Below, piece by piece: positions 1-64,000 of a stretch of 64,000 nt of DNA. Position 1 is the stretch's first letter. Each line of letters starts with the position of its first letter. The DNA is from Erysipelothrix sp. (GTDB lineage: Bacteria > Bacillota_I > Bacilli_A > Erysipelotrichales > Erysipelotrichaceae). The notes under the pieces are model-generated. The model was given only the letters and a program-made list of their open reading frames with translations, ran no database searches and was not told the origin of the DNA. A program made the position numbers and the translations under genes. The DNA lies in contig JAGXRX010000014.1 in assembly GCA_018335655.1 (NCBI GenBank), forward strand, positions 1 through 64,000, in the 5' to 3' direction.

Positions 1-333
1 CACGAAAGTGTAGACATTCCTGCAAGTAAGGAAAAATTAGAAATTGTACGCATTTTAAAAGAAGAGGGCTTTGTCCTAGGATACACCACATCTTCAGACT
101 TTAAGAAGGTCATCACTGTTACATTAAAGTATGGTGCAGACAATCAAAAAGTTATTTCAGGAATTAAACGTATCTCTAAACCAGGACTTCGTGTATATGC
201 TGAAGTTGGTCAATTACCACGCGTCTTAAATGGCCTTGGTATTGCAATCATTTCAACATCTCATGGAGTTATGACAGATAGAGATGCTCGCAAGAAAAAC
301 GTGGGCGGTGAAGTCATCGCTTATGTTTGGTAA
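1..333 (+). CDS. rpsH: 30S ribosomal protein S8, C-terminal part (5' end outside window)
   Basis: Frame 1 translation ...[51 protein letters not shown]; followed by rplF. Confidence 0.95.
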
Positions 334-347
334 GAAGGAGACTATCA

Positions 348-896
348 ATGTCACGTATCGGTAATAAAGCGATTACCATTCCTGCAGGAGTCGAGTTTAT
401 CGTCGACGCTGGGAATGAAGTTACAGTTAAAGGTCCTAAAGGATCATTAACTCGTAAGTTTAGTGAAGTTATAACATTTAAAGTTGATGAAAATGTCATC
501 ACGGTATCACGTGCAAATGACTTAAAACATTCAAAACAACTTCATGGCACTACTCGTGCATTGCTCGCAAACATGATTGAAGGCGTTTCAAACGGCTTCA
601 CTCGTAATTTAGAGCTAGTTGGTATTGGTTACAAAGCAAACGTTGTTGAGGATAAATTAACACTTCTTGTTGGTTATTCTCACCCAGTCATCTTCACAAT
701 CGAACCAGGACTTACAGTTACTATGGGGAAACCTACAGAAATTAAAGTTGAAGGAATCGATAAACAACGTGTTGGTGAATTTGCAGCAAACGTTCGCGCA
801 GTACGTAAACCAGAACCATACTTAGGTAAAGGTATCAAATACAAAGGTGAAGTCATCCGTCGCAAAGAAGGTAAGACGGCTGGTAAGAAAAAATAG
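348..896 (+). CDS. rplF: 50S ribosomal protein L6
   Basis: MSRIGNKAITIPAGV...; start set at ATG 348 after AGAAGGAG RBS (ORF track starts at 327). Confidence 0.97.
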   Translation: MSRIGNKAITIPAGVEFIVDAGNEVTVKGPKGSLTRKFSEVITFKVDENVITVSRANDLKHSKQLHGTTRALLANMIEGVSNGFTRNLELVGIGYKANVVEDKLTLLVGYSHPVIFTIEPGLTVTMGKPTEIKVEGIDKQRVGEFAANVRAVRKPEPYLGKGIKYKGEVIRRKEGKTAGKKK

Positions 897-913
897 GAAG
901 GAGAGGCCATTAA

Positions 914-1270
914 ATGATAACAAAATTAGATCGTAATAAAGTGCGTCAAAAACGTCACGCACGTATTCGTAATAAGATTAGTGGTACAGCATCACGCCCT
1001 CGTTTAAGTGTGTTCCGCTCCAACGCTAATATTTCTGCTCAGCTCATTGATGATGTAGCAGGAGTAACTTTAGTATCAGCAAGCAGTCTTGACCTTAAAC
1101 TAGAAAACGGATCAAATGTTGCAGCTGCTATTGCAGTTGGAACTGAAATCGCCAATCGTGCGAAAAAATTAGAAATCAAAGCGGTTGTTTACGACCGTGG
1201 AGGCTACTTGTATCACGGCCGTGTGAAAGCACTCGCCGATGCGGCTCGTGAAGCCGGATTAGAGTTCTAG
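914..1270 (+). CDS. rplR: 50S ribosomal protein L18
   Basis: L18 sequence, operon position. Confidence 0.97.
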
Positions 1271-1278
1271 GAGGCACC

Positions 1279-1806
1279 ATGGAAAACAACAAACAACCAA
1301 GAACCTTCGTAAGAAGAGAAGTAGTGAAAGAATTTGAAGAACGTGTTGTCACGATTAACCGTGTCACCAAAGTTGTGAAGGGTGGACGTCGTTTCCGCTT
1401 CTCCGCTTTAGTGGTCATCGGTGACAAAAAAGGACGTGTAGGATTTGGAACTGGTAAAGCAAACGAAGTTCCTGATGCTATCAAAAAAGCGATTGAAGAT
1501 GCAAAACGCAACTTGATCGTTGTCCCTATTGTTAATAACACAACATTACCACATGCTATCACAGGAAATTTTGGAGCTGGATCTGTATTCTTACGTCCTG
1601 CTGCAGAAGGTACTGGGGTTATTGCTGGTGGTGCTGTGCGTGCAGTACTTGAACTTGCTGGGGTTTCAGATGTTCTATCTAAAAACCTAGGTTCACGTAC
1701 TCCAATCAACATGGTTCGTGCAACTTTCGCTGCTTTAACTCAATTGAAAACCATCAAATCTGTAGCAAAACTTCGTGAGAAGAAAATTGCTGAGATTCGC
1801 GGTTAA
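1279..1806 (+). CDS. rpsE: 30S ribosomal protein S5
   Basis: S5 sequence ([30 protein letters not shown]). Confidence 0.97.
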
Positions 1807-1817
1807 GGAGAGAGCAA

Positions 1818-2258
1818 ATGAAACTACATGAATTACAATATAACGAAGGAGCTCGCTCCAATCGTAAACGCCTAGGTCGTGGACAAGGTTCAGGCACAGG
1901 GAAAACTGCGGGTAAAGGTCACAAAGGACAAAACGCTCGTAGTGGTGGTGGTGTATCGTTAGGATTTGAAGGGGGTCAAACGCCTTTATTCCGTCGTATA
2001 CCTAAACGTGGATTCACCAACCGCACTCGTAAAGAATATGCAATCGTCAATGTAAGTTCACTAGACATCTTTGACAATGGCACTGTTGTAACAACAGAAC
2101 TTCTTATGGAAGTAGGCCTAGTTAAGAAGACTTTAGATGGAATTAAGATTTTAGGTAATGGAGAACTTTCAAAGAAGTTAACTATTAATGCCAATAAATT
2201 TTCAAAATCAGCGGTTGTTGTGATTGAGAAGGCAGGCGGAAGTGTTGTGGTGATCTAA
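1818..2258 (+). CDS. rplO: 50S ribosomal protein L15
   Basis: L15 sequence ([27 protein letters not shown]). Confidence 0.97.
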
Positions 2259-2259
2259 T

Positions 2260-3549
2260 ATGATCAAACTACTCGTGGATATGTTTAAAAATAAAGATAT
2301 TCGTGGCCGTATATTATTTACGCTCGCAATATTCTTTGTTTACCGTCTAGGTGCAAATATTACTGCTCCGATGGTTGATAGCACACGACTTATTGGTCAA
2401 TTTGCTGATGACTCCATTCTTGGAATGATCAACCTATTAGGAGGAGGAGCTCTTCAAGAGTTTTCCATCTTCTCAATGGGTATTGGTCCATACATTACGG
2501 CGTCCATCATTGTGCAGCTCTTAGCGATGGATGTTATCCCAGCTTTAACTGAGATGACTAAATCCGGGGCACAAGGCAAAATGAAGCTAGATCGCATTAC
2601 ACGCTACTTTGCTTTAATTCTTGGATTACTTCAAGGGTTTACCCTTACATATGCTTTCCACATTAACTACGGTATTCTTAATAATCCTGGTATAGCGACA
2701 TACATGTATGTCACCATTGTTATTACAGCAGGTACTATGTTCTTGTTATGGTTAGCAGATAGAATTTCTGCCTTCGGGATTGGTAATGGTATTTCAATGA
2801 TTATCTTCGCTGGTATTGTCTCTGACATTCCATTTAGATTCTCACAAGCCTTCCAAACTTTAGTGGACACAAGTTCAAACGCTGCCATTTTCGGTGGTGT
2901 ACTTAACTTTTCTCTCTTTGTCTTGATGTATGTTGCGATCATTGTACTTGTCATCTTCATGTCAACTGCAGTGAGAAAAATTCCAATTCAATACACATCA
3001 TCCAGCGTGAGAAAATCAAATCAAGAGATTACATTCTTGCCTTTGAAGATTAACTCAGCGAGTGTGATTCCAGTTATCTTTGCGTCAGCAATCATGACTG
3101 CTCCAGTTACTGTTTTATCCTTCTTTAATCAAGGTGATTTCTTTCAAACTTTATCAACAATTCTTAACGTTTCACAACCAATTGGTTTAAGTATCTATAT
3201 CGCACTTATTATCTTCTTCACGTTCTTTTATACGAACTTGCAAGTTGATCCTGAGAAGATTTCAGATAACTTATCTAAGAGTGGCACGTATATTCCAGGG
3301 ATTCGTCCAGGGAATGAAACCAAAGAATATGTTGGCAAAGTGCTTAACCGCATTACAGTTCTTGGAGCTTTATTCTTAAGTTTTATTGCAGCCCTACCTT
3401 ATGTAATTCCAATGGTTACTAACTTACCTAATTCAGTGTCAGTTGGCGGTACCGGGATTATCATCGTTGTCGGTGTTGCGATGGAAACTATGAGAGATCT
3501 TCAAGGACGACTTACACAAAAGCAATATCGTGGCTTTGTGTCACGTTAA
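2260..3549 (+). CDS. secY: Preprotein translocase subunit SecY
   Basis: SecY sequence, multiple TM segments, operon position. Confidence 0.97.
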   Translation: MIKLLVDMFKNKDIRGRILFTLAIFFVYRLGANITAPMVDSTRLIGQFADDSILGMINLLGGGALQEFSIFSMGIGPYITASIIVQLLAMDVIPALTEMTKSGAQGKMKLDRITRYFALILGLLQGFTLTYAFHINYGILNNPGIATYMYVTIVITAGTMFLLWLADRISAFGIGNGISMIIFAGIVSDIPFRFSQAFQTLVDTSSNAAIFGGVLNFSLFVLMYVAIIVLVIFMSTAVRKIPIQYTSSSVRKSNQEITFLPLKINSASVIPVIFASAIMTAPVTVLSFFNQGDFFQTLSTILNVSQPIGLSIYIALIIFFTFFYTNLQVDPEKISDNLSKSGTYIPGIRPGNETKEYVGKVLNRITVLGALFLSFIAALPYVIPMVTNLPNSVSVGGTGIIIVVGVAMETMRDLQGRLTQKQYRGFVSR

Positions 3550-3558
3550 GGACTGAAC

Positions 3559-4209
3559 ATGAATATTCTAATTATGGGAGCAGCGGGCTCTGGTAAAGGG
3601 ACCATGTCCAAGAAAATTGTAGAACAACATGATGTTCCTCATATTTCAACGGGTAACATGTTTCGTGATGCCATGAGAGCTGAAACGCCTCTTGGAATTC
3701 AAGCAAAGAAGTATATCGACAAAGGACTTTTAGTTCCCGACGATATTACGATTGCAATGATTCAAGAGCGTCTCAATCAACCTGACTGTCAAAAAGGATA
3801 TTTGCTGGACGGTTATCCTCGTACCTTGGTGCAAGCCGTAGCGTTTGAGGATATTGCAAAGAAGATTGGCAAACCTGTGCAAATTGTACTCAACTTATCA
3901 GTTGAACTTGATGCACTCATTCATCGCGTGATCGATAGACGCATGTGTGAAAACTGCAAAGCCATCTTCAACCTAGAATACCTTCCGCCTAAAGTCGAGA
4001 ACACATGTGACTTTTGTGGATCAACACTCGTACATCGCAGTGATGACACACTAGATCAACTTGTTGTTCGCTTGAAAGAGCACGTCTTTCTTACTAAACC
4101 TGTCCTAGATTACTATGGGTACAAGGGACTTGTTAAGTACATTGACGCTACAAAAAACATTGACCAAGTATGGATTGATGTTAAAGTCGCTTTGGAGAAG
4201 GTCCAATGA
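3559..4209 (+). CDS. adk: Adenylate kinase with four-Cys (Zn-type) lid
   Basis: GAAGSGKGT P-loop; lid CENC...CDFC. Confidence 0.97.
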   Translation: MNILIMGAAGSGKGTMSKKIVEQHDVPHISTGNMFRDAMRAETPLGIQAKKYIDKGLLVPDDITIAMIQERLNQPDCQKGYLLDGYPRTLVQAVAFEDIAKKIGKPVQIVLNLSVELDALIHRVIDRRMCENCKAIFNLEYLPPKVENTCDFCGSTLVHRSDDTLDQLVVRLKEHVFLTKPVLDYYGYKGLVKYIDATKNIDQVWIDVKVALEKVQ

Positions 4210-4952
4210 TTACCACTAAATCGCAACGTGAAATTCAACTTATGAGAGAAGCAGGCCGGATTGTGGCATTAGCTCATCAGACAGTTGCTTCGATGGTCGC
4301 ACCAGGCGTCACGACAAAACAAATCAACGACGCAGTTGAGCGTGTGATCATCGAGAACAATGCGACCCCCTCCTTTAAAGGATATGGGGGCTTCCCATAT
4401 GCTGTTTGTGCCTCGGTCAATAAAACCTTGGTTCATGGTTTCCCTAATCACAAACCCCTTGTGGACGGTGATATCGTATCGATTGATATTGGTGCGAATT
4501 ATAAAGGTTATCATGGAGATAGCGCATGGACGTATCCTGTTGGTGAAATTTCTGATGAAGCAAAGAAATTGTTAGAAGTCACCAAAAATTCATTATTTGT
4601 TGGTTTATCAAAAATACAACCAGGTGTCCATCTTGGGGACGTGAGCTATGCAATAGGGGAGTATGTTACTTCCTTTGGCTTCTCACTTCCGATTGAATAT
4701 TCGGGACATGGAATTGGCTCTGCCCTCCATGAAGACCCTTCTATTCCAAACATCGGCACTCCAGGCACGGGACCATTGCTAAAGGTCGGTATGACCTTAG
4801 CGATTGAACCCATGGTTCATGTGGGAAAACCACAGACCATCACATTAGTTGATGGGTGGACAGTGAATACGAAAGACGGTTCACTAAGTGCACATTTTGA
4901 GCACACAGTTGTTGTAAGTGACAATGGATATGAAATTCTAACAACACTTTAA
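4206..4952 (+). CDS. map: Methionine aminopeptidase, type I
   Basis: [45 protein letters not shown] motifs. Confidence 0.97.
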
Positions 4953-4971
4953 TTCACACGAAAGGAAATCT

Positions 4972-5190
4972 ATGGGAAAACAAGACGTTATAGAAGTCGA
5001 AGGCATCATTGAAGATACATTGCCAGGCGCAATGTTTAAGGTGAAACTCACAAACGGACACGAAATACTGGCCCACGTTTCTGGCAAAATCCGCATGCAT
5101 TACATACGCATTTTACCAGGTGACCGTGTCACCGTTGAGATCTCACCGTACGATTTAACACGTGGCCGCATAACATTTAGACATAAATAG
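4972..5190 (+). CDS. infA: Translation initiation factor IF-1
   Basis: [50 protein letters not shown]. Confidence 0.97.
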
Positions 5191-5207
5191 TCTAGGGAGA
5201 AAAACAC

Positions 5208-5321
5208 ATGAAAGTCAGACCATCAGTCAAACCGATGTGCGATAAGTGCCGCATCATTAAGCGTAACGGACGCGTAATGGTAATTTGTGAAAACCCTAAA
5301 CACAAACAAAGACAAGGTTAA
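5208..5321 (+). CDS. rpmJ: 50S ribosomal protein L36 (37 aa, too short for the ORF track)
   Basis: [37 protein letters not shown]. Confidence 0.96.
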
Positions 5322-5338
5322 TAGGAGGTAACACAACA

Positions 5339-5704
5339 ATGGCTCGTATAGCAGGAGTAGATATTCCGCGCGATAAGCGCGTAGTAATATCGCTAACATA
5401 CATATTCGGAGTTGGGAAACCACTCGCACAAAGAATATTAGCAGAAGCTAGTATTTCAGAAGATATCCGTGTAAAAGATCTTAGTGAAGATCAAGTGAAC
5501 GCCATTCGTTTACTTGTTGAAAAGGTCAAAGTTGAAGGGGATTTGCGTCGTGAAATTTCTTTAAACGTGAAACGTTTAATGGAAATTGGTGCGTACCGCG
5601 GTCTTCGTCATCGTAAAGGTCTACCAGTACGTGGTCAACGTACTAAAACAAATGCTCGTACACGTAAGGGACCACGTCGTACTGTAGCGAACAAGAAGAA
5701 ATAG
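5339..5704 (+). CDS. rpsM: 30S ribosomal protein S13
   Basis: [26 protein letters not shown]. Confidence 0.97.
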
Positions 5705-5720
5705 AGTGGAGGACAATTAA

Positions 5721-6116
5721 ATGGCAAAAACAACAAAACCAACAACTCGTAAAAAACGGGTTCGTAAGAATATTGCCCGTGGTGTTGCACACATTCACTC
5801 AACTTTTAATAATACTATCGTTACTATCACTGACGAAACAGGCAACGTTATTGCTTGGTCCAGTGCTGGAGCATTAGGATATAAAGGTTCACGTAAATCA
5901 ACACCATTTGCTGCTCAAGTAGCGTCCGAAGCAGCGGCTAAAGCTGCAATGGAACATGGATTAAAACTCGTAGAAGTTAATGTGAAAGGTCCAGGCCCTG
6001 GACGTGAAGCAGCTGTTCGTGCACTTCAAACAACAGGTTTAGATATTAGTGCAATAAATGACGTGACACCAGTCCCTCACAATGGTTGCCGCCCACCAAA
6101 ACGTCCACGTGGATAA
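5721..6116 (+). CDS. rpsK: 30S ribosomal protein S11
   Basis: S11 sequence ending [15 protein letters not shown]. Confidence 0.97.
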
Positions 6117-6138
6117 AACACAACAATAGGAGGTTGGT

Positions 6139-7101
6139 ATGCAAAAATTCGAACGTGCCAAAATTGAAGTTAAAGAATACGTTGAATCAGACCACTATGG
6201 GAAATTCGTAATAGAGCCGTTTGAACGCGGTTTTGGAACGACCATCGGGAATGCACTTCGTCGTGTGTTACTTTCTTCCCTTCCAGGTGCAGCTGTGTAT
6301 TCCATTAAAATTGATAATGTATTCCATGAATTCACTGCAATTTCAGGAGTTGAAGATGACGTTACTACGATCATTCTAAACATTAAAGATCTTGTACTAA
6401 AAATTTCAGATGAAAATGATGTATACACGCTTCAAATCAACGAAAAAGGACCTAAAGTTGTCACCGCTGGTGATATCTACTGTCCTGCTAACGTTGAAGT
6501 GCTAAATAAAAATCATGTAATCACAACACTTGAAGAAGGTGGTGAGCTCAAGATGGAAATGAAAGCACGTGTTGGACGTGGATATGTCAGTGCTGATACG
6601 AACAAACAGCTATATGCTGGTTCTTCGTTTGGTATTGGAACCATCTTCACAGATGCTGTTTACACACCGATTGAGAAAGTCTCATATACTGTTGAACCAA
6701 CACGCGTTGGACAAGACACTAAATTTGATCGCCTCATTATGGAAATCACAACCAATGGATCAATAACACCACAAATGTCATTGTCTTTGGGATCAAAGAT
6801 TCTAACAGATCATTTAGAAATTTTCACTAACATTCAAGAGAGCATTTCAGATATGGATTCTGTCATGAAAGATGGCACAAGTGATGCAAACAATAAAGGA
6901 TTAGTCATGATGATTGAAGATCTAGACTTATCTGTTCGCTCATATAACTGTCTAAAACGTGCAGGTATTCAAACTGTGGAAGAACTCACAATGAGAACTG
7001 AAGAAGACATGATGAGAGTACGTAATCTTGGTAAAAAATCACTAAAAGAAGTTAAAGACAAACTCCATGATATGGGGCTTGGCTTTAAATCGTATGAATA
7101 A
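6139..7101 (+). CDS. rpoA: DNA-directed RNA polymerase subunit alpha
   Basis: [31 protein letters not shown]; alpha-CTD at C-terminus. Confidence 0.97.
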
Positions 7102-7118
7102 GACAGGAGAGAGAACCT

Positions 7119-7481
7119 ATGCAAAATCGTAAACTCGGCCGTAACGCTGAACATCGCAAGGCTTTACTTCGTAATTTAGCGACTAGTTTAATTATCGCGG
7201 GACGCATTGAAACTACTGAACACAAAGCTTTAGAGCTTCGTAGTGTAGTGGATGAACTCATCACCCTTGCAAAGCGCAATGATTTACATGCTCGTCGTCA
7301 AGCTGCGAAGAAAATGTTTAATGTGGTGGCCAATGAAGAAACTGGTCAATTAGCATTACAAAAACTATTTGATGAACTTGGACCTCGTTATGCAGAACGT
7401 CAAGGCGGATACACACGTGTTTTAAAAACAAGTGTACGTCGTGGTGATGCTGCGCCAATGGCCATTATTGAATTAGTCTAA
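7119..7481 (+). CDS. rplQ: 50S ribosomal protein L17
   Basis: [25 protein letters not shown]. Confidence 0.97.
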
Positions 7482-7505
7482 AAGCGGCCAAGGCCGCTTT
7501 TTTCC
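7481..7505 (+). terminator. Intrinsic terminator of the ribosomal operon
   Basis: AAAGCGGCC AA GGCCGCTTTTTT. Confidence 0.85.
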
Positions 7506-7508
7506 ATT

Positions 7509-8117
7509 ATGATCACCTTACAAGATTTAAAACAAATTGCCTTAATCACGGATATTCCGATAATGTCTGATGAAACGATTGATACTATTTCCAAGGAAAT
7601 ATCGATTCATCATTGTTTTTCGCTGCTTGAAATTGGAACTGCGATTGGGTATTCAAGTTTATCATTAGCACATCTTCATCCTCATTTAAAAATTATTACA
7701 CTTGAAAAAGATGAAGACCGCTACTTTGAAGCATTAAAGTATAAACAAGACATTGATCATCGTAATCAGGTGACAATGATTTGCCAAGACGCTTTTGAGT
7801 ATGTTCCTCAACATTTAATGGATTGCATTATTCTTGATGGAGCTAAAGCTTCAAACAAGCGTTTCTTTCAACGATACTTTCCATTTTTAAAGTCATCAGG
7901 GGTAATGATTATTGACAATATTGATTTTCACGGTGAGCGTGAACAAGATATCAATCATCGATCACGACAATTTAGGAAAATGATTCATAAATTGAGTGCC
8001 TTTGAAGAGTGGATTATGAGTCTAAATCACATTAATGTCGAAAAAATAAATGTTGGTGATGGACTCTTGAAGATTACACATAAGCACTATGAAGAATCAT
8101 TTTATGGTAAAATATAA
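7509..8117 (+). CDS. O-methyltransferase family, SAM-dependent (YrrM/TrmR-like)
   Basis: LLEIGTAIGYSSLSLA motif I; FFQRYFPFLKSSGVMIIDNIDFHG. Confidence 0.8.
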   Translation: MITLQDLKQIALITDIPIMSDETIDTISKEISIHHCFSLLEIGTAIGYSSLSLAHLHPHLKIITLEKDEDRYFEALKYKQDIDHRNQVTMICQDAFEYVPQHLMDCIILDGAKASNKRFFQRYFPFLKSSGVMIIDNIDFHGEREQDINHRSRQFRKMIHKLSAFEEWIMSLNHINVEKINVGDGLLKITHKHYEESFYGKI

Positions 8118-8119
8118 CA

Positions 8120-8515
8120 ATGAAATCATCGGTTAGAATTAAAAAACTACGAACACAGTCGTTTATCGAAAGTATGCGAGGAATATTTGATCGCACACGA
8201 TTTTTAAAGCGTCATAAACAAGAAAAATTAGAACATCCAACCAAAACAGAAACTATACCACTACATCCTTTGTTACTTCACGCATCCTTACCCCTTAGAC
8301 TCATTGTGTCGATCAAATATGGTGAAGATGTCATGAAAGCACTGGCTTTAGTAAAGGTTGATTATAGTCTTGTGGAAGTTAATGAAGATACGGTTCTTAT
8401 TGAAGTAAACATTCTCTACAATGAAGATAAATCAAGATTTATTGAAAACTTAAATTCATTGTCTCATCATTCTTTCCCTACCACCCTTGAGGAGCATAAT
8501 CATGTCAATCATTGA
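8120..8515 (+). CDS. Hypothetical protein between methyltransferase and ecfA1
   Basis: 131-aa ORF, overlaps ecfA1 start by 14 nt; no family recognised. Confidence 0.6.
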   Translation: MKSSVRIKKLRTQSFIESMRGIFDRTRFLKRHKQEKLEHPTKTETIPLHPLLLHASLPLRLIVSIKYGEDVMKALALVKVDYSLVEVNEDTVLIEVNILYNEDKSRFIENLNSLSHHSFPTTLEEHNHVNH

Positions 8516-9305
8516 AATTAAGAATATTTCATTTTCCTACAACAACGTTGATTTAGCATTAAACGATGTTTCTTTAAGCATTCCACAAGGAAAGTATGTA
8601 ACGATTGTTGGTCACAATGGATCAGGTAAATCTACCATTGCGAAATGCATTATTGGATTGCTTCAAACATCCGCAGGAGAAATCATCGTCGATAATTTAG
8701 TGCTAAATAACGAAAATGTCGATGCGATAAGGTCTAAAGTTGGATTAGTTTTTCAAAATCCTGATAATCAATTTATTGGGTCTACAGTTAAAGATGATAT
8801 TGCCTTTGGTTTAGAAAATCGTCGAGTTGATCCAAAGGATATGGATGAGATTATTGATCGCTTTGCGAAAGCAGTGAACATGCATGAGTATCTTAATTTT
8901 GAGCCAACAAAGTTAAGTGGTGGGCAAAAACAACGCGTTGCGATTGCGGGAGCTTTAAGTATGACACCACAAATTCTCATACTCGATGAAGCGACATCAA
9001 TGCTTGATCCTAAAGGTAAATCTGAAGTCAATGATTTGGTAAAACAACTTCATTCTCAAACAAACATGACTATCATTTCAATTACCCATGATATTGAAGA
9101 AGCATATCAATCAGATATTGTTTATGTCATGAATGAAGGAAAAATCATTGAGTTTGGTGATCCTAAAGATGTTTTAGCAAAAGAAACACTACTTAAATCA
9201 ATTAAGCTTGATATTCCATTTGCTTTAAAGTTTAAATATGCACTTAATAAAGTGGGCATTATTGTCAACGATTCAAATCTAGAAGGGATGGTAAAAGAAC
9301 TATGA
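8502..9305 (+). CDS. ecfA1: ECF transporter ATP-binding subunit EcfA1
   Basis: ABC motifs GHNGSGKST, LSGGQKQRVAIA; start ATG 8502 with GAGGAG RBS. Confidence 0.92.
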   Translation: MSIIEIKNISFSYNNVDLALNDVSLSIPQGKYVTIVGHNGSGKSTIAKCIIGLLQTSAGEIIVDNLVLNNENVDAIRSKVGLVFQNPDNQFIGSTVKDDIAFGLENRRVDPKDMDEIIDRFAKAVNMHEYLNFEPTKLSGGQKQRVAIAGALSMTPQILILDEATSMLDPKGKSEVNDLVKQLHSQTNMTIISITHDIEEAYQSDIVYVMNEGKIIEFGDPKDVLAKETLLKSIKLDIPFALKFKYALNKVGIIVNDSNLEGMVKEL

Positions 9306-10153
9306 TTATTCAAGTTGATAAACTATCTTACGAATATTCACCAAATTCTGTCTTTGCCTACCATGCCTTAAGGGAAGTTACAACTTCTATTCAAGAAGGA
9401 TCATTTACCGCAATTATTGGGGCAACTGGTAGTGGTAAATCCACACTGGTTCAACACTTTAATGCGCTTGTGACTCCTACTGGTGGTTCTTTGACCGTTG
9501 ATGGTAAACATATTGTCGCAAATCAAAAAGTGAAGGAATTAAAACCACTTCGAAAGAAAGTTGGTTTAGTCTTTCAGTTTCCTGAGTATCAATTATTTGA
9601 AGAAACGATTCTTAAAGATGTTATGTTTGGACCACTAAACTTTGGTGTTTCAATTGATGATGCACGCTCTATTGCACAAGAATCACTCATTCGTGTTGGA
9701 CTTGATTCTAGTTTTTATGAGAGGTCTCCTCTAGAACTATCCGGTGGACAAAAAAGACGGGTTGCGATTGCAGGTATCTTAGCACTCTCTCCTAAGATTT
9801 TAGTTCTTGATGAGCCGACTGCAGGACTTGACCCTGAAGGCAGCGCATCAATGATGTCATTATTTCAAAATCTTAATGCGAGTGGAACGACTATCATTAT
9901 GATTACTCATGATTTGAATCATGTGCTTAACTATGCAACGGATGTTGTGATGCTTGATCAAGGTCATGTGGTGTTTGAAGGTCATAAAGAAACATTCTTT
10001 AATGAAACAGATCTTCATGAAGATTATGGTCTTGTAAAGCCACCACTACTTGCATTACGCGCACTTCTTAAAGAAGCTAAGATTTCTTTTGATGCGCATA
10101 CATTAGATGTAAATAAATTGGCACAATCCATTAAGGAGGGAAAGCATGTCTAA
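9302..10153 (+). CDS. ecfA2: ECF transporter ATP-binding subunit EcfA2
   Basis: GATGSGKST, LSGGQKRRVAIA; tandem with ecfA1. Confidence 0.92.
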   Translation: MIIQVDKLSYEYSPNSVFAYHALREVTTSIQEGSFTAIIGATGSGKSTLVQHFNALVTPTGGSLTVDGKHIVANQKVKELKPLRKKVGLVFQFPEYQLFEETILKDVMFGPLNFGVSIDDARSIAQESLIRVGLDSSFYERSPLELSGGQKRRVAIAGILALSPKILVLDEPTAGLDPEGSASMMSLFQNLNASGTTIIMITHDLNHVLNYATDVVMLDQGHVVFEGHKETFFNETDLHEDYGLVKPPLLALRALLKEAKISFDAHTLDVNKLAQSIKEGKHV

Positions 10154-10946
10154 TATTGCCTTAGGACGCTACATCCCTACAAATTCTTGGATTCATCGCC
10201 TTGATCCTCGGATGAAGATTATTAATATGTTGTTTTTGATGGTTGCGGTCTTTCTACCAGCACGTTTTTATGGCTATGGAATATTAAGTGTAGTAGCAGT
10301 GTCTTTAGTGCTTGTTTCTAAACTCAAGTTTGGATTTATCTTAAAATCACTAAAACCTGTCTTACTTATGCTAATTTTCCTACTTGTCATTAATATCTTT
10401 GTCATTCGTACTGGATATGTCGTCATCAATATTTTTGGATTACTTGTCTTTAGTGATGCACTATTTCAAACAGCATATATTGTAATACGATTATTGTTAA
10501 TGATTATGATTACCACATTACTTACTGCCACAACTAAACCTCTTGACTTAACACTAGGAATTGAAGATTTACTTGCTCCTTTCAAGCGATTTAAAGTTCC
10601 TGCACATGAAATTGCGATGATGATTTCAATTGCACTACGTTTTATTCCAACACTCATTGAAGAATCTCAACGCATTATGAAAGCACAAGCATCTCGTGGT
10701 GTTGACTTAACTGAAGGAAAGATTAATGAAAAGATCGTTGCAATTTTGTCTCTAATTGTGCCACTTTTTGTGTCTAGTTTTCAAAGAGCAGAAGAACTTG
10801 CAGATGCAATGGAAGCACGTGGTTATTCACCAACAGCTAAAAGAACACGTTACAAACAGCTTCAAGTGACTCTAAAAGACTGGGTATCACTATTTCTTGT
10901 ATCGTGTGTGCTCATTGCGATTGGTACACTTGCATGGTTCGTTTAA
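10146..10946 (+). CDS. ecfT: ECF transporter transmembrane subunit EcfT
   Basis: RGV/ARG motifs (QASRGVDL, AMEARGYSP), TM segments. Confidence 0.92.
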   Translation: MSNIALGRYIPTNSWIHRLDPRMKIINMLFLMVAVFLPARFYGYGILSVVAVSLVLVSKLKFGFILKSLKPVLLMLIFLLVINIFVIRTGYVVINIFGLLVFSDALFQTAYIVIRLLLMIMITTLLTATTKPLDLTLGIEDLLAPFKRFKVPAHEIAMMISIALRFIPTLIEESQRIMKAQASRGVDLTEGKINEKIVAILSLIVPLFVSSFQRAEELADAMEARGYSPTAKRTRYKQLQVTLKDWVSLFLVSCVLIAIGTLAWFV

Positions 10947-11671
10947 AAGTTACGATTTCATTTCTAGGATTAAACTATGAAGGTTGGCAAAAGATTAAGG
11001 GAAAGAAAACTGTACAAGATACCTTAGAGTGTGCCATTGCCTATATTGATGGAAGTGAAGTGTCAGTTGTTGGGTGTGGTCGTACTGATAAGCATGTCAG
11101 CGCAGATCACTATGTCTTTCATGTCGATGTTACAAAAGATCTTGGTGAAGCACAGTGGCTTAAAGCCATTAATGCTCGCTGTCCTAATGATATTCATGTG
11201 AGTGAAGTTAAAGTTGTGGATGAATCTTTTCATGCACGATTTAGTGTTAAAAAGAAACGATACGTCTATACGATTCGAACTGGAAACTATCAAGTTAAGA
11301 ATATTACTCATGAATATTTTCATCGCTATCCACTCGATGCTCAGAAAATGATTGATGCCGCAAAGTCATTTGTGGGAACCCATGATTTTACAGGGTTTAA
11401 TGTAACGCCAAAGCAACTTAAAGAGAATCAAATTCGTACGATTGATGAATGTCATGTCAGTGTTAGTAATGATACGATTGTGATTAGTGTACTTGGTAAG
11501 GCATTCTTACAATATCAGGTAAGAATGATGGTCGGTGTACTTATTGCGATTGGTTCGAATCAAGAAGATGTTGATTTCATTGATAAAGTACTTTCTCAAA
11601 AACAAAAAGGAATTAGTCGCTTCAAAGCTGAAGCCATAGGATTAACGCTTAAGGAGGTGTTCTATGATTAA
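10934..11671 (+). CDS. truA: tRNA pseudouridine(38-40) synthase TruA
   Basis: GCGRTDKHVSADHYVFH; start ATG 10934 (MVRLKVTISFLG). Confidence 0.93.
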   Translation: MVRLKVTISFLGLNYEGWQKIKGKKTVQDTLECAIAYIDGSEVSVVGCGRTDKHVSADHYVFHVDVTKDLGEAQWLKAINARCPNDIHVSEVKVVDESFHARFSVKKKRYVYTIRTGNYQVKNITHEYFHRYPLDAQKMIDAAKSFVGTHDFTGFNVTPKQLKENQIRTIDECHVSVSNDTIVISVLGKAFLQYQVRMMVGVLIAIGSNQEDVDFIDKVLSQKQKGISRFKAEAIGLTLKEVFYD

Positions 11672-12428
11672 AGGGAATTATCATACACATACGAAGCGGT
11701 GTAAACATGCTTATGGCACTGATGAAGAGTATGTCATTGCGGCCATTAAAGCTGGATTTAGTGAACTTGCGTTCACGGATCACGCGCCATGGAATCTAAG
11801 AGATGATGAATCCGATCGTATTCGTATGCATATGCGTGAGATGCATGGTTATGTCGAATCGATTCGCTCACTAAAAGAAAAGTATGCAGGTCAAATCAAG
11901 ATTCTTATTGGCCTTGAGGCAGAATATTTTGAATCACGAATGGATGATTTACAATCACTTGTGCAAACTTATAACTTAGATCTTCTTGTGCTTGGAAATC
12001 ACTTTCATATTAAAGATAGTAATGATACGTACTATGGAAATTATAAAGACTTCAAAATGCTGTATGAGCATTACTTAGAAGATTCCATTAAAGCAATGCG
12101 AAGTGGGATGTATAAGATATTTGCACATCCAGATTTGTTCTTAAAAACGGTCAATATTATGAATGATCGTACTAAAGAATTGATTCATTCACTATGTGAT
12201 GTTGCGTTGGAGACCAATACTATCATGGAATACAATTTGGGTGGTAAACGTTATCGTGATTACTATCCAAATGATGCATTCTGGAAGATTGTGGCAGAGC
12301 GTGGTTGTACGATTATTGTCGGGGTTGATGCTCATGATCCAAGACATTTACTAGATACAGGAATGTATGACAAAGCAATTGAATTTTTAAGAAGTCATAA
12401 TGCGAATTTGATTACAGACATTGATTAA
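11664..12428 (+). CDS. PHP-domain histidinol-phosphatase (HisJ-like)
   Basis: NYHTHTKRCKHA..., ELAFTDHAP..., GVDAHDP; PHP metal-ligand pattern. Confidence 0.85.
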   Translation: MIKGNYHTHTKRCKHAYGTDEEYVIAAIKAGFSELAFTDHAPWNLRDDESDRIRMHMREMHGYVESIRSLKEKYAGQIKILIGLEAEYFESRMDDLQSLVQTYNLDLLVLGNHFHIKDSNDTYYGNYKDFKMLYEHYLEDSIKAMRSGMYKIFAHPDLFLKTVNIMNDRTKELIHSLCDVALETNTIMEYNLGGKRYRDYYPNDAFWKIVAERGCTIIVGVDAHDPRHLLDTGMYDKAIEFLRSHNANLITDID

Positions 12429-12486
12429 TTAGTCGCATTTGGTATAAGAGTATAATAAAAGATAGGTCTGCTTTTAAATCTTTTCA

Positions 12487-12515
12487 TTGACTTTAGTCGT
12501 GATTTGAGATACTAT
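12487..12515 (+). promoter_or_regulatory. Sigma-A-type promoter for rplM-rpsI
   Basis: TTGACT (12487-12492), 17-nt spacer, TACTAT (12510-12515). Confidence 0.75.
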
Positions 12516-12521
12516 TTTATA

Positions 12522-12572
12522 TGGCACTTTATGCCAAATGTAGCCCCGGAAACTACATCTGGATAGGAGAAA
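12522..12572 (+). promoter_or_regulatory. Candidate L13 (rplM) mRNA leader
   Basis: Two stem-loops right after the predicted TSS: GGCActttaTGCC and TGTAGccccggaaaCTACA, then the rplM RBS. Confidence 0.6.
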
Positions 12573-12577
12573 TTAAT

Positions 12578-13015
12578 ATGCGCCAAACTACTATGGCCAA
12601 ACCAAATGAAGTCGTTCGTCAATGGTATATCGTTGATGGAACAAACAAAACTTTAGGTCGTTTTGCGAGTGAAATCGCAACTGTCTTACGTGGAAAACAC
12701 AAACCAACGTATACACCAAACGTGGATACAGGGGATTATGTGATTGTTATAAACGCGGACAAAGTTGTTGTCACTGGTAATAAAGACGAAACGAAGAAGT
12801 ATTACGCTCACTCCCAATACCCTGGAGGGCTTCGCGTACGCACAACTAAACTTATGCGTGAAAAATACACCGTCGAATGGGTAGAAAAAGCAATCAAAGG
12901 TATGTTACCTCACACCAAACTTGGTGATAAGCAACGTATGCATTTGTTTGTGTATACAGGTCCAAATCATCCACATGCTGCACAACAACCTGTGGAATTG
13001 GTTATTAAAGGATAG
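12578..13015 (+). CDS. rplM: 50S ribosomal protein L13
   Basis: MRQTTMAKPNEVVRQWYIVDGTNKTLGRFASEIA; start at 12578 with AGGAG RBS (ORF track starts at 12521). Confidence 0.96.
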   Translation: MRQTTMAKPNEVVRQWYIVDGTNKTLGRFASEIATVLRGKHKPTYTPNVDTGDYVIVINADKVVVTGNKDETKKYYAHSQYPGGLRVRTTKLMREKYTVEWVEKAIKGMLPHTKLGDKQRMHLFVYTGPNHPHAAQQPVELVIKG

Positions 13016-13027
13016 AAGGGAAACACT

Positions 13028-13435
13028 ATGGCTGCAAAGAAAAAACAAGTTGTCATGTACCACGGTACAGGACGTCGTAAATCATCTACTGCACGTGTAT
13101 ATTTAACTCCAGGTACTGGAGATATCACGGTCAATGGAAAAAGCTTAGATGACTATCTACCTTTAGAGACGCAACGCATGCTCGTTCGCTCACCACTTGA
13201 AACAACTGATACATTAGGTGCTTTCAATGTGAACGTGAATGTGCAAGGTGGTGGATACACTGGTCAATCAGGCGCAATTCGTCATGGTATTTCACGTGCT
13301 TTACTTGTAGCAGGTCCAGACTATCGTGCAGTATTAAAAGCTGCTGGATTCTTGACTCGCGATCCAAGACAAAAAGAACGTAAGAAATACGGACTTAAAG
13401 GCGCACGTAGAGCTCCACAATTCTCCAAACGTTAA
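13028..13435 (+). CDS. rpsI: 30S ribosomal protein S9
   Basis: S9 sequence ending RRAPQFSKR. Confidence 0.97.
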
Positions 13436-13453
13436 TTCAATCTTTGGAACTAC

Positions 13454-13486
13454 AAACTCTCAGAATGTTTTCTGGGAGTTTTTTTG
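13454..13486 (+). terminator. Terminator after rpsI
   Basis: AACTCTCAGAA tgt TTTCTGGGAGTTTTTTT. Confidence 0.8.
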
Positions 13487-13612
13487 TATCACATCATTCT
13501 TAACGATGACTTAAGGTTAACTCTTCTTTTACTTCGATCATTAACAAGATTAAAGTGTTATTTTAATAGAGTTATCTAACTTAAAAAACATGAGAAAATC
13601 ATGCTTTTTTGG

Positions 13613-13641
13613 TTGACACTCCTATGTGTAAGTGGTATATT
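13613..13641 (+). promoter_or_regulatory. Promoter for tRNA-Ile/tRNA-Ala
   Basis: TTGACA, 17-nt spacer, TATATT. Confidence 0.7.
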
Positions 13642-13663
13642 TATTAAGCATTCAGCAAATGTT

Positions 13664-13740
<77 letters not shown>

Positions 13741-13758
13741 TACTTTTGAATGTCATAT

Positions 13759-13834
13759 GGGGTTTTAGCTCAGTTGGGAGAGCACCTGCCTTGCACGCAG
13801 GGGGTCATCGGTTCGAGCCCGATAAGCTCCACCA
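13759..13834 (+). tRNA. tRNA-Ala(TGC)
   Basis: Cloverleaf readable; loop tTGCac; encoded CCA. Confidence 0.95.
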
Positions 13835-13847
13835 TATGTAAACTAAA

Positions 13848-13876
13848 CGCGATGGCATAACCATCGCATTTTTTTT
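13848..13876 (+). terminator. Terminator after tRNA-Ala
   Basis: GCGATGG cataa CCATCGC then T-run. Confidence 0.85.
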
Positions 13877-13886
13877 TGGAGGTTTC

Positions 13887-15248
13887 ATGTTTAAAAGGTT
13901 TATTGCTCCATCTTCATTTTACAAAGACGTGCTCGTTGTCGCGATTCCTTTTATGTTGCAACAACTTATCACATCTTCCCTAAATCTTGTTGATAACCTT
14001 ATGGTTGGTCAGCTTGGTGGGATTGCATTAGGGGGTGTTGCAATTACAAATCGTTTCTTTATGATTGCAGTTTTTGCTACTTTTGGAGTAACAGGTGCTG
14101 CTTCAATCTTTATAGCCCAGTATTTTGGAGCAAAAGATGAAGAAAATATAAAACAGGCATTTCGCTATTCACTAACTTCAGTCTATCTTGTATTGATTCC
14201 ATTCGTTATATTAGGGTTAATTGCACCACAAAGTGTGCTCGGTTTCTTTAGTCAAGATCCAGCAATTCTTCAAGTTGGTGGTGAATACATTCGTATTGTG
14301 GCGTTTGCATTTATTCCTCTTGGATTGACATTCGCACTAGCAAGTGCAATGCGCTCAGTGGGAGAAACTAAGATTCCGCTATATATAAGTATTGTGGCTG
14401 TTTCAATGAATGCAATCCTTAACTACATTTTGATTTTTGGACATTTTGGGTTTCCTCGATTAGGTGTTGCCGGTGCAGCATATGCAACCGTTATTTCAAG
14501 AACATTTGAAATGATTGCAATGCTTATCTCATTAAAGATTAAACATTTCTCTTTCAGCACAAAAGTTTCTCAAATATTCCATATTTCAAAATACAATCTC
14601 AAAACAATCACGATTAAGGCATTACCGCTAACTATCAATGAATTCTTGTGGGCAGGTGGTATGGCGACATTATTTAAACTATATGCAACACGTGGAAGCG
14701 AAGTTATTGCAGGTTTGTCGATTGCATCAACAACGGCCGACTTATTCTTCGTCTTGTTTGGGGGTATGGCAGTTGCGACAACTGTGATGATATCACAGCC
14801 TCTAGGAGCTAACGAGCTTGATGAAGCGCGAAGTCGTGGATATTACATGCTTGGGTTCAGTGCAGTTTTAGCATTACTTCTTGGAAGTGTTATGTTCTTT
14901 TCATCAATGATTGTGCCACAGCTCTATGATGTCACGCTAATAGAGCGTGAGATTGCATCCTCAATATTGAGAATCATGTCAGTTATGTTTGTAATCTATA
15001 TGAGTACTGCGGAGTGTTACTTCATTCTTAGAGCTGGTGGAGATATGAAGTCAACATTGATCATGGATTCTGTGTTCATGTGGGTGGTGAATGTCCCGGT
15101 GGTATTTGTCGTTGCTTATTATACGAATTGGCCAATTTTGGCTGTTTACCTAGCAGGTCAGTCGACCGATTTCTTAAAACTCATGGTTTCTTATGCATTA
15201 GTTAAGAAGGAAAAATGGGTAAAAAACTTGACGATACAAAACACTTAA
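13887..15248 (+). CDS. MATE family efflux transporter
   Basis: 453 aa, polytopic; NLVDNLMVGQLGGIALGGVAITNRFF. Confidence 0.9.
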   Translation: MFKRFIAPSSFYKDVLVVAIPFMLQQLITSSLNLVDNLMVGQLGGIALGGVAITNRFFMIAVFATFGVTGAASIFIAQYFGAKDEENIKQAFRYSLTSVYLVLIPFVILGLIAPQSVLGFFSQDPAILQVGGEYIRIVAFAFIPLGLTFALASAMRSVGETKIPLYISIVAVSMNAILNYILIFGHFGFPRLGVAGAAYATVISRTFEMIAMLISLKIKHFSFSTKVSQIFHISKYNLKTITIKALPLTINEFLWAGGMATLFKLYATRGSEVIAGLSIASTTADLFFVLFGGMAVATTVMISQPLGANELDEARSRGYYMLGFSAVLALLLGSVMFFSSMIVPQLYDVTLIEREIASSILRIMSVMFVIYMSTAECYFILRAGGDMKSTLIMDSVFMWVVNVPVVFVVAYYTNWPILAVYLAGQSTDFLKLMVSYALVKKEKWVKNLTIQNT

Positions 15249-15315
15249 ATTGACGGTTTTTAGTTCAAAAAAGTGTTGCAAAGTGCTTATGGGTATGGTA
15301 TATTTTATAAGCACT

Positions 15316-15392
15316 TGCCTGAATAGCTCAGTAGGTAGAGCAACCGGCTGTTAACCGGTTGGTCACAGGTTCGAGTCCTGTTTCAGGCGCCA
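15316..15392 (+). tRNA. tRNA-Asn(GTT)
   Basis: Loop ctGTTaa; encoded CCA; upstream TTGCAA-17-TATATT. Confidence 0.95.
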
Positions 15393-15397
15393 TCAAT

Positions 15398-15474
15398 GGC
15401 CCGTTGGAGAAGCGGCTTAACTCACATGCCTTTCACGCATGCATTCACGGGTTCGAATCCCGTACGGGTCACCA
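15398..15474 (+). tRNA. tRNA-Glu(TTC)
   Basis: Loop ctTTCac; encoded CCA. Confidence 0.93.
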
Positions 15475-15483
15475 ATTGTCAAT

Positions 15484-15507
15484 CAAACACCTTCGGGTGT
15501 TTTTTTG
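15484..15507 (+). terminator. Terminator after tRNA-Glu
   Basis: AAACACC TTCG GGTGTTTTTTT. Confidence 0.85.
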
Positions 15508-15619
15508 TGCATGCGTGAAAGAATGTCGATGATGTTACTTGTCATGACAATAATGTATGTTATAAAGTATGTTAACTAGCAGAAATAATGATGCTATAAT
15601 GATAAAAATGAGGTTAACT

Positions 15620-16525
15620 ATGAAAGCAATCATTCAAAATCGCTATGGCGACGAAAATACATTGGAACTTGTTGAAGTTTCTACACCAGTCATTTCCAAA
15701 CCAAATCAATTTCTTATTAAAGTAGCCTATGCGAATATTTCAAGTGGCGACAAAAATATAAATACAATTGATCAGCCATTTGTAATCAAGTTAATATTAC
15801 GTTTATTGTTTGGGTGGAATGGACCTAAGTCAAAGATACGTGGCATTAGTGGAAGTGGAGTAGTGGTAGAAGTTGGTAGTGATATCACTGGCGTTAAAGT
15901 TGGAGATCACGTTAACTTTATTAATTCAATGAAAGCAGGTGTGCTTGCGGAGTATCTTGTGCTATCAAGTGATTCTAAGTTCGCTGTGGTTGATTCATCT
16001 GTTGATCTTGTGGATGCTGCTCCTATAGCCTTTGGTGCAATGAGTGCTTACCATTTCATTAATGAGCAAAATCTTAAAGAAGGATATGATATTTATATCT
16101 ACGGAGCAAGCGGTGCTGTAGGAACCTATGCGCTTAGTTTAGCAACCCACTTTAAAGCAAATATCACGGCTGTAGCTAGTCAAAAGCATCATGAGAAACT
16201 TAACGTGTTTCCTGTTCAAAAATTCATTGATTATAAAAACCAAAATCCATTTGATATTCAACAACGCTTTGATGTTATCTTTGATGCGGTAGGGAAGATA
16301 AAGAAAACTGATATTCAACATTTACTGAAGCCAAATGGGAAGTTTTATAGTATTAAGTCACCGACCAAAGAAGACTCTCAACGACTTACGCATCTTAATG
16401 AATGGTTAAGTCGGGGATCACTTAAGACAATAATAGACAAGGTTTATGATTTTGAAGACTACAAACAAGCTCACGCTCATGTGTATGCAGGGCATAAAAG
16501 TGGGAATGTTATTATAAAGATTTAA
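15620..16525 (+). CDS. MDR-family zinc-type alcohol dehydrogenase/quinone reductase-like
   Basis: MKAIIQNRYGDENTLEL..., IYGASGAVGTYALSLA; start ATG 15620. Confidence 0.85.
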   Translation: MKAIIQNRYGDENTLELVEVSTPVISKPNQFLIKVAYANISSGDKNINTIDQPFVIKLILRLLFGWNGPKSKIRGISGSGVVVEVGSDITGVKVGDHVNFINSMKAGVLAEYLVLSSDSKFAVVDSSVDLVDAAPIAFGAMSAYHFINEQNLKEGYDIYIYGASGAVGTYALSLATHFKANITAVASQKHHEKLNVFPVQKFIDYKNQNPFDIQQRFDVIFDAVGKIKKTDIQHLLKPNGKFYSIKSPTKEDSQRLTHLNEWLSRGSLKTIIDKVYDFEDYKQAHAHVYAGHKSGNVIIKI

Positions 16526-16543
16526 CTATTGAGGGAGATATTG

Positions 16544-17278
16544 ATGGAACTAAAAAACCTTAAGCATATAGGACAAGGAAAGATTGCATCTGTTTTAAGT
16601 GATGGCATATTTGCATATAAAGTCTTTCCATCTTGGTATCCAAGTGAGTGTATTGAAGATGAAGTCAAAGTATATAATGAAATCGAAAAGCATACTTCGT
16701 TACATATAGCTAAGTGCGAATTACTTAAAGAAAATCATGCGATAAAAATGACACTTGTTAAAGGAGAAACTATAGCTCACAAAATGAAAAAAGAGAAGTT
16801 TCCTTTAGGTATCGAAACATTGATTCAGTGTCAGAGTCAAATATTCCAGTATCAAGGACTCAATCTAGAGGATGCATTTTCAAGTTTTGAATCAAAAATT
16901 AGTTCATCTTCGCTTGAATACAACATCAAAGTAAAAGCACTTAAGTCACTCCATTCCATTGAGAAATCAAAAAGACTTTGTCACTTCGACTTACACCTTG
17001 AAAACATAATGATGAGTGAAGAAAACATAATAATCATTGATTGGGTGAATGCAAAGCTTGGTAATCCTGTAATGGATATTGCTCGAACTTATGTCATTTT
17101 ACTTCAATACGTTAAGCGTAAAGCTAATCTATACTTAAAAGAAATATGTAAAGCACTTGATTATGACACTCATGATGTCATGAAAGCTGTTCCCTTGATG
17201 GCAGCTTTAAGGTTGCTTGAGAATGATGCGAACTCATTTCATGAGACATTAAAACAACTTATTCTCTTCGAACAATAA
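16544..17278 (+). CDS. Aminoglycoside/choline phosphotransferase-family kinase
   Basis: LCHFDLHLENIMMS and IIDWVNAKLGNPVMDIAR catalytic motifs. Confidence 0.75.
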   Translation: MELKNLKHIGQGKIASVLSDGIFAYKVFPSWYPSECIEDEVKVYNEIEKHTSLHIAKCELLKENHAIKMTLVKGETIAHKMKKEKFPLGIETLIQCQSQIFQYQGLNLEDAFSSFESKISSSSLEYNIKVKALKSLHSIEKSKRLCHFDLHLENIMMSEENIIIIDWVNAKLGNPVMDIARTYVILLQYVKRKANLYLKEICKALDYDTHDVMKAVPLMAALRLLENDANSFHETLKQLILFEQ

Positions 17279-17283
17279 TTCAA

Positions 17284-17310
17284 CTAAGACGTTATGTCTT
17301 AGTTTTTTTG
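17284..17310 (+). terminator. Terminator
   Basis: CTAAGAC gttat GTCTTAG TTTTTTT. Confidence 0.85.
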
Positions 17311-17345
17311 ATTTATAGAAAGTAAACTAAAATTTTCACACAACA

Positions 17346-17361
17346 TGTGATTAATATCACA
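17346..17361. promoter_or_regulatory. Palindromic operator upstream of hydrogenase operon 1 (Rex- or CRP/FNR-like)
   Basis: TGTGAT taat ATCACA, perfect 6-bp arms, just upstream of TATGAT (17370-17375). Confidence 0.55.
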
Positions 17362-17414
17362 ATTTATGATATGATGATGTTAATTATGCAGATGATGTGA
17401 AAGTAGGTGATGTC

Positions 17415-17930
17415 ATGAACATTCAAGAAGTCTTGGATATCACTTCACTTGATGCAGACAAGCTCTTAGAGCTTGAAAACTTCATTAATCAATGTGAAAA
17501 TCCAAAACACGAACAGCTTATCCACGTCTTACACAAAGCCCAACATCTATTTGGTTACTTACCTCCTAACTTACAACGTCATATTGCACTTAAACTCAAT
17601 TGTTCAAGTGCTCTTGTGAATGGGGTGGTTACATTTTATTCGTTTTTTAATGAACATAAAATGGGTGAATTTACCATTAGTGTGTGTATGGGTACCGCAT
17701 GTTTTGTAAAGGGATCTGATAAAATCATTGACTTAGTATACAAAGAGACAAAGACATCTAAAGGTGTTATGTCTGATGATGAAGTGTTTAGTGTTAAAGA
17801 TGTACGTTGTATTGGTGCTTGTGGTTTAGCCCCAGTACTTAGTGTGAATGAAAAAGTGTTTGGTCACGTAAAAGGGAAAGATGTTGCAGATATCGTTAAC
17901 ATCTATCGTAAAGAACATGACAAGAATTAA
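17415..17930 (+). CDS. NuoE/HydC-like [2Fe-2S] subunit, hydrogenase 1
   Basis: CMGTACFVKG...CIGACGLAPV [2Fe-2S] pattern. Confidence 0.88.
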   Translation: MNIQEVLDITSLDADKLLELENFINQCENPKHEQLIHVLHKAQHLFGYLPPNLQRHIALKLNCSSALVNGVVTFYSFFNEHKMGEFTISVCMGTACFVKGSDKIIDLVYKETKTSKGVMSDDEVFSVKDVRCIGACGLAPVLSVNEKVFGHVKGKDVADIVNIYRKEHDKN

Positions 17931-19743
17931 ATCAATCGAATCCTTTAATACCTTTCAAACATTATTAAAACCACGCGAAGATATTAGAATTAAACTATAC
18001 ATGTGTGCTGGGACATCATGTTTATCATCAGAAGCTGATGTGATGATACAAATGTTTCAGTCATTATGTGACTCTCACGATTTATCTCATCATTGTGCCA
18101 TTATCAAAACAGGTTGTTTTGGTTTTTGTGGACAAGGTCCAATCTTAAGAATTGAACCAGGAGATTATCATTATGTTCAAGTAAAAGTTGAAGATGTCGA
18201 TGAGATTTTTAATGAACACATTTTGAATAAACGTATTGTAGAGCGCTTATTGTATCGTAACCCTCATAGTGATGAAGTTGCTACTGGTGCCTCAGGAATG
18301 GATTTCTATCAGAAACAACATCGTGTAGCACTAAAGAATTGTGGTCATATTGATCCTGAAATCATTGATGAATATATCGCAAATGGTGGATATACTGCTT
18401 TATCAAAAGTATTAAGTGAAATGACACCTTTTGAAGTTATCTCATGTATCAATGAATCTGGTTTACGAGGCCGTGGTGGTGGAGGGTTTTCCACTGGGGT
18501 TAAATGGGAAGTTGCCTTTTTGGAAGAAAGTAGTGAGAAGTATATTATTTGTAATGCAGATGAAGGTGATCCTGGAGCATTTATGGATCGAGCAATTTGT
18601 GAAGGTGATCCTCACGCTATCATAGAAGGAATGATCATTGCCGCGTATGCTACAAAAGCAACACGAGGATTCATTTATATTCGAGCTGAGTATGCACTTG
18701 CGACACAGCGGCTTCAAATTGCCATTGATCAAGCAAAAGCATATGGACTTTTAGGAGCAAACATCCTTGGTACACTAATGTCTTTTGACATTTCAATTAA
18801 AATTGGTGCAGGCGCTTTTGTGTGTGGTGAAGAAACCGCACTTATTCGCTCTATTGAAGGCGGACGTGGTGAACCAAGAAACAAACCACCATATCCATCT
18901 GTAAGTGGATATCATCAAAAGCCAACTGTAGTTAACAACGTAGAAACACTTGCAAATATTGCAAATATCATTAATAAAGGAAGTGCTTGGTTTAGAAATA
19001 TTGGAACATCAACATCACCAGGAACAAAAGTCTTTGCGCTTGCAGGTCATGTGAGAAATATTGGACTTGTTGAAGTACCGATGGGTACTACATTTCAAGA
19101 AATTGTTTATGACATTGGTGGTGGACATCCAGAAGGAAGAAGAATCAAAGCCATTCAAATTGGAGGCCCTAGTGGAGGTGTTATTACACAACCTTACTTC
19201 AATACTCCTATTGACTATGAATCACTCAAAGCTATTGGGGCAATGATGGGTAGTGGTGGAATGATTGTTATGGATGAAGATTCAGATATGGTTGAAGTAG
19301 CAAAATTCTACTTAGATTTCACTCAAGATGAATCTTGTGGACAATGCACTCCATGTCGCATTGGAACCAAACGCATGCTTGAAATATTAGAGAGATTAAC
19401 ATCCATGCAAGGAAGCATTGAAGATTTGGAAAGTTTAAGATCTCTTGGTGAAATCATTAAATGGTCATCTTTATGTGGACTTGGTCAAACTGCACCAAAT
19501 CCTGTACTTTCCACACTCATTCACTTTAGAGATGAATATGAAGCTTATGCATATCGCACTAAGAAGCGTTCTTATAGTATTGATCCTGTGAAATGTATTG
19601 GGTGCACGAAGTGTGCTCGTATTTGTCCAGTAACTTGTATTGAAGGTAAAGTTAAACAACTTCATATTATTGATGAAGCGAAGTGTATCGCGTGTGGTGC
19701 ATGTTTCACAGCTTGTCCTGTCCATGCTATCATTCGACCTTAG
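17917..19743 (+). CDS. NuoF/HydB-like flavoprotein subunit, hydrogenase 1
   Basis: N-term CAGTSCLSS [2Fe-2S]; GRGGGGFSTGVKW; ESCGQCTPCRIGT; C-term two [4Fe-4S] CIGCTKCARICP/CIACGACFTACP. Confidence 0.9.
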   Translation: MTRIKSIESFNTFQTLLKPREDIRIKLYMCAGTSCLSSEADVMIQMFQSLCDSHDLSHHCAIIKTGCFGFCGQGPILRIEPGDYHYVQVKVEDVDEIFNEHILNKRIVERLLYRNPHSDEVATGASGMDFYQKQHRVALKNCGHIDPEIIDEYIANGGYTALSKVLSEMTPFEVISCINESGLRGRGGGGFSTGVKWEVAFLEESSEKYIICNADEGDPGAFMDRAICEGDPHAIIEGMIIAAYATKATRGFIYIRAEYALATQRLQIAIDQAKAYGLLGANILGTLMSFDISIKIGAGAFVCGEETALIRSIEGGRGEPRNKPPYPSVSGYHQKPTVVNNVETLANIANIINKGSAWFRNIGTSTSPGTKVFALAGHVRNIGLVEVPMGTTFQEIVYDIGGGHPEGRRIKAIQIGGPSGGVITQPYFNTPIDYESLKAIGAMMGSGGMIVMDEDSDMVEVAKFYLDFTQDESCGQCTPCRIGTKRMLEILERLTSMQGSIEDLESLRSLGEIIKWSSLCGLGQTAPNPVLSTLIHFRDEYEAYAYRTKKRSYSIDPVKCIGCTKCARICPVTCIEGKVKQLHIIDEAKCIACGACFTACPVHAIIRP

Positions 19744-19755
19744 GAGGTGAAAAAT

Positions 19756-21510
19756 ATGAGTATAATCAAAAGAATGGTCACCTGCTATATCAATGATATT
19801 CCAGTGACAGTTCCAAAAGGCACAACCATTCTTCAAGCAGCCGCGAAAGTAGGCATGCATATTCCAACATTATGTCATCTTGATTTACACGATATTGGCG
19901 TAGTCAATCGCCAAGCTTTATGTCGCATTTGCGTTGTGGAAGATGAAAAAAGAGAATTGTTAGTACCATCATGTGCTCAAGAAGTAACATCCGGTCAAAG
20001 AATACTTACTGACTCTAAAAAAGCCGTTATGGCACGTCGAATAAATCTTGAACTATTACTTTCGAATCATCCTCAGGATTGCTTAATGTGTGTTAAGAAT
20101 CTCGATTGTGACTTACAAAGTCTTGCACATGAGATGAACATTCGCCAAATTCATTATCCAGGTGAAAAAACGAATCATCCTATTGATGAATCATCTTTCT
20201 CAATTTTTAAAAATCCTAACAAATGTATCATGTGTCGTCGCTGTATTACCATGTGTAATGAGATGCAAACAGTAGGTGTACTATCTGCTGTTAATCGTGG
20301 ATTTGATTCTACAGTATCGACGGCCTTTAATCTTGATCTTCAAGATACAAGCTGTACGTATTGTGGTCAATGTGCTTCAGTATGTCCTACAGCTGCACTT
20401 GCTGAAATTGATTCAACACCTCTTGTTTGGCGTCAAATTAATAATCCTAAGAAGCATGTTAGTGTTCAAGTTGCCCCTGCTGTTCGTGTTGCGATTGCGG
20501 AAGCCTTTGGACAAGAACCAGGTACGATTTCTACAGGTAAAATTGTTACTGCACTTCGTCGTCTAGGATTTGATAGCGTATTTGATACTAACTTTGCAGC
20601 GGATTTAACGGTCATTGAAGAAGCTCATGAATTTGTGGAACGAGTTAAAGCAGGGAATAGACTTCCGATGCTGACATCATGTTGTCCTGCATGGGTTAAT
20701 TTTATAGAACAACAGTTTCCTGACTTAGTCAATGTACCATCAACGTGTAAATCTCCTCAACAAATGATGGGGGCGATTACAAAAACATATTATGCTCAGG
20801 AAGCAAATTTAGATGTTCAACAACTTGTTACTGTGTCTATCATGCCATGTGTCGCAAAGAAAGCAGAATCCGCTAAAGAAGGATTTAATGATGAAGGCTT
20901 TATGGATGTGGATTATGTGCTCACCACTCGTGAGTTAGCACGTATGATTAAGGAAGCTGCTATCGATTTTAATCAACTCCATGAAAGTGAATTTGATTCA
21001 CCATTAGGAGAGTCTACAGGAGCTGCAGTCATCTTTGGTACCTCTGGTGGAGTAATGGAGGCTGCTATTCGAACGGCTTATGAAATGATTACAGGAAAAC
21101 CTTTAAAAGAAGTTAAGTTTGAATCACTTCGTGGTTTCGATGGAATTCGTAGTGCAAGTATTGATGTGGGTGGTAAAACGCTCAATGTTGCGATAGCTCA
21201 TGAGCTAGGAAATGCTCGTAAACTTCTTGAAGCGATATCGAATGAAGAAGTTCATTATGACTTACTTGAAATTATGGCTTGTCCTGGTGGTTGTATTGGT
21301 GGAGGAGGACAACCTTATCATCATGGTAATGTTAATATATTAGAAAAACGTCGTGCTGCTATTTATCAACTCGATGCGGATGCTCCTTTAAGAAAATCTC
21401 ATGAGAATCCTGCGATTATTGCGTTGTATGAGAAATTTCTCAAACAACCTGGTAGTGATGTTGCCCATAAATACTTACATACTCACTATAGTCCTAAACC
21501 AAGAATCTAA
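19756..21510 (+). CDS. [FeFe]-hydrogenase catalytic subunit 1 (HydA-type)
   Basis: H-cluster motifs TSCCPAW, MPCVAKKAE, EIMACPGGCIGGGGQP; N-term FeS domains. Confidence 0.93.
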   Translation: MSIIKRMVTCYINDIPVTVPKGTTILQAAAKVGMHIPTLCHLDLHDIGVVNRQALCRICVVEDEKRELLVPSCAQEVTSGQRILTDSKKAVMARRINLELLLSNHPQDCLMCVKNLDCDLQSLAHEMNIRQIHYPGEKTNHPIDESSFSIFKNPNKCIMCRRCITMCNEMQTVGVLSAVNRGFDSTVSTAFNLDLQDTSCTYCGQCASVCPTAALAEIDSTPLVWRQINNPKKHVSVQVAPAVRVAIAEAFGQEPGTISTGKIVTALRRLGFDSVFDTNFAADLTVIEEAHEFVERVKAGNRLPMLTSCCPAWVNFIEQQFPDLVNVPSTCKSPQQMMGAITKTYYAQEANLDVQQLVTVSIMPCVAKKAESAKEGFNDEGFMDVDYVLTTRELARMIKEAAIDFNQLHESEFDSPLGESTGAAVIFGTSGGVMEAAIRTAYEMITGKPLKEVKFESLRGFDGIRSASIDVGGKTLNVAIAHELGNARKLLEAISNEEVHYDLLEIMACPGGCIGGGGQPYHHGNVNILEKRRAAIYQLDADAPLRKSHENPAIIALYEKFLKQPGSDVAHKYLHTHYSPKPRI

Positions 21511-21535
21511 GTTTTACTCATAATTTTTACTCACT

Positions 21536-21562
21536 TTGATAAGTTTTAATTTATGATATAAT
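21536..21562 (+). promoter_or_regulatory. Candidate promoter for TM2-domain gene
   Basis: TTGATA ... TATAAT with short 15-nt spacer. Confidence 0.45.
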
Positions 21563-21586
21563 AGTCATTAATTAAAGGAGAAGTGT

Positions 21587-21931
21587 ATGTATTGTAAATC
21601 TTGTGGGATTAGCATGGGTGAGAATGTTTCTTATTGTCCATCGTGTGGTGAACCAACAGGGATTGCTTCACATACACAAGCATATAATCCAGAAGCGAAA
21701 AGCCGTATGATTGCAGGGGTTCTAGCACTATTTCTAGGTTATTTAGGAGTTCACAATTTCTATTTAGGACATACGGGCAAAGGTATTGTTCAATTACTTC
21801 TCACGACTGTTGGATGGATCTTGTTCTTTACTGGTCCAATGATTGCGGGGTTATGGTCCTTTATTGAAGCACTTCAATTGTTCCTAGGATCTAAGAATGT
21901 AGATGCGAAAGGAATAAGACTTAAAGATTAA
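21587..21931 (+). CDS. Zinc-ribbon + TM2-domain membrane protein
   Basis: YCKSCGISMGENVSYCPSCGEP; GVLALFLGYLGVHNFYLGHTGKGIVQL. Confidence 0.88.
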   Translation: MYCKSCGISMGENVSYCPSCGEPTGIASHTQAYNPEAKSRMIAGVLALFLGYLGVHNFYLGHTGKGIVQLLLTTVGWILFFTGPMIAGLWSFIEALQLFLGSKNVDAKGIRLKD

Positions 21932-21935
21932 ACAT

Positions 21936-21967
21936 ATCGGATTGAGTGGTTCACTCAATCCGATTTA
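21936..21967 (+). terminator. Terminator
   Basis: ATCGGATTGAGTG gtt CACTCAATCCGAT TT. Confidence 0.75.
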
Positions 21968-21986
21968 AACATTAAAGGAGTATCCT

Positions 21987-23462
21987 GTGAAATCATTACT
22001 AATGTTTTTAATATTATTTATATTTCTGTATGGATGTAGTCCAATCATTGATGAGTGTGGACCATATGCTCAAACTGTTAATGATGGATGTGGCATAAAA
22101 ACAACACTTAAAGATATTGAAGTTATTGCTCCACGACTTATTGGAGCAAATCATGCAATAAGAACATCATCTTTGCCTCAAGCGAGTTGGCTTGATAAAG
22201 CGGTGATTTATGAAATCAATGTTCGCCAATATTCAAAAGAAGGAACGTTTGAAGTAGTTACAAAAGACTTAGAACGCATTAAGGAAATGGGTGTTACCAT
22301 TATATGGCTTATGCCAATTCATCCAATAAGTGAAGTGAATCGAAAAGGGACTCTTGGTTCATATTACTCAATTGCAGACTACTATGGGGTTAATCCTGAG
22401 TTTGGAACCATGGAAGATTTTGATAATTTAGTGAGTACTGCACATTCTTTAGGTCTTAAAGTGATTTTAGATTTAGTCATAAATCATACGGGTTGGGATC
22501 ATCCTTGGATTAGTGAGCATCCTGAATATTATGTTCAAGAAAACGGTCAAATTATTCATCCTCGTGGAACTGATTGGGATGATGTTGCACAACTTAATTT
22601 CTCAAATCCTGATCTTGTCGACGAACTTGTCGCAATGACGACATATTGGGTTGAACAACATAAAGTTGATGGATATCGCGCTGACGTCGCGGGGCTTGTT
22701 CCTGTAGCGGTTTGGGAGAAAATTCATCAAGGCTTAATTCAAGTTAATCCTGAAGTGTTTATGTTAGCTGAAGATCATACAGTGTTAAACTGGTTTGATG
22801 TCTTTCATTCTAATTATGGTGGATGGCCACTTATGCGAGTGTTTCGTAGCATTGCGAATGGTAATGATAATGACCAGTTGTTCCTTGATTATTTAAGTGA
22901 TTCACATCGTATGTATCCTAGAGGTAACTTTCCAATGATCTTTACGACCAATCATGATGAGAATTCTTGGAATGGGCTTCCTAAGGATCAATACAAAGAT
23001 CATTTAGCGTTAGTCAATGCATTAACATTCTTACTTCCAGGACTTCCGCTTATTTATAATGGACAGGAATCAAGTCTTGAAAAACAATTACTATTCTTTG
23101 AAAAAGATGAGATAGACTGGAATAACTATGATTTAATGCAGATGTATGAAGAGTTAATTGCGCTTAAAAAAGCTAATGAAGCTTTAAATACAACCAATCA
23201 TGTTCATTCTACAGTGTGGATTGAAGATACAAATCCTTCAGTATTATCATTCTTAAGAAAGTCTTCAACTGATGAAAACAAAGTCCTGGTGCTTGCCAAC
23301 TTGTCTAAGAATGAACAAAATGTTGTAGTTCATTTATCTGATGAACATTCGGGTATGTATAGCGTTTGGAAAGAAGAAAATGTAATCATGCTACCTAAAC
23401 TATTTGAAGTAACGTTGCAACCATTAGAACTAAAAGTGTTTACACACTCAATTAATCCATAA
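21987..23462 (+). CDS. Alpha-amylase-family glycosidase, lipoprotein
   Basis: Lipobox-like FLYGC; GH13-like motifs DLVINH, DGYRADVA, TTNHDEN. Confidence 0.88.
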   Translation: MKSLLMFLILFIFLYGCSPIIDECGPYAQTVNDGCGIKTTLKDIEVIAPRLIGANHAIRTSSLPQASWLDKAVIYEINVRQYSKEGTFEVVTKDLERIKEMGVTIIWLMPIHPISEVNRKGTLGSYYSIADYYGVNPEFGTMEDFDNLVSTAHSLGLKVILDLVINHTGWDHPWISEHPEYYVQENGQIIHPRGTDWDDVAQLNFSNPDLVDELVAMTTYWVEQHKVDGYRADVAGLVPVAVWEKIHQGLIQVNPEVFMLAEDHTVLNWFDVFHSNYGGWPLMRVFRSIANGNDNDQLFLDYLSDSHRMYPRGNFPMIFTTNHDENSWNGLPKDQYKDHLALVNALTFLLPGLPLIYNGQESSLEKQLLFFEKDEIDWNNYDLMQMYEELIALKKANEALNTTNHVHSTVWIEDTNPSVLSFLRKSSTDENKVLVLANLSKNEQNVVVHLSDEHSGMYSVWKEENVIMLPKLFEVTLQPLELKVFTHSINP

Positions 23463-23468
23463 ACAAAC

Positions 23469-23500
23469 AAGGCCATTAGATTAATATCCAATGGCCTTTT
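23469..23500. terminator. Bidirectional terminator between convergent genes
   Basis: AAGGCCATT...AATGGCCTT, A/T runs each side. Confidence 0.75.
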
Positions 23501-23506
23501 CTATTA

Positions 23507-23707
23507 TTATCTTTGATCAACTGGGCATGTAGTAATGCCAAAAAGTTTGTATAATCCACATAAGCCAACATAAGCAGTGATTGCCATCGCGGCTGCGAAG
23601 ATTAAAAGTGGCGTTCTAAATGCTGGTAGCAAGAACGCTCCTAACAGTGAAACGACCGCAACTCCATAGCGAATATTTGCATCTTTTTTTCCTACGTTTT
23701 TTTTCAT
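23507..23707 (-). CDS. DUF2892-like small membrane protein
   Basis: MKKNVGKKDANIRYGV...YVGLCGLYKLFGITTCPVDQR. Confidence 0.75.
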   Translation of the reverse strand: MKKNVGKKDANIRYGVAVVSLLGAFLLPAFRTPLLIFAAAMAITAYVGLCGLYKLFGITTCPVDQR

Positions 23708-23775
23708 AATTTATCCTCCTGTGAGTCTGATTATAGTCTTCTTATACTAGAGATACAAAGAATATGAACTAAAAC

Positions 23776-23803
23776 TTGAAAAATCAAATGAGAGTGGTAT
23801 AAT
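23776..23803 (+). promoter_or_regulatory. Promoter for tRNA-Lys
   Basis: TTGAAA, 16-nt spacer, TATAAT. Confidence 0.65.
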
Positions 23804-23814
23804 CAAATAGCAAT

Positions 23815-23890
23815 GTCCTGTTAGCTCAGTTGGTAGAGCAACTGACTCTTAATCAGTGGGTCGTGGGTTCGAGCCCCTCACGGGACACCA
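23815..23890 (+). tRNA. tRNA-Lys(CTT)
   Basis: Loop ctCTTaa; encoded CCA. Confidence 0.95.
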
Positions 23891-24054
23891 TTTAACATTT
23901 AGCCATGATTTATCATGGTTTTTTATTACCTTAAAAGTAGAACTATAGTTTTTAAAGAAACAGTGAATTATCATGTTATTAATGATTATCATTTCAAAGA
24001 AGGTTATTTCTTGGTCAAGAACAATAAGTGGTATAATCTTTTTAGGTGATCAAC

Positions 24055-25029
24055 ATGAAAGTATTATTGACGGGAGCAACTGGCAATGTTGGGTTTGAAA
24101 CTTTAAAGAAATTGATTGAACATAAACACGAGGTTACTGTTCTAGAAATTAAAAGTGCTAAAAATAAGAAGAAATTGAATCAATATAAAGATAAGATTTT
24201 CATCGTGTTTGGATCGGTAACTGATGAAAACTTAATTAGTGAACTAATCGTTGGTAAAGATGTGGTGATTCATTTGGCTGCAATTATTCCACCACTAGCA
24301 GATGTAAAACCAGAATTAGCAAGACAAACCAATGTTTTTGGAACGCTGAATATTGTTAATGCGATAAAGAAGCAAATTAAGAAACCTTTTTTAATATATT
24401 CATCATCAATTAGTGTTTATGGTGATCGTTTAGAAAATTATGGCATTCAAGTTGGGGACATGTTGAAACCTAGTTTTGGTGATCATTATGCTGAAACTAA
24501 AATTGAAGCTGAGAATATCATTTTAAACTCAAATATTGAATATACTATATTTAGATTAGGTGCAGTAATGGGTAATCCTAAAATTAATCCATTAATGTTT
24601 CATATGCCTTTAAAAACGAAATTAGAAATTGTAAGCAATGTCGATGTTGGTGAAGCTTTGGCAAAATCAATCAATCACATAGAGGATTTAAAAGGGCAAA
24701 TATTTTATCTTGGTGGTGGCGAAAAATGTCGAACAAGTTATCACGAATTTTTGGAAAATATGTTTAAAATATATGGTTTAAAAACTCGAGGTATAAACTT
24801 GGATGCGTTTGCATCTAACAATTTCCACTGTGGATATTATATCGATGGTCATAGATTGAACAATATTTTACACTTTCAAAATGATACGCTAATAACTTAC
24901 TATGAAAGATTGAAAAAAGAAACTCCTATTCACAAGAGATTTATAACTAATGTATTTAGTCAACCTATTCTTTATTATATGCAAAGAAAATCCATTTTCT
25001 TAAAACATGATAATGTGACTAGGAGATAA
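24055..25029 (+). CDS. NAD-dependent epimerase/dehydratase (SDR)
   Basis: MKVLLTGATGNVG; extended SDR features. Confidence 0.85.
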   Translation: MKVLLTGATGNVGFETLKKLIEHKHEVTVLEIKSAKNKKKLNQYKDKIFIVFGSVTDENLISELIVGKDVVIHLAAIIPPLADVKPELARQTNVFGTLNIVNAIKKQIKKPFLIYSSSISVYGDRLENYGIQVGDMLKPSFGDHYAETKIEAENIILNSNIEYTIFRLGAVMGNPKINPLMFHMPLKTKLEIVSNVDVGEALAKSINHIEDLKGQIFYLGGGEKCRTSYHEFLENMFKIYGLKTRGINLDAFASNNFHCGYYIDGHRLNNILHFQNDTLITYYERLKKETPIHKRFITNVFSQPILYYMQRKSIFLKHDNVTRR

Positions 25030-25153
25030 TCTTAGATTTCCATAAAATGAATCCTTTCAAATTAACCATGATTTATCATGGTTTTATATTACATTCAAAC
25101 ATATTTAGTCTTATGACGTTTAGAATGATAGAATAGATACAAGGACAGCAATT

Positions 25154-25492
25154 ATGAATGTACAAAGACTTATTAATGAAACAGAAGATTATATTGAACA
25201 ACATTTAAGCGAGAAGATTACACTTGAAAAGCTCGCAAGTCATTTAAACATTTCAAAATATTACTATCATCATTTATTTAGTCAAAACAGTAATGAAACT
25301 CTAACTAAGTTTATCACTCGCATTAAGATGGAGCGATCAGCAATTTATATGATTGTATCTAAGAATACAAGTATTACTCAAATTGCATATCAATATGGAT
25401 ATAGTGATTCTAGTTCATTTAGTAAAGCTTTTAAAAGACATTATAAAGTAAGTCCACAAGAATATCGAAAAGCAAGAAAAGACAAGCAATGA
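25154..25492 (+). CDS. AraC-family HTH regulator (DNA-binding domain only)
   Basis: ITLEKLASHLNISKYYYHHLF...ITQIAYQYGYSDSSSFSKAFKRHYKVSPQEYR. Confidence 0.9.
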   Translation: MNVQRLINETEDYIEQHLSEKITLEKLASHLNISKYYYHHLFSQNSNETLTKFITRIKMERSAIYMIVSKNTSITQIAYQYGYSDSSSFSKAFKRHYKVSPQEYRKARKDKQ

Positions 25493-25509
25493 AGTAAAGT
25501 TTAACTATA

Positions 25510-26016
25510 ATGAAGTTAGGAGGAATGATGATGAAACACCCTACAATAGAGATTAAAGAGATTGAATTTAAAGTTATCTATGTTCGTTTTAAAGGTAGTT
25601 ATCTCGAGTTTAGAAAAAATGCAATGAAGATGTTTAAAACGTTAGAAAAGTATGCTAAAAAGAATAATCTTATCGTTGATAATGAAACAAAGGTTATGAC
25701 ACTTTATCATGACAATCCTTTTATTACAGATCAAAGCAATTTAAGAACAAGTGTTGCTCTCTCAGTGCCACTATCCTTTAATGTGGAAGATCATGATGAG
25801 ATAGGGCAACTAACTATAAAAGGGAAGTACGCAGTACTGCATTATTCATTAACACTTAGAGACTATGAAGAAGCTTGGAAGTATTCGTATCATGAATGGC
25901 TATTTAAGAGCCATCATAAACCAAGAGACACATTTCCTTTTGAATTATACGTCACTAAACCTCCAAGAAATTTCAAAGACACAAGTCTTACGGATATCTA
26001 TATACCCATTGAATAA
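25510..26016 (+). CDS. GyrI-like/effector-binding domain protein
   Basis: Adjacent to a HTH-only AraC gene; GyrI-like pattern; family call tentative. Confidence 0.55.
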   Translation: MKLGGMMMKHPTIEIKEIEFKVIYVRFKGSYLEFRKNAMKMFKTLEKYAKKNNLIVDNETKVMTLYHDNPFITDQSNLRTSVALSVPLSFNVEDHDEIGQLTIKGKYAVLHYSLTLRDYEEAWKYSYHEWLFKSHHKPRDTFPFELYVTKPPRNFKDTSLTDIYIPIE

Positions 26017-26156
26017 ATGACAAAGAGAACCATGGAAACATGGTTTTTTGATAACTGAAACAATTTACATTAAATAATGTAAATTTTCTTTTTAAAGTGT
26101 TGTATTTCACTAATTTTTCATATATGATTTATTCATCATTTTTAAGGAGAAAGAGA

Positions 26157-27305
26157 ATGAAAAAAATGTTAATGATGCTCGCAAGCATGTTTGTGCTTTT
26201 TGCGACACTTACTGGATGTGCACCCACATCCGACACCATTAAAATTGGTGTCAATTTAGAGCTAACAGGCCCTGTAGCAGTTTATGGGGTTCCAGAGAAA
26301 CTTGCCTTTGAAATGGCGGTTGATGAGATTAATAAAAAAGGTGGCATTAATGGCAAACTTGTAGAGCTTGTTATCTATGATAATGCCTATGATTCAGCCA
26401 AAGCTGTTGAGAATGCTACAAAGCTTGCAACAGTAGATAAAGTTGTCGCGATGCTTGGTGCCGCAACGTCAGCACCTTCATTGGCAATTGGTCCACTAGC
26501 AAAAGAATTTGAAGTATTATCCTTTACACCATCAGGGACTAACTTAATGGTCACTCGCGATGGTGACAAAGTTAATCCATTTGTGTTTAGAGCAGCTTTT
26601 ATTGACCCATTCCAAGGAAAAGTTCTCGCAAACTTTGCGACTGAAGGACTTAGTGCTACACGCGCTGTCATTATGGGTTCTAACTCATCAGACTATGCCA
26701 AAGACTTAGCTTCCATCTTTAGTACTCAGTTTGCTGCTAATGGTGGGACAGTGCTCAACACACTATACTACTCTGATCCTGATAAAGACTTCAGTGCTCA
26801 ACTTACAGCAATCAAAGCTTTAGGTGAGTTTGATGTATTATTTGTTGCCGACTATGCAGAGCGTGCAGGTCTAATTATTGGACAAGCTCGTGCAGCTGGA
26901 TTAATGATGCCAATTATTGGACCAGATGGTTTTGAGTCACCTGACCTTAATGGTCTAGCAGGTGGAGCAGCCAACGTCTCCGATGTCTTCTTCTCAACAC
27001 ACTTTACAACACTTAGTGATGATCCAGTGGTTCAAAACTTTGTGACTGCTCATAAAGCATTCACAGGAAATGATCCTTCAGCACTATCTGCACTTGCCTA
27101 CGATACCATCTACATGTTATTTGCAGCGATTGAAAAAGCAGGAACAGATCCTGTTAAAATTCGCGATGCACTTGCAAGTACAACTGGCTTTAAAGGAGTA
27201 ACAGGAACCATTAGTTTTGATGCTTTCAATGATCCAGTAAAATCTGCTGTCATTGTTGAACTTCAAAATGGAGAAGCTGTTAACGCAACAGTCGTAAATC
27301 CATAA
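26157..27305 (+). CDS. Branched-chain amino acid ABC transporter substrate-binding lipoprotein (LivK-type)
   Basis: Lipobox LTGC; IKIGVNLELTGPVAVYG...; start ATG 26157. Confidence 0.9.
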   Translation: MKKMLMMLASMFVLFATLTGCAPTSDTIKIGVNLELTGPVAVYGVPEKLAFEMAVDEINKKGGINGKLVELVIYDNAYDSAKAVENATKLATVDKVVAMLGAATSAPSLAIGPLAKEFEVLSFTPSGTNLMVTRDGDKVNPFVFRAAFIDPFQGKVLANFATEGLSATRAVIMGSNSSDYAKDLASIFSTQFAANGGTVLNTLYYSDPDKDFSAQLTAIKALGEFDVLFVADYAERAGLIIGQARAAGLMMPIIGPDGFESPDLNGLAGGAANVSDVFFSTHFTTLSDDPVVQNFVTAHKAFTGNDPSALSALAYDTIYMLFAAIEKAGTDPVKIRDALASTTGFKGVTGTISFDAFNDPVKSAVIVELQNGEAVNATVVNP

Positions 27306-27364
27306 GCTGTGTGATCAAACAGGTGGGACAATCTCTCACCTGTTTGTTTTTAAAAGGAGAAGGT

Positions 27365-28243
27365 ATGACGCAATTTTTACAACAAATCATTAACGGTTTA
27401 TCCATTGGTAGTGTGTATGCGCTTGTCGCATTGGGCTATACAATGGTTTATGGTATTATCAAACTCATCAATTTTGCACATGGTGAGATTTTTATGGTTG
27501 GTGCATATCTTGCTATGATATTAATAACAGTATTTAACTTTCCCTTATGGGCTGCAATGCTTGGTTCAATGGCAGGAAGTGCACTTCTAGGTATCGTCAT
27601 TGAAAAGGTAGCTTATAAGCCTTTAAGAAAAAGTTCACGCACAGCAGCTTTAATTACAGCAATCGGTGTGAGTTTCTTACTTCAAAACGTAATGTTGCTT
27701 ATCATGGGAGCTCGTATTTATACTTTTCCACAAGTATTTCAAAATACAGCATGGATCGTCTTTGGGTTACGTATCAACACACTTCAAATTATGATGTTTC
27801 TGACTTCAATTGCCTTAATGATATTACTTCAATTTATCGTCTTAAAGACAAAAGTAGGTCGTGCTATGCGCGCTGTTGCGGTCGATAAAGAAGCAGCTGC
27901 ACTCATGGGGGTTGATGTGAATAATACCATATCAATGACGTTTGCCCTTGGTAGTGCGCTAGCTGGAGCTGCTGGGGTGATGGTAGGGTTGTATTACATA
28001 TCCATGACACCATATATGGGATTTGCTCCTGGACTTAAAGCCTTTGTGGCAGCTGTCTTTGGGGGTATTGGGATTATTCCTGGTGCGATGTTTGGTGGAT
28101 TTGCGATTGGTATTATTGAAACATTAGTCGCAGGATATGGAAGTACTTTATTTAAGGATGCTGTGGTGTATGCAATCTTAATTATTGTCTTGCTTGTGAA
28201 GCCAAGTGGTTTATTTGGAAAAGGAGGCAAGGAAAAAGTATGA
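27365..28243 (+). CDS. livH: Branched-chain amino acid ABC permease LivH
   Basis: QQIINGLSIGSVYALVALGYTMVYGIIKLINFAHGE. Confidence 0.92.
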   Translation: MTQFLQQIINGLSIGSVYALVALGYTMVYGIIKLINFAHGEIFMVGAYLAMILITVFNFPLWAAMLGSMAGSALLGIVIEKVAYKPLRKSSRTAALITAIGVSFLLQNVMLLIMGARIYTFPQVFQNTAWIVFGLRINTLQIMMFLTSIALMILLQFIVLKTKVGRAMRAVAVDKEAAALMGVDVNNTISMTFALGSALAGAAGVMVGLYYISMTPYMGFAPGLKAFVAAVFGGIGIIPGAMFGGFAIGIIETLVAGYGSTLFKDAVVYAILIIVLLVKPSGLFGKGGKEKV

Positions 28244-29208
28244 ATTTCATTAAAAAGAATCAAAAGATTATTCTTTATGTTGTACTTTGGTTGTTTGTCC
28301 TCATAGGAGTCAATGCCCTCATTGACGCAAGAATTATTAATCCTTATTATCGCTCAGTGTTATATGGCATTGGAATAAATGTCATTTTAGGAGTAAGTCT
28401 TAATATTATTATAGGACTTAGTGGACAGCTTTCACTTGGTCATGGTGGCTTTATGTCAATTGGTGCTTATAGTGCAGCGATTATGTTAAGAAGTAATCCT
28501 ACATTAAGTGGATTAGCCCTTGGTGTTGGGTTAGGACTTATGATTTCATTTGTAGTCTCATACATGGTTGCAATGCCAACACTTAGACTAAAAGGGGATT
28601 ACCTTGCGATTGCAACGCTCGGGGTAGGAGAGATTATACGTATTGTCATTCTTAATCTAGATGTCACAAATGGTGCTAGTGGAATATCGAATATCAAAAA
28701 CTTAATGAGTTGGCCAATGATGTTTATTGTGGCAAGTATTGCAGTGATACTAACATTAAGATTTAAGTATTCAAAGTGGGGTCGTGCAGCAATCTCAATT
28801 AAAGAAGATGAATTAGCTTCAGAAGCCATGGGTGTGAATGTAACCCGCATTAAGGTTATTGCCTTTATGTTTGGTGCACTCCTTGCCGCCATTGCAGGGG
28901 CGATGTATGCAACGACTTACTATGTCGTAAAACCTGAAACCTTTGGTATTGATATGTCGATTAGTATTCTCATTATCGTTGTACTTGGTGGTATGGGATC
29001 ATTGAGTGGTTCTATGGTAGCAGCTGTGTTTGTTGGGGTTGTAAACATGTTTCTTCAAAGCTTTGGACAAGTTAGAATGCTTATCTATGCTCTGATTCTT
29101 ATTCTTGTGATGATCTTTAGACCTGAAGGACTACTTGGACTTGATGAATTGTCATGGAGCACATTAAAGAAGCGACTCTTTAAAAACGTGAAGGCGGTGA
29201 AATCATGA
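28240..29208 (+). CDS. livM: Branched-chain amino acid ABC permease LivM
   Basis: GLSGQLSLGHGGFMSIGAY; operon position. Confidence 0.92.
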   Translation: MNFIKKNQKIILYVVLWLFVLIGVNALIDARIINPYYRSVLYGIGINVILGVSLNIIIGLSGQLSLGHGGFMSIGAYSAAIMLRSNPTLSGLALGVGLGLMISFVVSYMVAMPTLRLKGDYLAIATLGVGEIIRIVILNLDVTNGASGISNIKNLMSWPMMFIVASIAVILTLRFKYSKWGRAAISIKEDELASEAMGVNVTRIKVIAFMFGALLAAIAGAMYATTYYVVKPETFGIDMSISILIIVVLGGMGSLSGSMVAAVFVGVVNMFLQSFGQVRMLIYALILILVMIFRPEGLLGLDELSWSTLKKRLFKNVKAVKS

Positions 29209-30002
29209 AACCACTACTTAGCGTAACACGTCTTAATAAAGCCTTTGGAGGTTTACTGGCAGTCTCAGATGTAAGTTTTGATGTGAATGAGTTTGAACTT
29301 CTAGGACTAATTGGCCCCAATGGAGCAGGAAAGACGACACTCTTCAATGTCATTAGTGGTTTATATGTGCCTACTTCAGGCAGTATTACTCTTAATTCAT
29401 CAGATAAAGTTAAAGTCATTAGTGGATTAGCTCCATATAAGATTACACGTCTTGGTATGGCGCGTACTTTTCAAAATATAAGACTCTTTAAAAATATGAG
29501 TGTGCTCGATAATATTAAAGTGGCCATGAGTGAGCAAGTTAAAACACCACTTTGGACAACTTTACTTCGCTTACCTCACTTCTACAAAGAAGAAGCGCGT
29601 GTTAATGAACAAGCCCATGCTTTTCTTGAAAGTGTTGGACTTGATCATCTTGCGGATCAAAGAGCATCATCACTTCCTTATGGGAAGCAAAGACAGCTTG
29701 AGATTGCACGTGCCTTAGCGACGGGTGCTACCACATTACTTCTTGATGAACCCGCAGCAGGGATGAATCCTCAAGAGACTGAAGCATTAGCAGCATTTAT
29801 AAAGACTATTCATACCTCAAGAGCACTGACGATTTTACTCATCGAGCATGATATGAATTTAATCATGAAGATTACTCAACGAATCATTGTCTTGGATTAT
29901 GGAAAAGTTATTGCGAATGATATTCCTGAAAATATTAAGTTAAATAAACGTGTTATTGAAGCGTATCTAGGAGAGGAGCAAAGTGAGTATGCTCAAGATT
30001 AA
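29205..30002 (+). CDS. livG: Branched-chain amino acid ABC ATPase LivG
   Basis: GPNGAGKTT; LPYGKQRQLEIARAL. Confidence 0.93.
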   Translation: MKPLLSVTRLNKAFGGLLAVSDVSFDVNEFELLGLIGPNGAGKTTLFNVISGLYVPTSGSITLNSSDKVKVISGLAPYKITRLGMARTFQNIRLFKNMSVLDNIKVAMSEQVKTPLWTTLLRLPHFYKEEARVNEQAHAFLESVGLDHLADQRASSLPYGKQRQLEIARALATGATTLLLDEPAAGMNPQETEALAAFIKTIHTSRALTILLIEHDMNLIMKITQRIIVLDYGKVIANDIPENIKLNKRVIEAYLGEEQSEYAQD

Positions 30003-30696
30003 TGATTTGCATGTTCACTATGGTGTGATTCATGCGCTTAAAGGTGTTAGTATAGAGGTGAATGAGGGAGAGATTGTAACACTCATTGGTTCTAATGGTG
30101 CTGGTAAAAGCACTTTACTTAAGACGATCTCAAACTTACTTCCTTCCACAAAAGGATCGATTATGTACTTAGGACAAGACACAAAGCTTGTGCCTAGTAA
30201 GACACTTCCAGCATTAGGTTTAGTTCAAGTTCCTGAAGGACGAAAAATCTTCTCAGGGATGAGTGTTAAAGAGAATCTACTTATGGGAGCTTATTTAAGA
30301 AAAGATAAAGAAGGAATCAAAGAGGATCTACAAAAAGTTTATGATCGCTTTCCTATTTTAAAGAAAAGGCTTAATCAAGATGCTTCGACACTCTCTGGTG
30401 GCGAACAGCAAATGCTTGCGATGTCGCGAGCACTCATGGCTCGTCCTAAGCTTTTGCTTCTTGATGAACCTTCAATGGGACTAGCACCACTTCTTGTGAA
30501 GGAAATCTTTCGACTTATTGAAGAGATACATGCGACAGGGACGACAATCCTGCTTGTGGAACAAAACGCGAATCAAGCACTCAAGATTGCTCATAAAGCT
30601 TATGTGCTTGAAACAGGAAGTATCGTCTTGTCAGGCAGTGGGAAAGAATTATTATCAAGTGAAGATGTGAAACGCATCTATTTAGGAGGTCATTAA
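29983..30696 (+). CDS. livF: Branched-chain amino acid ABC ATPase LivF (start GTG 29983 or ATG 29989)
   Basis: GSNGAGKST; LSGGEQQMLAMSRALMARPKLLLLDEPSMGLAP. Confidence 0.93.
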   Translation: MSMLKINDLHVHYGVIHALKGVSIEVNEGEIVTLIGSNGAGKSTLLKTISNLLPSTKGSIMYLGQDTKLVPSKTLPALGLVQVPEGRKIFSGMSVKENLLMGAYLRKDKEGIKEDLQKVYDRFPILKKRLNQDASTLSGGEQQMLAMSRALMARPKLLLLDEPSMGLAPLLVKEIFRLIEEIHATGTTILLVEQNANQALKIAHKAYVLETGSIVLSGSGKELLSSEDVKRIYLGGH

Positions 30697-31328
30697 TGTA
30701 CGTTAGTGCGCATATGAGTAAACAACTTGTCACTATATCTCCAAAGGAGACTATTTCTTTAGCACTAGAACTGATGAAGATTCATAAGATTCATCGTCTT
30801 CCTGTGGTGATTGATGGTATTCTTGTAGGATTAATTACTGAAGGAATGATATCGCGTTATATGCCTTCAAATGCGACATCACTTGATATCTTTGAGCTTA
30901 ATTTTTTACTTTCTAAAACAAAAGTGGATGACATTATGCTTACACGAGTGATTACTGTATCTTTGGATACTTTACTTGAGAAGGCAGCGGATTTGATGGT
31001 CACTAAGGATATTGGATGTCTACCAGTGGTTGATGAGCGTAAGCGAGTATTAGGTATACTTACAACCAATGATGTTCTTAACTCCTTTGCCCATGTGATG
31101 GGATTTCATAATGAGGGCACACGGGTCGTGCTTGAGTTTGCGCTTGATCATATTGGTTTAATGGCTGAAGTGAGTTCATTGTTTTTCAAGAATGGTTTCA
31201 ATATTACTCACATTATGGCTTTTAATGATGAAAAGGTTCAAATGGTTATTAAGACGTCTTCCTTAGATAAGAAAACGATTAAGGAGATGTGTGAAGCAGC
31301 TAAGTTTAAGGTGGTATCAATAACATAG
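30696..31328 (+). CDS. CBS-pair + ACT domain protein (AcuB-like)
   Basis: Two CBS motifs then ACT-like VVLEFALDHIGLMAEVSSLFFKNGFNI. Confidence 0.85.
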   Translation: MYVSAHMSKQLVTISPKETISLALELMKIHKIHRLPVVIDGILVGLITEGMISRYMPSNATSLDIFELNFLLSKTKVDDIMLTRVITVSLDTLLEKAADLMVTKDIGCLPVVDERKRVLGILTTNDVLNSFAHVMGFHNEGTRVVLEFALDHIGLMAEVSSLFFKNGFNITHIMAFNDEKVQMVIKTSSLDKKTIKEMCEAAKFKVVSIT

Positions 31329-31329
31329 C

Positions 31330-31363
31330 AAAAGAGGGTTACAAATATTTGTAACCCTCTTTT
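31330..31363 (+). terminator. Terminator after liv operon
   Basis: AAAAGAGGGTTAC aaatattt GTAACCCTCTTTT. Confidence 0.85.
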
Positions 31364-31428
31364 AACATGCCTTGCCTAGATACGCATGGTATAATAAACA
31401 TACTTAAGACGCTCTTGTGGAGGTGTGT

Positions 31429-32187
31429 ATGTATAAAACGTTAGTTAGTGATTATGATGGAACGCTTTTTATTAATAATATCGTTGAAGAGCGGGATGTG
31501 TCAGCCATTCGTACATTTAAAGAACATGGTCATCATTTTGGGATTGCAACTGGTCGTAGTTTAGGATCAATTCTGGAGCAAATTGCAAAGTTTAATATTC
31601 CTTTTGATTTTGTGATTGCGAATAATGGAGCAATCTCGATTGATTCTAAAGGGGTTATTCTTCATAAGACGATTGTTGATATGAATATTGTGCATGAAGT
31701 TTTAGCATCTTTAAGTAGTGATGGAATTCAGTTTTTTGGACTCAGTGATGGAATTAGTGTAGGGCTTCATGACACACTTAATAAAAATGTGGATGTGCAT
31801 GTGAATCAGATAAGTTTAGATGAGATTATGACTTCACAAGAAATTGTCGGGATGTATATTAAGTTTATTGATACACAATCTGCACTTAAGCATGCTGCTC
31901 AAATTAATAAGAAATATAAAGATAAACTTAAGGCATATTCTTTTTATGAGTATAATGATATTCTTTCACCTAATACTTCAAAAGCAACAGGGATTTTATC
32001 AGTTGCGAAAGCTTTGAATCTTCATGAGCGTATTCATACTGTAGGGGACTCATTTAATGATATTCCAATGACACGAATGTTCAAAGGATATGGCATATCT
32101 ACTGGAGAAGCTGTCCATATTAAGGAATCGTTTAAGGTGTGTAATAATGTGAGTGAAGTCATTGAGGATTTGTTAAAAAGTGATTGA
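31429..32187 (+). CDS. Cof-type HAD hydrolase
   Basis: LVSDYDGTLF; GDSFNDIPMTRMF. Confidence 0.88.
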   Translation: MYKTLVSDYDGTLFINNIVEERDVSAIRTFKEHGHHFGIATGRSLGSILEQIAKFNIPFDFVIANNGAISIDSKGVILHKTIVDMNIVHEVLASLSSDGIQFFGLSDGISVGLHDTLNKNVDVHVNQISLDEIMTSQEIVGMYIKFIDTQSALKHAAQINKKYKDKLKAYSFYEYNDILSPNTSKATGILSVAKALNLHERIHTVGDSFNDIPMTRMFKGYGISTGEAVHIKESFKVCNNVSEVIEDLLKSD

Positions 32188-32246
32188 TTAATGTTTGTGT
32201 ACTTGCTTAATGGTTTAGGAAAACAGGGTTTTTATTCTGATTAATA

Positions 32247-32273
32247 GGGGTTCGAGTCCCTTCATCCGCACCA
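32247..32273 (+). repeat. Isolated 27-nt tRNA-Leu 3' fragment (T-arm, acceptor, CCA)
   Basis: GGGGTTCGAGTCCCTTCATCCGCACCA identical to 32701-32727; no tRNA 5' part upstream. Confidence 0.9.
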
Positions 32274-32602
32274 ATTTAATATCGCATTGACGAGTACTTT
32301 GGTGTTTTTTATTTGTTCAAATAACTAAAGGAATTGTGCATGTTAATAGAACGTGCTCAAAAAAGTGATATTTTTGTGCACATAAATTAATCGGGAATTT
32401 TTTTTATTTATTACTTAATTAATTTGAATTATTTAAATCTTCTCTGGCAGACTTAAGTATTTTGACATATATTATTGTAAGCTTCTGCTGAATTATAAAA
32501 ATATAGAATGTTGAAAAATTTGAGTCATTGAACTCAATCTTGCGAGCATATTTAAAGAATGTTGTCATGTGAAAACAGTAGATTCAATTTTTCAAAAAGT
32601 GA

Positions 32603-32630
32603 TTGATAAATGAAATGAGTGTGCTATAAT
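32603..32630 (+). promoter_or_regulatory. Promoter for tRNA-Leu
   Basis: TTGATA, 16-nt spacer, TATAAT. Confidence 0.65.
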
Positions 32631-32642
32631 AATAAGGCACAT

Positions 32643-32727
32643 GCGGATGTGGCGAAATTGGCAGACGCACTAGACTTAGGATCTAGCGCCTTACGGCATG
32701 GGGGTTCGAGTCCCTTCATCCGCACCA
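32643..32727 (+). tRNA. tRNA-Leu(TAG)
   Basis: Class II tRNA with variable arm; loop ctTAGga; encoded CCA. Confidence 0.95.
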
Positions 32728-32740
32728 TTCTGATACAGAG

Positions 32741-32768
32741 ACCATGGGATCGAACCCATGGTTTTTTT
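32741..32768 (+). terminator. tRNA-Leu terminator, parental version of the dispersed repeat
   Basis: ACCATGGG atcgaa CCCATGGT TTTTTT. Confidence 0.85.
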
Positions 32769-33005
32769 GTTTTGCAAACATCATTAATTGAGTAATATAG
32801 AATGTGGAATAAGATATATTTGCATCTATAATACAATAACGTATAGTTGTTCAATTGAATAACGGAAACACTTTATACAAATCTGTTGAATGCAAAATTC
32901 ATGATGTCCAACTCATAGCAACTTACTTCATTTCAAATGCATCTTGTCATTAAATTAGAGAGTTTAAATGAGTTTAACCTATAATAAGTTCAAAGGAGTG
33001 ATTCT

Positions 33006-33452
33006 ATGAAACTCAAAACATTAATTGCCATGTTATCCATATTGCTTGTGCTCACCGGATGCTCAGCTGCCGCAGGAGATTTAAACAACTCAGAATTGGC
33101 GGATGGTGATCGCATGATGCCGGTATACTTAGAATTTGAGAATAGTGTTGTTACCGACCAGACTACACCGCTGAAGTTTACGATTAAAAACAATACCCAG
33201 AATGTATATACATACGGGTTGATGTTCACCTTATTTCAATATGACGGAGCTAAGTGGGTTGAAGTTGAAATGAAGGAAGAAATGTTCTTCATTATGATTG
33301 CTTACAATCTCAATCCAGGTCAAACTATTGAAGGTGGTTTGGACTTGTCATTCTTCTATAACGAACTTCCTAAAGGTTTCTATCGTTACGAGAAGAAAAT
33401 GATGTCCGAAGACGGTGATGTGCTTGCTTTCGGCGAATTTAATATCGAATAG
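33006..33452 (+). CDS. Lipoprotein with Ig-like fold (predicted)
   Basis: Lipobox VLTGCSAAAG; TPLKFTIKNNTQNVYTYGLMFTLFQYDGAKWVEV. Confidence 0.75.
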   Translation: MKLKTLIAMLSILLVLTGCSAAAGDLNNSELADGDRMMPVYLEFENSVVTDQTTPLKFTIKNNTQNVYTYGLMFTLFQYDGAKWVEVEMKEEMFFIMIAYNLNPGQTIEGGLDLSFFYNELPKGFYRYEKKMMSEDGDVLAFGEFNIE

Positions 33453-33456
33453 TCTT

Positions 33457-33476
33457 AAAGGGCGAAAGCCCTTTTC
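33457..33476 (+). terminator. Terminator
   Basis: AAAGGGC gaaa GCCCTTTT. Confidence 0.75.
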
Positions 33477-33509
33477 TTATGAAAAAAAGAGCTTTAGCTC
33501 TTAATACTT

Positions 33510-33605
33510 TATTGTTTTTCGAATTTCTTTAGAAGATTTTGAAGTTCACTTTCTTCAGCCTCATTGAGAACGATGATGACAGATCGCATATAATCAAGTG
33601 GTATG
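33510..33605 (-). pseudogene. C-terminal remnant of a lost gene (possibly MarR/wHTH regulator)
   Basis: Minus-strand VAIPLDYMRSVIIVLNEAEESELQNLLKKFEKQ*; TAA in frame just upstream, no start. Confidence 0.45.
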
Positions 33606-33885
33606 GCAACACTGTATTAGGCACTTGCTATGTTAGCACTATTCTAATAAACTAACCTATTCATGTCAATTTAGAATCTTTTCGATTAAAAAAGCAAACT
33701 CAATTGATTCAATAAAAACGAATATGATGGCATCTATTACTTATATCAAAGTTTTGTAAAGCCGGGTAAATGCCGGATAAATCTTATTAAAGATCTTTAG
33801 AGATCTATTGAAATTATGTTAGACTATATAAATGGAATCAAATAGATAGACATCTATTTGAATCTTTGTGCATATGTTGGGATAA

Positions 33886-33940
33886 CCTTCATCCGAACCA
33901 TTCTGAAACAGAGACCATGGGATCGAACCCATGTTTTTTT
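33886..33940 (+). repeat. tRNA-Leu-3'/terminator repeat, copy B
   Basis: CTTCATCCGAACCATTCTGAAACAGAGACCATGGGATCGAACCCATGTTTTTTT. Confidence 0.9.
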
Positions 33941-34176
33941 AATATCGTAATCAATAGTTTAAACAAATACTTCGATGAAAACTTTGAAACAAAGTCTGAG
34001 CTGATAAAACTGCTGTATGCTACTTAGAGTATTTTGCTCAACTATCAGGTTTGTCAGTTATGATGTAACTGGGTTTAAAACTAACTAAGTATTTTGTCTA
34101 AAAAGTGTTGCCATACTACTTTACAATCCAAAAAGACTTAACAAAGAGATAACTGTAAATTTCCTGTGTAGTTTAA

Positions 34177-35937
34177 TTAAGATATTAATTTCATGAAAGC
34201 TCTAACAACGGCAGGATCAAAATGATGACCAGACTGATCTCTTAAGTATTGAAGAACATTTTCTTTCTCCCATGCTTTACGATAGTTTCTGTCACTTTTT
34301 TATGCATCATAAACATCCACTATCGCAAATATTCTAGCAGATAAAGGAATTGATTCATCCTTTAGTTGATTTGGGTAACCAGTTCCGTCCCATTTTTCAT
34401 GATGGCAGTAAGGAATGTCTACTGCATCACGCAAGTACTCAATTTGTGAAAGCATATTATAAGCATAGATTGGATGTTTTTTGATTTCATCAAATTCTTC
34501 ATCTGTAAGTTTGTCTGGTTTTAATAATACGGAGTCTGGTACACCAATTTTGCCAATATCGTGAAGAATTGCGCCATATTCAAACATCTTCATTTTCTTA
34601 GTTGGATATTTCATTTCTCTAGCAAGTTTTAATGCAAGTTTTGTGACTCTTTGAGAGTGTGCTTCGGTTTCATCATCTTTTAAAGATAGTGCGTGTGCCC
34701 ATCCTTTAATGGTTTCTTTATATGCACTATTAAGGTCAGCATAGGATTTTTCTAACTTATGCTCAAGTTTGGTTAGCTTTGTGATATCCATCATTGTACC
34801 AATGATTCTAGTAGAACAACTATCAACATAATCAATGTTACCAGTATCATAAATCCACTTCTCAGTGTGATTGTTTTTAGTTATAATTCTATAACGCAAA
34901 TGATAAGGTTTATTGTTTTTTATAATATTGTCGTGTGCTCTTAATACTCTTGATCTATCTTTTGGATGGATTAGATCCTCCCAAACACTCATCGGCTTTA
35001 TATCATTGTCACTTATCTCTAATATATCGTTTAATATCTTTGAACTATGACATGTATCTTTAATAAGATCAACTTTATAGACTCCCATTTTCGCATTGAT
35101 TTGAGCAGTTTCAAGAATATGGTTATTCTCTTCCAAATCTTGAATAAGTTTCCTTTCTTGAGTCAAATCAATTCCAGTCGATATGATTTCAATAAGATTT
35201 CCTTGATCATCAAAAACTCCATGTTCGGTCCATTTGACCCAAAATACATTATCATTATCATTTGATTTCTCAAACTTAAATATACTGGTTCTTTGTGGTG
35301 TTTCAACATCCAATGAGTTAAGCATATCAAGAATATCTTGATGTTGGTCTTCAGGGTAGAAGGTTAAATATTTTAAACCTATCAACTCTTCTTCTGATTT
35401 GTTTCTAAATTTACAATATGCTTTATTGACATAAAGTAAAGTAGTGTCTAATTTGGATCTACAAATCAGTTCATTCTGAGTATTTAATATATTATCCAGA
35501 TATACTTCTTGACTTTTCAACTTTAGTTCGGTTTCTTTTTCTTTTGTTACATCCCTAGCTCTAGTGAGATGACCAATAACTTGAGCATTTTCAGTTACTG
35601 GTTTTGTAAACGCATGAACCCAACGAATGTTACTTTCTTTGTCTTTGACTCTAAAGCATAAATCAAACTCCTGATTTTCTAAATAAGCATAATGAGCTTG
35701 CATAACTTTTTCTCTATCTTCATCCAGTATAAAATCTAAAAATGAAAATGGGTGATCATAAAGATATTTATTCGAACCACCAAGTATCTTTTCATATGCA
35801 GAAGAGGCATAAATAACCTTTGTAAAATCCAGATTGTGGTAATAAAAGGCTTCGCTATTGTCAAATTCTATCTCGTGCTTAATCTTATCAATAACTCTAT
35901 CTTTAGTTATCAATAAACTGTTAATTGCATTACTCAT
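34177..35937 (-). pseudogene. Multi-PAS + HD-GYP protein interrupted by in-frame TAA (34300-34302)
   Basis: Frame continues past stop: ARIFAIVDVYDA*KSDRNYRKAWEKENVLQYLRDQSGHHFDPAVVRAFMKLIS*, the expected HD-GYP C-terminus; start ATG 35937 with GGAGG RBS. Confidence 0.8.
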
Positions 35938-36290
35938 AAAAAGCCTCCATTCCCTATTTGCCGATAATAACACACTTGATTTTTCTAGCAAAAAACGTTC
36001 ACTCTACTTAATATTGTTAATTACATTATACTGATAGTTAACAATAAAAAAAAGTAATAATTTCAAGAACAAATAATACCTTTTCTATGGAAAATATTGA
36101 TTAAAATTAGGAAAGCTTACATTATAAATAGGAAAAATTTTCTTTGAATCCTTGACGACTTTAGTAACTTAAAGTATTTAGTACTCTACTGTTTAGGTTA
36201 TTATAATAGCAAGAAAACCTTCTTATTAGTGTATTATTTAGACTATTAGTGTGACTATTAGATATAAATGAAGTAGAAGAAATAGATTCT

Positions 36291-36347
36291 CTTCATTCGC
36301 ACCATTCTGATTCAGAGACCATGGAATCGAACCCATGGTTTTTTGTG
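36291..36347 (+). repeat. tRNA-Leu-3'/terminator repeat, copy C
   Basis: CTTCATTCGCACCATTCTGATTCAGAGACCATGGAATCGAACCCATGGTTTTTTG. Confidence 0.9.
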
Positions 36348-36530
36348 TTTGTAGAGATTAACCTTGTAAAGATTAGAATTCTTATGAAATCTTTCTAGAA
36401 TTATTACACTCTTTACTAACATCCTGCCTAATTAATGAATTTCTCATTACAGTACAAATACTTAATGAACATCTTAAAAAATGGGGTATGAATATATCAG
36501 CAACCACTTGATAAAATTTGCTTCATAAAG

Positions 36531-36550
36531 TTTGTTAAAATTCTAACAAA
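36531..36550. promoter_or_regulatory. Rex-like palindrome upstream of hydrogenase operon 2
   Basis: TTTGTTAAAATTCTAACAAA; resembles TTGTTAAnnnnTTAACAA. Confidence 0.6.
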
Positions 36551-36729
36551 GTCATTGTTTATTTTAATGATTATGATAAAATGAAATCAAATAGAACCGA
36601 TTTACCCATCCATAATCAGCCAATAATTGATTAGAACATGAACAATTCATCCAGAGAAAACATAATTTTTTTAATATTTATGTGATTGAAATTTCAAACA
36701 ATTAAGTTGTTTGTTAATGGAGGTAAAGC

Positions 36730-37227
36730 ATGCTTCAAGAGGAAAGAGTTCAACCAGGTAGTCATCATTCATTTGACCATCAACAAGACATTGACAAGAT
36801 TATTGATTTATGTGGCAGAGATCGTAGTAATTTAATTCAAATCCTTCATCAAATCCAAAACATTCAAGGTTTTTTACCCTTGGAGACATTAAGACAAGTA
36901 GCAATCAAACTCGATATGCCACTGTCTGAAGTTGCAGGGGTAGTCTCTTTTTATTCCTTTTTCTCAACAGAACCACAAGGAAGACATACGATTCGTGTCT
37001 GTTTAGGTACGGCTTGTTATGTTCGAGGCGGGAAAAAGCTTATTGAAAAACTACAGGAGCAACTTGGTATAGAACTTGGACAAACCACCAGTGATCAACG
37101 TTTTACCTTTGAAATCGCACGATGCATTGGGGCATGCGGTTTAGCTCCAGCTGTCATGATTGATAATGAAGTATACAGGCAAGTCAATGTTAATAAGTTA
37201 AAATCTATACTTGCTAAGTATGAGTAA
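36730..37227 (+). CDS. NuoE/HydC-like [2Fe-2S] subunit, hydrogenase 2
   Basis: CLGTACYVRG...CIGACGLAPA; RBS GGAGG. Confidence 0.88.
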   Translation: MLQEERVQPGSHHSFDHQQDIDKIIDLCGRDRSNLIQILHQIQNIQGFLPLETLRQVAIKLDMPLSEVAGVVSFYSFFSTEPQGRHTIRVCLGTACYVRGGKKLIEKLQEQLGIELGQTTSDQRFTFEIARCIGACGLAPAVMIDNEVYRQVNVNKLKSILAKYE

Positions 37228-37236
37228 GGGGGATTT

Positions 37237-40200
37237 ATGAACCAAATAATCAAATCGATTCATCAACTGAATCAACTGAAAACTCAATACCTCTTTGATC
37301 TATCCGTATATAGTCATCAGATACTAATTTGCGGTGGTGCAGGATGTGTTTCTTCAAACTGCGATATGATCAACAGTATTGTCAATGATGAACTTAATCG
37401 CCTTAACATCGCGGATAAAGTTAAGGTGTATCAAACCGGGTGTATGGGAACATGTGCAGTAGGTCCGGTCATGCTGATACTACCTGAAAAAACATTCTAC
37501 ACCAACTGTACACCTGAAAGCGTCAAGAAAATTATTGAAAGCCACTGTGTGAATAAAAACATACTTATGGAATATACGTACTATGATTATTCACTAAAAA
37601 GACATGTACCGTGTATTGATGATATCGAATTCTTTAAAGCACAAGTTAAGATTGCGTTGCGAAACTGCGGGATGATTGAAAATGATTCGATTCAAGCTTA
37701 TATCGCAAAAGATGGCTATTTCGCTATCGCAAGAATCCTCAAAGATTTTAGTCCTGAAAAAGTAATTGAAGAAGTAACAAATTCAGGATTAAGAGGTCGG
37801 GGAGGAGCAGGCTTTCTTACAGGGGTAAAATGGAAAGCTGGGTTTCAAGCCAAAAGCAATCAGAAATATATGATTTGCAATGCAGATGAAGGAGACCCAG
37901 GAGCATTTATGGATCGTTCAATCATTGAAGGCGATCCACATTCCGTCATAGAAGGCATGATGATTGGAGGATATGCGATCGGTGCTTCTAAAGGGTATAT
38001 CTATATTCGTGCAGAGTATCCTTTAGCTATCAAACGCTTGAGTTATGCGCTTAAAGAAGCCAAAGAAGTTGGCTTGTTAAATCGAAAGATCTTTGAAAGT
38101 GACTTTAGTTTTGATATTGAGATACGTATTGGTGCAGGAGCATTTGTATGCGGTGAAGAAACCGCGCTAATTGCATCAATTGAAGGACAACGTGGTGAAC
38201 CAAGACAAAAACCACCTTATCCTTTCCAAAAAGGTTTATTTGGTATGCCAACCATCATCAACAATGTAGAAACCTTGGCAAGTATTGCGCCAATTATTCT
38301 TAAAGGAGCTCAGTGGTACAGTCAGTTCGGTAGTGAATCAAGCAAAGGTACAAAGGTATTTGCCTTAGCTGGGGATATCGTAAATACTGGAATTGTTGAA
38401 GTTCCAATTGGGACTCCAATAGGTGACATATTGTTTAATATCGGAGGTGGGATTAGCGGAAAGAAACGATTCAAAGCGGCTCAAATCGGTGGTCCATCAG
38501 GTGGGTGTATTACACTGGAAAATCTTAACACAGCAACCGACTACGACTCATTGGCAAAACTAGGAGCTATCATGGGATCTGGTGGTTTGATTGCTATGGA
38601 TGAAGACACATGTATGGTTGATACAGCACGATTCTTTATGGATTTTATCCAGGATGAGTCTTGTGGGAAATGTTTGCCATGTCGTCTTGGAACTAAACAG
38701 ATGCTGGAAATTCTAGAAAGAATCACACAAGGCAAAGGTGTCGAAGGTGATATTGAACTTTTAGTCGAGCTTGGTGAGACAATTCAACAAACTGCGATTT
38801 GTGGATTAGGTCAATCAGCTCCAAATCCAGTATTAAGTACAATAAGATACTTCAAAGAAGAATATCAGCAACATATCACAGATAAATATTGTAAAGCAGG
38901 GGTTTGCTCAGATCTGTTTATTTCACCATGTGAGAACACATGTCCTGCAAACATAAACGTACCAGGGTATATTCGATTGATTGCGGCTGGAAGATTTGAT
39001 GATGCATATCAATTAATCCGTCAGGAAAATCCTTTCCCAGCAGTTTGCGGTCGTATTTGTACTCGCCCTTGCGAATCTAAGTGTCGTCGATCCATGACTG
39101 ATGAAGCCATCGCGATATGTGATTTGAAACGCTTTGCAGCCGACTATGCTTATAGAAACGAAAAAGAAGTCATCATGGATTCAGTTATGGCTAAAAACGG
39201 CAAAAAAATAGCTGTCATTGGAGCAGGAGCTTCTGGATTAACATGCGCGTACTACTTAGTCAGAAGTGGCTATGAAGTTGACGTTTTTGAGCAAGAAAGT
39301 ATCGCAGGAGGCGTTTTAGCCTTTGGAATTCCAGAATACCGCTTGCCTAAAAAGGTATTAGCTCATGAGATATCACTCATTGAAAATGCAGGTGTGCGTA
39401 TCCACTTAAATTCTCAGATTGGCAAAGATATTGATTTCGATCAGTTAAAGAAAAACTATGATTCAATTTATATTGCAACTGGTACTCAATTTCCTGAAAA
39501 AATCAACATTGAAGGAGAAGACTTACCAGGTGTCATCCATGGTATTCATTTTCTAAAAGAAGCCAACATGAATCTGAAATACCAGACGGGGGATAAAGTC
39601 GTAGTCATCGGTGGTGGTAATACAGCAATCGACTCCGCTCGTACGGCGTTGCGCTGTGGAGCAAAAGAAGTGACCATATTATATCGAAGAACCATTGATG
39701 CGATGCCTGCTTATGAAGCAGAAATCCATGAAGCACTTTTAGAAGGTGTTAAAATTATCGAACTTGCATCGCCTAAACGATTCGTCGCTGATGCGAATCA
39801 AAGAATCAGTCATATAGAGTGTGCTAATATGCGATTGGCAGAATTCGACGCTTCAGGAAGACGTAAATCTAAACCGATTGAGAACTCTACGTTTTACCTT
39901 GATGCGGACCTTGTCATTGTCGCTGTCAGTCAGTATTCCGATTTACCGTTTATTAAAAAAGACGAAATCGGCGTTACTCGTTGGGGAACATTTGTCATCC
40001 ATGATAAAACATTGATGACGACCATGGATGGTGTTTTTGCTGGAGGAGATGTTGCGCGTGGACCGGATACGGTCATTCAAGCCATTGCTGATGGCAAGCG
40101 GGCTGCAGAGTCCATAGACAGACACCTTGGTGGAAAAGGACTGTTAAACAAAGGATTATCTATAGAAATACCAGATGTTGCAGACGAAGACGAAATCGTT

Positions 40201-40335
40201 GCGTTGAATCGTTTCCCTCTGGATGTGCTCGATATTGATAAGCGAACAGACAGCTTTGATGAAGTAGTACTGGGGTATCACAAACTTAATGCGATGGCAG
40301 AAGCTATGCGATGCCTTCATTGTGATCGGAGGTAA
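37237..40335 (+). CDS. NuoF-GltD fusion flavoprotein (1032 aa), hydrogenase 2
   Basis: N-half: [35 protein letters not shown]. C-half: [14 protein letters not shown]...[56 protein letters not shown]. Confidence 0.92.
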   Translation: [1032 protein letters not shown]

Positions 40336-40340
40336 TTGCC

Positions 40341-42152
40341 ATGATCAACCTTACCATCAATAATAAACGGATAAATGTAGAGGATAATACGACCATTATT
40401 GAGGCTGCAAGACTTAATGGCATCAATATTCCTAGTTTATGTAAACTTAATGATGTGTGTAATTTTGGTACATGTAGAATGTGCGTGGTTGAAGTTGAAA
40501 AAGCAAAAACTCTTCAAGCAGCCTGCGTTACCATGGCTCAAGAAGGAATGATTGTCAAAACCAATACAGCAAAAGTTCAAAGAATGCGCAAAGTGTTGTA
40601 TGAACTGTTGTTGTCAGATCATAAGCAACAATGTTTGAGTTGCTCAAGAAATCTGACGTGTGAATTACAAGCACTTGGCAAGACCCTTGGAATCACTGAA
40701 AGCCGCTTTAATAACAACCAGTCCCACCGAAAGAGTGAGACAACATACTCAATTACACGTGATATGGACAAATGTATCCTGTGTCGCAGATGTATTAGCG
40801 TGTGTAATGAAATACAAGGTGTTGGGATTTTGAATGCTCAAAACCGAGGTTTTGATACAGTGGTATCCGTCGCACAGCAAATGAACATGGCTGATACGGA
40901 TTGTATATACTGTGGACAATGTACGCTAGTTTGCCCGGTCGGTGCTTTGATGGAAACTGATGCTATCTCTATTGTTAAGCAAGCATTAAGTGATCCTGAC
41001 ATTCATACCGTCGTTCAAGTCGCACCTGCTGTTAGAGTTGCAATCGGGGAAGAATTTGGTTATCCCGCTGGAACTGCGGTTACAGGAAAACTATTCAGTG
41101 CTTTGCGAGATATCGGATTCGATGATGTATTCGACACGAATTTCGCTGCTGACCTCACTATCATCGAAGAAGGAACAGAGTTTTTAGGTCGACTAAAGAA
41201 TGTGATGATCAATAATCAGAATTTACTACCAATGATCACTTCCTGTTCACCTGGCTGGATAAAATTCTGTGAACATAACTTCCCGCAGCATCTTCATTTG
41301 CTTTCGACCTGTAAGTCACCTCACATGATGTTGGGTGCTTTAGTAAAGTCATACTATGCTAAAAAAATAAATGTTGATCCAAAGAAAATGTTTGTTGTCT
41401 CAATTATGCCTTGTACAGCGAAGAAATTTGAAATCTCTCGTGATGAGTTGGTATCAGATGACATGGCAAATGTAGACGCTGTACTTACTACCCGTGAGTT
41501 GGCGGCAATGATTAAAGAATCAGGCATAGAGTTTACGATGTTACCAGAGGGTGATGTGGATAATCCACTAGGATTTAGCAGTGGAGCAGCCGATATTTTC
41601 GGTGTGACCGGTGGGGTTATGGAAGCAGCCTTGAGAACAGCTTACGAACTGATTACAGCTCGTGAATTTCCATTTGAACAACTTCGCTTGAAATCCATTG
41701 AAGGTTTCGCTCCAATCAAAGAAGCTGAAATCACGATTAACAATCCAGTGCCTGCATTTAGTTATCTAGAAGGTCAGACATTAAGAATTGCTGTTGCGAG
41801 TGGAGCAAAAAATGCAGAGATATTAATGAAACAAGTTGCTGAGGGGACATCTCCATATCACTTTATTGAGATTATGGGTTGTCCGGGAGGATGTATCAAT
41901 GGTGGAGGGCAACCTCGCTGGAAAGATCCGACAACTCCTCAAAAACGGTTGGAAGGATTATTTGCGGAGGATAGTCGCAAGTCAATACGTAAATCTCATC
42001 AAAATGACTTTGTTAATGAGTTGTATGAAGAATTTCTATCAAATCCAAACAGTCATGTAGCTCATCATTATTTGCACACTCATTATGTCAAACGTGGAAA
42101 GTTTAATGAATATATTCCTCATTCCATCTTTACTGATCATACAGATAAATGA
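40341..42152 (+). CDS. [FeFe]-hydrogenase catalytic subunit 2 (HydA-type)
   Basis: TSCSPGW, MPCTAKKFE, EIMGCPGGCINGGGQP; N-term FeS domains. Confidence 0.92.
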   Translation: MINLTINNKRINVEDNTTIIEAARLNGINIPSLCKLNDVCNFGTCRMCVVEVEKAKTLQAACVTMAQEGMIVKTNTAKVQRMRKVLYELLLSDHKQQCLSCSRNLTCELQALGKTLGITESRFNNNQSHRKSETTYSITRDMDKCILCRRCISVCNEIQGVGILNAQNRGFDTVVSVAQQMNMADTDCIYCGQCTLVCPVGALMETDAISIVKQALSDPDIHTVVQVAPAVRVAIGEEFGYPAGTAVTGKLFSALRDIGFDDVFDTNFAADLTIIEEGTEFLGRLKNVMINNQNLLPMITSCSPGWIKFCEHNFPQHLHLLSTCKSPHMMLGALVKSYYAKKINVDPKKMFVVSIMPCTAKKFEISRDELVSDDMANVDAVLTTRELAAMIKESGIEFTMLPEGDVDNPLGFSSGAADIFGVTGGVMEAALRTAYELITAREFPFEQLRLKSIEGFAPIKEAEITINNPVPAFSYLEGQTLRIAVASGAKNAEILMKQVAEGTSPYHFIEIMGCPGGCINGGGQPRWKDPTTPQKRLEGLFAEDSRKSIRKSHQNDFVNELYEEFLSNPNSHVAHHYLHTHYVKRGKFNEYIPHSIFTDHTDK

Positions 42153-42251
42153 TATTGTAGCAGTAGGTTTAGGTTACGAATTAGGAATAGGAAAAAGAAA
42201 GAGGAGCAACAAGCAGCTAAAGATGATATTAGTAAACTTGTTAGATAAAAC

Positions 42252-43046
42252 ATGAGCTATAAAGTTATAAGCAAACGTCAATTAAATAAACTCACATTTG
42301 CCATGAAAATTGAGGCTAAAGAAATTGTGACAAATGCAAAAGCGGGTCATTTTGTCATGATTAGGGTTCACCAACAAGGTGAGCGAATTCCTTTAACAAT
42401 TGCAGATGCACATGGGGAATGTATTGAGGTGATTTTTAAAGTAGTAGGTGATACAACTTCTAAACTAGGTCAACTTGAAGTTGGTGATAATGTCTATGAG
42501 ATTATCGGACCATTGGGTAATCCCTTTCCTATGCCAACAATTCAATCACTGTGTGTTATTGCCGGTGGGGTTGGCTGTGCAATAGGTTATCCAGTTGCAA
42601 AGCAATTCATGCAAGAAGGTGTTAATGTGACATTTATTGCTGGATTCAAAGATGAGAGCGAAATATTTTATGCGCAAGAGTTTCATCAAGTAAGCAATCA
42701 GTGCATAATCACAGTTGAAAATAAAAGTGACAACTACATACAAGGCACAGTTGTTGATGCCTTAAATAATCTTCTTTTGACTCAAAAAGTTGATGCTCTA
42801 TTTGTTATTGGATCATTACCAATGATGAAAGCAATCACTAAGATTGGTGAGCAACATCAAATCTTAACAGTTGTTAGTTTAAACCCGATTATGGTAGATG
42901 GTATTGGTATGTGTGGTGGCTGTCGTGTAAATGTTGGTGGTCAAGCACATTTTGCATGTGTTGATGGCCCAGAATTTGATGGTCGTTTAGTTGACTTTGA
43001 TACATTGATAGCACGCAATCAAGCGTATGATTGTAGGTGGAAATAA
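42252..43046 (+). CDS. FNR-type oxidoreductase with C-terminal [2Fe-2S] (NfnA/SudB-like)
   Basis: Flavin/NAD domain plus CGGCRVNVGGQAHFACVDGPEFDG. Confidence 0.85.
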   Translation: MSYKVISKRQLNKLTFAMKIEAKEIVTNAKAGHFVMIRVHQQGERIPLTIADAHGECIEVIFKVVGDTTSKLGQLEVGDNVYEIIGPLGNPFPMPTIQSLCVIAGGVGCAIGYPVAKQFMQEGVNVTFIAGFKDESEIFYAQEFHQVSNQCIITVENKSDNYIQGTVVDALNNLLLTQKVDALFVIGSLPMMKAITKIGEQHQILTVVSLNPIMVDGIGMCGGCRVNVGGQAHFACVDGPEFDGRLVDFDTLIARNQAYDCRWK

Positions 43047-43048
43047 AC

Positions 43049-44392
43049 ATGCGAAATGAACCAAGTGTATTAGAAGCTAGTTTGCGAAAAGATACTTTCG
43101 ATGAAGTTAGTCTTGGTTTTAGCAAGCAACAAGTAATGGCAGAGGCCGATCGTTGTTTAAAATGTAAATCACAGCCCTGTGTCACAAGTTGTCCGGTTCA
43201 TGTTGATATTCCTACTTTTTTAGCACAAATCAAGCAAGATAAAGTTGATGATGCTTTAGCAACAATTCTAAAGACAAATCCTTTACCAGGAGTTTGTGGA
43301 CGGGTATGTCCACAAGAAAGCCAATGTGAAGCAGCTTGTGTTTTAACAAAGGTTAACAAAGCAGTCAACATCGGTCAATGTGAGCGTTATGTTGCTGATC
43401 ATGGTACGTGGACTTCAACAAAGAAAAAAGCAATCAATAAAAAAGTAGCAGTAGTGGGGGCAGGACCTGCCGGGATAGCATGTGCCTACACCTTAAGCAA
43501 TGCTGGAATTTCAGTTGATATTTATGATAGTTGGGACCAGATGGGTGGAGTACTACGCTATGGGATACCAGATTTTAGACTTCCAAAAGCAGTGGTTGAT
43601 CTAGAGATTGATCGCTTAATGAATGAATTGATTACCTTTAAGAAGAACACAGTAGTTGGTAAAACCATTACTTTAGATCAATTAAAACAACAACAAGTCG
43701 ATGCAATTTTTATAGCAAGTGGTGCAGGGTTACCTGAGTTTGTTGAAATGGAGCATAGTGATGCCATTGGTGTTTTTTCAGCAAATGAATTTCTCACAAG
43801 AATCAATACATTTTCAGCTCATTTAGATGATCATGATACACCTTTATATCCAATGAAAAAAACAATAGTTATTGGTGGTGGTAATGTTGCACTTGATGCT
43901 GCTCGTTGTGCTTTGCGCTTAAATGTTGATGTTTGCATTGCGTATCGAAGAACCATTAATCGTATGCCAGCTCGCTTAGCTGAGGTAGAGCATGCACTTG
44001 ATGAGGGTATTGAAGTTAAAGAATGTTTATCACCAAAAGCAGTAATTGTTGATGAACACTATAAGATGACTGGAATTTTATTTCAACCTACTAAATTTGT
44101 CATGGTTGATGGGAAAGAAAGAGTTGTGGAAGATGTTGAGCAACAACCAATTATTATCGAAGCAGATAGCTGCATCGTCGCTGTTGGAACAAGTCCAAAT
44201 CCATTATTTAACTCAACCTTACCACAGCTTAAACTGAATAAATGGCATTCAATTGAAGTGGATGAGCACTTAGAAAGTTCGATTCCAATGGTTTATGCTG
44301 GAGGCGATGCGGTGTTAGGGTCTGCTACAGTCATTGCAGCATTAGGACAAGGGAAAAAAGCAGCCTTAAGCATTATTGCGAAACTTTGTTAA
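43049..44392 (+). CDS. NADPH-dependent glutamate synthase small-subunit-like (NfnB/SudA/GltA)
   Basis: RKDTFDEVSLGFSKQQVMAEADRCLKC...; GAGPAGIACAYTL; IGGGNVALDAARCALRLNVDVCIAYRR. Confidence 0.88.
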   Translation: MRNEPSVLEASLRKDTFDEVSLGFSKQQVMAEADRCLKCKSQPCVTSCPVHVDIPTFLAQIKQDKVDDALATILKTNPLPGVCGRVCPQESQCEAACVLTKVNKAVNIGQCERYVADHGTWTSTKKKAINKKVAVVGAGPAGIACAYTLSNAGISVDIYDSWDQMGGVLRYGIPDFRLPKAVVDLEIDRLMNELITFKKNTVVGKTITLDQLKQQQVDAIFIASGAGLPEFVEMEHSDAIGVFSANEFLTRINTFSAHLDDHDTPLYPMKKTIVIGGGNVALDAARCALRLNVDVCIAYRRTINRMPARLAEVEHALDEGIEVKECLSPKAVIVDEHYKMTGILFQPTKFVMVDGKERVVEDVEQQPIIIEADSCIVAVGTSPNPLFNSTLPQLKLNKWHSIEVDEHLESSIPMVYAGGDAVLGSATVIAALGQGKKAALSIIAKLC

Positions 44393-44418
44393 TGTTAAGA
44401 CTACTATAGTAAGTATCT

Positions 44419-44475
44419 TCTGATATAGAGCGACAACACTGAGACCATGGGATTGAAACCATGGTTTTTTTGTGT
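44419..44475 (+). repeat. tRNA-Leu-3'/terminator repeat, copy D (terminator half)
   Basis: TTCTGATATAGAG...CTGAGACCATGGGATTGAAACCATGGTTTTTTTGTG. Confidence 0.8.
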
Positions 44476-44514
44476 TTTTTGTGGATGACTTGTTATTACA
44501 GTTTAAGAGTATGT

Positions 44515-44700
44515 CTAATCTTTGTTTTTTATTAAAGGGAACATAAATACTAAACACGCAATAAAAAATATAATGCTTCCTATTAAGTTAATCCAGTCTT
44601 GCGAGAGAATACTTGAAATTATGTATAAAATACTGCATAGGACAAATAGGCCCCAACCAATTAATTGAATCTGTGTTGTGTTCGGTTTCTTTTTTAACAT
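44515..44700 (-). CDS. Small membrane protein (61 aa, 2 TM)
   Basis: MLKKKPNTTQIQLIGWGLFVLCSILYIISSILSQDWINLIGSIIFFIACLVFMFPLIKNKD; AGGGGAT upstream. Confidence 0.5.
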   Translation of the reverse strand: MLKKKPNTTQIQLIGWGLFVLCSILYIISSILSQDWINLIGSIIFFIACLVFMFPLIKNKD

Positions 44701-45383
44701 CTTTGTGATCCCCTTTTTTTCATCTGCTTTAATATTTAATTGTAATCATTTCCCTATCTTTTATAAAAAAAAATTAGTACCATAACATAAAGTTTAATGA
44801 TTTATCATATGTTGCTTTTTAGCTGGTTAAATCATTTTTAAGCTCTGTCATTTGCTTTTCTCTATCTTGTGTTTATTCTTGTATGTGATCTAATTATAAT
44901 TGTGACATGGGTTGCAGTTAGTGATCTTGTGTAATCTCATCATTTATCCCATGATTTTGTAGCTCTCTATTTAACTATCTGTGTTTTGGCCTTTGCTAGA
45001 AACTATAGCATATCCTGGGTTCATAGGATTGTACATCTATGCAATATCTATACTCATGTATATACTGTGTTTGCATACCGTATATTCAAATTTTACACTT
45101 TTGTATCAATAAGTCAAAAAACTATTTAAACATTATTTTGTTTGTTTTGCACTTAAAGGAAATTTAATGGCTCATGATATTTCTATCAAGTAACTCTCTT
45201 AAAGTCAGAAATGGTGTATCGGAATTTTTCATAAAGAAAGATATATTAGAGGTACAACAGAAGTGTATCAAAATCTTTAAAACATACTGACAAATTCCTT
45301 CCATTTGTACTGAAAACAGCCTAATAATGTCATATTTTGACTATTTATCATATGTATGGACAATTATACTCAACACTTCAATT

Positions 45384-45443
45384 CTCTTCATCCACACCAT
45401 TCTGATACGTAGACTATGGGATCGAAACTATGGTTTTTTTGTG
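45384..45443 (+). repeat. tRNA-Leu-3'/terminator repeat, copy E
   Basis: CTCTTCATCCACACCATTCTGATACGTAGACTATGGGATCGAAACTATGGTTTTTTTGTG. Confidence 0.88.
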
Positions 45444-45627
45444 AAGTAAATATTGCATGAATGATTCAAACTACTATATGATGAATCTAAGATTAATATT
45501 GATGAAATTCCAATATGAAGTAATGGTTTTTAATAAAAGCAACTATCAGTTGACACATTTCCATAAATGTTGGTAGACAATGCAAGTGTTTTTTTATAGT
45601 ATGTTGGTAGAAAAGGGTGGTTCGATT

Positions 45628-46122
45628 ATGACAGAGAAAATATATAAACTAAGAAAAGAATTGAGCTTGACGCAAGATGAGTTTGGAGCAATGTTGTCGG
45701 TTTCAAGACAAGCGGTTTCAAAATGGGAGTTGGGTCAAAGCACTCCTGATCTTGCAACACTTCGAAAAATGAAGCAAGTGTTTAATGTTTCGTATGACGA
45801 GTTATTAGAGGATGATAAGATTATTGAGCATAATAGTGATTTGATAGTCAATTTAAGAAACAAACGAACCTTCTTTTACTACAGCATTATGTTAATAGTA
45901 ATCTCACTTCTATTTTTCTTGTATTATATAACCATTCGACTTAATGGTTACTATGATGGGTTTATATTAAAAACTCAATTTGAATTAATTCAATCTCAAC
46001 AAGGCTACGACTGGTTCTATTACTTTATTACGACTGGATTATTGGCGATTTCCACAACTACTTTCTTATTTGGATTATTGTTCATTTATCTGTCTCAAAG
46101 AAAAAACATTTCTAAGCATTAA
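45628..46122 (+). CDS. XRE-family regulator with C-terminal TM helices
   Basis: IYKLRKELSLTQDEFGAMLSVSRQAVSKWELGQSTPDLATL...; two TM segments. Confidence 0.85.
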   Translation: MTEKIYKLRKELSLTQDEFGAMLSVSRQAVSKWELGQSTPDLATLRKMKQVFNVSYDELLEDDKIIEHNSDLIVNLRNKRTFFYYSIMLIVISLLFFLYYITIRLNGYYDGFILKTQFELIQSQQGYDWFYYFITTGLLAISTTTFLFGLLFIYLSQRKNISKH

Positions 46123-46430
46123 AAAGTCGTCTATAAAGACGATTTTTCTTTGGTTTACACATCTACATAGGATGTATTATGTTGTTATTAAAACATCTAG
46201 TAATCTCAATAAATACTTGTTGAAACCCTATGGGAAGGATGCTATTATGATATTAACATACGGGGGAATAGGTATGAAGCAATCAAGGAATCATCTCATT
46301 CAACGATCAATAATGCGTTGTTTTTTTCGTTCTTTGATTGATAAAGCTTAGAATTATGATTCGACTTTAAAGATTAATTGATTTTTACTAATTAATTGAC
46401 AAAAGATCAATTTCCATTGAGAGGAATCCT

Positions 46431-46904
46431 ATGATAATTGCAATTGGGCATTACAAACTAGATGTTGACGTGAGTCGCACAAGAGCAGCTAACTCATTGC
46501 TTAAACCACCGAATCAAGAATGTGAATGCGATGTTTGTCAAAACTTTGCACCTTCAATTTCTAAAGCAGATTCTAAAATATTGGATTTTTTTGAGAGTTT
46601 TGGACTTGATCCAAAAAAAGCTTCTGAAGTCATGCAATATGGTCCAGTTAACAATGGCGAAATGTTGTGTGCAGGGTTATTTCATATTGTAGGCGAGATT
46701 ATTGAACTTAAAGAGAGTAATCGAAATGATAATGTGAAGATTAGTTCTTATGAAATTGATTCAGAAATTATACTCTCAGAAAGATTCAAAGTAGGATTTA
46801 CAAGTGATTGCTCTTTAGTTCCAGAAGCATTTCCTAAACCACACTTTCAATTAAATATTACAATTTTACTACCATGGGTAATGGATTATCCACCTGAAGA
46901 CTAA
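46431..46904 (+). CDS. Conserved hypothetical with CECDVC motif
   Basis: NQECECDVCQNFAPSI...FFESFGLDPKKASEV...GLFHIVGEI. Confidence 0.65.
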   Translation: MIIAIGHYKLDVDVSRTRAANSLLKPPNQECECDVCQNFAPSISKADSKILDFFESFGLDPKKASEVMQYGPVNNGEMLCAGLFHIVGEIIELKESNRNDNVKISSYEIDSEIILSERFKVGFTSDCSLVPEAFPKPHFQLNITILLPWVMDYPPED

Positions 46905-46969
46905 TTACAGAATATTGCAAATGATTTAGCTTTTACTCATAAAGATATCTTCATGGGGAGTAAAAAAAT

Positions 46970-47578
46970 ATGAAAAAAATCTTTACTATCATCACTATCA
47001 CTATAGCTATACCTATTGTGCTTATATTTGCGTTAGTCCTCTCATCAGAAGTAATAGGTGATTGGTATTTTGATAAGAATCAATTTGAGATGGCAGAATC
47101 ATCCTATGCTTTAAGTTACAGCTTTTACAGCAATTTCAGTAGTCTAGAAAAGTTATCTATTTCAGCACGCCTTCTAGATCATTATGAACTTCAAGTAGAA
47201 TATTTACCTATCTTGCTTAAAGAAGGAAAGGCTAGACTTAGTGATGTTGATTACAATCAGTTTCTAATTGATTATATTACTTCATTGTATTATGTTGGTC
47301 GTATAAGTGATTACAAAGTAGAATACCGCGCAAATATACATACATTGAAGCAAACAACAATTGGTCTACTTCCACTAGAACCATTGCTTTACGACATCAA
47401 TGCAACAAACGAAGATTTCATTTGGGCTACAGAAATATGTTATGAGTTACTTAATGGAACCGATAATAAGCATGTTAAGTCTGTCGTGTATTCAGTACTT
47501 TTCGATATCTATTCCAAACTTGGAGATGATCTAAAAGCTCAGGAGATGCTAGAACTATCTGAGAGTGTTGCGAAATAA
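46970..47578 (+). CDS. Hypothetical membrane-anchored protein
   Basis: N-terminal TM, helical remainder; AUG after GGGGAG RBS. Confidence 0.6.
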   Translation: MKKIFTIITITIAIPIVLIFALVLSSEVIGDWYFDKNQFEMAESSYALSYSFYSNFSSLEKLSISARLLDHYELQVEYLPILLKEGKARLSDVDYNQFLIDYITSLYYVGRISDYKVEYRANIHTLKQTTIGLLPLEPLLYDINATNEDFIWATEICYELLNGTDNKHVKSVVYSVLFDIYSKLGDDLKAQEMLELSESVAK

Positions 47579-47730
47579 GTTTATTGATGGTATATAAATA
47601 ACTTTTCTTATTCATTATTTAATGAGGTTTAGAAATGTGTTGAAAACTAACTATTGTTCAATTCCCTCGACGATAAATTGGGGATTAGATAATACTTTAC
47701 ATTTAAAAGTAAAGACATAAAGGAGAAAAA

Positions 47731-48315
47731 ATGCCACAAGAAGAAAACGTATTCCAGTCAAAAGGGATCCAAGATAATGATTTAATGTCATATTTGCTTG
47801 CTTCATATAGAGATAAAAAGATTATTCTTGTTTATACAAATATTGATAGGACGGATTTCTTTTCAGCGGGAATAGTATCTGAAATATTCGATAATGAGGT
47901 TATAATCAACCACTATCTACCAAATGGCAAATATGATGGTTTTATAGTTAAGCAAATATCAAGTATTTACAAAGTCATAGCAGAATCAAAATACGTAAAG
48001 AAAATAGAAAAACTAAGCGAAATAGAAGAAGTAAAACATGATAAACTACGAAGAATTAAGAACGATGGGGTTTTAACTTTATTAACGTATGCATATGAAA
48101 CTAAAAAAGTTGTGAGTATCGAATTATTTGAAAGTGATAATGAAGATGCAGTTGGGTTTGTTACTCAGATTAATGATAAATATTGCACTATATCATTACT
48201 TAGTGACTACGGAGAAAATGATGGAGTAACGATATTTAATATTGAGGATATTTCACACTTAGCGTGTGATTCAGACGATGAATATGTTCTTAAGCAGTTA
48301 CATGAACATTTGTAG
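47731..48315 (+). CDS. Hypothetical protein with two similar halves
   Basis: LASYRDKKIILVYTNIDR...GIVSEIFDNEVIINHYLPNGKYDGF.. and TYAYETKKVVSIELFES...GFVTQINDKYCTISLLSDYGENDGV. Confidence 0.65.
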   Translation: MPQEENVFQSKGIQDNDLMSYLLASYRDKKIILVYTNIDRTDFFSAGIVSEIFDNEVIINHYLPNGKYDGFIVKQISSIYKVIAESKYVKKIEKLSEIEEVKHDKLRRIKNDGVLTLLTYAYETKKVVSIELFESDNEDAVGFVTQINDKYCTISLLSDYGENDGVTIFNIEDISHLACDSDDEYVLKQLHEHL

Positions 48316-48352
48316 AATACTTGGCGTAAAAACACAATATGATTAGTAAGAA

Positions 48353-49201
48353 TTAAATGCTTTCTCTAACCCAAGTAAATGCGTAGTACATATTTAAAGG
48401 TAGTTCACTAAAAGGATTTAGGTCAAAACTAAACTGACCATTAATACCTACTTCTTTCATAGCTAAGTCAAAATGAGCTGCCGCAATACCGATATCAATT
48501 CTTTGAATATCATATGGGAATACCTGGCTATAGCCAGGTTCTTTATATTCAAAGAAATGGAAATTATTATTCTCTATCACAATTCTCCAAGGTTGCTTAT
48601 TTGAAGCAGATGGTCCTAAGCGAATCATTTCTAAGGCAAAAGCATAGTCATTTGCTGTGTTTTGTCTTAGTGATGTATTAAAGTCATTTAAAAAGAATAA
48701 CTGATCCCATGGTTTTCGCTTATCAGCATTAATGATTTTTCTCATTGCGATTTCAGTTACGTGTCGAGTGGGTTGTGCATAACCAATAGGAGTAATCGCT
48801 GGAAACATCTCATCACTTTCAATGTTCATAACTTTTGAAAATCCTTTGCGATCAAAAGTTCCACCTAACCAACAAGTACCAAGACCTAGATGCGCTAAAT
48901 ATAGAATTAATACTTCCATTTCATAACCGAGGGCTTCTAAAGAATAAGGTTCTAGTTTTATACTTGCACCAATGTATTGACTTGCCCCTTTAATGACACC
49001 ATAAGTTCCAAGTTTTTGAGGTTGCTGTGTGTCATTAAAGTTTAGAAAGTGATACTTAACTTTCACATTAAATGGATTACTAAGATTTTGAATGAAGTTC
49101 TTAATATTAATAATTGTTTCTTCATTAATGGATTGTGAGGTGTAGTTTCTAACACTAACTCGCTTACTAATAGTATCTTTCACATCAAATAGATTGTTCA
49201 T
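48353..49201 (-). CDS. Nitroreductase-family protein
   Basis: SKRVSVRNYTSQSI; LGLGTCWLGGTFDR; RLGPSASNKQPWRIVI. Confidence 0.85.
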   Translation of the reverse strand: MNNLFDVKDTISKRVSVRNYTSQSINEETIINIKNFIQNLSNPFNVKVKYHFLNFNDTQQPQKLGTYGVIKGASQYIGASIKLEPYSLEALGYEMEVLILYLAHLGLGTCWLGGTFDRKGFSKVMNIESDEMFPAITPIGYAQPTRHVTEIAMRKIINADKRKPWDQLFFLNDFNTSLRQNTANDYAFALEMIRLGPSASNKQPWRIVIENNNFHFFEYKEPGYSQVFPYDIQRIDIGIAAAHFDLAMKEVGINGQFSFDLNPFSELPLNMYYAFTWVRESI

Positions 49202-49622
49202 TTTTAACTCCTTTATGAGTTTATATCTTTTTCATTGTCTATTTCTATTCTATCACTAATATGATTCCGAATATTATCTTTAACTATTAATTCTAGTTAG
49301 TCTCGAAACACTCCAAATTGAGTTTCTCCTCATAGACCATTTACCAAAGCAACCAATGGATTAAGTTCATTGAATTAAATACTAAAGTATCTTTTTATCA
49401 TATTTCGATAAAAAATGCTAAAATCCACAATTATTGGATTGCGTTGATTTAACGTTATCTACCACACCAAAAGATGCAAAAACATAGGGATGATACTTAT
49501 AATAAACAGTACACTTTGTAAATATATGTGTAACAGGATGAATGACCGGTATAGTTTTATATATATGTTATAGTTTTTACATACATATAAATGAATAAAT
49601 TTATAAGTAAAAGGAGATTAGT

Positions 49623-50975
49623 ATGTACTTTAAAAAAATTGAAACAGAAGGTCTTGCACATTATTCGTACATGATTGGGGAAGGTGATGAAATTGCCGTA
49701 ATCGATCCAATGAGAGATGTTGAAGTGTACATGCATGAGGCTAGAAAAGCTGGGAAGAGAATTAAATACATTCTAGAAACTCATCGAAATGAAGATTACA
49801 TTAGTGGGTCAAGAGAATTAGCACATTATACTGACGCAATGGTTTATATCTCTGATCATGAAGATTTAGGACACGTGTATGGTAAAAAGATTAGAGATGG
49901 TTTTGAACTTGAAGTTGGATCACTTACCCTTAGAGCAATTCACACACCAGGTCATACTTTAGGGCATTTAAGTTTTGCGTTATATGAAGAAGATAAAACA
50001 AAAGCATACATGGTTTTCTCAGGAGACAGTTTGTTTATGGGTGACTTTGGAAGAACTGACTTTTATGGTGAAGAAAATCTAATTAAAATGACAGAGCATA
50101 TGTATAAAACTGTATTTGAAAAATTACTACCACTAGGAGATCATGTCCTTTTATGTCCCGCACATGGTGCAGGATCGGCATGTGGAGATTCTTTAGATGA
50201 TCGACCTTACTCATCCTTAGGATATGAAAAAGCAACAAACAAACTTTTAAAAGTAAAATCTAAAGAAGAATTTGTAAAGAAATTTGCAAGTATGAGAGAT
50301 CGACCAAACTACTTTGAACATATGAAAGTCTTAAATGTAAAAGGAACTGATTATGTTGGTAATACCGTTGCACTAAATACATTGACGGTTAAAGAAATTG
50401 TAAAAATGAAGGATGATGTATTGCTACTGGATGCTAGAACTAAAGAAGGTTTTATTGGTGGTCATATCCCAGGATCTGTATACCTTCCAAAGAATAACCT
50501 AATTAGTTTTATGGGATCGTCTTATCCTGTAGATAGCAAATTAGTCTTCCTAATTGATAAAGAAATGGGAGAGATGGAAGAAATTTACTGGTACTGTCGC
50601 AGAATTGGTTTTGACAACATTATAGGATACTTGCCAGATAGTATTGAAATGTGGCAAGAAAATGGTCATAAGATCGAACAGCTTCCGACCATCTCAGCAA
50701 AAAAATACAAGAAAATGAAAAAAGATAATGACTTCATCCTCTTGGATATTAGAAACATTGATGAAATGGAAAAAGAAGATCCAGATGAAAATAAAATGAG
50801 TATATCATTTACGACTTTATTTGAAGACTTTAATAAGTTAAATAAAGATAAGACAATATACGTTCTTTGCGCTTCTGGTAACAGAGCAACAACCGCAACT
50901 TCGTTTTTAAGATTAAAAGGATTTAATGCGGTTGTGATAACTGGTGGAGCAGAAATGTACAGAAATTTTGTATGA
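49623..50975 (+). CDS. MBL-fold hydrolase with rhodanese domains (persulfide dioxygenase/CstB-like)
   Basis: ETHRNEDYISG, HTPGHTLGH, SGDSLFMGDFGRTDF; rhodanese-like LLDART.., ILLDIRNIDEM, CASGNRATTATSFL. Confidence 0.85.
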   Translation: MYFKKIETEGLAHYSYMIGEGDEIAVIDPMRDVEVYMHEARKAGKRIKYILETHRNEDYISGSRELAHYTDAMVYISDHEDLGHVYGKKIRDGFELEVGSLTLRAIHTPGHTLGHLSFALYEEDKTKAYMVFSGDSLFMGDFGRTDFYGEENLIKMTEHMYKTVFEKLLPLGDHVLLCPAHGAGSACGDSLDDRPYSSLGYEKATNKLLKVKSKEEFVKKFASMRDRPNYFEHMKVLNVKGTDYVGNTVALNTLTVKEIVKMKDDVLLLDARTKEGFIGGHIPGSVYLPKNNLISFMGSSYPVDSKLVFLIDKEMGEMEEIYWYCRRIGFDNIIGYLPDSIEMWQENGHKIEQLPTISAKKYKKMKKDNDFILLDIRNIDEMEKEDPDENKMSISFTTLFEDFNKLNKDKTIYVLCASGNRATTATSFLRLKGFNAVVITGGAEMYRNFV

Positions 50976-51013
50976 GTATGAACTAGTTTGCACTAGAGCA
51001 CAGTAGGTAAGCT

Positions 51014-52801
51014 ATGAACATGGATGTGATCATTGTATTTGTCATATTAGTTGCAGCAATGATTATGTTTTCCACGGAGAGAATAAGAAATGACGTGGCA
51101 TCGATAATCATAATGCTTTCTTTAGCATGGACAAAAGTTATCGACATTGATCAAGTCTTTATTGGTTTTTCATCAAATGCGGTCATCGCTATTATCGGTG
51201 TCATGATTATTGGTTATGGAATAGAAAAAACAGGCATCATGAACGATTTAGCCAATATGATTATTCAAAAGGTTGGGTCTAAAGAAAATATTATTGTAGC
51301 AACGATAATGGCTTTAACCGGAGTAATATCATCGTTTTTGCAAAACATCGGTGCAGTAGCTTTATTCTTACCAGCAGTTAAAAAAATAAGTAGCAAATCA
51401 GGGGTCAATTCACAACGACTCATTATGCCAATGGCTTTCTCTGGAATTCTTGGAGGAACGCTTACTTTGGTTGCTTCAGGTCCACTTATAATCCTAAACG
51501 ATTTACTTTCGGAAGGTGGACTTGAGGCATATGGTATGTTTAGTGTAACTCCTATTGGTATAGGACTTCTAATAACAGGGATATTGTATTTTTTCTTCTT
51601 TTCAAAGATTGTCTTACCAAGTAAAGATAAAGAAGCTAACACAAGTGTGGATAAACTCTCAGACATTTATGATCTTCCTAATAAAATATATGAAGTAGAT
51701 ATTGAGAGTAACAATGAGCTTGTTGGAAAAACCATTGAAGAACTTAACATATGGAATGAATATGGAATTCATATACTAGCAATTTCAGAATCAGACAGTA
51801 AAGTCTATATACCGTGGCGTGAAACCACATTTAAACAAGGACAAACCTTAGCACTATTTGGTGAAGAAGAAGAGATTGATAAGTTTTTCAATACCTTTGA
51901 CATGAAACCTAAAGAACACTTGGTTGTCTTTAAAGAACTTAGTGATGATGAGGAAGCAGGATTCGCGGAAATCATACTCCTTTCTGATTCGAGTCTAAGA
52001 GGTAAAACCTTAAAAGAAATTGCACTGAGGAAAAACTACAAGATTGAACCTATTATCTATTTTGATAATGATGCTAAGCGTTTGTCCTTTGTGGATTGGC
52101 AACTCCAACCAGGACTTAAGGTTATTGTCTTTGGTCGGTGGGCAGATCTTGCGCGACTTAAAGAATCAAAAGAATTTGTGGTCATTAGTCAGATAAAAAC
52201 TCCTGAAAGTAACTCAAGAGCAAACAAAAAGATTCCTGCTTTAATAATTCTAGCAGGAGCAATTGTTTCGATACTATTTGGGGTACCACTACCAGTGAGT
52301 TTTCTTACTGCAGCTATCCTAATGCTCTTCACAAAAGTTATTCTCAAGGAAGAATTATACAAAGCCATTGATTGGAAGACGGTCTTCTTACTTGCAGGAT
52401 TAATACCTTTAGGTATTGCCTTTGATCAAAGTGGTGCAGCAAGTCTTGTGGCGGAAACAATCATAAGTATCATTGAGTCATGGCCTGTTCCATTAATCTT
52501 ACTTGCAATAGGTTTAATAACATCTTTCTTTTCACTATTTATGTCAAATGTTGCCGCTACGGTGTTACTAGTGCCATTAATCTTAATAATGGGAGAGAGC
52601 TTTGGTCTTGATCCTCGAGGTCTTGCACTATTTGTGGCAGTGACAGCTTCAAATTCATTTATATTACCAACTCATCAAGTGAATGCGTATGTTATGACAG
52701 CGGGTAATTATAAGAATTCAGATTTCATCAAAGCGGGAGGAATCATGAGTATACTCTTTCTTCTTGTGTCAACCGCGATTATCTACTTGCTTTATATTTA
52801 A
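51014..52801 (+). CDS. SLC13/DASS-type permease with internal RCK_C (TrkA-C) domains
   Basis: 595 aa; two cytosolic TrkA-C-like segments between TM blocks. Confidence 0.85.
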   Translation: MNMDVIIVFVILVAAMIMFSTERIRNDVASIIIMLSLAWTKVIDIDQVFIGFSSNAVIAIIGVMIIGYGIEKTGIMNDLANMIIQKVGSKENIIVATIMALTGVISSFLQNIGAVALFLPAVKKISSKSGVNSQRLIMPMAFSGILGGTLTLVASGPLIILNDLLSEGGLEAYGMFSVTPIGIGLLITGILYFFFFSKIVLPSKDKEANTSVDKLSDIYDLPNKIYEVDIESNNELVGKTIEELNIWNEYGIHILAISESDSKVYIPWRETTFKQGQTLALFGEEEEIDKFFNTFDMKPKEHLVVFKELSDDEEAGFAEIILLSDSSLRGKTLKEIALRKNYKIEPIIYFDNDAKRLSFVDWQLQPGLKVIVFGRWADLARLKESKEFVVISQIKTPESNSRANKKIPALIILAGAIVSILFGVPLPVSFLTAAILMLFTKVILKEELYKAIDWKTVFLLAGLIPLGIAFDQSGAASLVAETIISIIESWPVPLILLAIGLITSFFSLFMSNVAATVLLVPLILIMGESFGLDPRGLALFVAVTASNSFILPTHQVNAYVMTAGNYKNSDFIKAGGIMSILFLLVSTAIIYLLYI

Positions 52802-52826
52802 AACTTCTTTGAAAGGAGGATAATTA

Positions 52827-53339
52827 ATGAATTTCTTAACATTTGAAATGTGGTCACCTTATGTTGTGGGTGTGCTCATTGGCCTTCTAAATCTTGGTTC
52901 AATGCTAGTTTCTAAAAAACCATTAGGTGCATCCACAAGTTTTATGAAAATAGGTGGAATTGGCTTTGGTTTATTCAATAAAGAAAAAGTTGAATCGAAC
53001 GAGTACTATCAAAAAAATGAACTTGAACTTGACTGGGGTATTTTGCTGATTGTGGGTATTATCATTGGTGCTTTCATATCTTCAATCTTATCAGGTAGTT
53101 TCAGTCTTACTGCTGTTCCAACAATGTGGGCAACTGAGATTTCGGATAGTGTTTTTCTAAGATTTCTTATAGCACTTATTGGGGGTCTATTTCTTGGAGT
53201 TGGATCAAGATGGGCTTCAGGGTGTACTAGTGGCCATGGAATAAGCGGTACAAGTCTTTTATCAGTTATTAGTTGGGTGGCATCAATAGCTTTCTTTATT
53301 GGTGGAATTGTGGTTGCCTTTCTAATCTATGGAATGTAG
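52827..53339 (+). CDS. YeeE/YedE-family sulfur-compound transporter, part 1
   Basis: GGLFLGVGSRWASGCTSGHGISGTSLLS. Confidence 0.85.
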   Translation: MNFLTFEMWSPYVVGVLIGLLNLGSMLVSKKPLGASTSFMKIGGIGFGLFNKEKVESNEYYQKNELELDWGILLIVGIIIGAFISSILSGSFSLTAVPTMWATEISDSVFLRFLIALIGGLFLGVGSRWASGCTSGHGISGTSLLSVISWVASIAFFIGGIVVAFLIYGM

Positions 53340-53350
53340 AGGGAAACTCA

Positions 53351-53893
53351 ATGAAAAACACTAAAAGATTAATGCAAGGATTATTGATAGGGTTACTGTT
53401 TGGCTTTCTTCTTCAAAAGGGAGGAGTTGCGAATTACAATATCATCATGGGACAACTTAGACTCACTGATTTCACTGTAATTAAAATTATATTTACTGCA
53501 ATCATTGTAGGCATGTTAGGAGTGAGTTACTTGTTTCCTAAAGGATTGGTTTCTGTTAAGACCAAAGCTGGTTCTATAAAGAATGCAATCATTGGTGGCC
53601 TACTATTTGGTGCTGGTTTTGGACTTCTTGGATATTGTCCAGGAACCATTGCTGGGGCAGTAGGAACCGGTGCATTGGATGCAATTACAGGTGGGTTTAT
53701 TGGGATTATTCTAGGTACAGTTCTCTATGCAAATATGTTTAAAACATTAAAAGATAAAGGAATTCATACAACTGATAAATACAGTGAATTCAGTCTATTC
53801 CACAAGATACCTGGCAATCCATTTAGATACACTCTGCCTATTAGTGCAGTTCTTGTAGTTGTCTTGCTTGTAATCGAGTCTGTAGGACTTTAG
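53351..53893 (+). CDS. YeeE/YedE-family sulfur-compound transporter, part 2
   Basis: GLLIGLLFGFLLQKGGVANYNIIMGQL; GLLFGAGFGLLGYCPGTIAGA. Confidence 0.85.
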   Translation: MKNTKRLMQGLLIGLLFGFLLQKGGVANYNIIMGQLRLTDFTVIKIIFTAIIVGMLGVSYLFPKGLVSVKTKAGSIKNAIIGGLLFGAGFGLLGYCPGTIAGAVGTGALDAITGGFIGIILGTVLYANMFKTLKDKGIHTTDKYSEFSLFHKIPGNPFRYTLPISAVLVVVLLVIESVGL

Positions 53894-53984
53894 TTATATA
53901 ACCACTAGGTTTAAAGATCATTTTTGATTAGTCGTTGATTATTTACTTTAGGTATCTAAGGTATAGGTAGGGGGATTGGTAGTC

Positions 53985-54041
53985 TTCTCTCATCCATACC
54001 TTTATGATATAGAAACCATAGGATCAAACCTATGGTTTTGT
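53985..54041 (+). repeat. tRNA-Leu-3'/terminator repeat, copy F
   Basis: TCTCTCATCCATACCTTTATGATATAGAAACCATAGGATCAAACCTATGGTTTTGTG; stem changed but re-paired. Confidence 0.75.
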
Positions 54042-54328
54042 GCTTTTATAATGTTTTATGGTAAGTGAAATGATGATATTTCATAAAGACTTGATGAGTG
54101 ACTTAAGCAAATTATTGTTAAATTAACAACTTGTATCACAATTAAATCAAAGAAATCATTCAATTCAAAACTCAGTTTAATCACTGAAATAACCAAATTA
54201 TATCAATTAACCCCAATTTGAATGCAATCACCCCAAAAACGGTTAAAGATACTAGATTTTGATAAAGTAGGGATTGTAAAAATGTGATGTTTTGCACAAA
54301 ATTTCAAAAAGGATGGAGGGTAAACCTA

Positions 54329-56899
54329 ATGAAATTGATGAGTGATATAAGTAAGCGATTTACAGTATTAATGATGGTATTTACAATGTTGGTGGGATTA
54401 GCTCAATTTGGAGTTTACTCACAAGCAGTCACAGTTCCAGAAACAGGAGTGACACAAACATTTGATTTATCAATTGGCAATGTAACGATTAACAGTCCTG
54501 GAACATATGTCATTACACAAAGTGTAGAAGGTGTTACTCGTAATACAATAATCATCAATAGTAATGCAACGGTTTATCTTAGTGGTGTTAATATTCAGGT
54601 TTTAAAGCCAGTTAGCAGAGATGACTACAGTAAACCAAATCCAATAAATATTAGTGGATCATTTACTGTGGATTTATATCTAGTTGATGGCTCTACAAAT
54701 ACACTTGCTTCTGAAGAGGGTACAATAGTTTCTGGGGGATGGATTAGAAATGGTAGTGGTAAGGCAGCACTTCGAGTTCCTGCTGGTGCAACACTTAATA
54801 TCTATGGTAGTAGTGGGGTATTACATGCCACTGGTGCACAAGGAAAGAATCATTACGATTATGCTGCTAGAGGTGGTGGGGGATCTGCCATTGGTGGTAA
54901 TGGAGGAATCAATAATAGTGGGGAACACTATTTTGAACCAGCTGAAGCCAGTGGACGTGTAAACATCTATGGTGGAACCATTGTAGCTTTAGGGGGAGCT
55001 GCAATGGGTCATCATGGACAAGGGGGTAATGCTATCGGTTCTGGTGGTTTGGAATATGATGGTGTACCAGTTGCAAATGGTGCTGTAAGCATATATGGAG
55101 GGAATGTATCTCTAACGGGTGGACTAGGCACGTGGAGTCAACGCTCTGGATATGCAGTTGCGGGAGATCTACATTACCATGGTGGTAAGCTAGTTGCTAA
55201 GTCAGCACCAGAGGGAAATACTCTTGTGTCACCACTAAGTAAAGCACCACTAACTACTCCAATTCAATATGCGTGGAGATTAAATGCAGTGGATGAATTG
55301 GAAGTGTCTTATGTTAGTGCATATACTTTTGAAAGTACTCAAAGATTTGTCGAATTACAAGAAGATTTCTCAGGTCCATACAATGTTAATGCAGCAAAAA
55401 CTGCAGCACAAAATGCAAGTTATTTGGATACAACACAAGCTATCGCAACTTCAGAAACAATCATTATTAATACACTAAAAGAGGTTGCAGAACTCGCGGT
55501 CAATAATGATGAAATTACAGTAAGTGTGAATAAAGTAACTTATGTATTACCAACTGCAGGGACATCTGCAAAACCATTAGGGACAGATGGAAGTTATGCT
55601 TTCACGATTACGCTAACTCATGGAGAATACATCCTAACCACAGATGAGTTAGCAATCGCAATTGTTGCGACAGCATTTGATGGAGTGAGTGATGTGGATG
55701 CAGTCGCAGCTGCAAAACTAGCTGCTCAAAATGCAAGTTATTTAGATACAACCCAAGCTGTGGCTATAACAGAAACAGTGATTAGGAATACTTTAAAAGT
55801 AGTTGCAGAATTAGCAATCAGTAATGAAAGTATTGCAGTTACAATAAATAGAATTAAGTATGTATTACCAATTGCAGGAACATCTGCAAATCCATTAGGA
55901 GTTGATGGAAGCTATACCTTCACAGTTACGGTGAGTAAAGGTGATGAAACCTTAACGAGTGATGAAGATAGTATTGCGATCATTGCCACTGCTTATGAAG
56001 GAGTGAGTGATGCTCATGCTGTAGCCACTGCAAAAGCAGCAGCAGAAGCTGCAAAGTATCTTGATACAACTCAAGCAATCGCAACCTCAGAAGACATCAT
56101 AAAAGATACATTAAAGGATATTGCACAATTAGCAGTTAATGATGAAGCGATTACTGTTAGTGTAAACATTATTTCCTATGTCTTACCAATAGAAGGAACA
56201 CCTTCAAATCCAACTGGGATTGATGGTAGTGTTACATTCACCATCACAGTAAGTAAAGGTGATCAAATTTTAACTACAGAAGAAATGATAATCATCATCA
56301 AAGCGACACATACGAAACTGTATAACCCAGATGTTATTGTCGAAAAAGATGAGAATGCTTTTGAGTTCGACGCATCAGGACTAGAACATGTCGTTATATT
56401 TAGTGATGAAGAAAGAGTTCATGAAGTGTTTGTTAAACTAGTATTCTCAGTATTAACAGGAATAAATGTTCCAACAGAAGATAAGAATCTCATCGATACT
56501 TTCATCAAGACTGTACTAAATTATAATAAGTCTGAAGTATTCTTAGTTGATATTTCACTTTTCAAAATGGTCGGTGAAACATCAACTCCAATCACTAATA
56601 CATTAGAAGAGGTAACCATTAGTTTCACTTTACCAGTTGCATTTAGAGGTGTGGAGTTTGATTTAATTCGTGTTCATGATGATGAAGTAGAAGTGATCGA
56701 GTATATCCTTGATGAAGAAACATATGTAATCACATTTACAAGTAATAAGTTTTCAACATTCTCACTTGTTTCCCAGTTAGAGGAAGAAATCGTCTTACCA
56801 GAAACATCAGATAGTTCAAAACTGTTTAATTGGTTATTGATGTTGCTAGGATTTGCACTACTAGCTGTAAGTGTAGGGTTTGATAAGAAGAGTGATTAG
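54329..56899 (+). CDS. Repeat-containing cell-surface protein with LPETSD sorting-like C-terminus
   Basis: Signal peptide; beta-helix-like Gly-rich N-half; three ~105-aa repeats; LPETSDSSKLFNWLLMLLGFALLAVSVGFDKKSD. Confidence 0.85.
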   Translation: MKLMSDISKRFTVLMMVFTMLVGLAQFGVYSQAVTVPETGVTQTFDLSIGNVTINSPGTYVITQSVEGVTRNTIIINSNATVYLSGVNIQVLKPVSRDDYSKPNPINISGSFTVDLYLVDGSTNTLASEEGTIVSGGWIRNGSGKAALRVPAGATLNIYGSSGVLHATGAQGKNHYDYAARGGGGSAIGGNGGINNSGEHYFEPAEASGRVNIYGGTIVALGGAAMGHHGQGGNAIGSGGLEYDGVPVANGAVSIYGGNVSLTGGLGTWSQRSGYAVAGDLHYHGGKLVAKSAPEGNTLVSPLSKAPLTTPIQYAWRLNAVDELEVSYVSAYTFESTQRFVELQEDFSGPYNVNAAKTAAQNASYLDTTQAIATSETIIINTLKEVAELAVNNDEITVSVNKVTYVLPTAGTSAKPLGTDGSYAFTITLTHGEYILTTDELAIAIVATAFDGVSDVDAVAAAKLAAQNASYLDTTQAVAITETVIRNTLKVVAELAISNESIAVTINRIKYVLPIAGTSANPLGVDGSYTFTVTVSKGDETLTSDEDSIAIIATAYEGVSDAHAVATAKAAAEAAKYLDTTQAIATSEDIIKDTLKDIAQLAVNDEAITVSVNIISYVLPIEGTPSNPTGIDGSVTFTITVSKGDQILTTEEMIIIIKATHTKLYNPDVIVEKDENAFEFDASGLEHVVIFSDEERVHEVFVKLVFSVLTGINVPTEDKNLIDTFIKTVLNYNKSEVFLVDISLFKMVGETSTPITNTLEEVTISFTLPVAFRGVEFDLIRVHDDEVEVIEYILDEETYVITFTSNKFSTFSLVSQLEEEIVLPETSDSSKLFNWLLMLLGFALLAVSVGFDKKSD
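55391..56310 (+). repeat. Three tandem ~315-bp repeats inside the surface-protein gene
   Basis: AA..A(A/E)(N/A)A(S/K)YLDTTQA(I/V)A..E.II..TLK..A.LA.. recurs from ~55391, ~55706 and ~56021. Confidence 0.88.
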
Positions 56900-56954
56900 T
56901 CAAACAAAGACTAATTGAAGAATACTTGGTTTTTTTACCCAAAAGATATATGTT

Positions 56955-56988
56955 GAGATTGAACCATAGGATAAAACCTATGGTTTTA
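56955..56988 (+). repeat. tRNA-Leu-3'/terminator repeat, copy G (terminator half, weakest)
   Basis: GAGATTGAACCATAGGATAAAACCTATGGTTTTAG; matches copy F stem. Confidence 0.5.
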
Positions 56989-57140
56989 GTATCTTTATAT
57001 ACATGTATGTAATTCGATGAATTCAACACAATCTATTCATTAATAACCTCTGATTAAATTGGCTCATTGTTCTATATTCAGATATGTACAATCAGTAAGT
57101 GGTATAATAGGGATATTAAAGAGATAAGGAGTGTCACACC

Positions 57141-57563
57141 ATGATATTCATTACAGAGTTAAAAAATAAGAAATATGCTCATGCTTTTTCAGAATTAAAA
57201 CTATTCGAAAAGATCGGTCAGTTTGCGAAAGCGGCTGGAATTAAAGTTATTTATGGAGCATTAATACTCTTTTACACTTTACAAGAGCATGCAACTCCTA
57301 AGCTAGCTAAGTCAATTATCATTGGTGCACTTGGTTATTTTATCTTGCCTACTGATTTCATACCTGACTTTTTACCAATAGTAGGATTCTCTGATGATTT
57401 AACAGCACTAATTGCAGCGCTTGTAGCCGTTGCATTATATGTGACTCAAGAAATTAAGTTTAAGGCAAAAGACAGACTTCATGTTTGGTTTGGTGAGTAT
57501 GATCATGAGATACTTGCAGATCTTGAAAAGAAAATAGACGCTTCACAAAGAAAGACTCGATAG
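57141..57563 (+). CDS. YkvA/DUF1232-family membrane protein
   Basis: ALGYFILPTDFIPDFLPIVGFSDDLTALIAAL. Confidence 0.88.
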   Translation: MIFITELKNKKYAHAFSELKLFEKIGQFAKAAGIKVIYGALILFYTLQEHATPKLAKSIIIGALGYFILPTDFIPDFLPIVGFSDDLTALIAALVAVALYVTQEIKFKAKDRLHVWFGEYDHEILADLEKKIDASQRKTR

Positions 57564-57587
57564 ACACAAACGTGTCTATCTTTTTTT
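57559..57587 (+). terminator. Terminator
   Basis: GATAGACAC aaac GTGTCTATC TTTTTTT. Confidence 0.85.
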
Positions 57588-57786
57588 GAGTAAATAGAAT
57601 TATTACCTTTTTAATTATTATCTGATATAATATGGCAAGTTAATCCATTGATATTCAAAGTATTTTTGGTTTAGCTTATCCTATGAAAAATTTCAAACTG
57701 TCTTGTCAGCATTCTGCTTTATCAAAGTGAATCTGATAAACAGTTTATTCTTTAAGATTATTACACTAACATGATTGGAGAACTCC

Positions 57787-59034
57787 ATGTTTTTTTTAAA
57801 TAACCCACAAAGCATCAAAACCAGACCAGTTAACCCATTTAGATATATTATCTTAGGAATACTCATTATGCTGATGATTGGTACTGTATATACATACAGT
57901 GTTTTTAGAGTTGCCTTAGAAGTGAAATTTAATCTTTCAACATCTTTAAGTGGACTACCATATATGGTTGCGTTGGCTTCATATGCACTTTTCATGTTAA
58001 TCGGTGGGAAATTTGTCCATACAACACATCCAAGAAATATGATGCTTGTAGGAGGATTTTTGGTTGCGTTAGGTTGGATACTATCTTCGTTTACGACTAA
58101 TATCGTACTCTTCACATTAACATATGGATTAATAAGTGGTGCAGGTGTAGGAATAGTATATGGTGTCCCAATGGCAGTAGTTGCTCGTTGGTTTCCACAC
58201 AGAAAAGGATTGGTTGTAGGAAGTGTTCTTATTGGATTTGGATTATCACCTATTATTACTGCTCCTTTAGCCAGTACTCTAGTATCTCAATTTGGTGTTA
58301 TGAATGCATTCTTGTATCTTGGATTAGGATTTCTTGTTTTACTTCCACTTTTATCATGGACATTCAAGTATCCAGAGGATCAAAGATCACTTCAAGAACA
58401 TAAACATGCTTCATCACAACTATCAAATATGAACACAAAAGACATGATTAGAAGTAAAACATTCAAAGGGCTTTATCTTAACTTCATACTAGGTACAACA
58501 ATCGGTCTAATGTTGATAGGTCTCACTGCGAATGTAGGGATTCAGTTTATTGGTCTTGAGACATCTGAGGTAAGTCAATGGATGGCATTATTTGCAATAT
58601 TTAATGGAATAGGAAGACCAATCTTTGGATGGTTAACAGACAGACTTGATTCAAGAGCTGCCATGTTGATATCCTATACATTCATTAGTATCGCTTCACT
58701 CACATTATTATTTTGGGGTAAAGATAACTTTACTGTTTACATCCTTGCATTTTGTATATATTGGTTTAACTTAGGAGGGTGGCTAGCTATTGCGCCGACA
58801 TCAACACTTCGCTTATATGGAATGAAAAACTACAGTCAAAACTATGGAGTAGTATTTACAGCATATGGCTTTGGTGCAATTCTAGGTGTGCTCTCTTCTG
58901 GAGTAATTCTTGATTTGTTTAATAATTACCAGTTCGTCTTTATTTTCATTATTGCATTATGTTGTCTAGGCATTATTATTACGAAACTATTCTTTAATGC
59001 TAATTCAATGATGTCAAAGAATCAATTATCGTAG
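57787..59034 (+). CDS. MFS transporter, OFA (oxalate/formate antiporter)-like
   Basis: 12-TM MFS; GTVYTYSVFRVALEVKFNLSTS; PMAVVARWFPHRKGLVVGSVLIGFGLS. Confidence 0.82.
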   Translation: MFFLNNPQSIKTRPVNPFRYIILGILIMLMIGTVYTYSVFRVALEVKFNLSTSLSGLPYMVALASYALFMLIGGKFVHTTHPRNMMLVGGFLVALGWILSSFTTNIVLFTLTYGLISGAGVGIVYGVPMAVVARWFPHRKGLVVGSVLIGFGLSPIITAPLASTLVSQFGVMNAFLYLGLGFLVLLPLLSWTFKYPEDQRSLQEHKHASSQLSNMNTKDMIRSKTFKGLYLNFILGTTIGLMLIGLTANVGIQFIGLETSEVSQWMALFAIFNGIGRPIFGWLTDRLDSRAAMLISYTFISIASLTLLFWGKDNFTVYILAFCIYWFNLGGWLAIAPTSTLRLYGMKNYSQNYGVVFTAYGFGAILGVLSSGVILDLFNNYQFVFIFIIALCCLGIIITKLFFNANSMMSKNQLS

Positions 59035-59072
59035 AACTCTATTTATTAGATACAACTTAATCATTTAGATAG

Positions 59073-59096
59073 AAGGACTAGTTTATTAGTCCTTTT
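59073..59096 (+). terminator. Terminator
   Basis: AAGGACTA gtttat TAGTCCTTTT. Confidence 0.75.
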
Positions 59097-59237
59097 AATT
59101 GGTTAAAAATAAGGACATTAGCTAAGTATTGTCTTCATATAATTAGTAATGGAATGTTTTTATAGATGTAATGATTGAGAAAAACGTTAATAAATAAGTC
59201 TAAATGCTACAATGAAGTTAAATGGAGGGTATAAACA

Positions 59238-59447
59238 ATGAAACTGGGGTTAAGAAAAACTAGTCTTAAGCAATCTCTAAAGGCAAGAACTACGGGGAAG
59301 CTTAAACGTAGTATTAAGAAAACTGTAAATCCACTTTATGGGAAAAAAGGGGTTGGATTTGCTACTGATCCTAAAAGAGCAACATATAGTAAAGTCTATA
59401 AAAAAACATCATTTGACCTAATGAAATTCTTAGGATTAAGGAAATAG
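59238..59447 (+). CDS. Small basic protein (69 aa)
   Basis: MKLGLRKTSLKQSLKARTTGKLKRSIKKTVNPLYGKKGVGF...; RBS GGAGG. Confidence 0.75.
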   Translation: MKLGLRKTSLKQSLKARTTGKLKRSIKKTVNPLYGKKGVGFATDPKRATYSKVYKKTSFDLMKFLGLRK

Positions 59448-59455
59448 TAATAATT

Positions 59456-59575
59456 ATGAAAATGGTAATGAAATTCATATTAATACTACTTGGAATAGTA
59501 TTAGCTGTAGCGGTTGCTTTTATAGGAGGAATAATAATGGCAGCAAAACAACAAAAGTTCCTAAATAAGCGGTAA
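59456..59575 (+). CDS. Small single-TM protein (39 aa)
   Basis: MKMVMKFILILLGIVLAVAVAFIGGIIMAAKQQKFLNKR*; 8 nt after previous stop. Confidence 0.5.
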   Translation: MKMVMKFILILLGIVLAVAVAFIGGIIMAAKQQKFLNKR

Positions 59576-59764
59576 TTCAAAGTCATAAAAAAACATAGAC
59601 TTGGAATCATTATGATTGATAAGCAAATCCATTCATTTTAGATATTGAACTATGAAACGATTCATACAATTTTCATTATTTACATAATTATTTATTTATA
59701 TTATCATAAGCTTAATGCATAATATAAAACTCACACAATCAATTTTTATTGAAAGGAGGTTTTC

Positions 59765-61024
59765 ATGGACAAAAGCCACAGTTTTGATAGTGCAATCGTA
59801 GGTGCACTTCATGCAGGGACATGGGAGTGGAACGTTCAAAGTGGTGAATTGAGAATCAATGAACGTTGGGCAGAAATGATTGGATACACACTTGAAGAAC
59901 TAGAACCTATAAGCATTTCAACATGGTTGAAGTTTGCTCACCCTGAAGATTTAAAAAAATCAGTCATTGAACTAAAAAAACTATTCTCAAAAGAGATTCA
60001 AACATATTCCTTTGAAGCAAGAATGAAACATAAAGATGGCCATTGGATTTGGGTGTTAGACACTGGAAGTGTTATTGAGTGGACAGATAGTGGTAAACCT
60101 TTAATAGCACTTGGAGCACACATTGATATTACTCAACGCAAAGAGATTCAATTCAAGCTGCAAGAAAACGAAAAAATGCTTAGACAAATTATTGATAACT
60201 CAAATGATGTTATTTATCGCTTATCCGTTGATGGTAAGTTTACTTATTTATCAATCGCATGGCAATGCATGTTTGGGTATACTGTTGAAGAGGCGATAGG
60301 AGAATCTTTTGAGAAGTACATTCATCCAGAGGATTTAGAATTGGCTAAAAGTTTTTTGGAGAAAGTTACCAAAACAAAGAAGACTCAACAGTTTAGAGGA
60401 TATCGCTTTTCTGATATAAATGGTCAATGGATTTATCTTGAAACCAATGCATCTCCGATTATTGAAGATGACAACATTGTTGGATTTGCGGGAGTAGCTA
60501 GAAATATTACGGAGCTAATTAAGAAGCAAAAAGAAATAGAATATTTAAGTTATCATGACCAATTAACACGATTTAAGAATCGACATTTCTTGGTTGAATT
60601 TGAAATTGAGATAAATAAACCAGAGAATTTCCCATTAAGTATTATTTCAATTGATATTAATGATTTAAAAGTTATCAATGATAAATATGGACATCATCGT
60701 GGAGATCAACTGATTCAAAAAGCAGCAGAAATTGTTCAAAGCAATATTCCGTTTAAAGATTACATGTTTAGAATGGGAGGGGATGAGTTTCTAATTTTCC
60801 TGCCTCAAACGACTAATGAAGAAGCTAAGAAGATTAAAACTACAATAGAACAAGAAATCCAAGCAAATAGTTCTGATGAGTTTCCATTGTCACTCGCCAT
60901 TGGCTTCCATATTAAAGAAACACCATCATTAGACTTATTTGATGATGTGAGAAAAGCAGATCAACATATGTATAAGAATAAAGAAAAATCAAAGAAGAAG
61001 ATTCTAGGGTTGTTTGGTACGTAA
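59765..61024 (+). CDS. PAS-PAS-GGDEF diguanylate cyclase-like protein
   Basis: Two PAS/PAC units; FRMGGDEFLIFLP. Confidence 0.9.
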   Translation: MDKSHSFDSAIVGALHAGTWEWNVQSGELRINERWAEMIGYTLEELEPISISTWLKFAHPEDLKKSVIELKKLFSKEIQTYSFEARMKHKDGHWIWVLDTGSVIEWTDSGKPLIALGAHIDITQRKEIQFKLQENEKMLRQIIDNSNDVIYRLSVDGKFTYLSIAWQCMFGYTVEEAIGESFEKYIHPEDLELAKSFLEKVTKTKKTQQFRGYRFSDINGQWIYLETNASPIIEDDNIVGFAGVARNITELIKKQKEIEYLSYHDQLTRFKNRHFLVEFEIEINKPENFPLSIISIDINDLKVINDKYGHHRGDQLIQKAAEIVQSNIPFKDYMFRMGGDEFLIFLPQTTNEEAKKIKTTIEQEIQANSSDEFPLSLAIGFHIKETPSLDLFDDVRKADQHMYKNKEKSKKKILGLFGT

Positions 61025-61340
61025 TGAATTCCTACCAAGTTTTGTCCATTAATATACACTAAGATAATAGTCATGAAAATGACTATTATTTTTGTGGTAT
61101 AAATCAAAGATGACCATGGTTTTGATCTCAAGTCATCACTCATATACAGACTAGATCTAATGTATCAAAAGATACAATCATGTCACTTTTCTTTCACGAA
61201 TCTGAAACACAAATCACTTTTATGAAAACACTGTAAACACTTTATCTTAATGCTCTCTTATGGTACACTTCTACTGTTATGAGGTATCTAGATGAAATAC
61301 TCGTCAGACTTAACTCTATCAAGTCCTTTATCTAGCTAAG

Positions 61341-61369
61341 CATAGATCGTTATCACGACTATGTTTTTT
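61341..61369 (+). terminator. Terminator downstream of a short Ser-rich ORF
   Basis: CATAG a TCGT tatc ACGA CTATG TTTTTT. Confidence 0.65.
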
Positions 61370-61387
61370 GTTTCATAACACTCTATC

Positions 61388-61459
61388 GTTTTGTATATCT
61401 GTGGAAATATGGTCCGCAAGTCTCTACCTCCTTACCCTAAATGAGGAGACTACAAAACA
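61388..61459 (+). promoter_or_regulatory. Purine riboswitch, guanine-type, upstream of pur genes
   Basis: TTTTGTATATC...AATATGG...GCAAGTCTCTACC TCCTTA ccctaaa TGAGGA GACTACAAAA: xpt-like core; GACTA (C at the specificity position). Confidence 0.85.
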
Positions 61460-61497
61460 AACGTAGGCTTTTTTAGCTATTTTTGTTTTTCACTAGA

Positions 61498-61520
61498 GAC
61501 ACCAGCCAAGGTGTCTTTTC
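61498..61520 (+). terminator. Riboswitch expression-platform terminator
   Basis: GACACC agccaa GGTGTC TTTTC. Confidence 0.7.
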
Positions 61521-61537
61521 TATTGAAAGGAGTGTTT

Positions 61538-62020
61538 ATGAATCCAATTCAAATCTCAGTCGTGATGGGTTCCATCAGTGATTACACGATCGTCCAAGAA
61601 ACAACCAAAATCCTTGAACAATTTCATGTTCCCTTTGAAAAGAAAGTGGTAAGTGCTCATCGTACACCACTTGATATGGTTGAGTATGCAACTCAAGCAT
61701 CTTCAAAAGGAATTCAAGTCATTATTGCAGCTGCAGGAGGTGCGGCTCATTTACCAGGGATGATTGCCTCATTAACCACCATTCCTGTCATAGGAATTCC
61801 TATAGAAAGCAAAGTCTTAAAAGGCATGGATTCTTTACTATCCATTGTGCAAATGCCTGCAGGAGTTCCAGTCTTAACAGTTGCGATTGGAATTGCAGGT
61901 GCTCGAAATGCTGCACTAGCTGCAATATCAATTTTAGCGCTTAATAATCAAGACCTAGCCACCGCATTAAAAGCCTATCGTGAAGATATGGCAAATCACG
62001 TGCGTGAAAGTGTTCTATGA
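61538..62020 (+). CDS. purE: 5-(carboxyamino)imidazole ribonucleotide mutase PurE
   Basis: VVMGSISDY..., [17 protein letters not shown]. Confidence 0.95.
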
Positions 62021-63093
62021 TGACTATCGGAATATTAGGGGGAGGTCAGTTAGGACTCATGATGGCACAAAGTGCAAAAAAACTTGGTCATAAGATTGTG
62101 GTACTTGATCCACATCTTCATTGTCCATGTGCTTCAATTGCTGATTTACATCTTTGTGCAGCCTATAATGATGCGAAAGCATTTAAGCATTTTGTAGACC
62201 AATGTGATGTGTGTACTTACGAGTTTGAGAATGCTGACGCAGTGCTTGTATCTCAATATGAATCGAAGTTTCCTCAAGGCTCACAAGCACTTAAGGTATC
62301 ATCACATCGTTTTTTAGAAAAAAACTTTGCAAGACAATGTGGATTTAACACACCAGATTTTTTTCTGGTTCAACAAAAATCTGATTTAAATAAGATCACT
62401 TCATTTCCTGTCATTATCAAAACATGTCGCTTTGGGTATGATGGCAAAGGACAATGGTTTATTAAAGATAAGACACAACTCAATGAGCTTGATCTAGATT
62501 TCACACATGAATATATCGTTGAATCCTTTATATCATGGAGTCATGAAATAAGTGTAATTGTATCACGCTCATCAAATGAGGTAGTCACTTTCCCTCCATT
62601 TGAAAACACACATATTCAAGGCATCTTAAGCTTAACGCAGTGCCCAAGTTCAGTCTTTGAATCTCTTCAAGCACAAGCACTTCAACAAGCACAAACACTC
62701 ATACAGTCTCTTGATTATTATGGTGTTTTAGCCGTTGAGTTCTTTATTAAAGATGATCAACTCATCTTTAATGAGTTTGCCCCAAGACCTCATAATAGTG
62801 GACACTGTACCATTGAATGTTTCTCACATAGTCAGTTCGATGTTCATGTGGCAGCAATCACTAAATCATTAATGCCTCAACCAGTTCAGATTCATCAAGG
62901 CATGATGATTAATATTCTAGGACAACACTACGAGTATGCTTATAACTTATTTAAATCACTCAATCATCCTCATTTAATATTCCATGATTATGGTAAGAAA
63001 GAACACAACTTTAATCGAAAGGTTGCCCATATCACATCGACAATTATGGACAAAGATTTATTAACTCAATTCACTTTAGGAGTAGAACTATGA
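62017..63093 (+). CDS. purK: 5-(carboxyamino)imidazole ribonucleotide synthase PurK
   Basis: [29 protein letters not shown]. Confidence 0.95.
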
Positions 63094-64000
63094 ATCGATT
63101 TTTCATTCAAAAGAAGCCTCATTTAGATGCTAACAGCAATAACTTATCTAAACAACTTTTTGATCAACTTGCACTTGATGTGCAAGTGTTTCTAATGAAA
63201 GGGTATGAAATAGATTCATTTGATCCTTCTTTAATGAATCAAGCTTTAACGCAAGTTTTGTCTGAACCTATGAGTGATATTGTGTATTCCCAACTTCCTA
63301 AGTCACTTGGAAGTGTCTTTATTAAAGAACCTCTTCCAGGACAGTTTGATCAACGAGCTGAGAGTACCTTACAATGTCTTAAACTCATGGATGTTCATAC
63401 TAAGGCGACTGTAAAGACCTTTGAAGTTGCTTCTTTTAATCGACAGTTATCGGATGAAGAATCAGAACAGTTTATATCATTATGGATTAATCCAATTGAA
63501 TCACGATTAAAAGACCTTAATGAGCAATCTAGTATGGATGAGCGAATGATTGATGATGGTTATATTGAAGATTTCACTTCCATGAGTGACGCTCAACTTA
63601 GCCTTTTTCTAAGTGAGCAATCTGCTGCCATGTCCCTTGATGATATTAAACTCATTCAAACATACTTTAAAGATCATGAAACACGCCAACCAACCATGAC
63701 TGAATTCAAAGTCTTAGATACATATTGGTCTGATCATTGTCGTCATACTACATTTGAAACTCACTTAGATCACATTGTTTTTGAAGAAGGACCACTTAAG
63801 AAAGTTATTCAAAACACCTTTGAAGAATATAAAGCATTAAGAACATCTACAAAAAGATCGCATAAACCAATCACACTTATGGACATGGCTACGATTGCCG
63901 CAAAAGCCATTAAAGATGAGCGTGTTGATTTAAGTGATGAAGTAAATGCATGCAGTGTCAAAGTGTCCTTAGAAGATCACAACAATGAAGAATGGTTAAT
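63090..64000 (+). CDS. purL: Phosphoribosylformylglycinamidine synthase PurL (long form), 5' part
   Basis: [23 protein letters not shown]...TYWSDHCRHTTFETHL; runs off window. Confidence 0.92.
   Translation, partial: MNRFFIQKKPHLDANSNNLSKQLFDQLALDVQVFLMKGYEIDSFDPSLMNQALTQVLSEPMSDIVYSQLPKSLGSVFIKEPLPGQFDQRAESTLQCLKLMDVHTKATVKTFEVASFNRQLSDEESEQFISLWINPIESRLKDLNEQSSMDERMIDDGYIEDFTSMSDAQLSLFLSEQSAAMSLDDIKLIQTYFKDHETRQPTMTEFKVLDTYWSDHCRHTTFETHLDHIVFEEGPLKKVIQNTFEEYKALRTSTKRSHKPITLMDMATIAAKAIKDERVDLSDEVNACSVKVSLEDHNNEEWL

Follow-up and report, generated by a model that had tools for sequence, protein, structure and literature searches.

The question raised by this locus is why a 27-bp fragment of the tRNA-Leu(UAG) 3′ end lies upstream of the intact gene in a stretch of 64,000 nucleotides from an uncultured Erysipelotrichia MAG (hereafter the window). 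Exact copies of the 27-mer, GGGGTTCGAGTCCCTTCATCCGCACCA, are found on the + strand at 32247–32273 and 32701–32727, 454 bp apart from start to start and with a gap of 427 bp between them. Recurrence by chance is not expected (0.00, 100 dinucleotide shuffles), and no third copy within 3 mismatches was found in the window. Allowing one mismatch, the match between the copies reaches 30 nt (32244–32273). The perfect direct repeat bracketing ~450 bp that a preliminary description of this DNA had reported is thus borne out. The upstream copy consists of the T-arm, the 3′ acceptor and the CCA of tRNA-Leu, and its right edge falls exactly at the CCA. At 32247, neither a tRNA-like call by ARAGORN nor an Rfam match was obtained. 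When the 59 bp between the stop codon of the preceding HAD gene and the 27-mer were globally aligned with the tRNA promoter and body, the similarity was at the shuffled level (p = 0.68, 1000 shuffles); a decayed tRNA body or promoter in this position was therefore rejected, confirming that the copy stands without any tRNA body, as first described.

The fragment lies in the spacer between a HAD-family hydrolase gene (Hydrolase_3, Pfam PF08282, E = 2e-26; 31417–32187, + strand) and the intact tRNA-Leu(UAG) (32643–32727, +; ARAGORN, Rfam RF00005). No other copy of this tRNA gene was found in the assembly; it is followed by a leader and hairpin terminator (ACCATGGGATCGAACCCATGGT plus a T-run; 32728–32767, +). 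The distance from the HAD stop codon to the tRNA is 455 bp in the window versus 36–37 bp, by gene coordinates, in the congeners G002, G004 and G005. The end of the HAD gene is present twice. The intact 3′ end (copy 1, 32168–32193, +) is 88% identical to 32587–32612, where HAD-end-like sequence with a stop codon appears again 35 bp 5′ of the tRNA, exactly the position it occupies in the congeners; this second copy leads into the functional tRNA promoter (TTGATA/TATAAT; 32587–32642, +). Local alignment of the HAD 3′ end with the region before copy 2 gave p = 0.002 (about 2 in 1000 shuffles), and 32587–32773 matches the HAD-end/tRNA/terminator segment of G002 and G005 at 92–93%. Sequence comparison thus supports a HAD-end duplication in the window, but a short one (~20–26 bp) that lies partly over the tRNA −35 region.

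Between the upstream 27-mer and the second HAD end lies an AT-rich non-coding insert of 313 bp (32274–32586, +) for which 146 family genomes gave no homologue; a 399-bp query containing it matched only tRNA 3′ ends in these genomes, that is, by its 27-mer part. Neither an integrase nor an ORF of 100 aa or more was found in the 427 bp between the 27-mers. As sources of the insert, the left end of the G004 integrative element (p = 0.91), DNA from downstream of the tRNA (p = 0.05) and the cargo of G012 (p = 0.35), both genomes being described below, were not convincing. The upstream fragment was also sought in relatives, where a piece of a functional RNA might be conserved; it is absent from G002, G004 and G005.

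The 3′ end of tRNA-Leu(UAG) is a genuine integration hotspot. Tyrosine integrases at this site in relatives, which the preliminary description had proposed to look for, are clear in G004. There, tRNA-Leu directly abuts element DNA (CCAT/GATTTAAATCAG). The tyrosine integrase encoded 200 bp past the tRNA is 386 aa long and contains Phage_integrase (PF00589) and Arm-DNA-bind_4 domains. The G004 attL keeps the tRNA body and the attR carries core plus terminator; the core common to both, TCCCTTCATCCGCACCAT, and the adjacent integrase identify the tRNA 3′ end as attB of this integrase. The two attachment sites lie on different contigs, the element spanning contig gaps and being itself unassembled, and the attR precedes the hydrogenase operon, which in the window follows the repeat copy at 36285. 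A 49-bp stretch repeated (90%) near both element ends suggests integrase arm sites. Integrases are also close to tRNA-Leu(UAG) in G139, G110 and G046, and coordinates suggest the same for G037 and G029. Among virus contigs, one from IMG/VR has the exact 27-mer at each end, which fits a circular genome sequenced beyond its starting point, with an integrase gene ending about 180 bp before the 27-mer. For most virus contigs carrying the 27-mer, the match is simply to an encoded tRNA-Leu gene.

Several further genes were seen at this and a similar position. The G004 element contains apparent defence-type genes, an N6 methylase and an AbiEi-like antitoxin (L068:11045-11617, L069:14768-15397). AAA_14/DUF4143 ATPase genes directly follow tRNA-Leu in the congeners G005 and G002 (L067:14137-15414; L066:6983-8092), and a different member of this family follows tRNA-Leu in G012 (L071:8539-9729), a recurring cargo of the slot. 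Elsewhere in the window, the tRNA-Lys terminator (23899–23936) is repeated at 25062–25099 (89% over 38 nt) after an epimerase-like gene (24046–25029), perhaps marking a similar old insertion at tRNA-Lys.

Downstream of the window tRNA-Leu, its 3′ end, leader and terminator (CTTCATCCGCACCATTCTGATACAGAGACCATGGGATCGAACCCATGGTTTTTTT) are repeated on the strand of the tRNA (+). Three clear copies of core plus terminator were found at 33886–33940 (94.5%), 36285–36350 (91%; the hydrogenase operon comes next, as it does in G004) and 45377–45442 (86%), and a weaker one at 53990–54047 (79%). Terminator copies at 44438–44476 (90%, decayed core) and 56963–56987 (84%, terminator only) have no readable tRNA core and may be of other origin. 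The copies at 33886 and beyond are displaced 3′ fragments downstream of the tRNA in its orientation, the arrangement that the Islander method looks for. Identity is lower the farther a copy lies from the tRNA (Spearman rho −0.94, in a small sample of n = 6 copies of unequal lengths), the gradient to be expected if successive insertions at the tRNA had moved earlier ends outwards. A match of 82.6% over 270 bp between 33674–33939, including core and terminator, and the right end, core and terminator of G004 (attR flank, L069:14597-14328) makes it most likely that the 33886 copy is the attR of a G004-type element since lost; 33674–33885 (+) would then be the right end of such an element, with probable integrase arm-type repeats. 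No integrase gene was found in the downstream island of the window; one is present at the equivalent site of G004. A PAS/HD domain protein is encoded between the 33886 and 36285 copies (34300–35991, −), and an 871-aa ORF without a Pfam match (54284–56899) lies between those at 53990 and 56963. In the terminator hairpin 93.8% of cells pair; compensatory change measured as covariation was not above that in shuffles, so selection on the old terminators is not shown.

These copies also bear on the age of the upstream fragment, which had been taken as the least decayed and so probably the most recent. The argument is weak, as it compares 0/27 differences with 3/55 in the 33886 copy, and at 5.5% divergence a 27-mer stays perfect with a probability of ~0.22. 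The two copies may be of similar age; that the 27-bp copy marks the most recent event is not established.

Directly after the tRNA, the window carries a Big_14 lipoprotein module (32911–33475, +; gene 33006–33452) that is 85% identical at the DNA level to that of G012, where it follows tRNA-Leu in genus g8. The lipoproteins (window 33006–33452 versus L071:9856-10302) are about 90% identical between the genera, the HAD proteins only 36%, and both modules occupy the same tRNA-Leu slot, which makes a recent lateral transfer between the genera likely. A remnant of the neighbouring g8 gene (MarR-like by sequence) follows the window module, and the block was probably acquired from g8 at the tRNA-Leu slot.

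We found a parallel to the upstream fragment in G012, which belongs to another genus of the same family. Here the locus order is HAD gene, tRNA-Leu pseudogene, 3.9 kb of cargo (HD-domain and GGDEF genes), HAD 3′ end, promoter and intact tRNA-Leu. The pseudogene is broken in its −10 box, 5′ acceptor and anticodon stem; its last 36 nt are intact, followed by the junction CCA/AATTAG. The HAD 3′ end duplication is 115 bp long and 100% identical. A single working tRNA-Leu copy was found in G012, and both cores are intact. About a fifth of positions differ in the 5′ half of the pseudogene (L071:4206-4278) versus 0 in the HAD copies; this contrast between a decayed 5′ half and promoter and perfect HAD copies is not accounted for by simple neutral decay since the duplication. 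In the window and in G012 alike, copy-to-copy homology ends exactly at the CCA, where a junction formed at an integrase core would be expected to fall. The layout with the fragment upstream was found only in these two among 295 genomes of the order (MAGs, one genome per species), searched with a pattern that allowed one mismatch and that more decayed copies would escape. Two other species of the G012 genus (G083, G136) have the HAD gene, one tRNA and the lipoprotein, and further genomes gave a single core match. Two other candidates are not parallels: a T-arm-like stretch upstream of tRNA-Leu in G061 reads, by eye, as a tmRNA 3′ end, and in G152 two tRNA-Leu genes stand in tandem, both intact.

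When an element integrates into the 3′ end of a tRNA gene, the intact tRNA comes to lie upstream and the displaced 3′ fragment downstream. A 3′ fragment located upstream of the tDNA is explicitly rejected by the Islander method (PMC4383910). The 27-bp pair does combine an intact tDNA with a fragment in the same orientation, as that method expects; the fragment (32247) is nevertheless upstream of the tDNA (32643), where the method places it downstream (PMC4383910), and the interval is 427 bp with no integrase, where an integrase and a length of at least 2 kb are called for. Because the fragment is upstream and the HAD gene end is duplicated too, a plain attL/attR pair does not produce this layout. 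The two 27-mers do not form a simple att pair, and the att geometry that the preliminary description had read into the repeat is not supported; the alternative it had named, a partial tRNA duplication, fits. That the 27-mers are nonetheless attL and attR of one element, later deleted internally, would agree with the use of the site as an integrase target in relatives, with the identity of the 27-mer to the T-arm/acceptor core and with the existence of a virus contig carrying the exact core. We consider this scar unlikely, given the side on which the fragment lies (PMC4383910) and an upstream copy that has neither tRNA body nor terminator, where the G004 attL has the body and the attR core plus terminator; the duplicated HAD end would also be left unaccounted for.

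The flanks of the upstream copy, unlike the tRNA on the left and unlike the terminator on the right, might instead indicate an attP-like junction, in which the 27-mer has element DNA on both sides and derives from mostly deleted tandem elements (attL-E-attP-E-attR) or from an element inserted in the HAD end. The IMG/VR virus contig has such an attP; however, no element gene is left in the window, neither flank matches known element ends and the second HAD end is not explained by such a junction itself, so that this origin seems improbable. A fragment that ends exactly at the CCA, a short insert and a short HAD-end duplication could all result from illegitimate insertion, in which error-prone repair copied a tRNA 3′ fragment or short chromosomal piece into the spacer and duplicated a short target, no integrase being involved. 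This is very unlikely at a locus that is an integrase hotspot and in view of the independent occurrence of the same layout in G012, where the HAD-end duplication is long and perfect.

On balance, we favour the reading that the 27-bp fragment is probably the degraded upstream member of a duplicated segment, [HAD-gene 3′ end – promoter – tRNA-Leu(UAG)], with the junction exactly at the tRNA 3′ end. As we infer the course of events and the recombination behind it, an element would have sat in the tRNA 3′ end, using the tyrosine-integrase core of the hotspot. Either a circle carrying the HAD end and the tRNA, formed by aberrant excision, would then have integrated at the tRNA core, or a tandem duplication of the segment would have arisen while the element was present. 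The product would be HAD-tRNA1-core followed by element DNA-HAD end-tRNA2-terminator, from which the element DNA would have been lost except for ~313 bp. The redundant tRNA1 would have shed its promoter and 5′ part, and tRNA2 would have stayed functional. Since nothing of a tRNA promoter or body is recognizable in the 59 bp before the 27-mer, the 5′ part of the upstream copy must on this duplication reading have been deleted or replaced. Against the duplication stand the short extent of the duplicated HAD end (~20–26 bp), part of it over the tRNA promoter, where selection could hold it; the 313-bp insert, which is like no known element end; the lack of an integrase in this segment of the window; and the restriction of the layout to two cases among 295 genomes of the order.

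A further step beyond the duplication, which we regard as a long shot, is that elements at this site relocate the only tRNA-Leu(UAG) of the host, the native copy being dead save for its core and the working copy standing in the far end of the insert. Clean excision between the cores would leave a dead tRNA gene, and such an insert could therefore hardly be lost again (a tRNA hostage). In G012 this layout exists at present, and the window would be a late, stripped-down stage.

Functional tRNA genes are the integration sites of actinomycete elements such as pSAM2 and SLP1. We offer as a lead a likeness to these elements in site-specific integration at a tRNA gene and restoration of the tRNA; unlike in them, plasmid or transfer functions were not found at the window locus. 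The use of the tRNA-Leu 3′ end as core resembles tRNA-targeted islands of the T-stem/acceptor (J) class and their tandem arrays (Islander; Williams), and the adjacent tyrosine integrase of G004 and the several displaced 3′ ends, in one orientation and one row, resemble Islander-type islands. In contrast to the latter, the window fragment is upstream, less than 2 kb away and separated by no integrase, and would be rejected by the filters (PMC4383910). Islands of acquired gene blocks with repeated tRNA 3′ ends are also similar, whereas the window repeats include the tRNA terminator, decay with distance and have one copy upstream. As in the tycheposons of Prochlorococcus (PMC10872708), cargo modules adjoin the tRNA, and a tyrosine recombinase is present at the site in a relative; none of the tycheposon hallmark genes was noticed here.

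A 3′ fragment upstream with the tRNA on the far side is a configuration that standard island finders drop. The locus records a tRNA-Leu(UAG) hotspot in uncultured Erysipelotrichia, with displaced tRNA ends lined up from younger to older. If the relocation of the tRNA into the insert were true, it would provide a simple route by which inserted DNA becomes indispensable.
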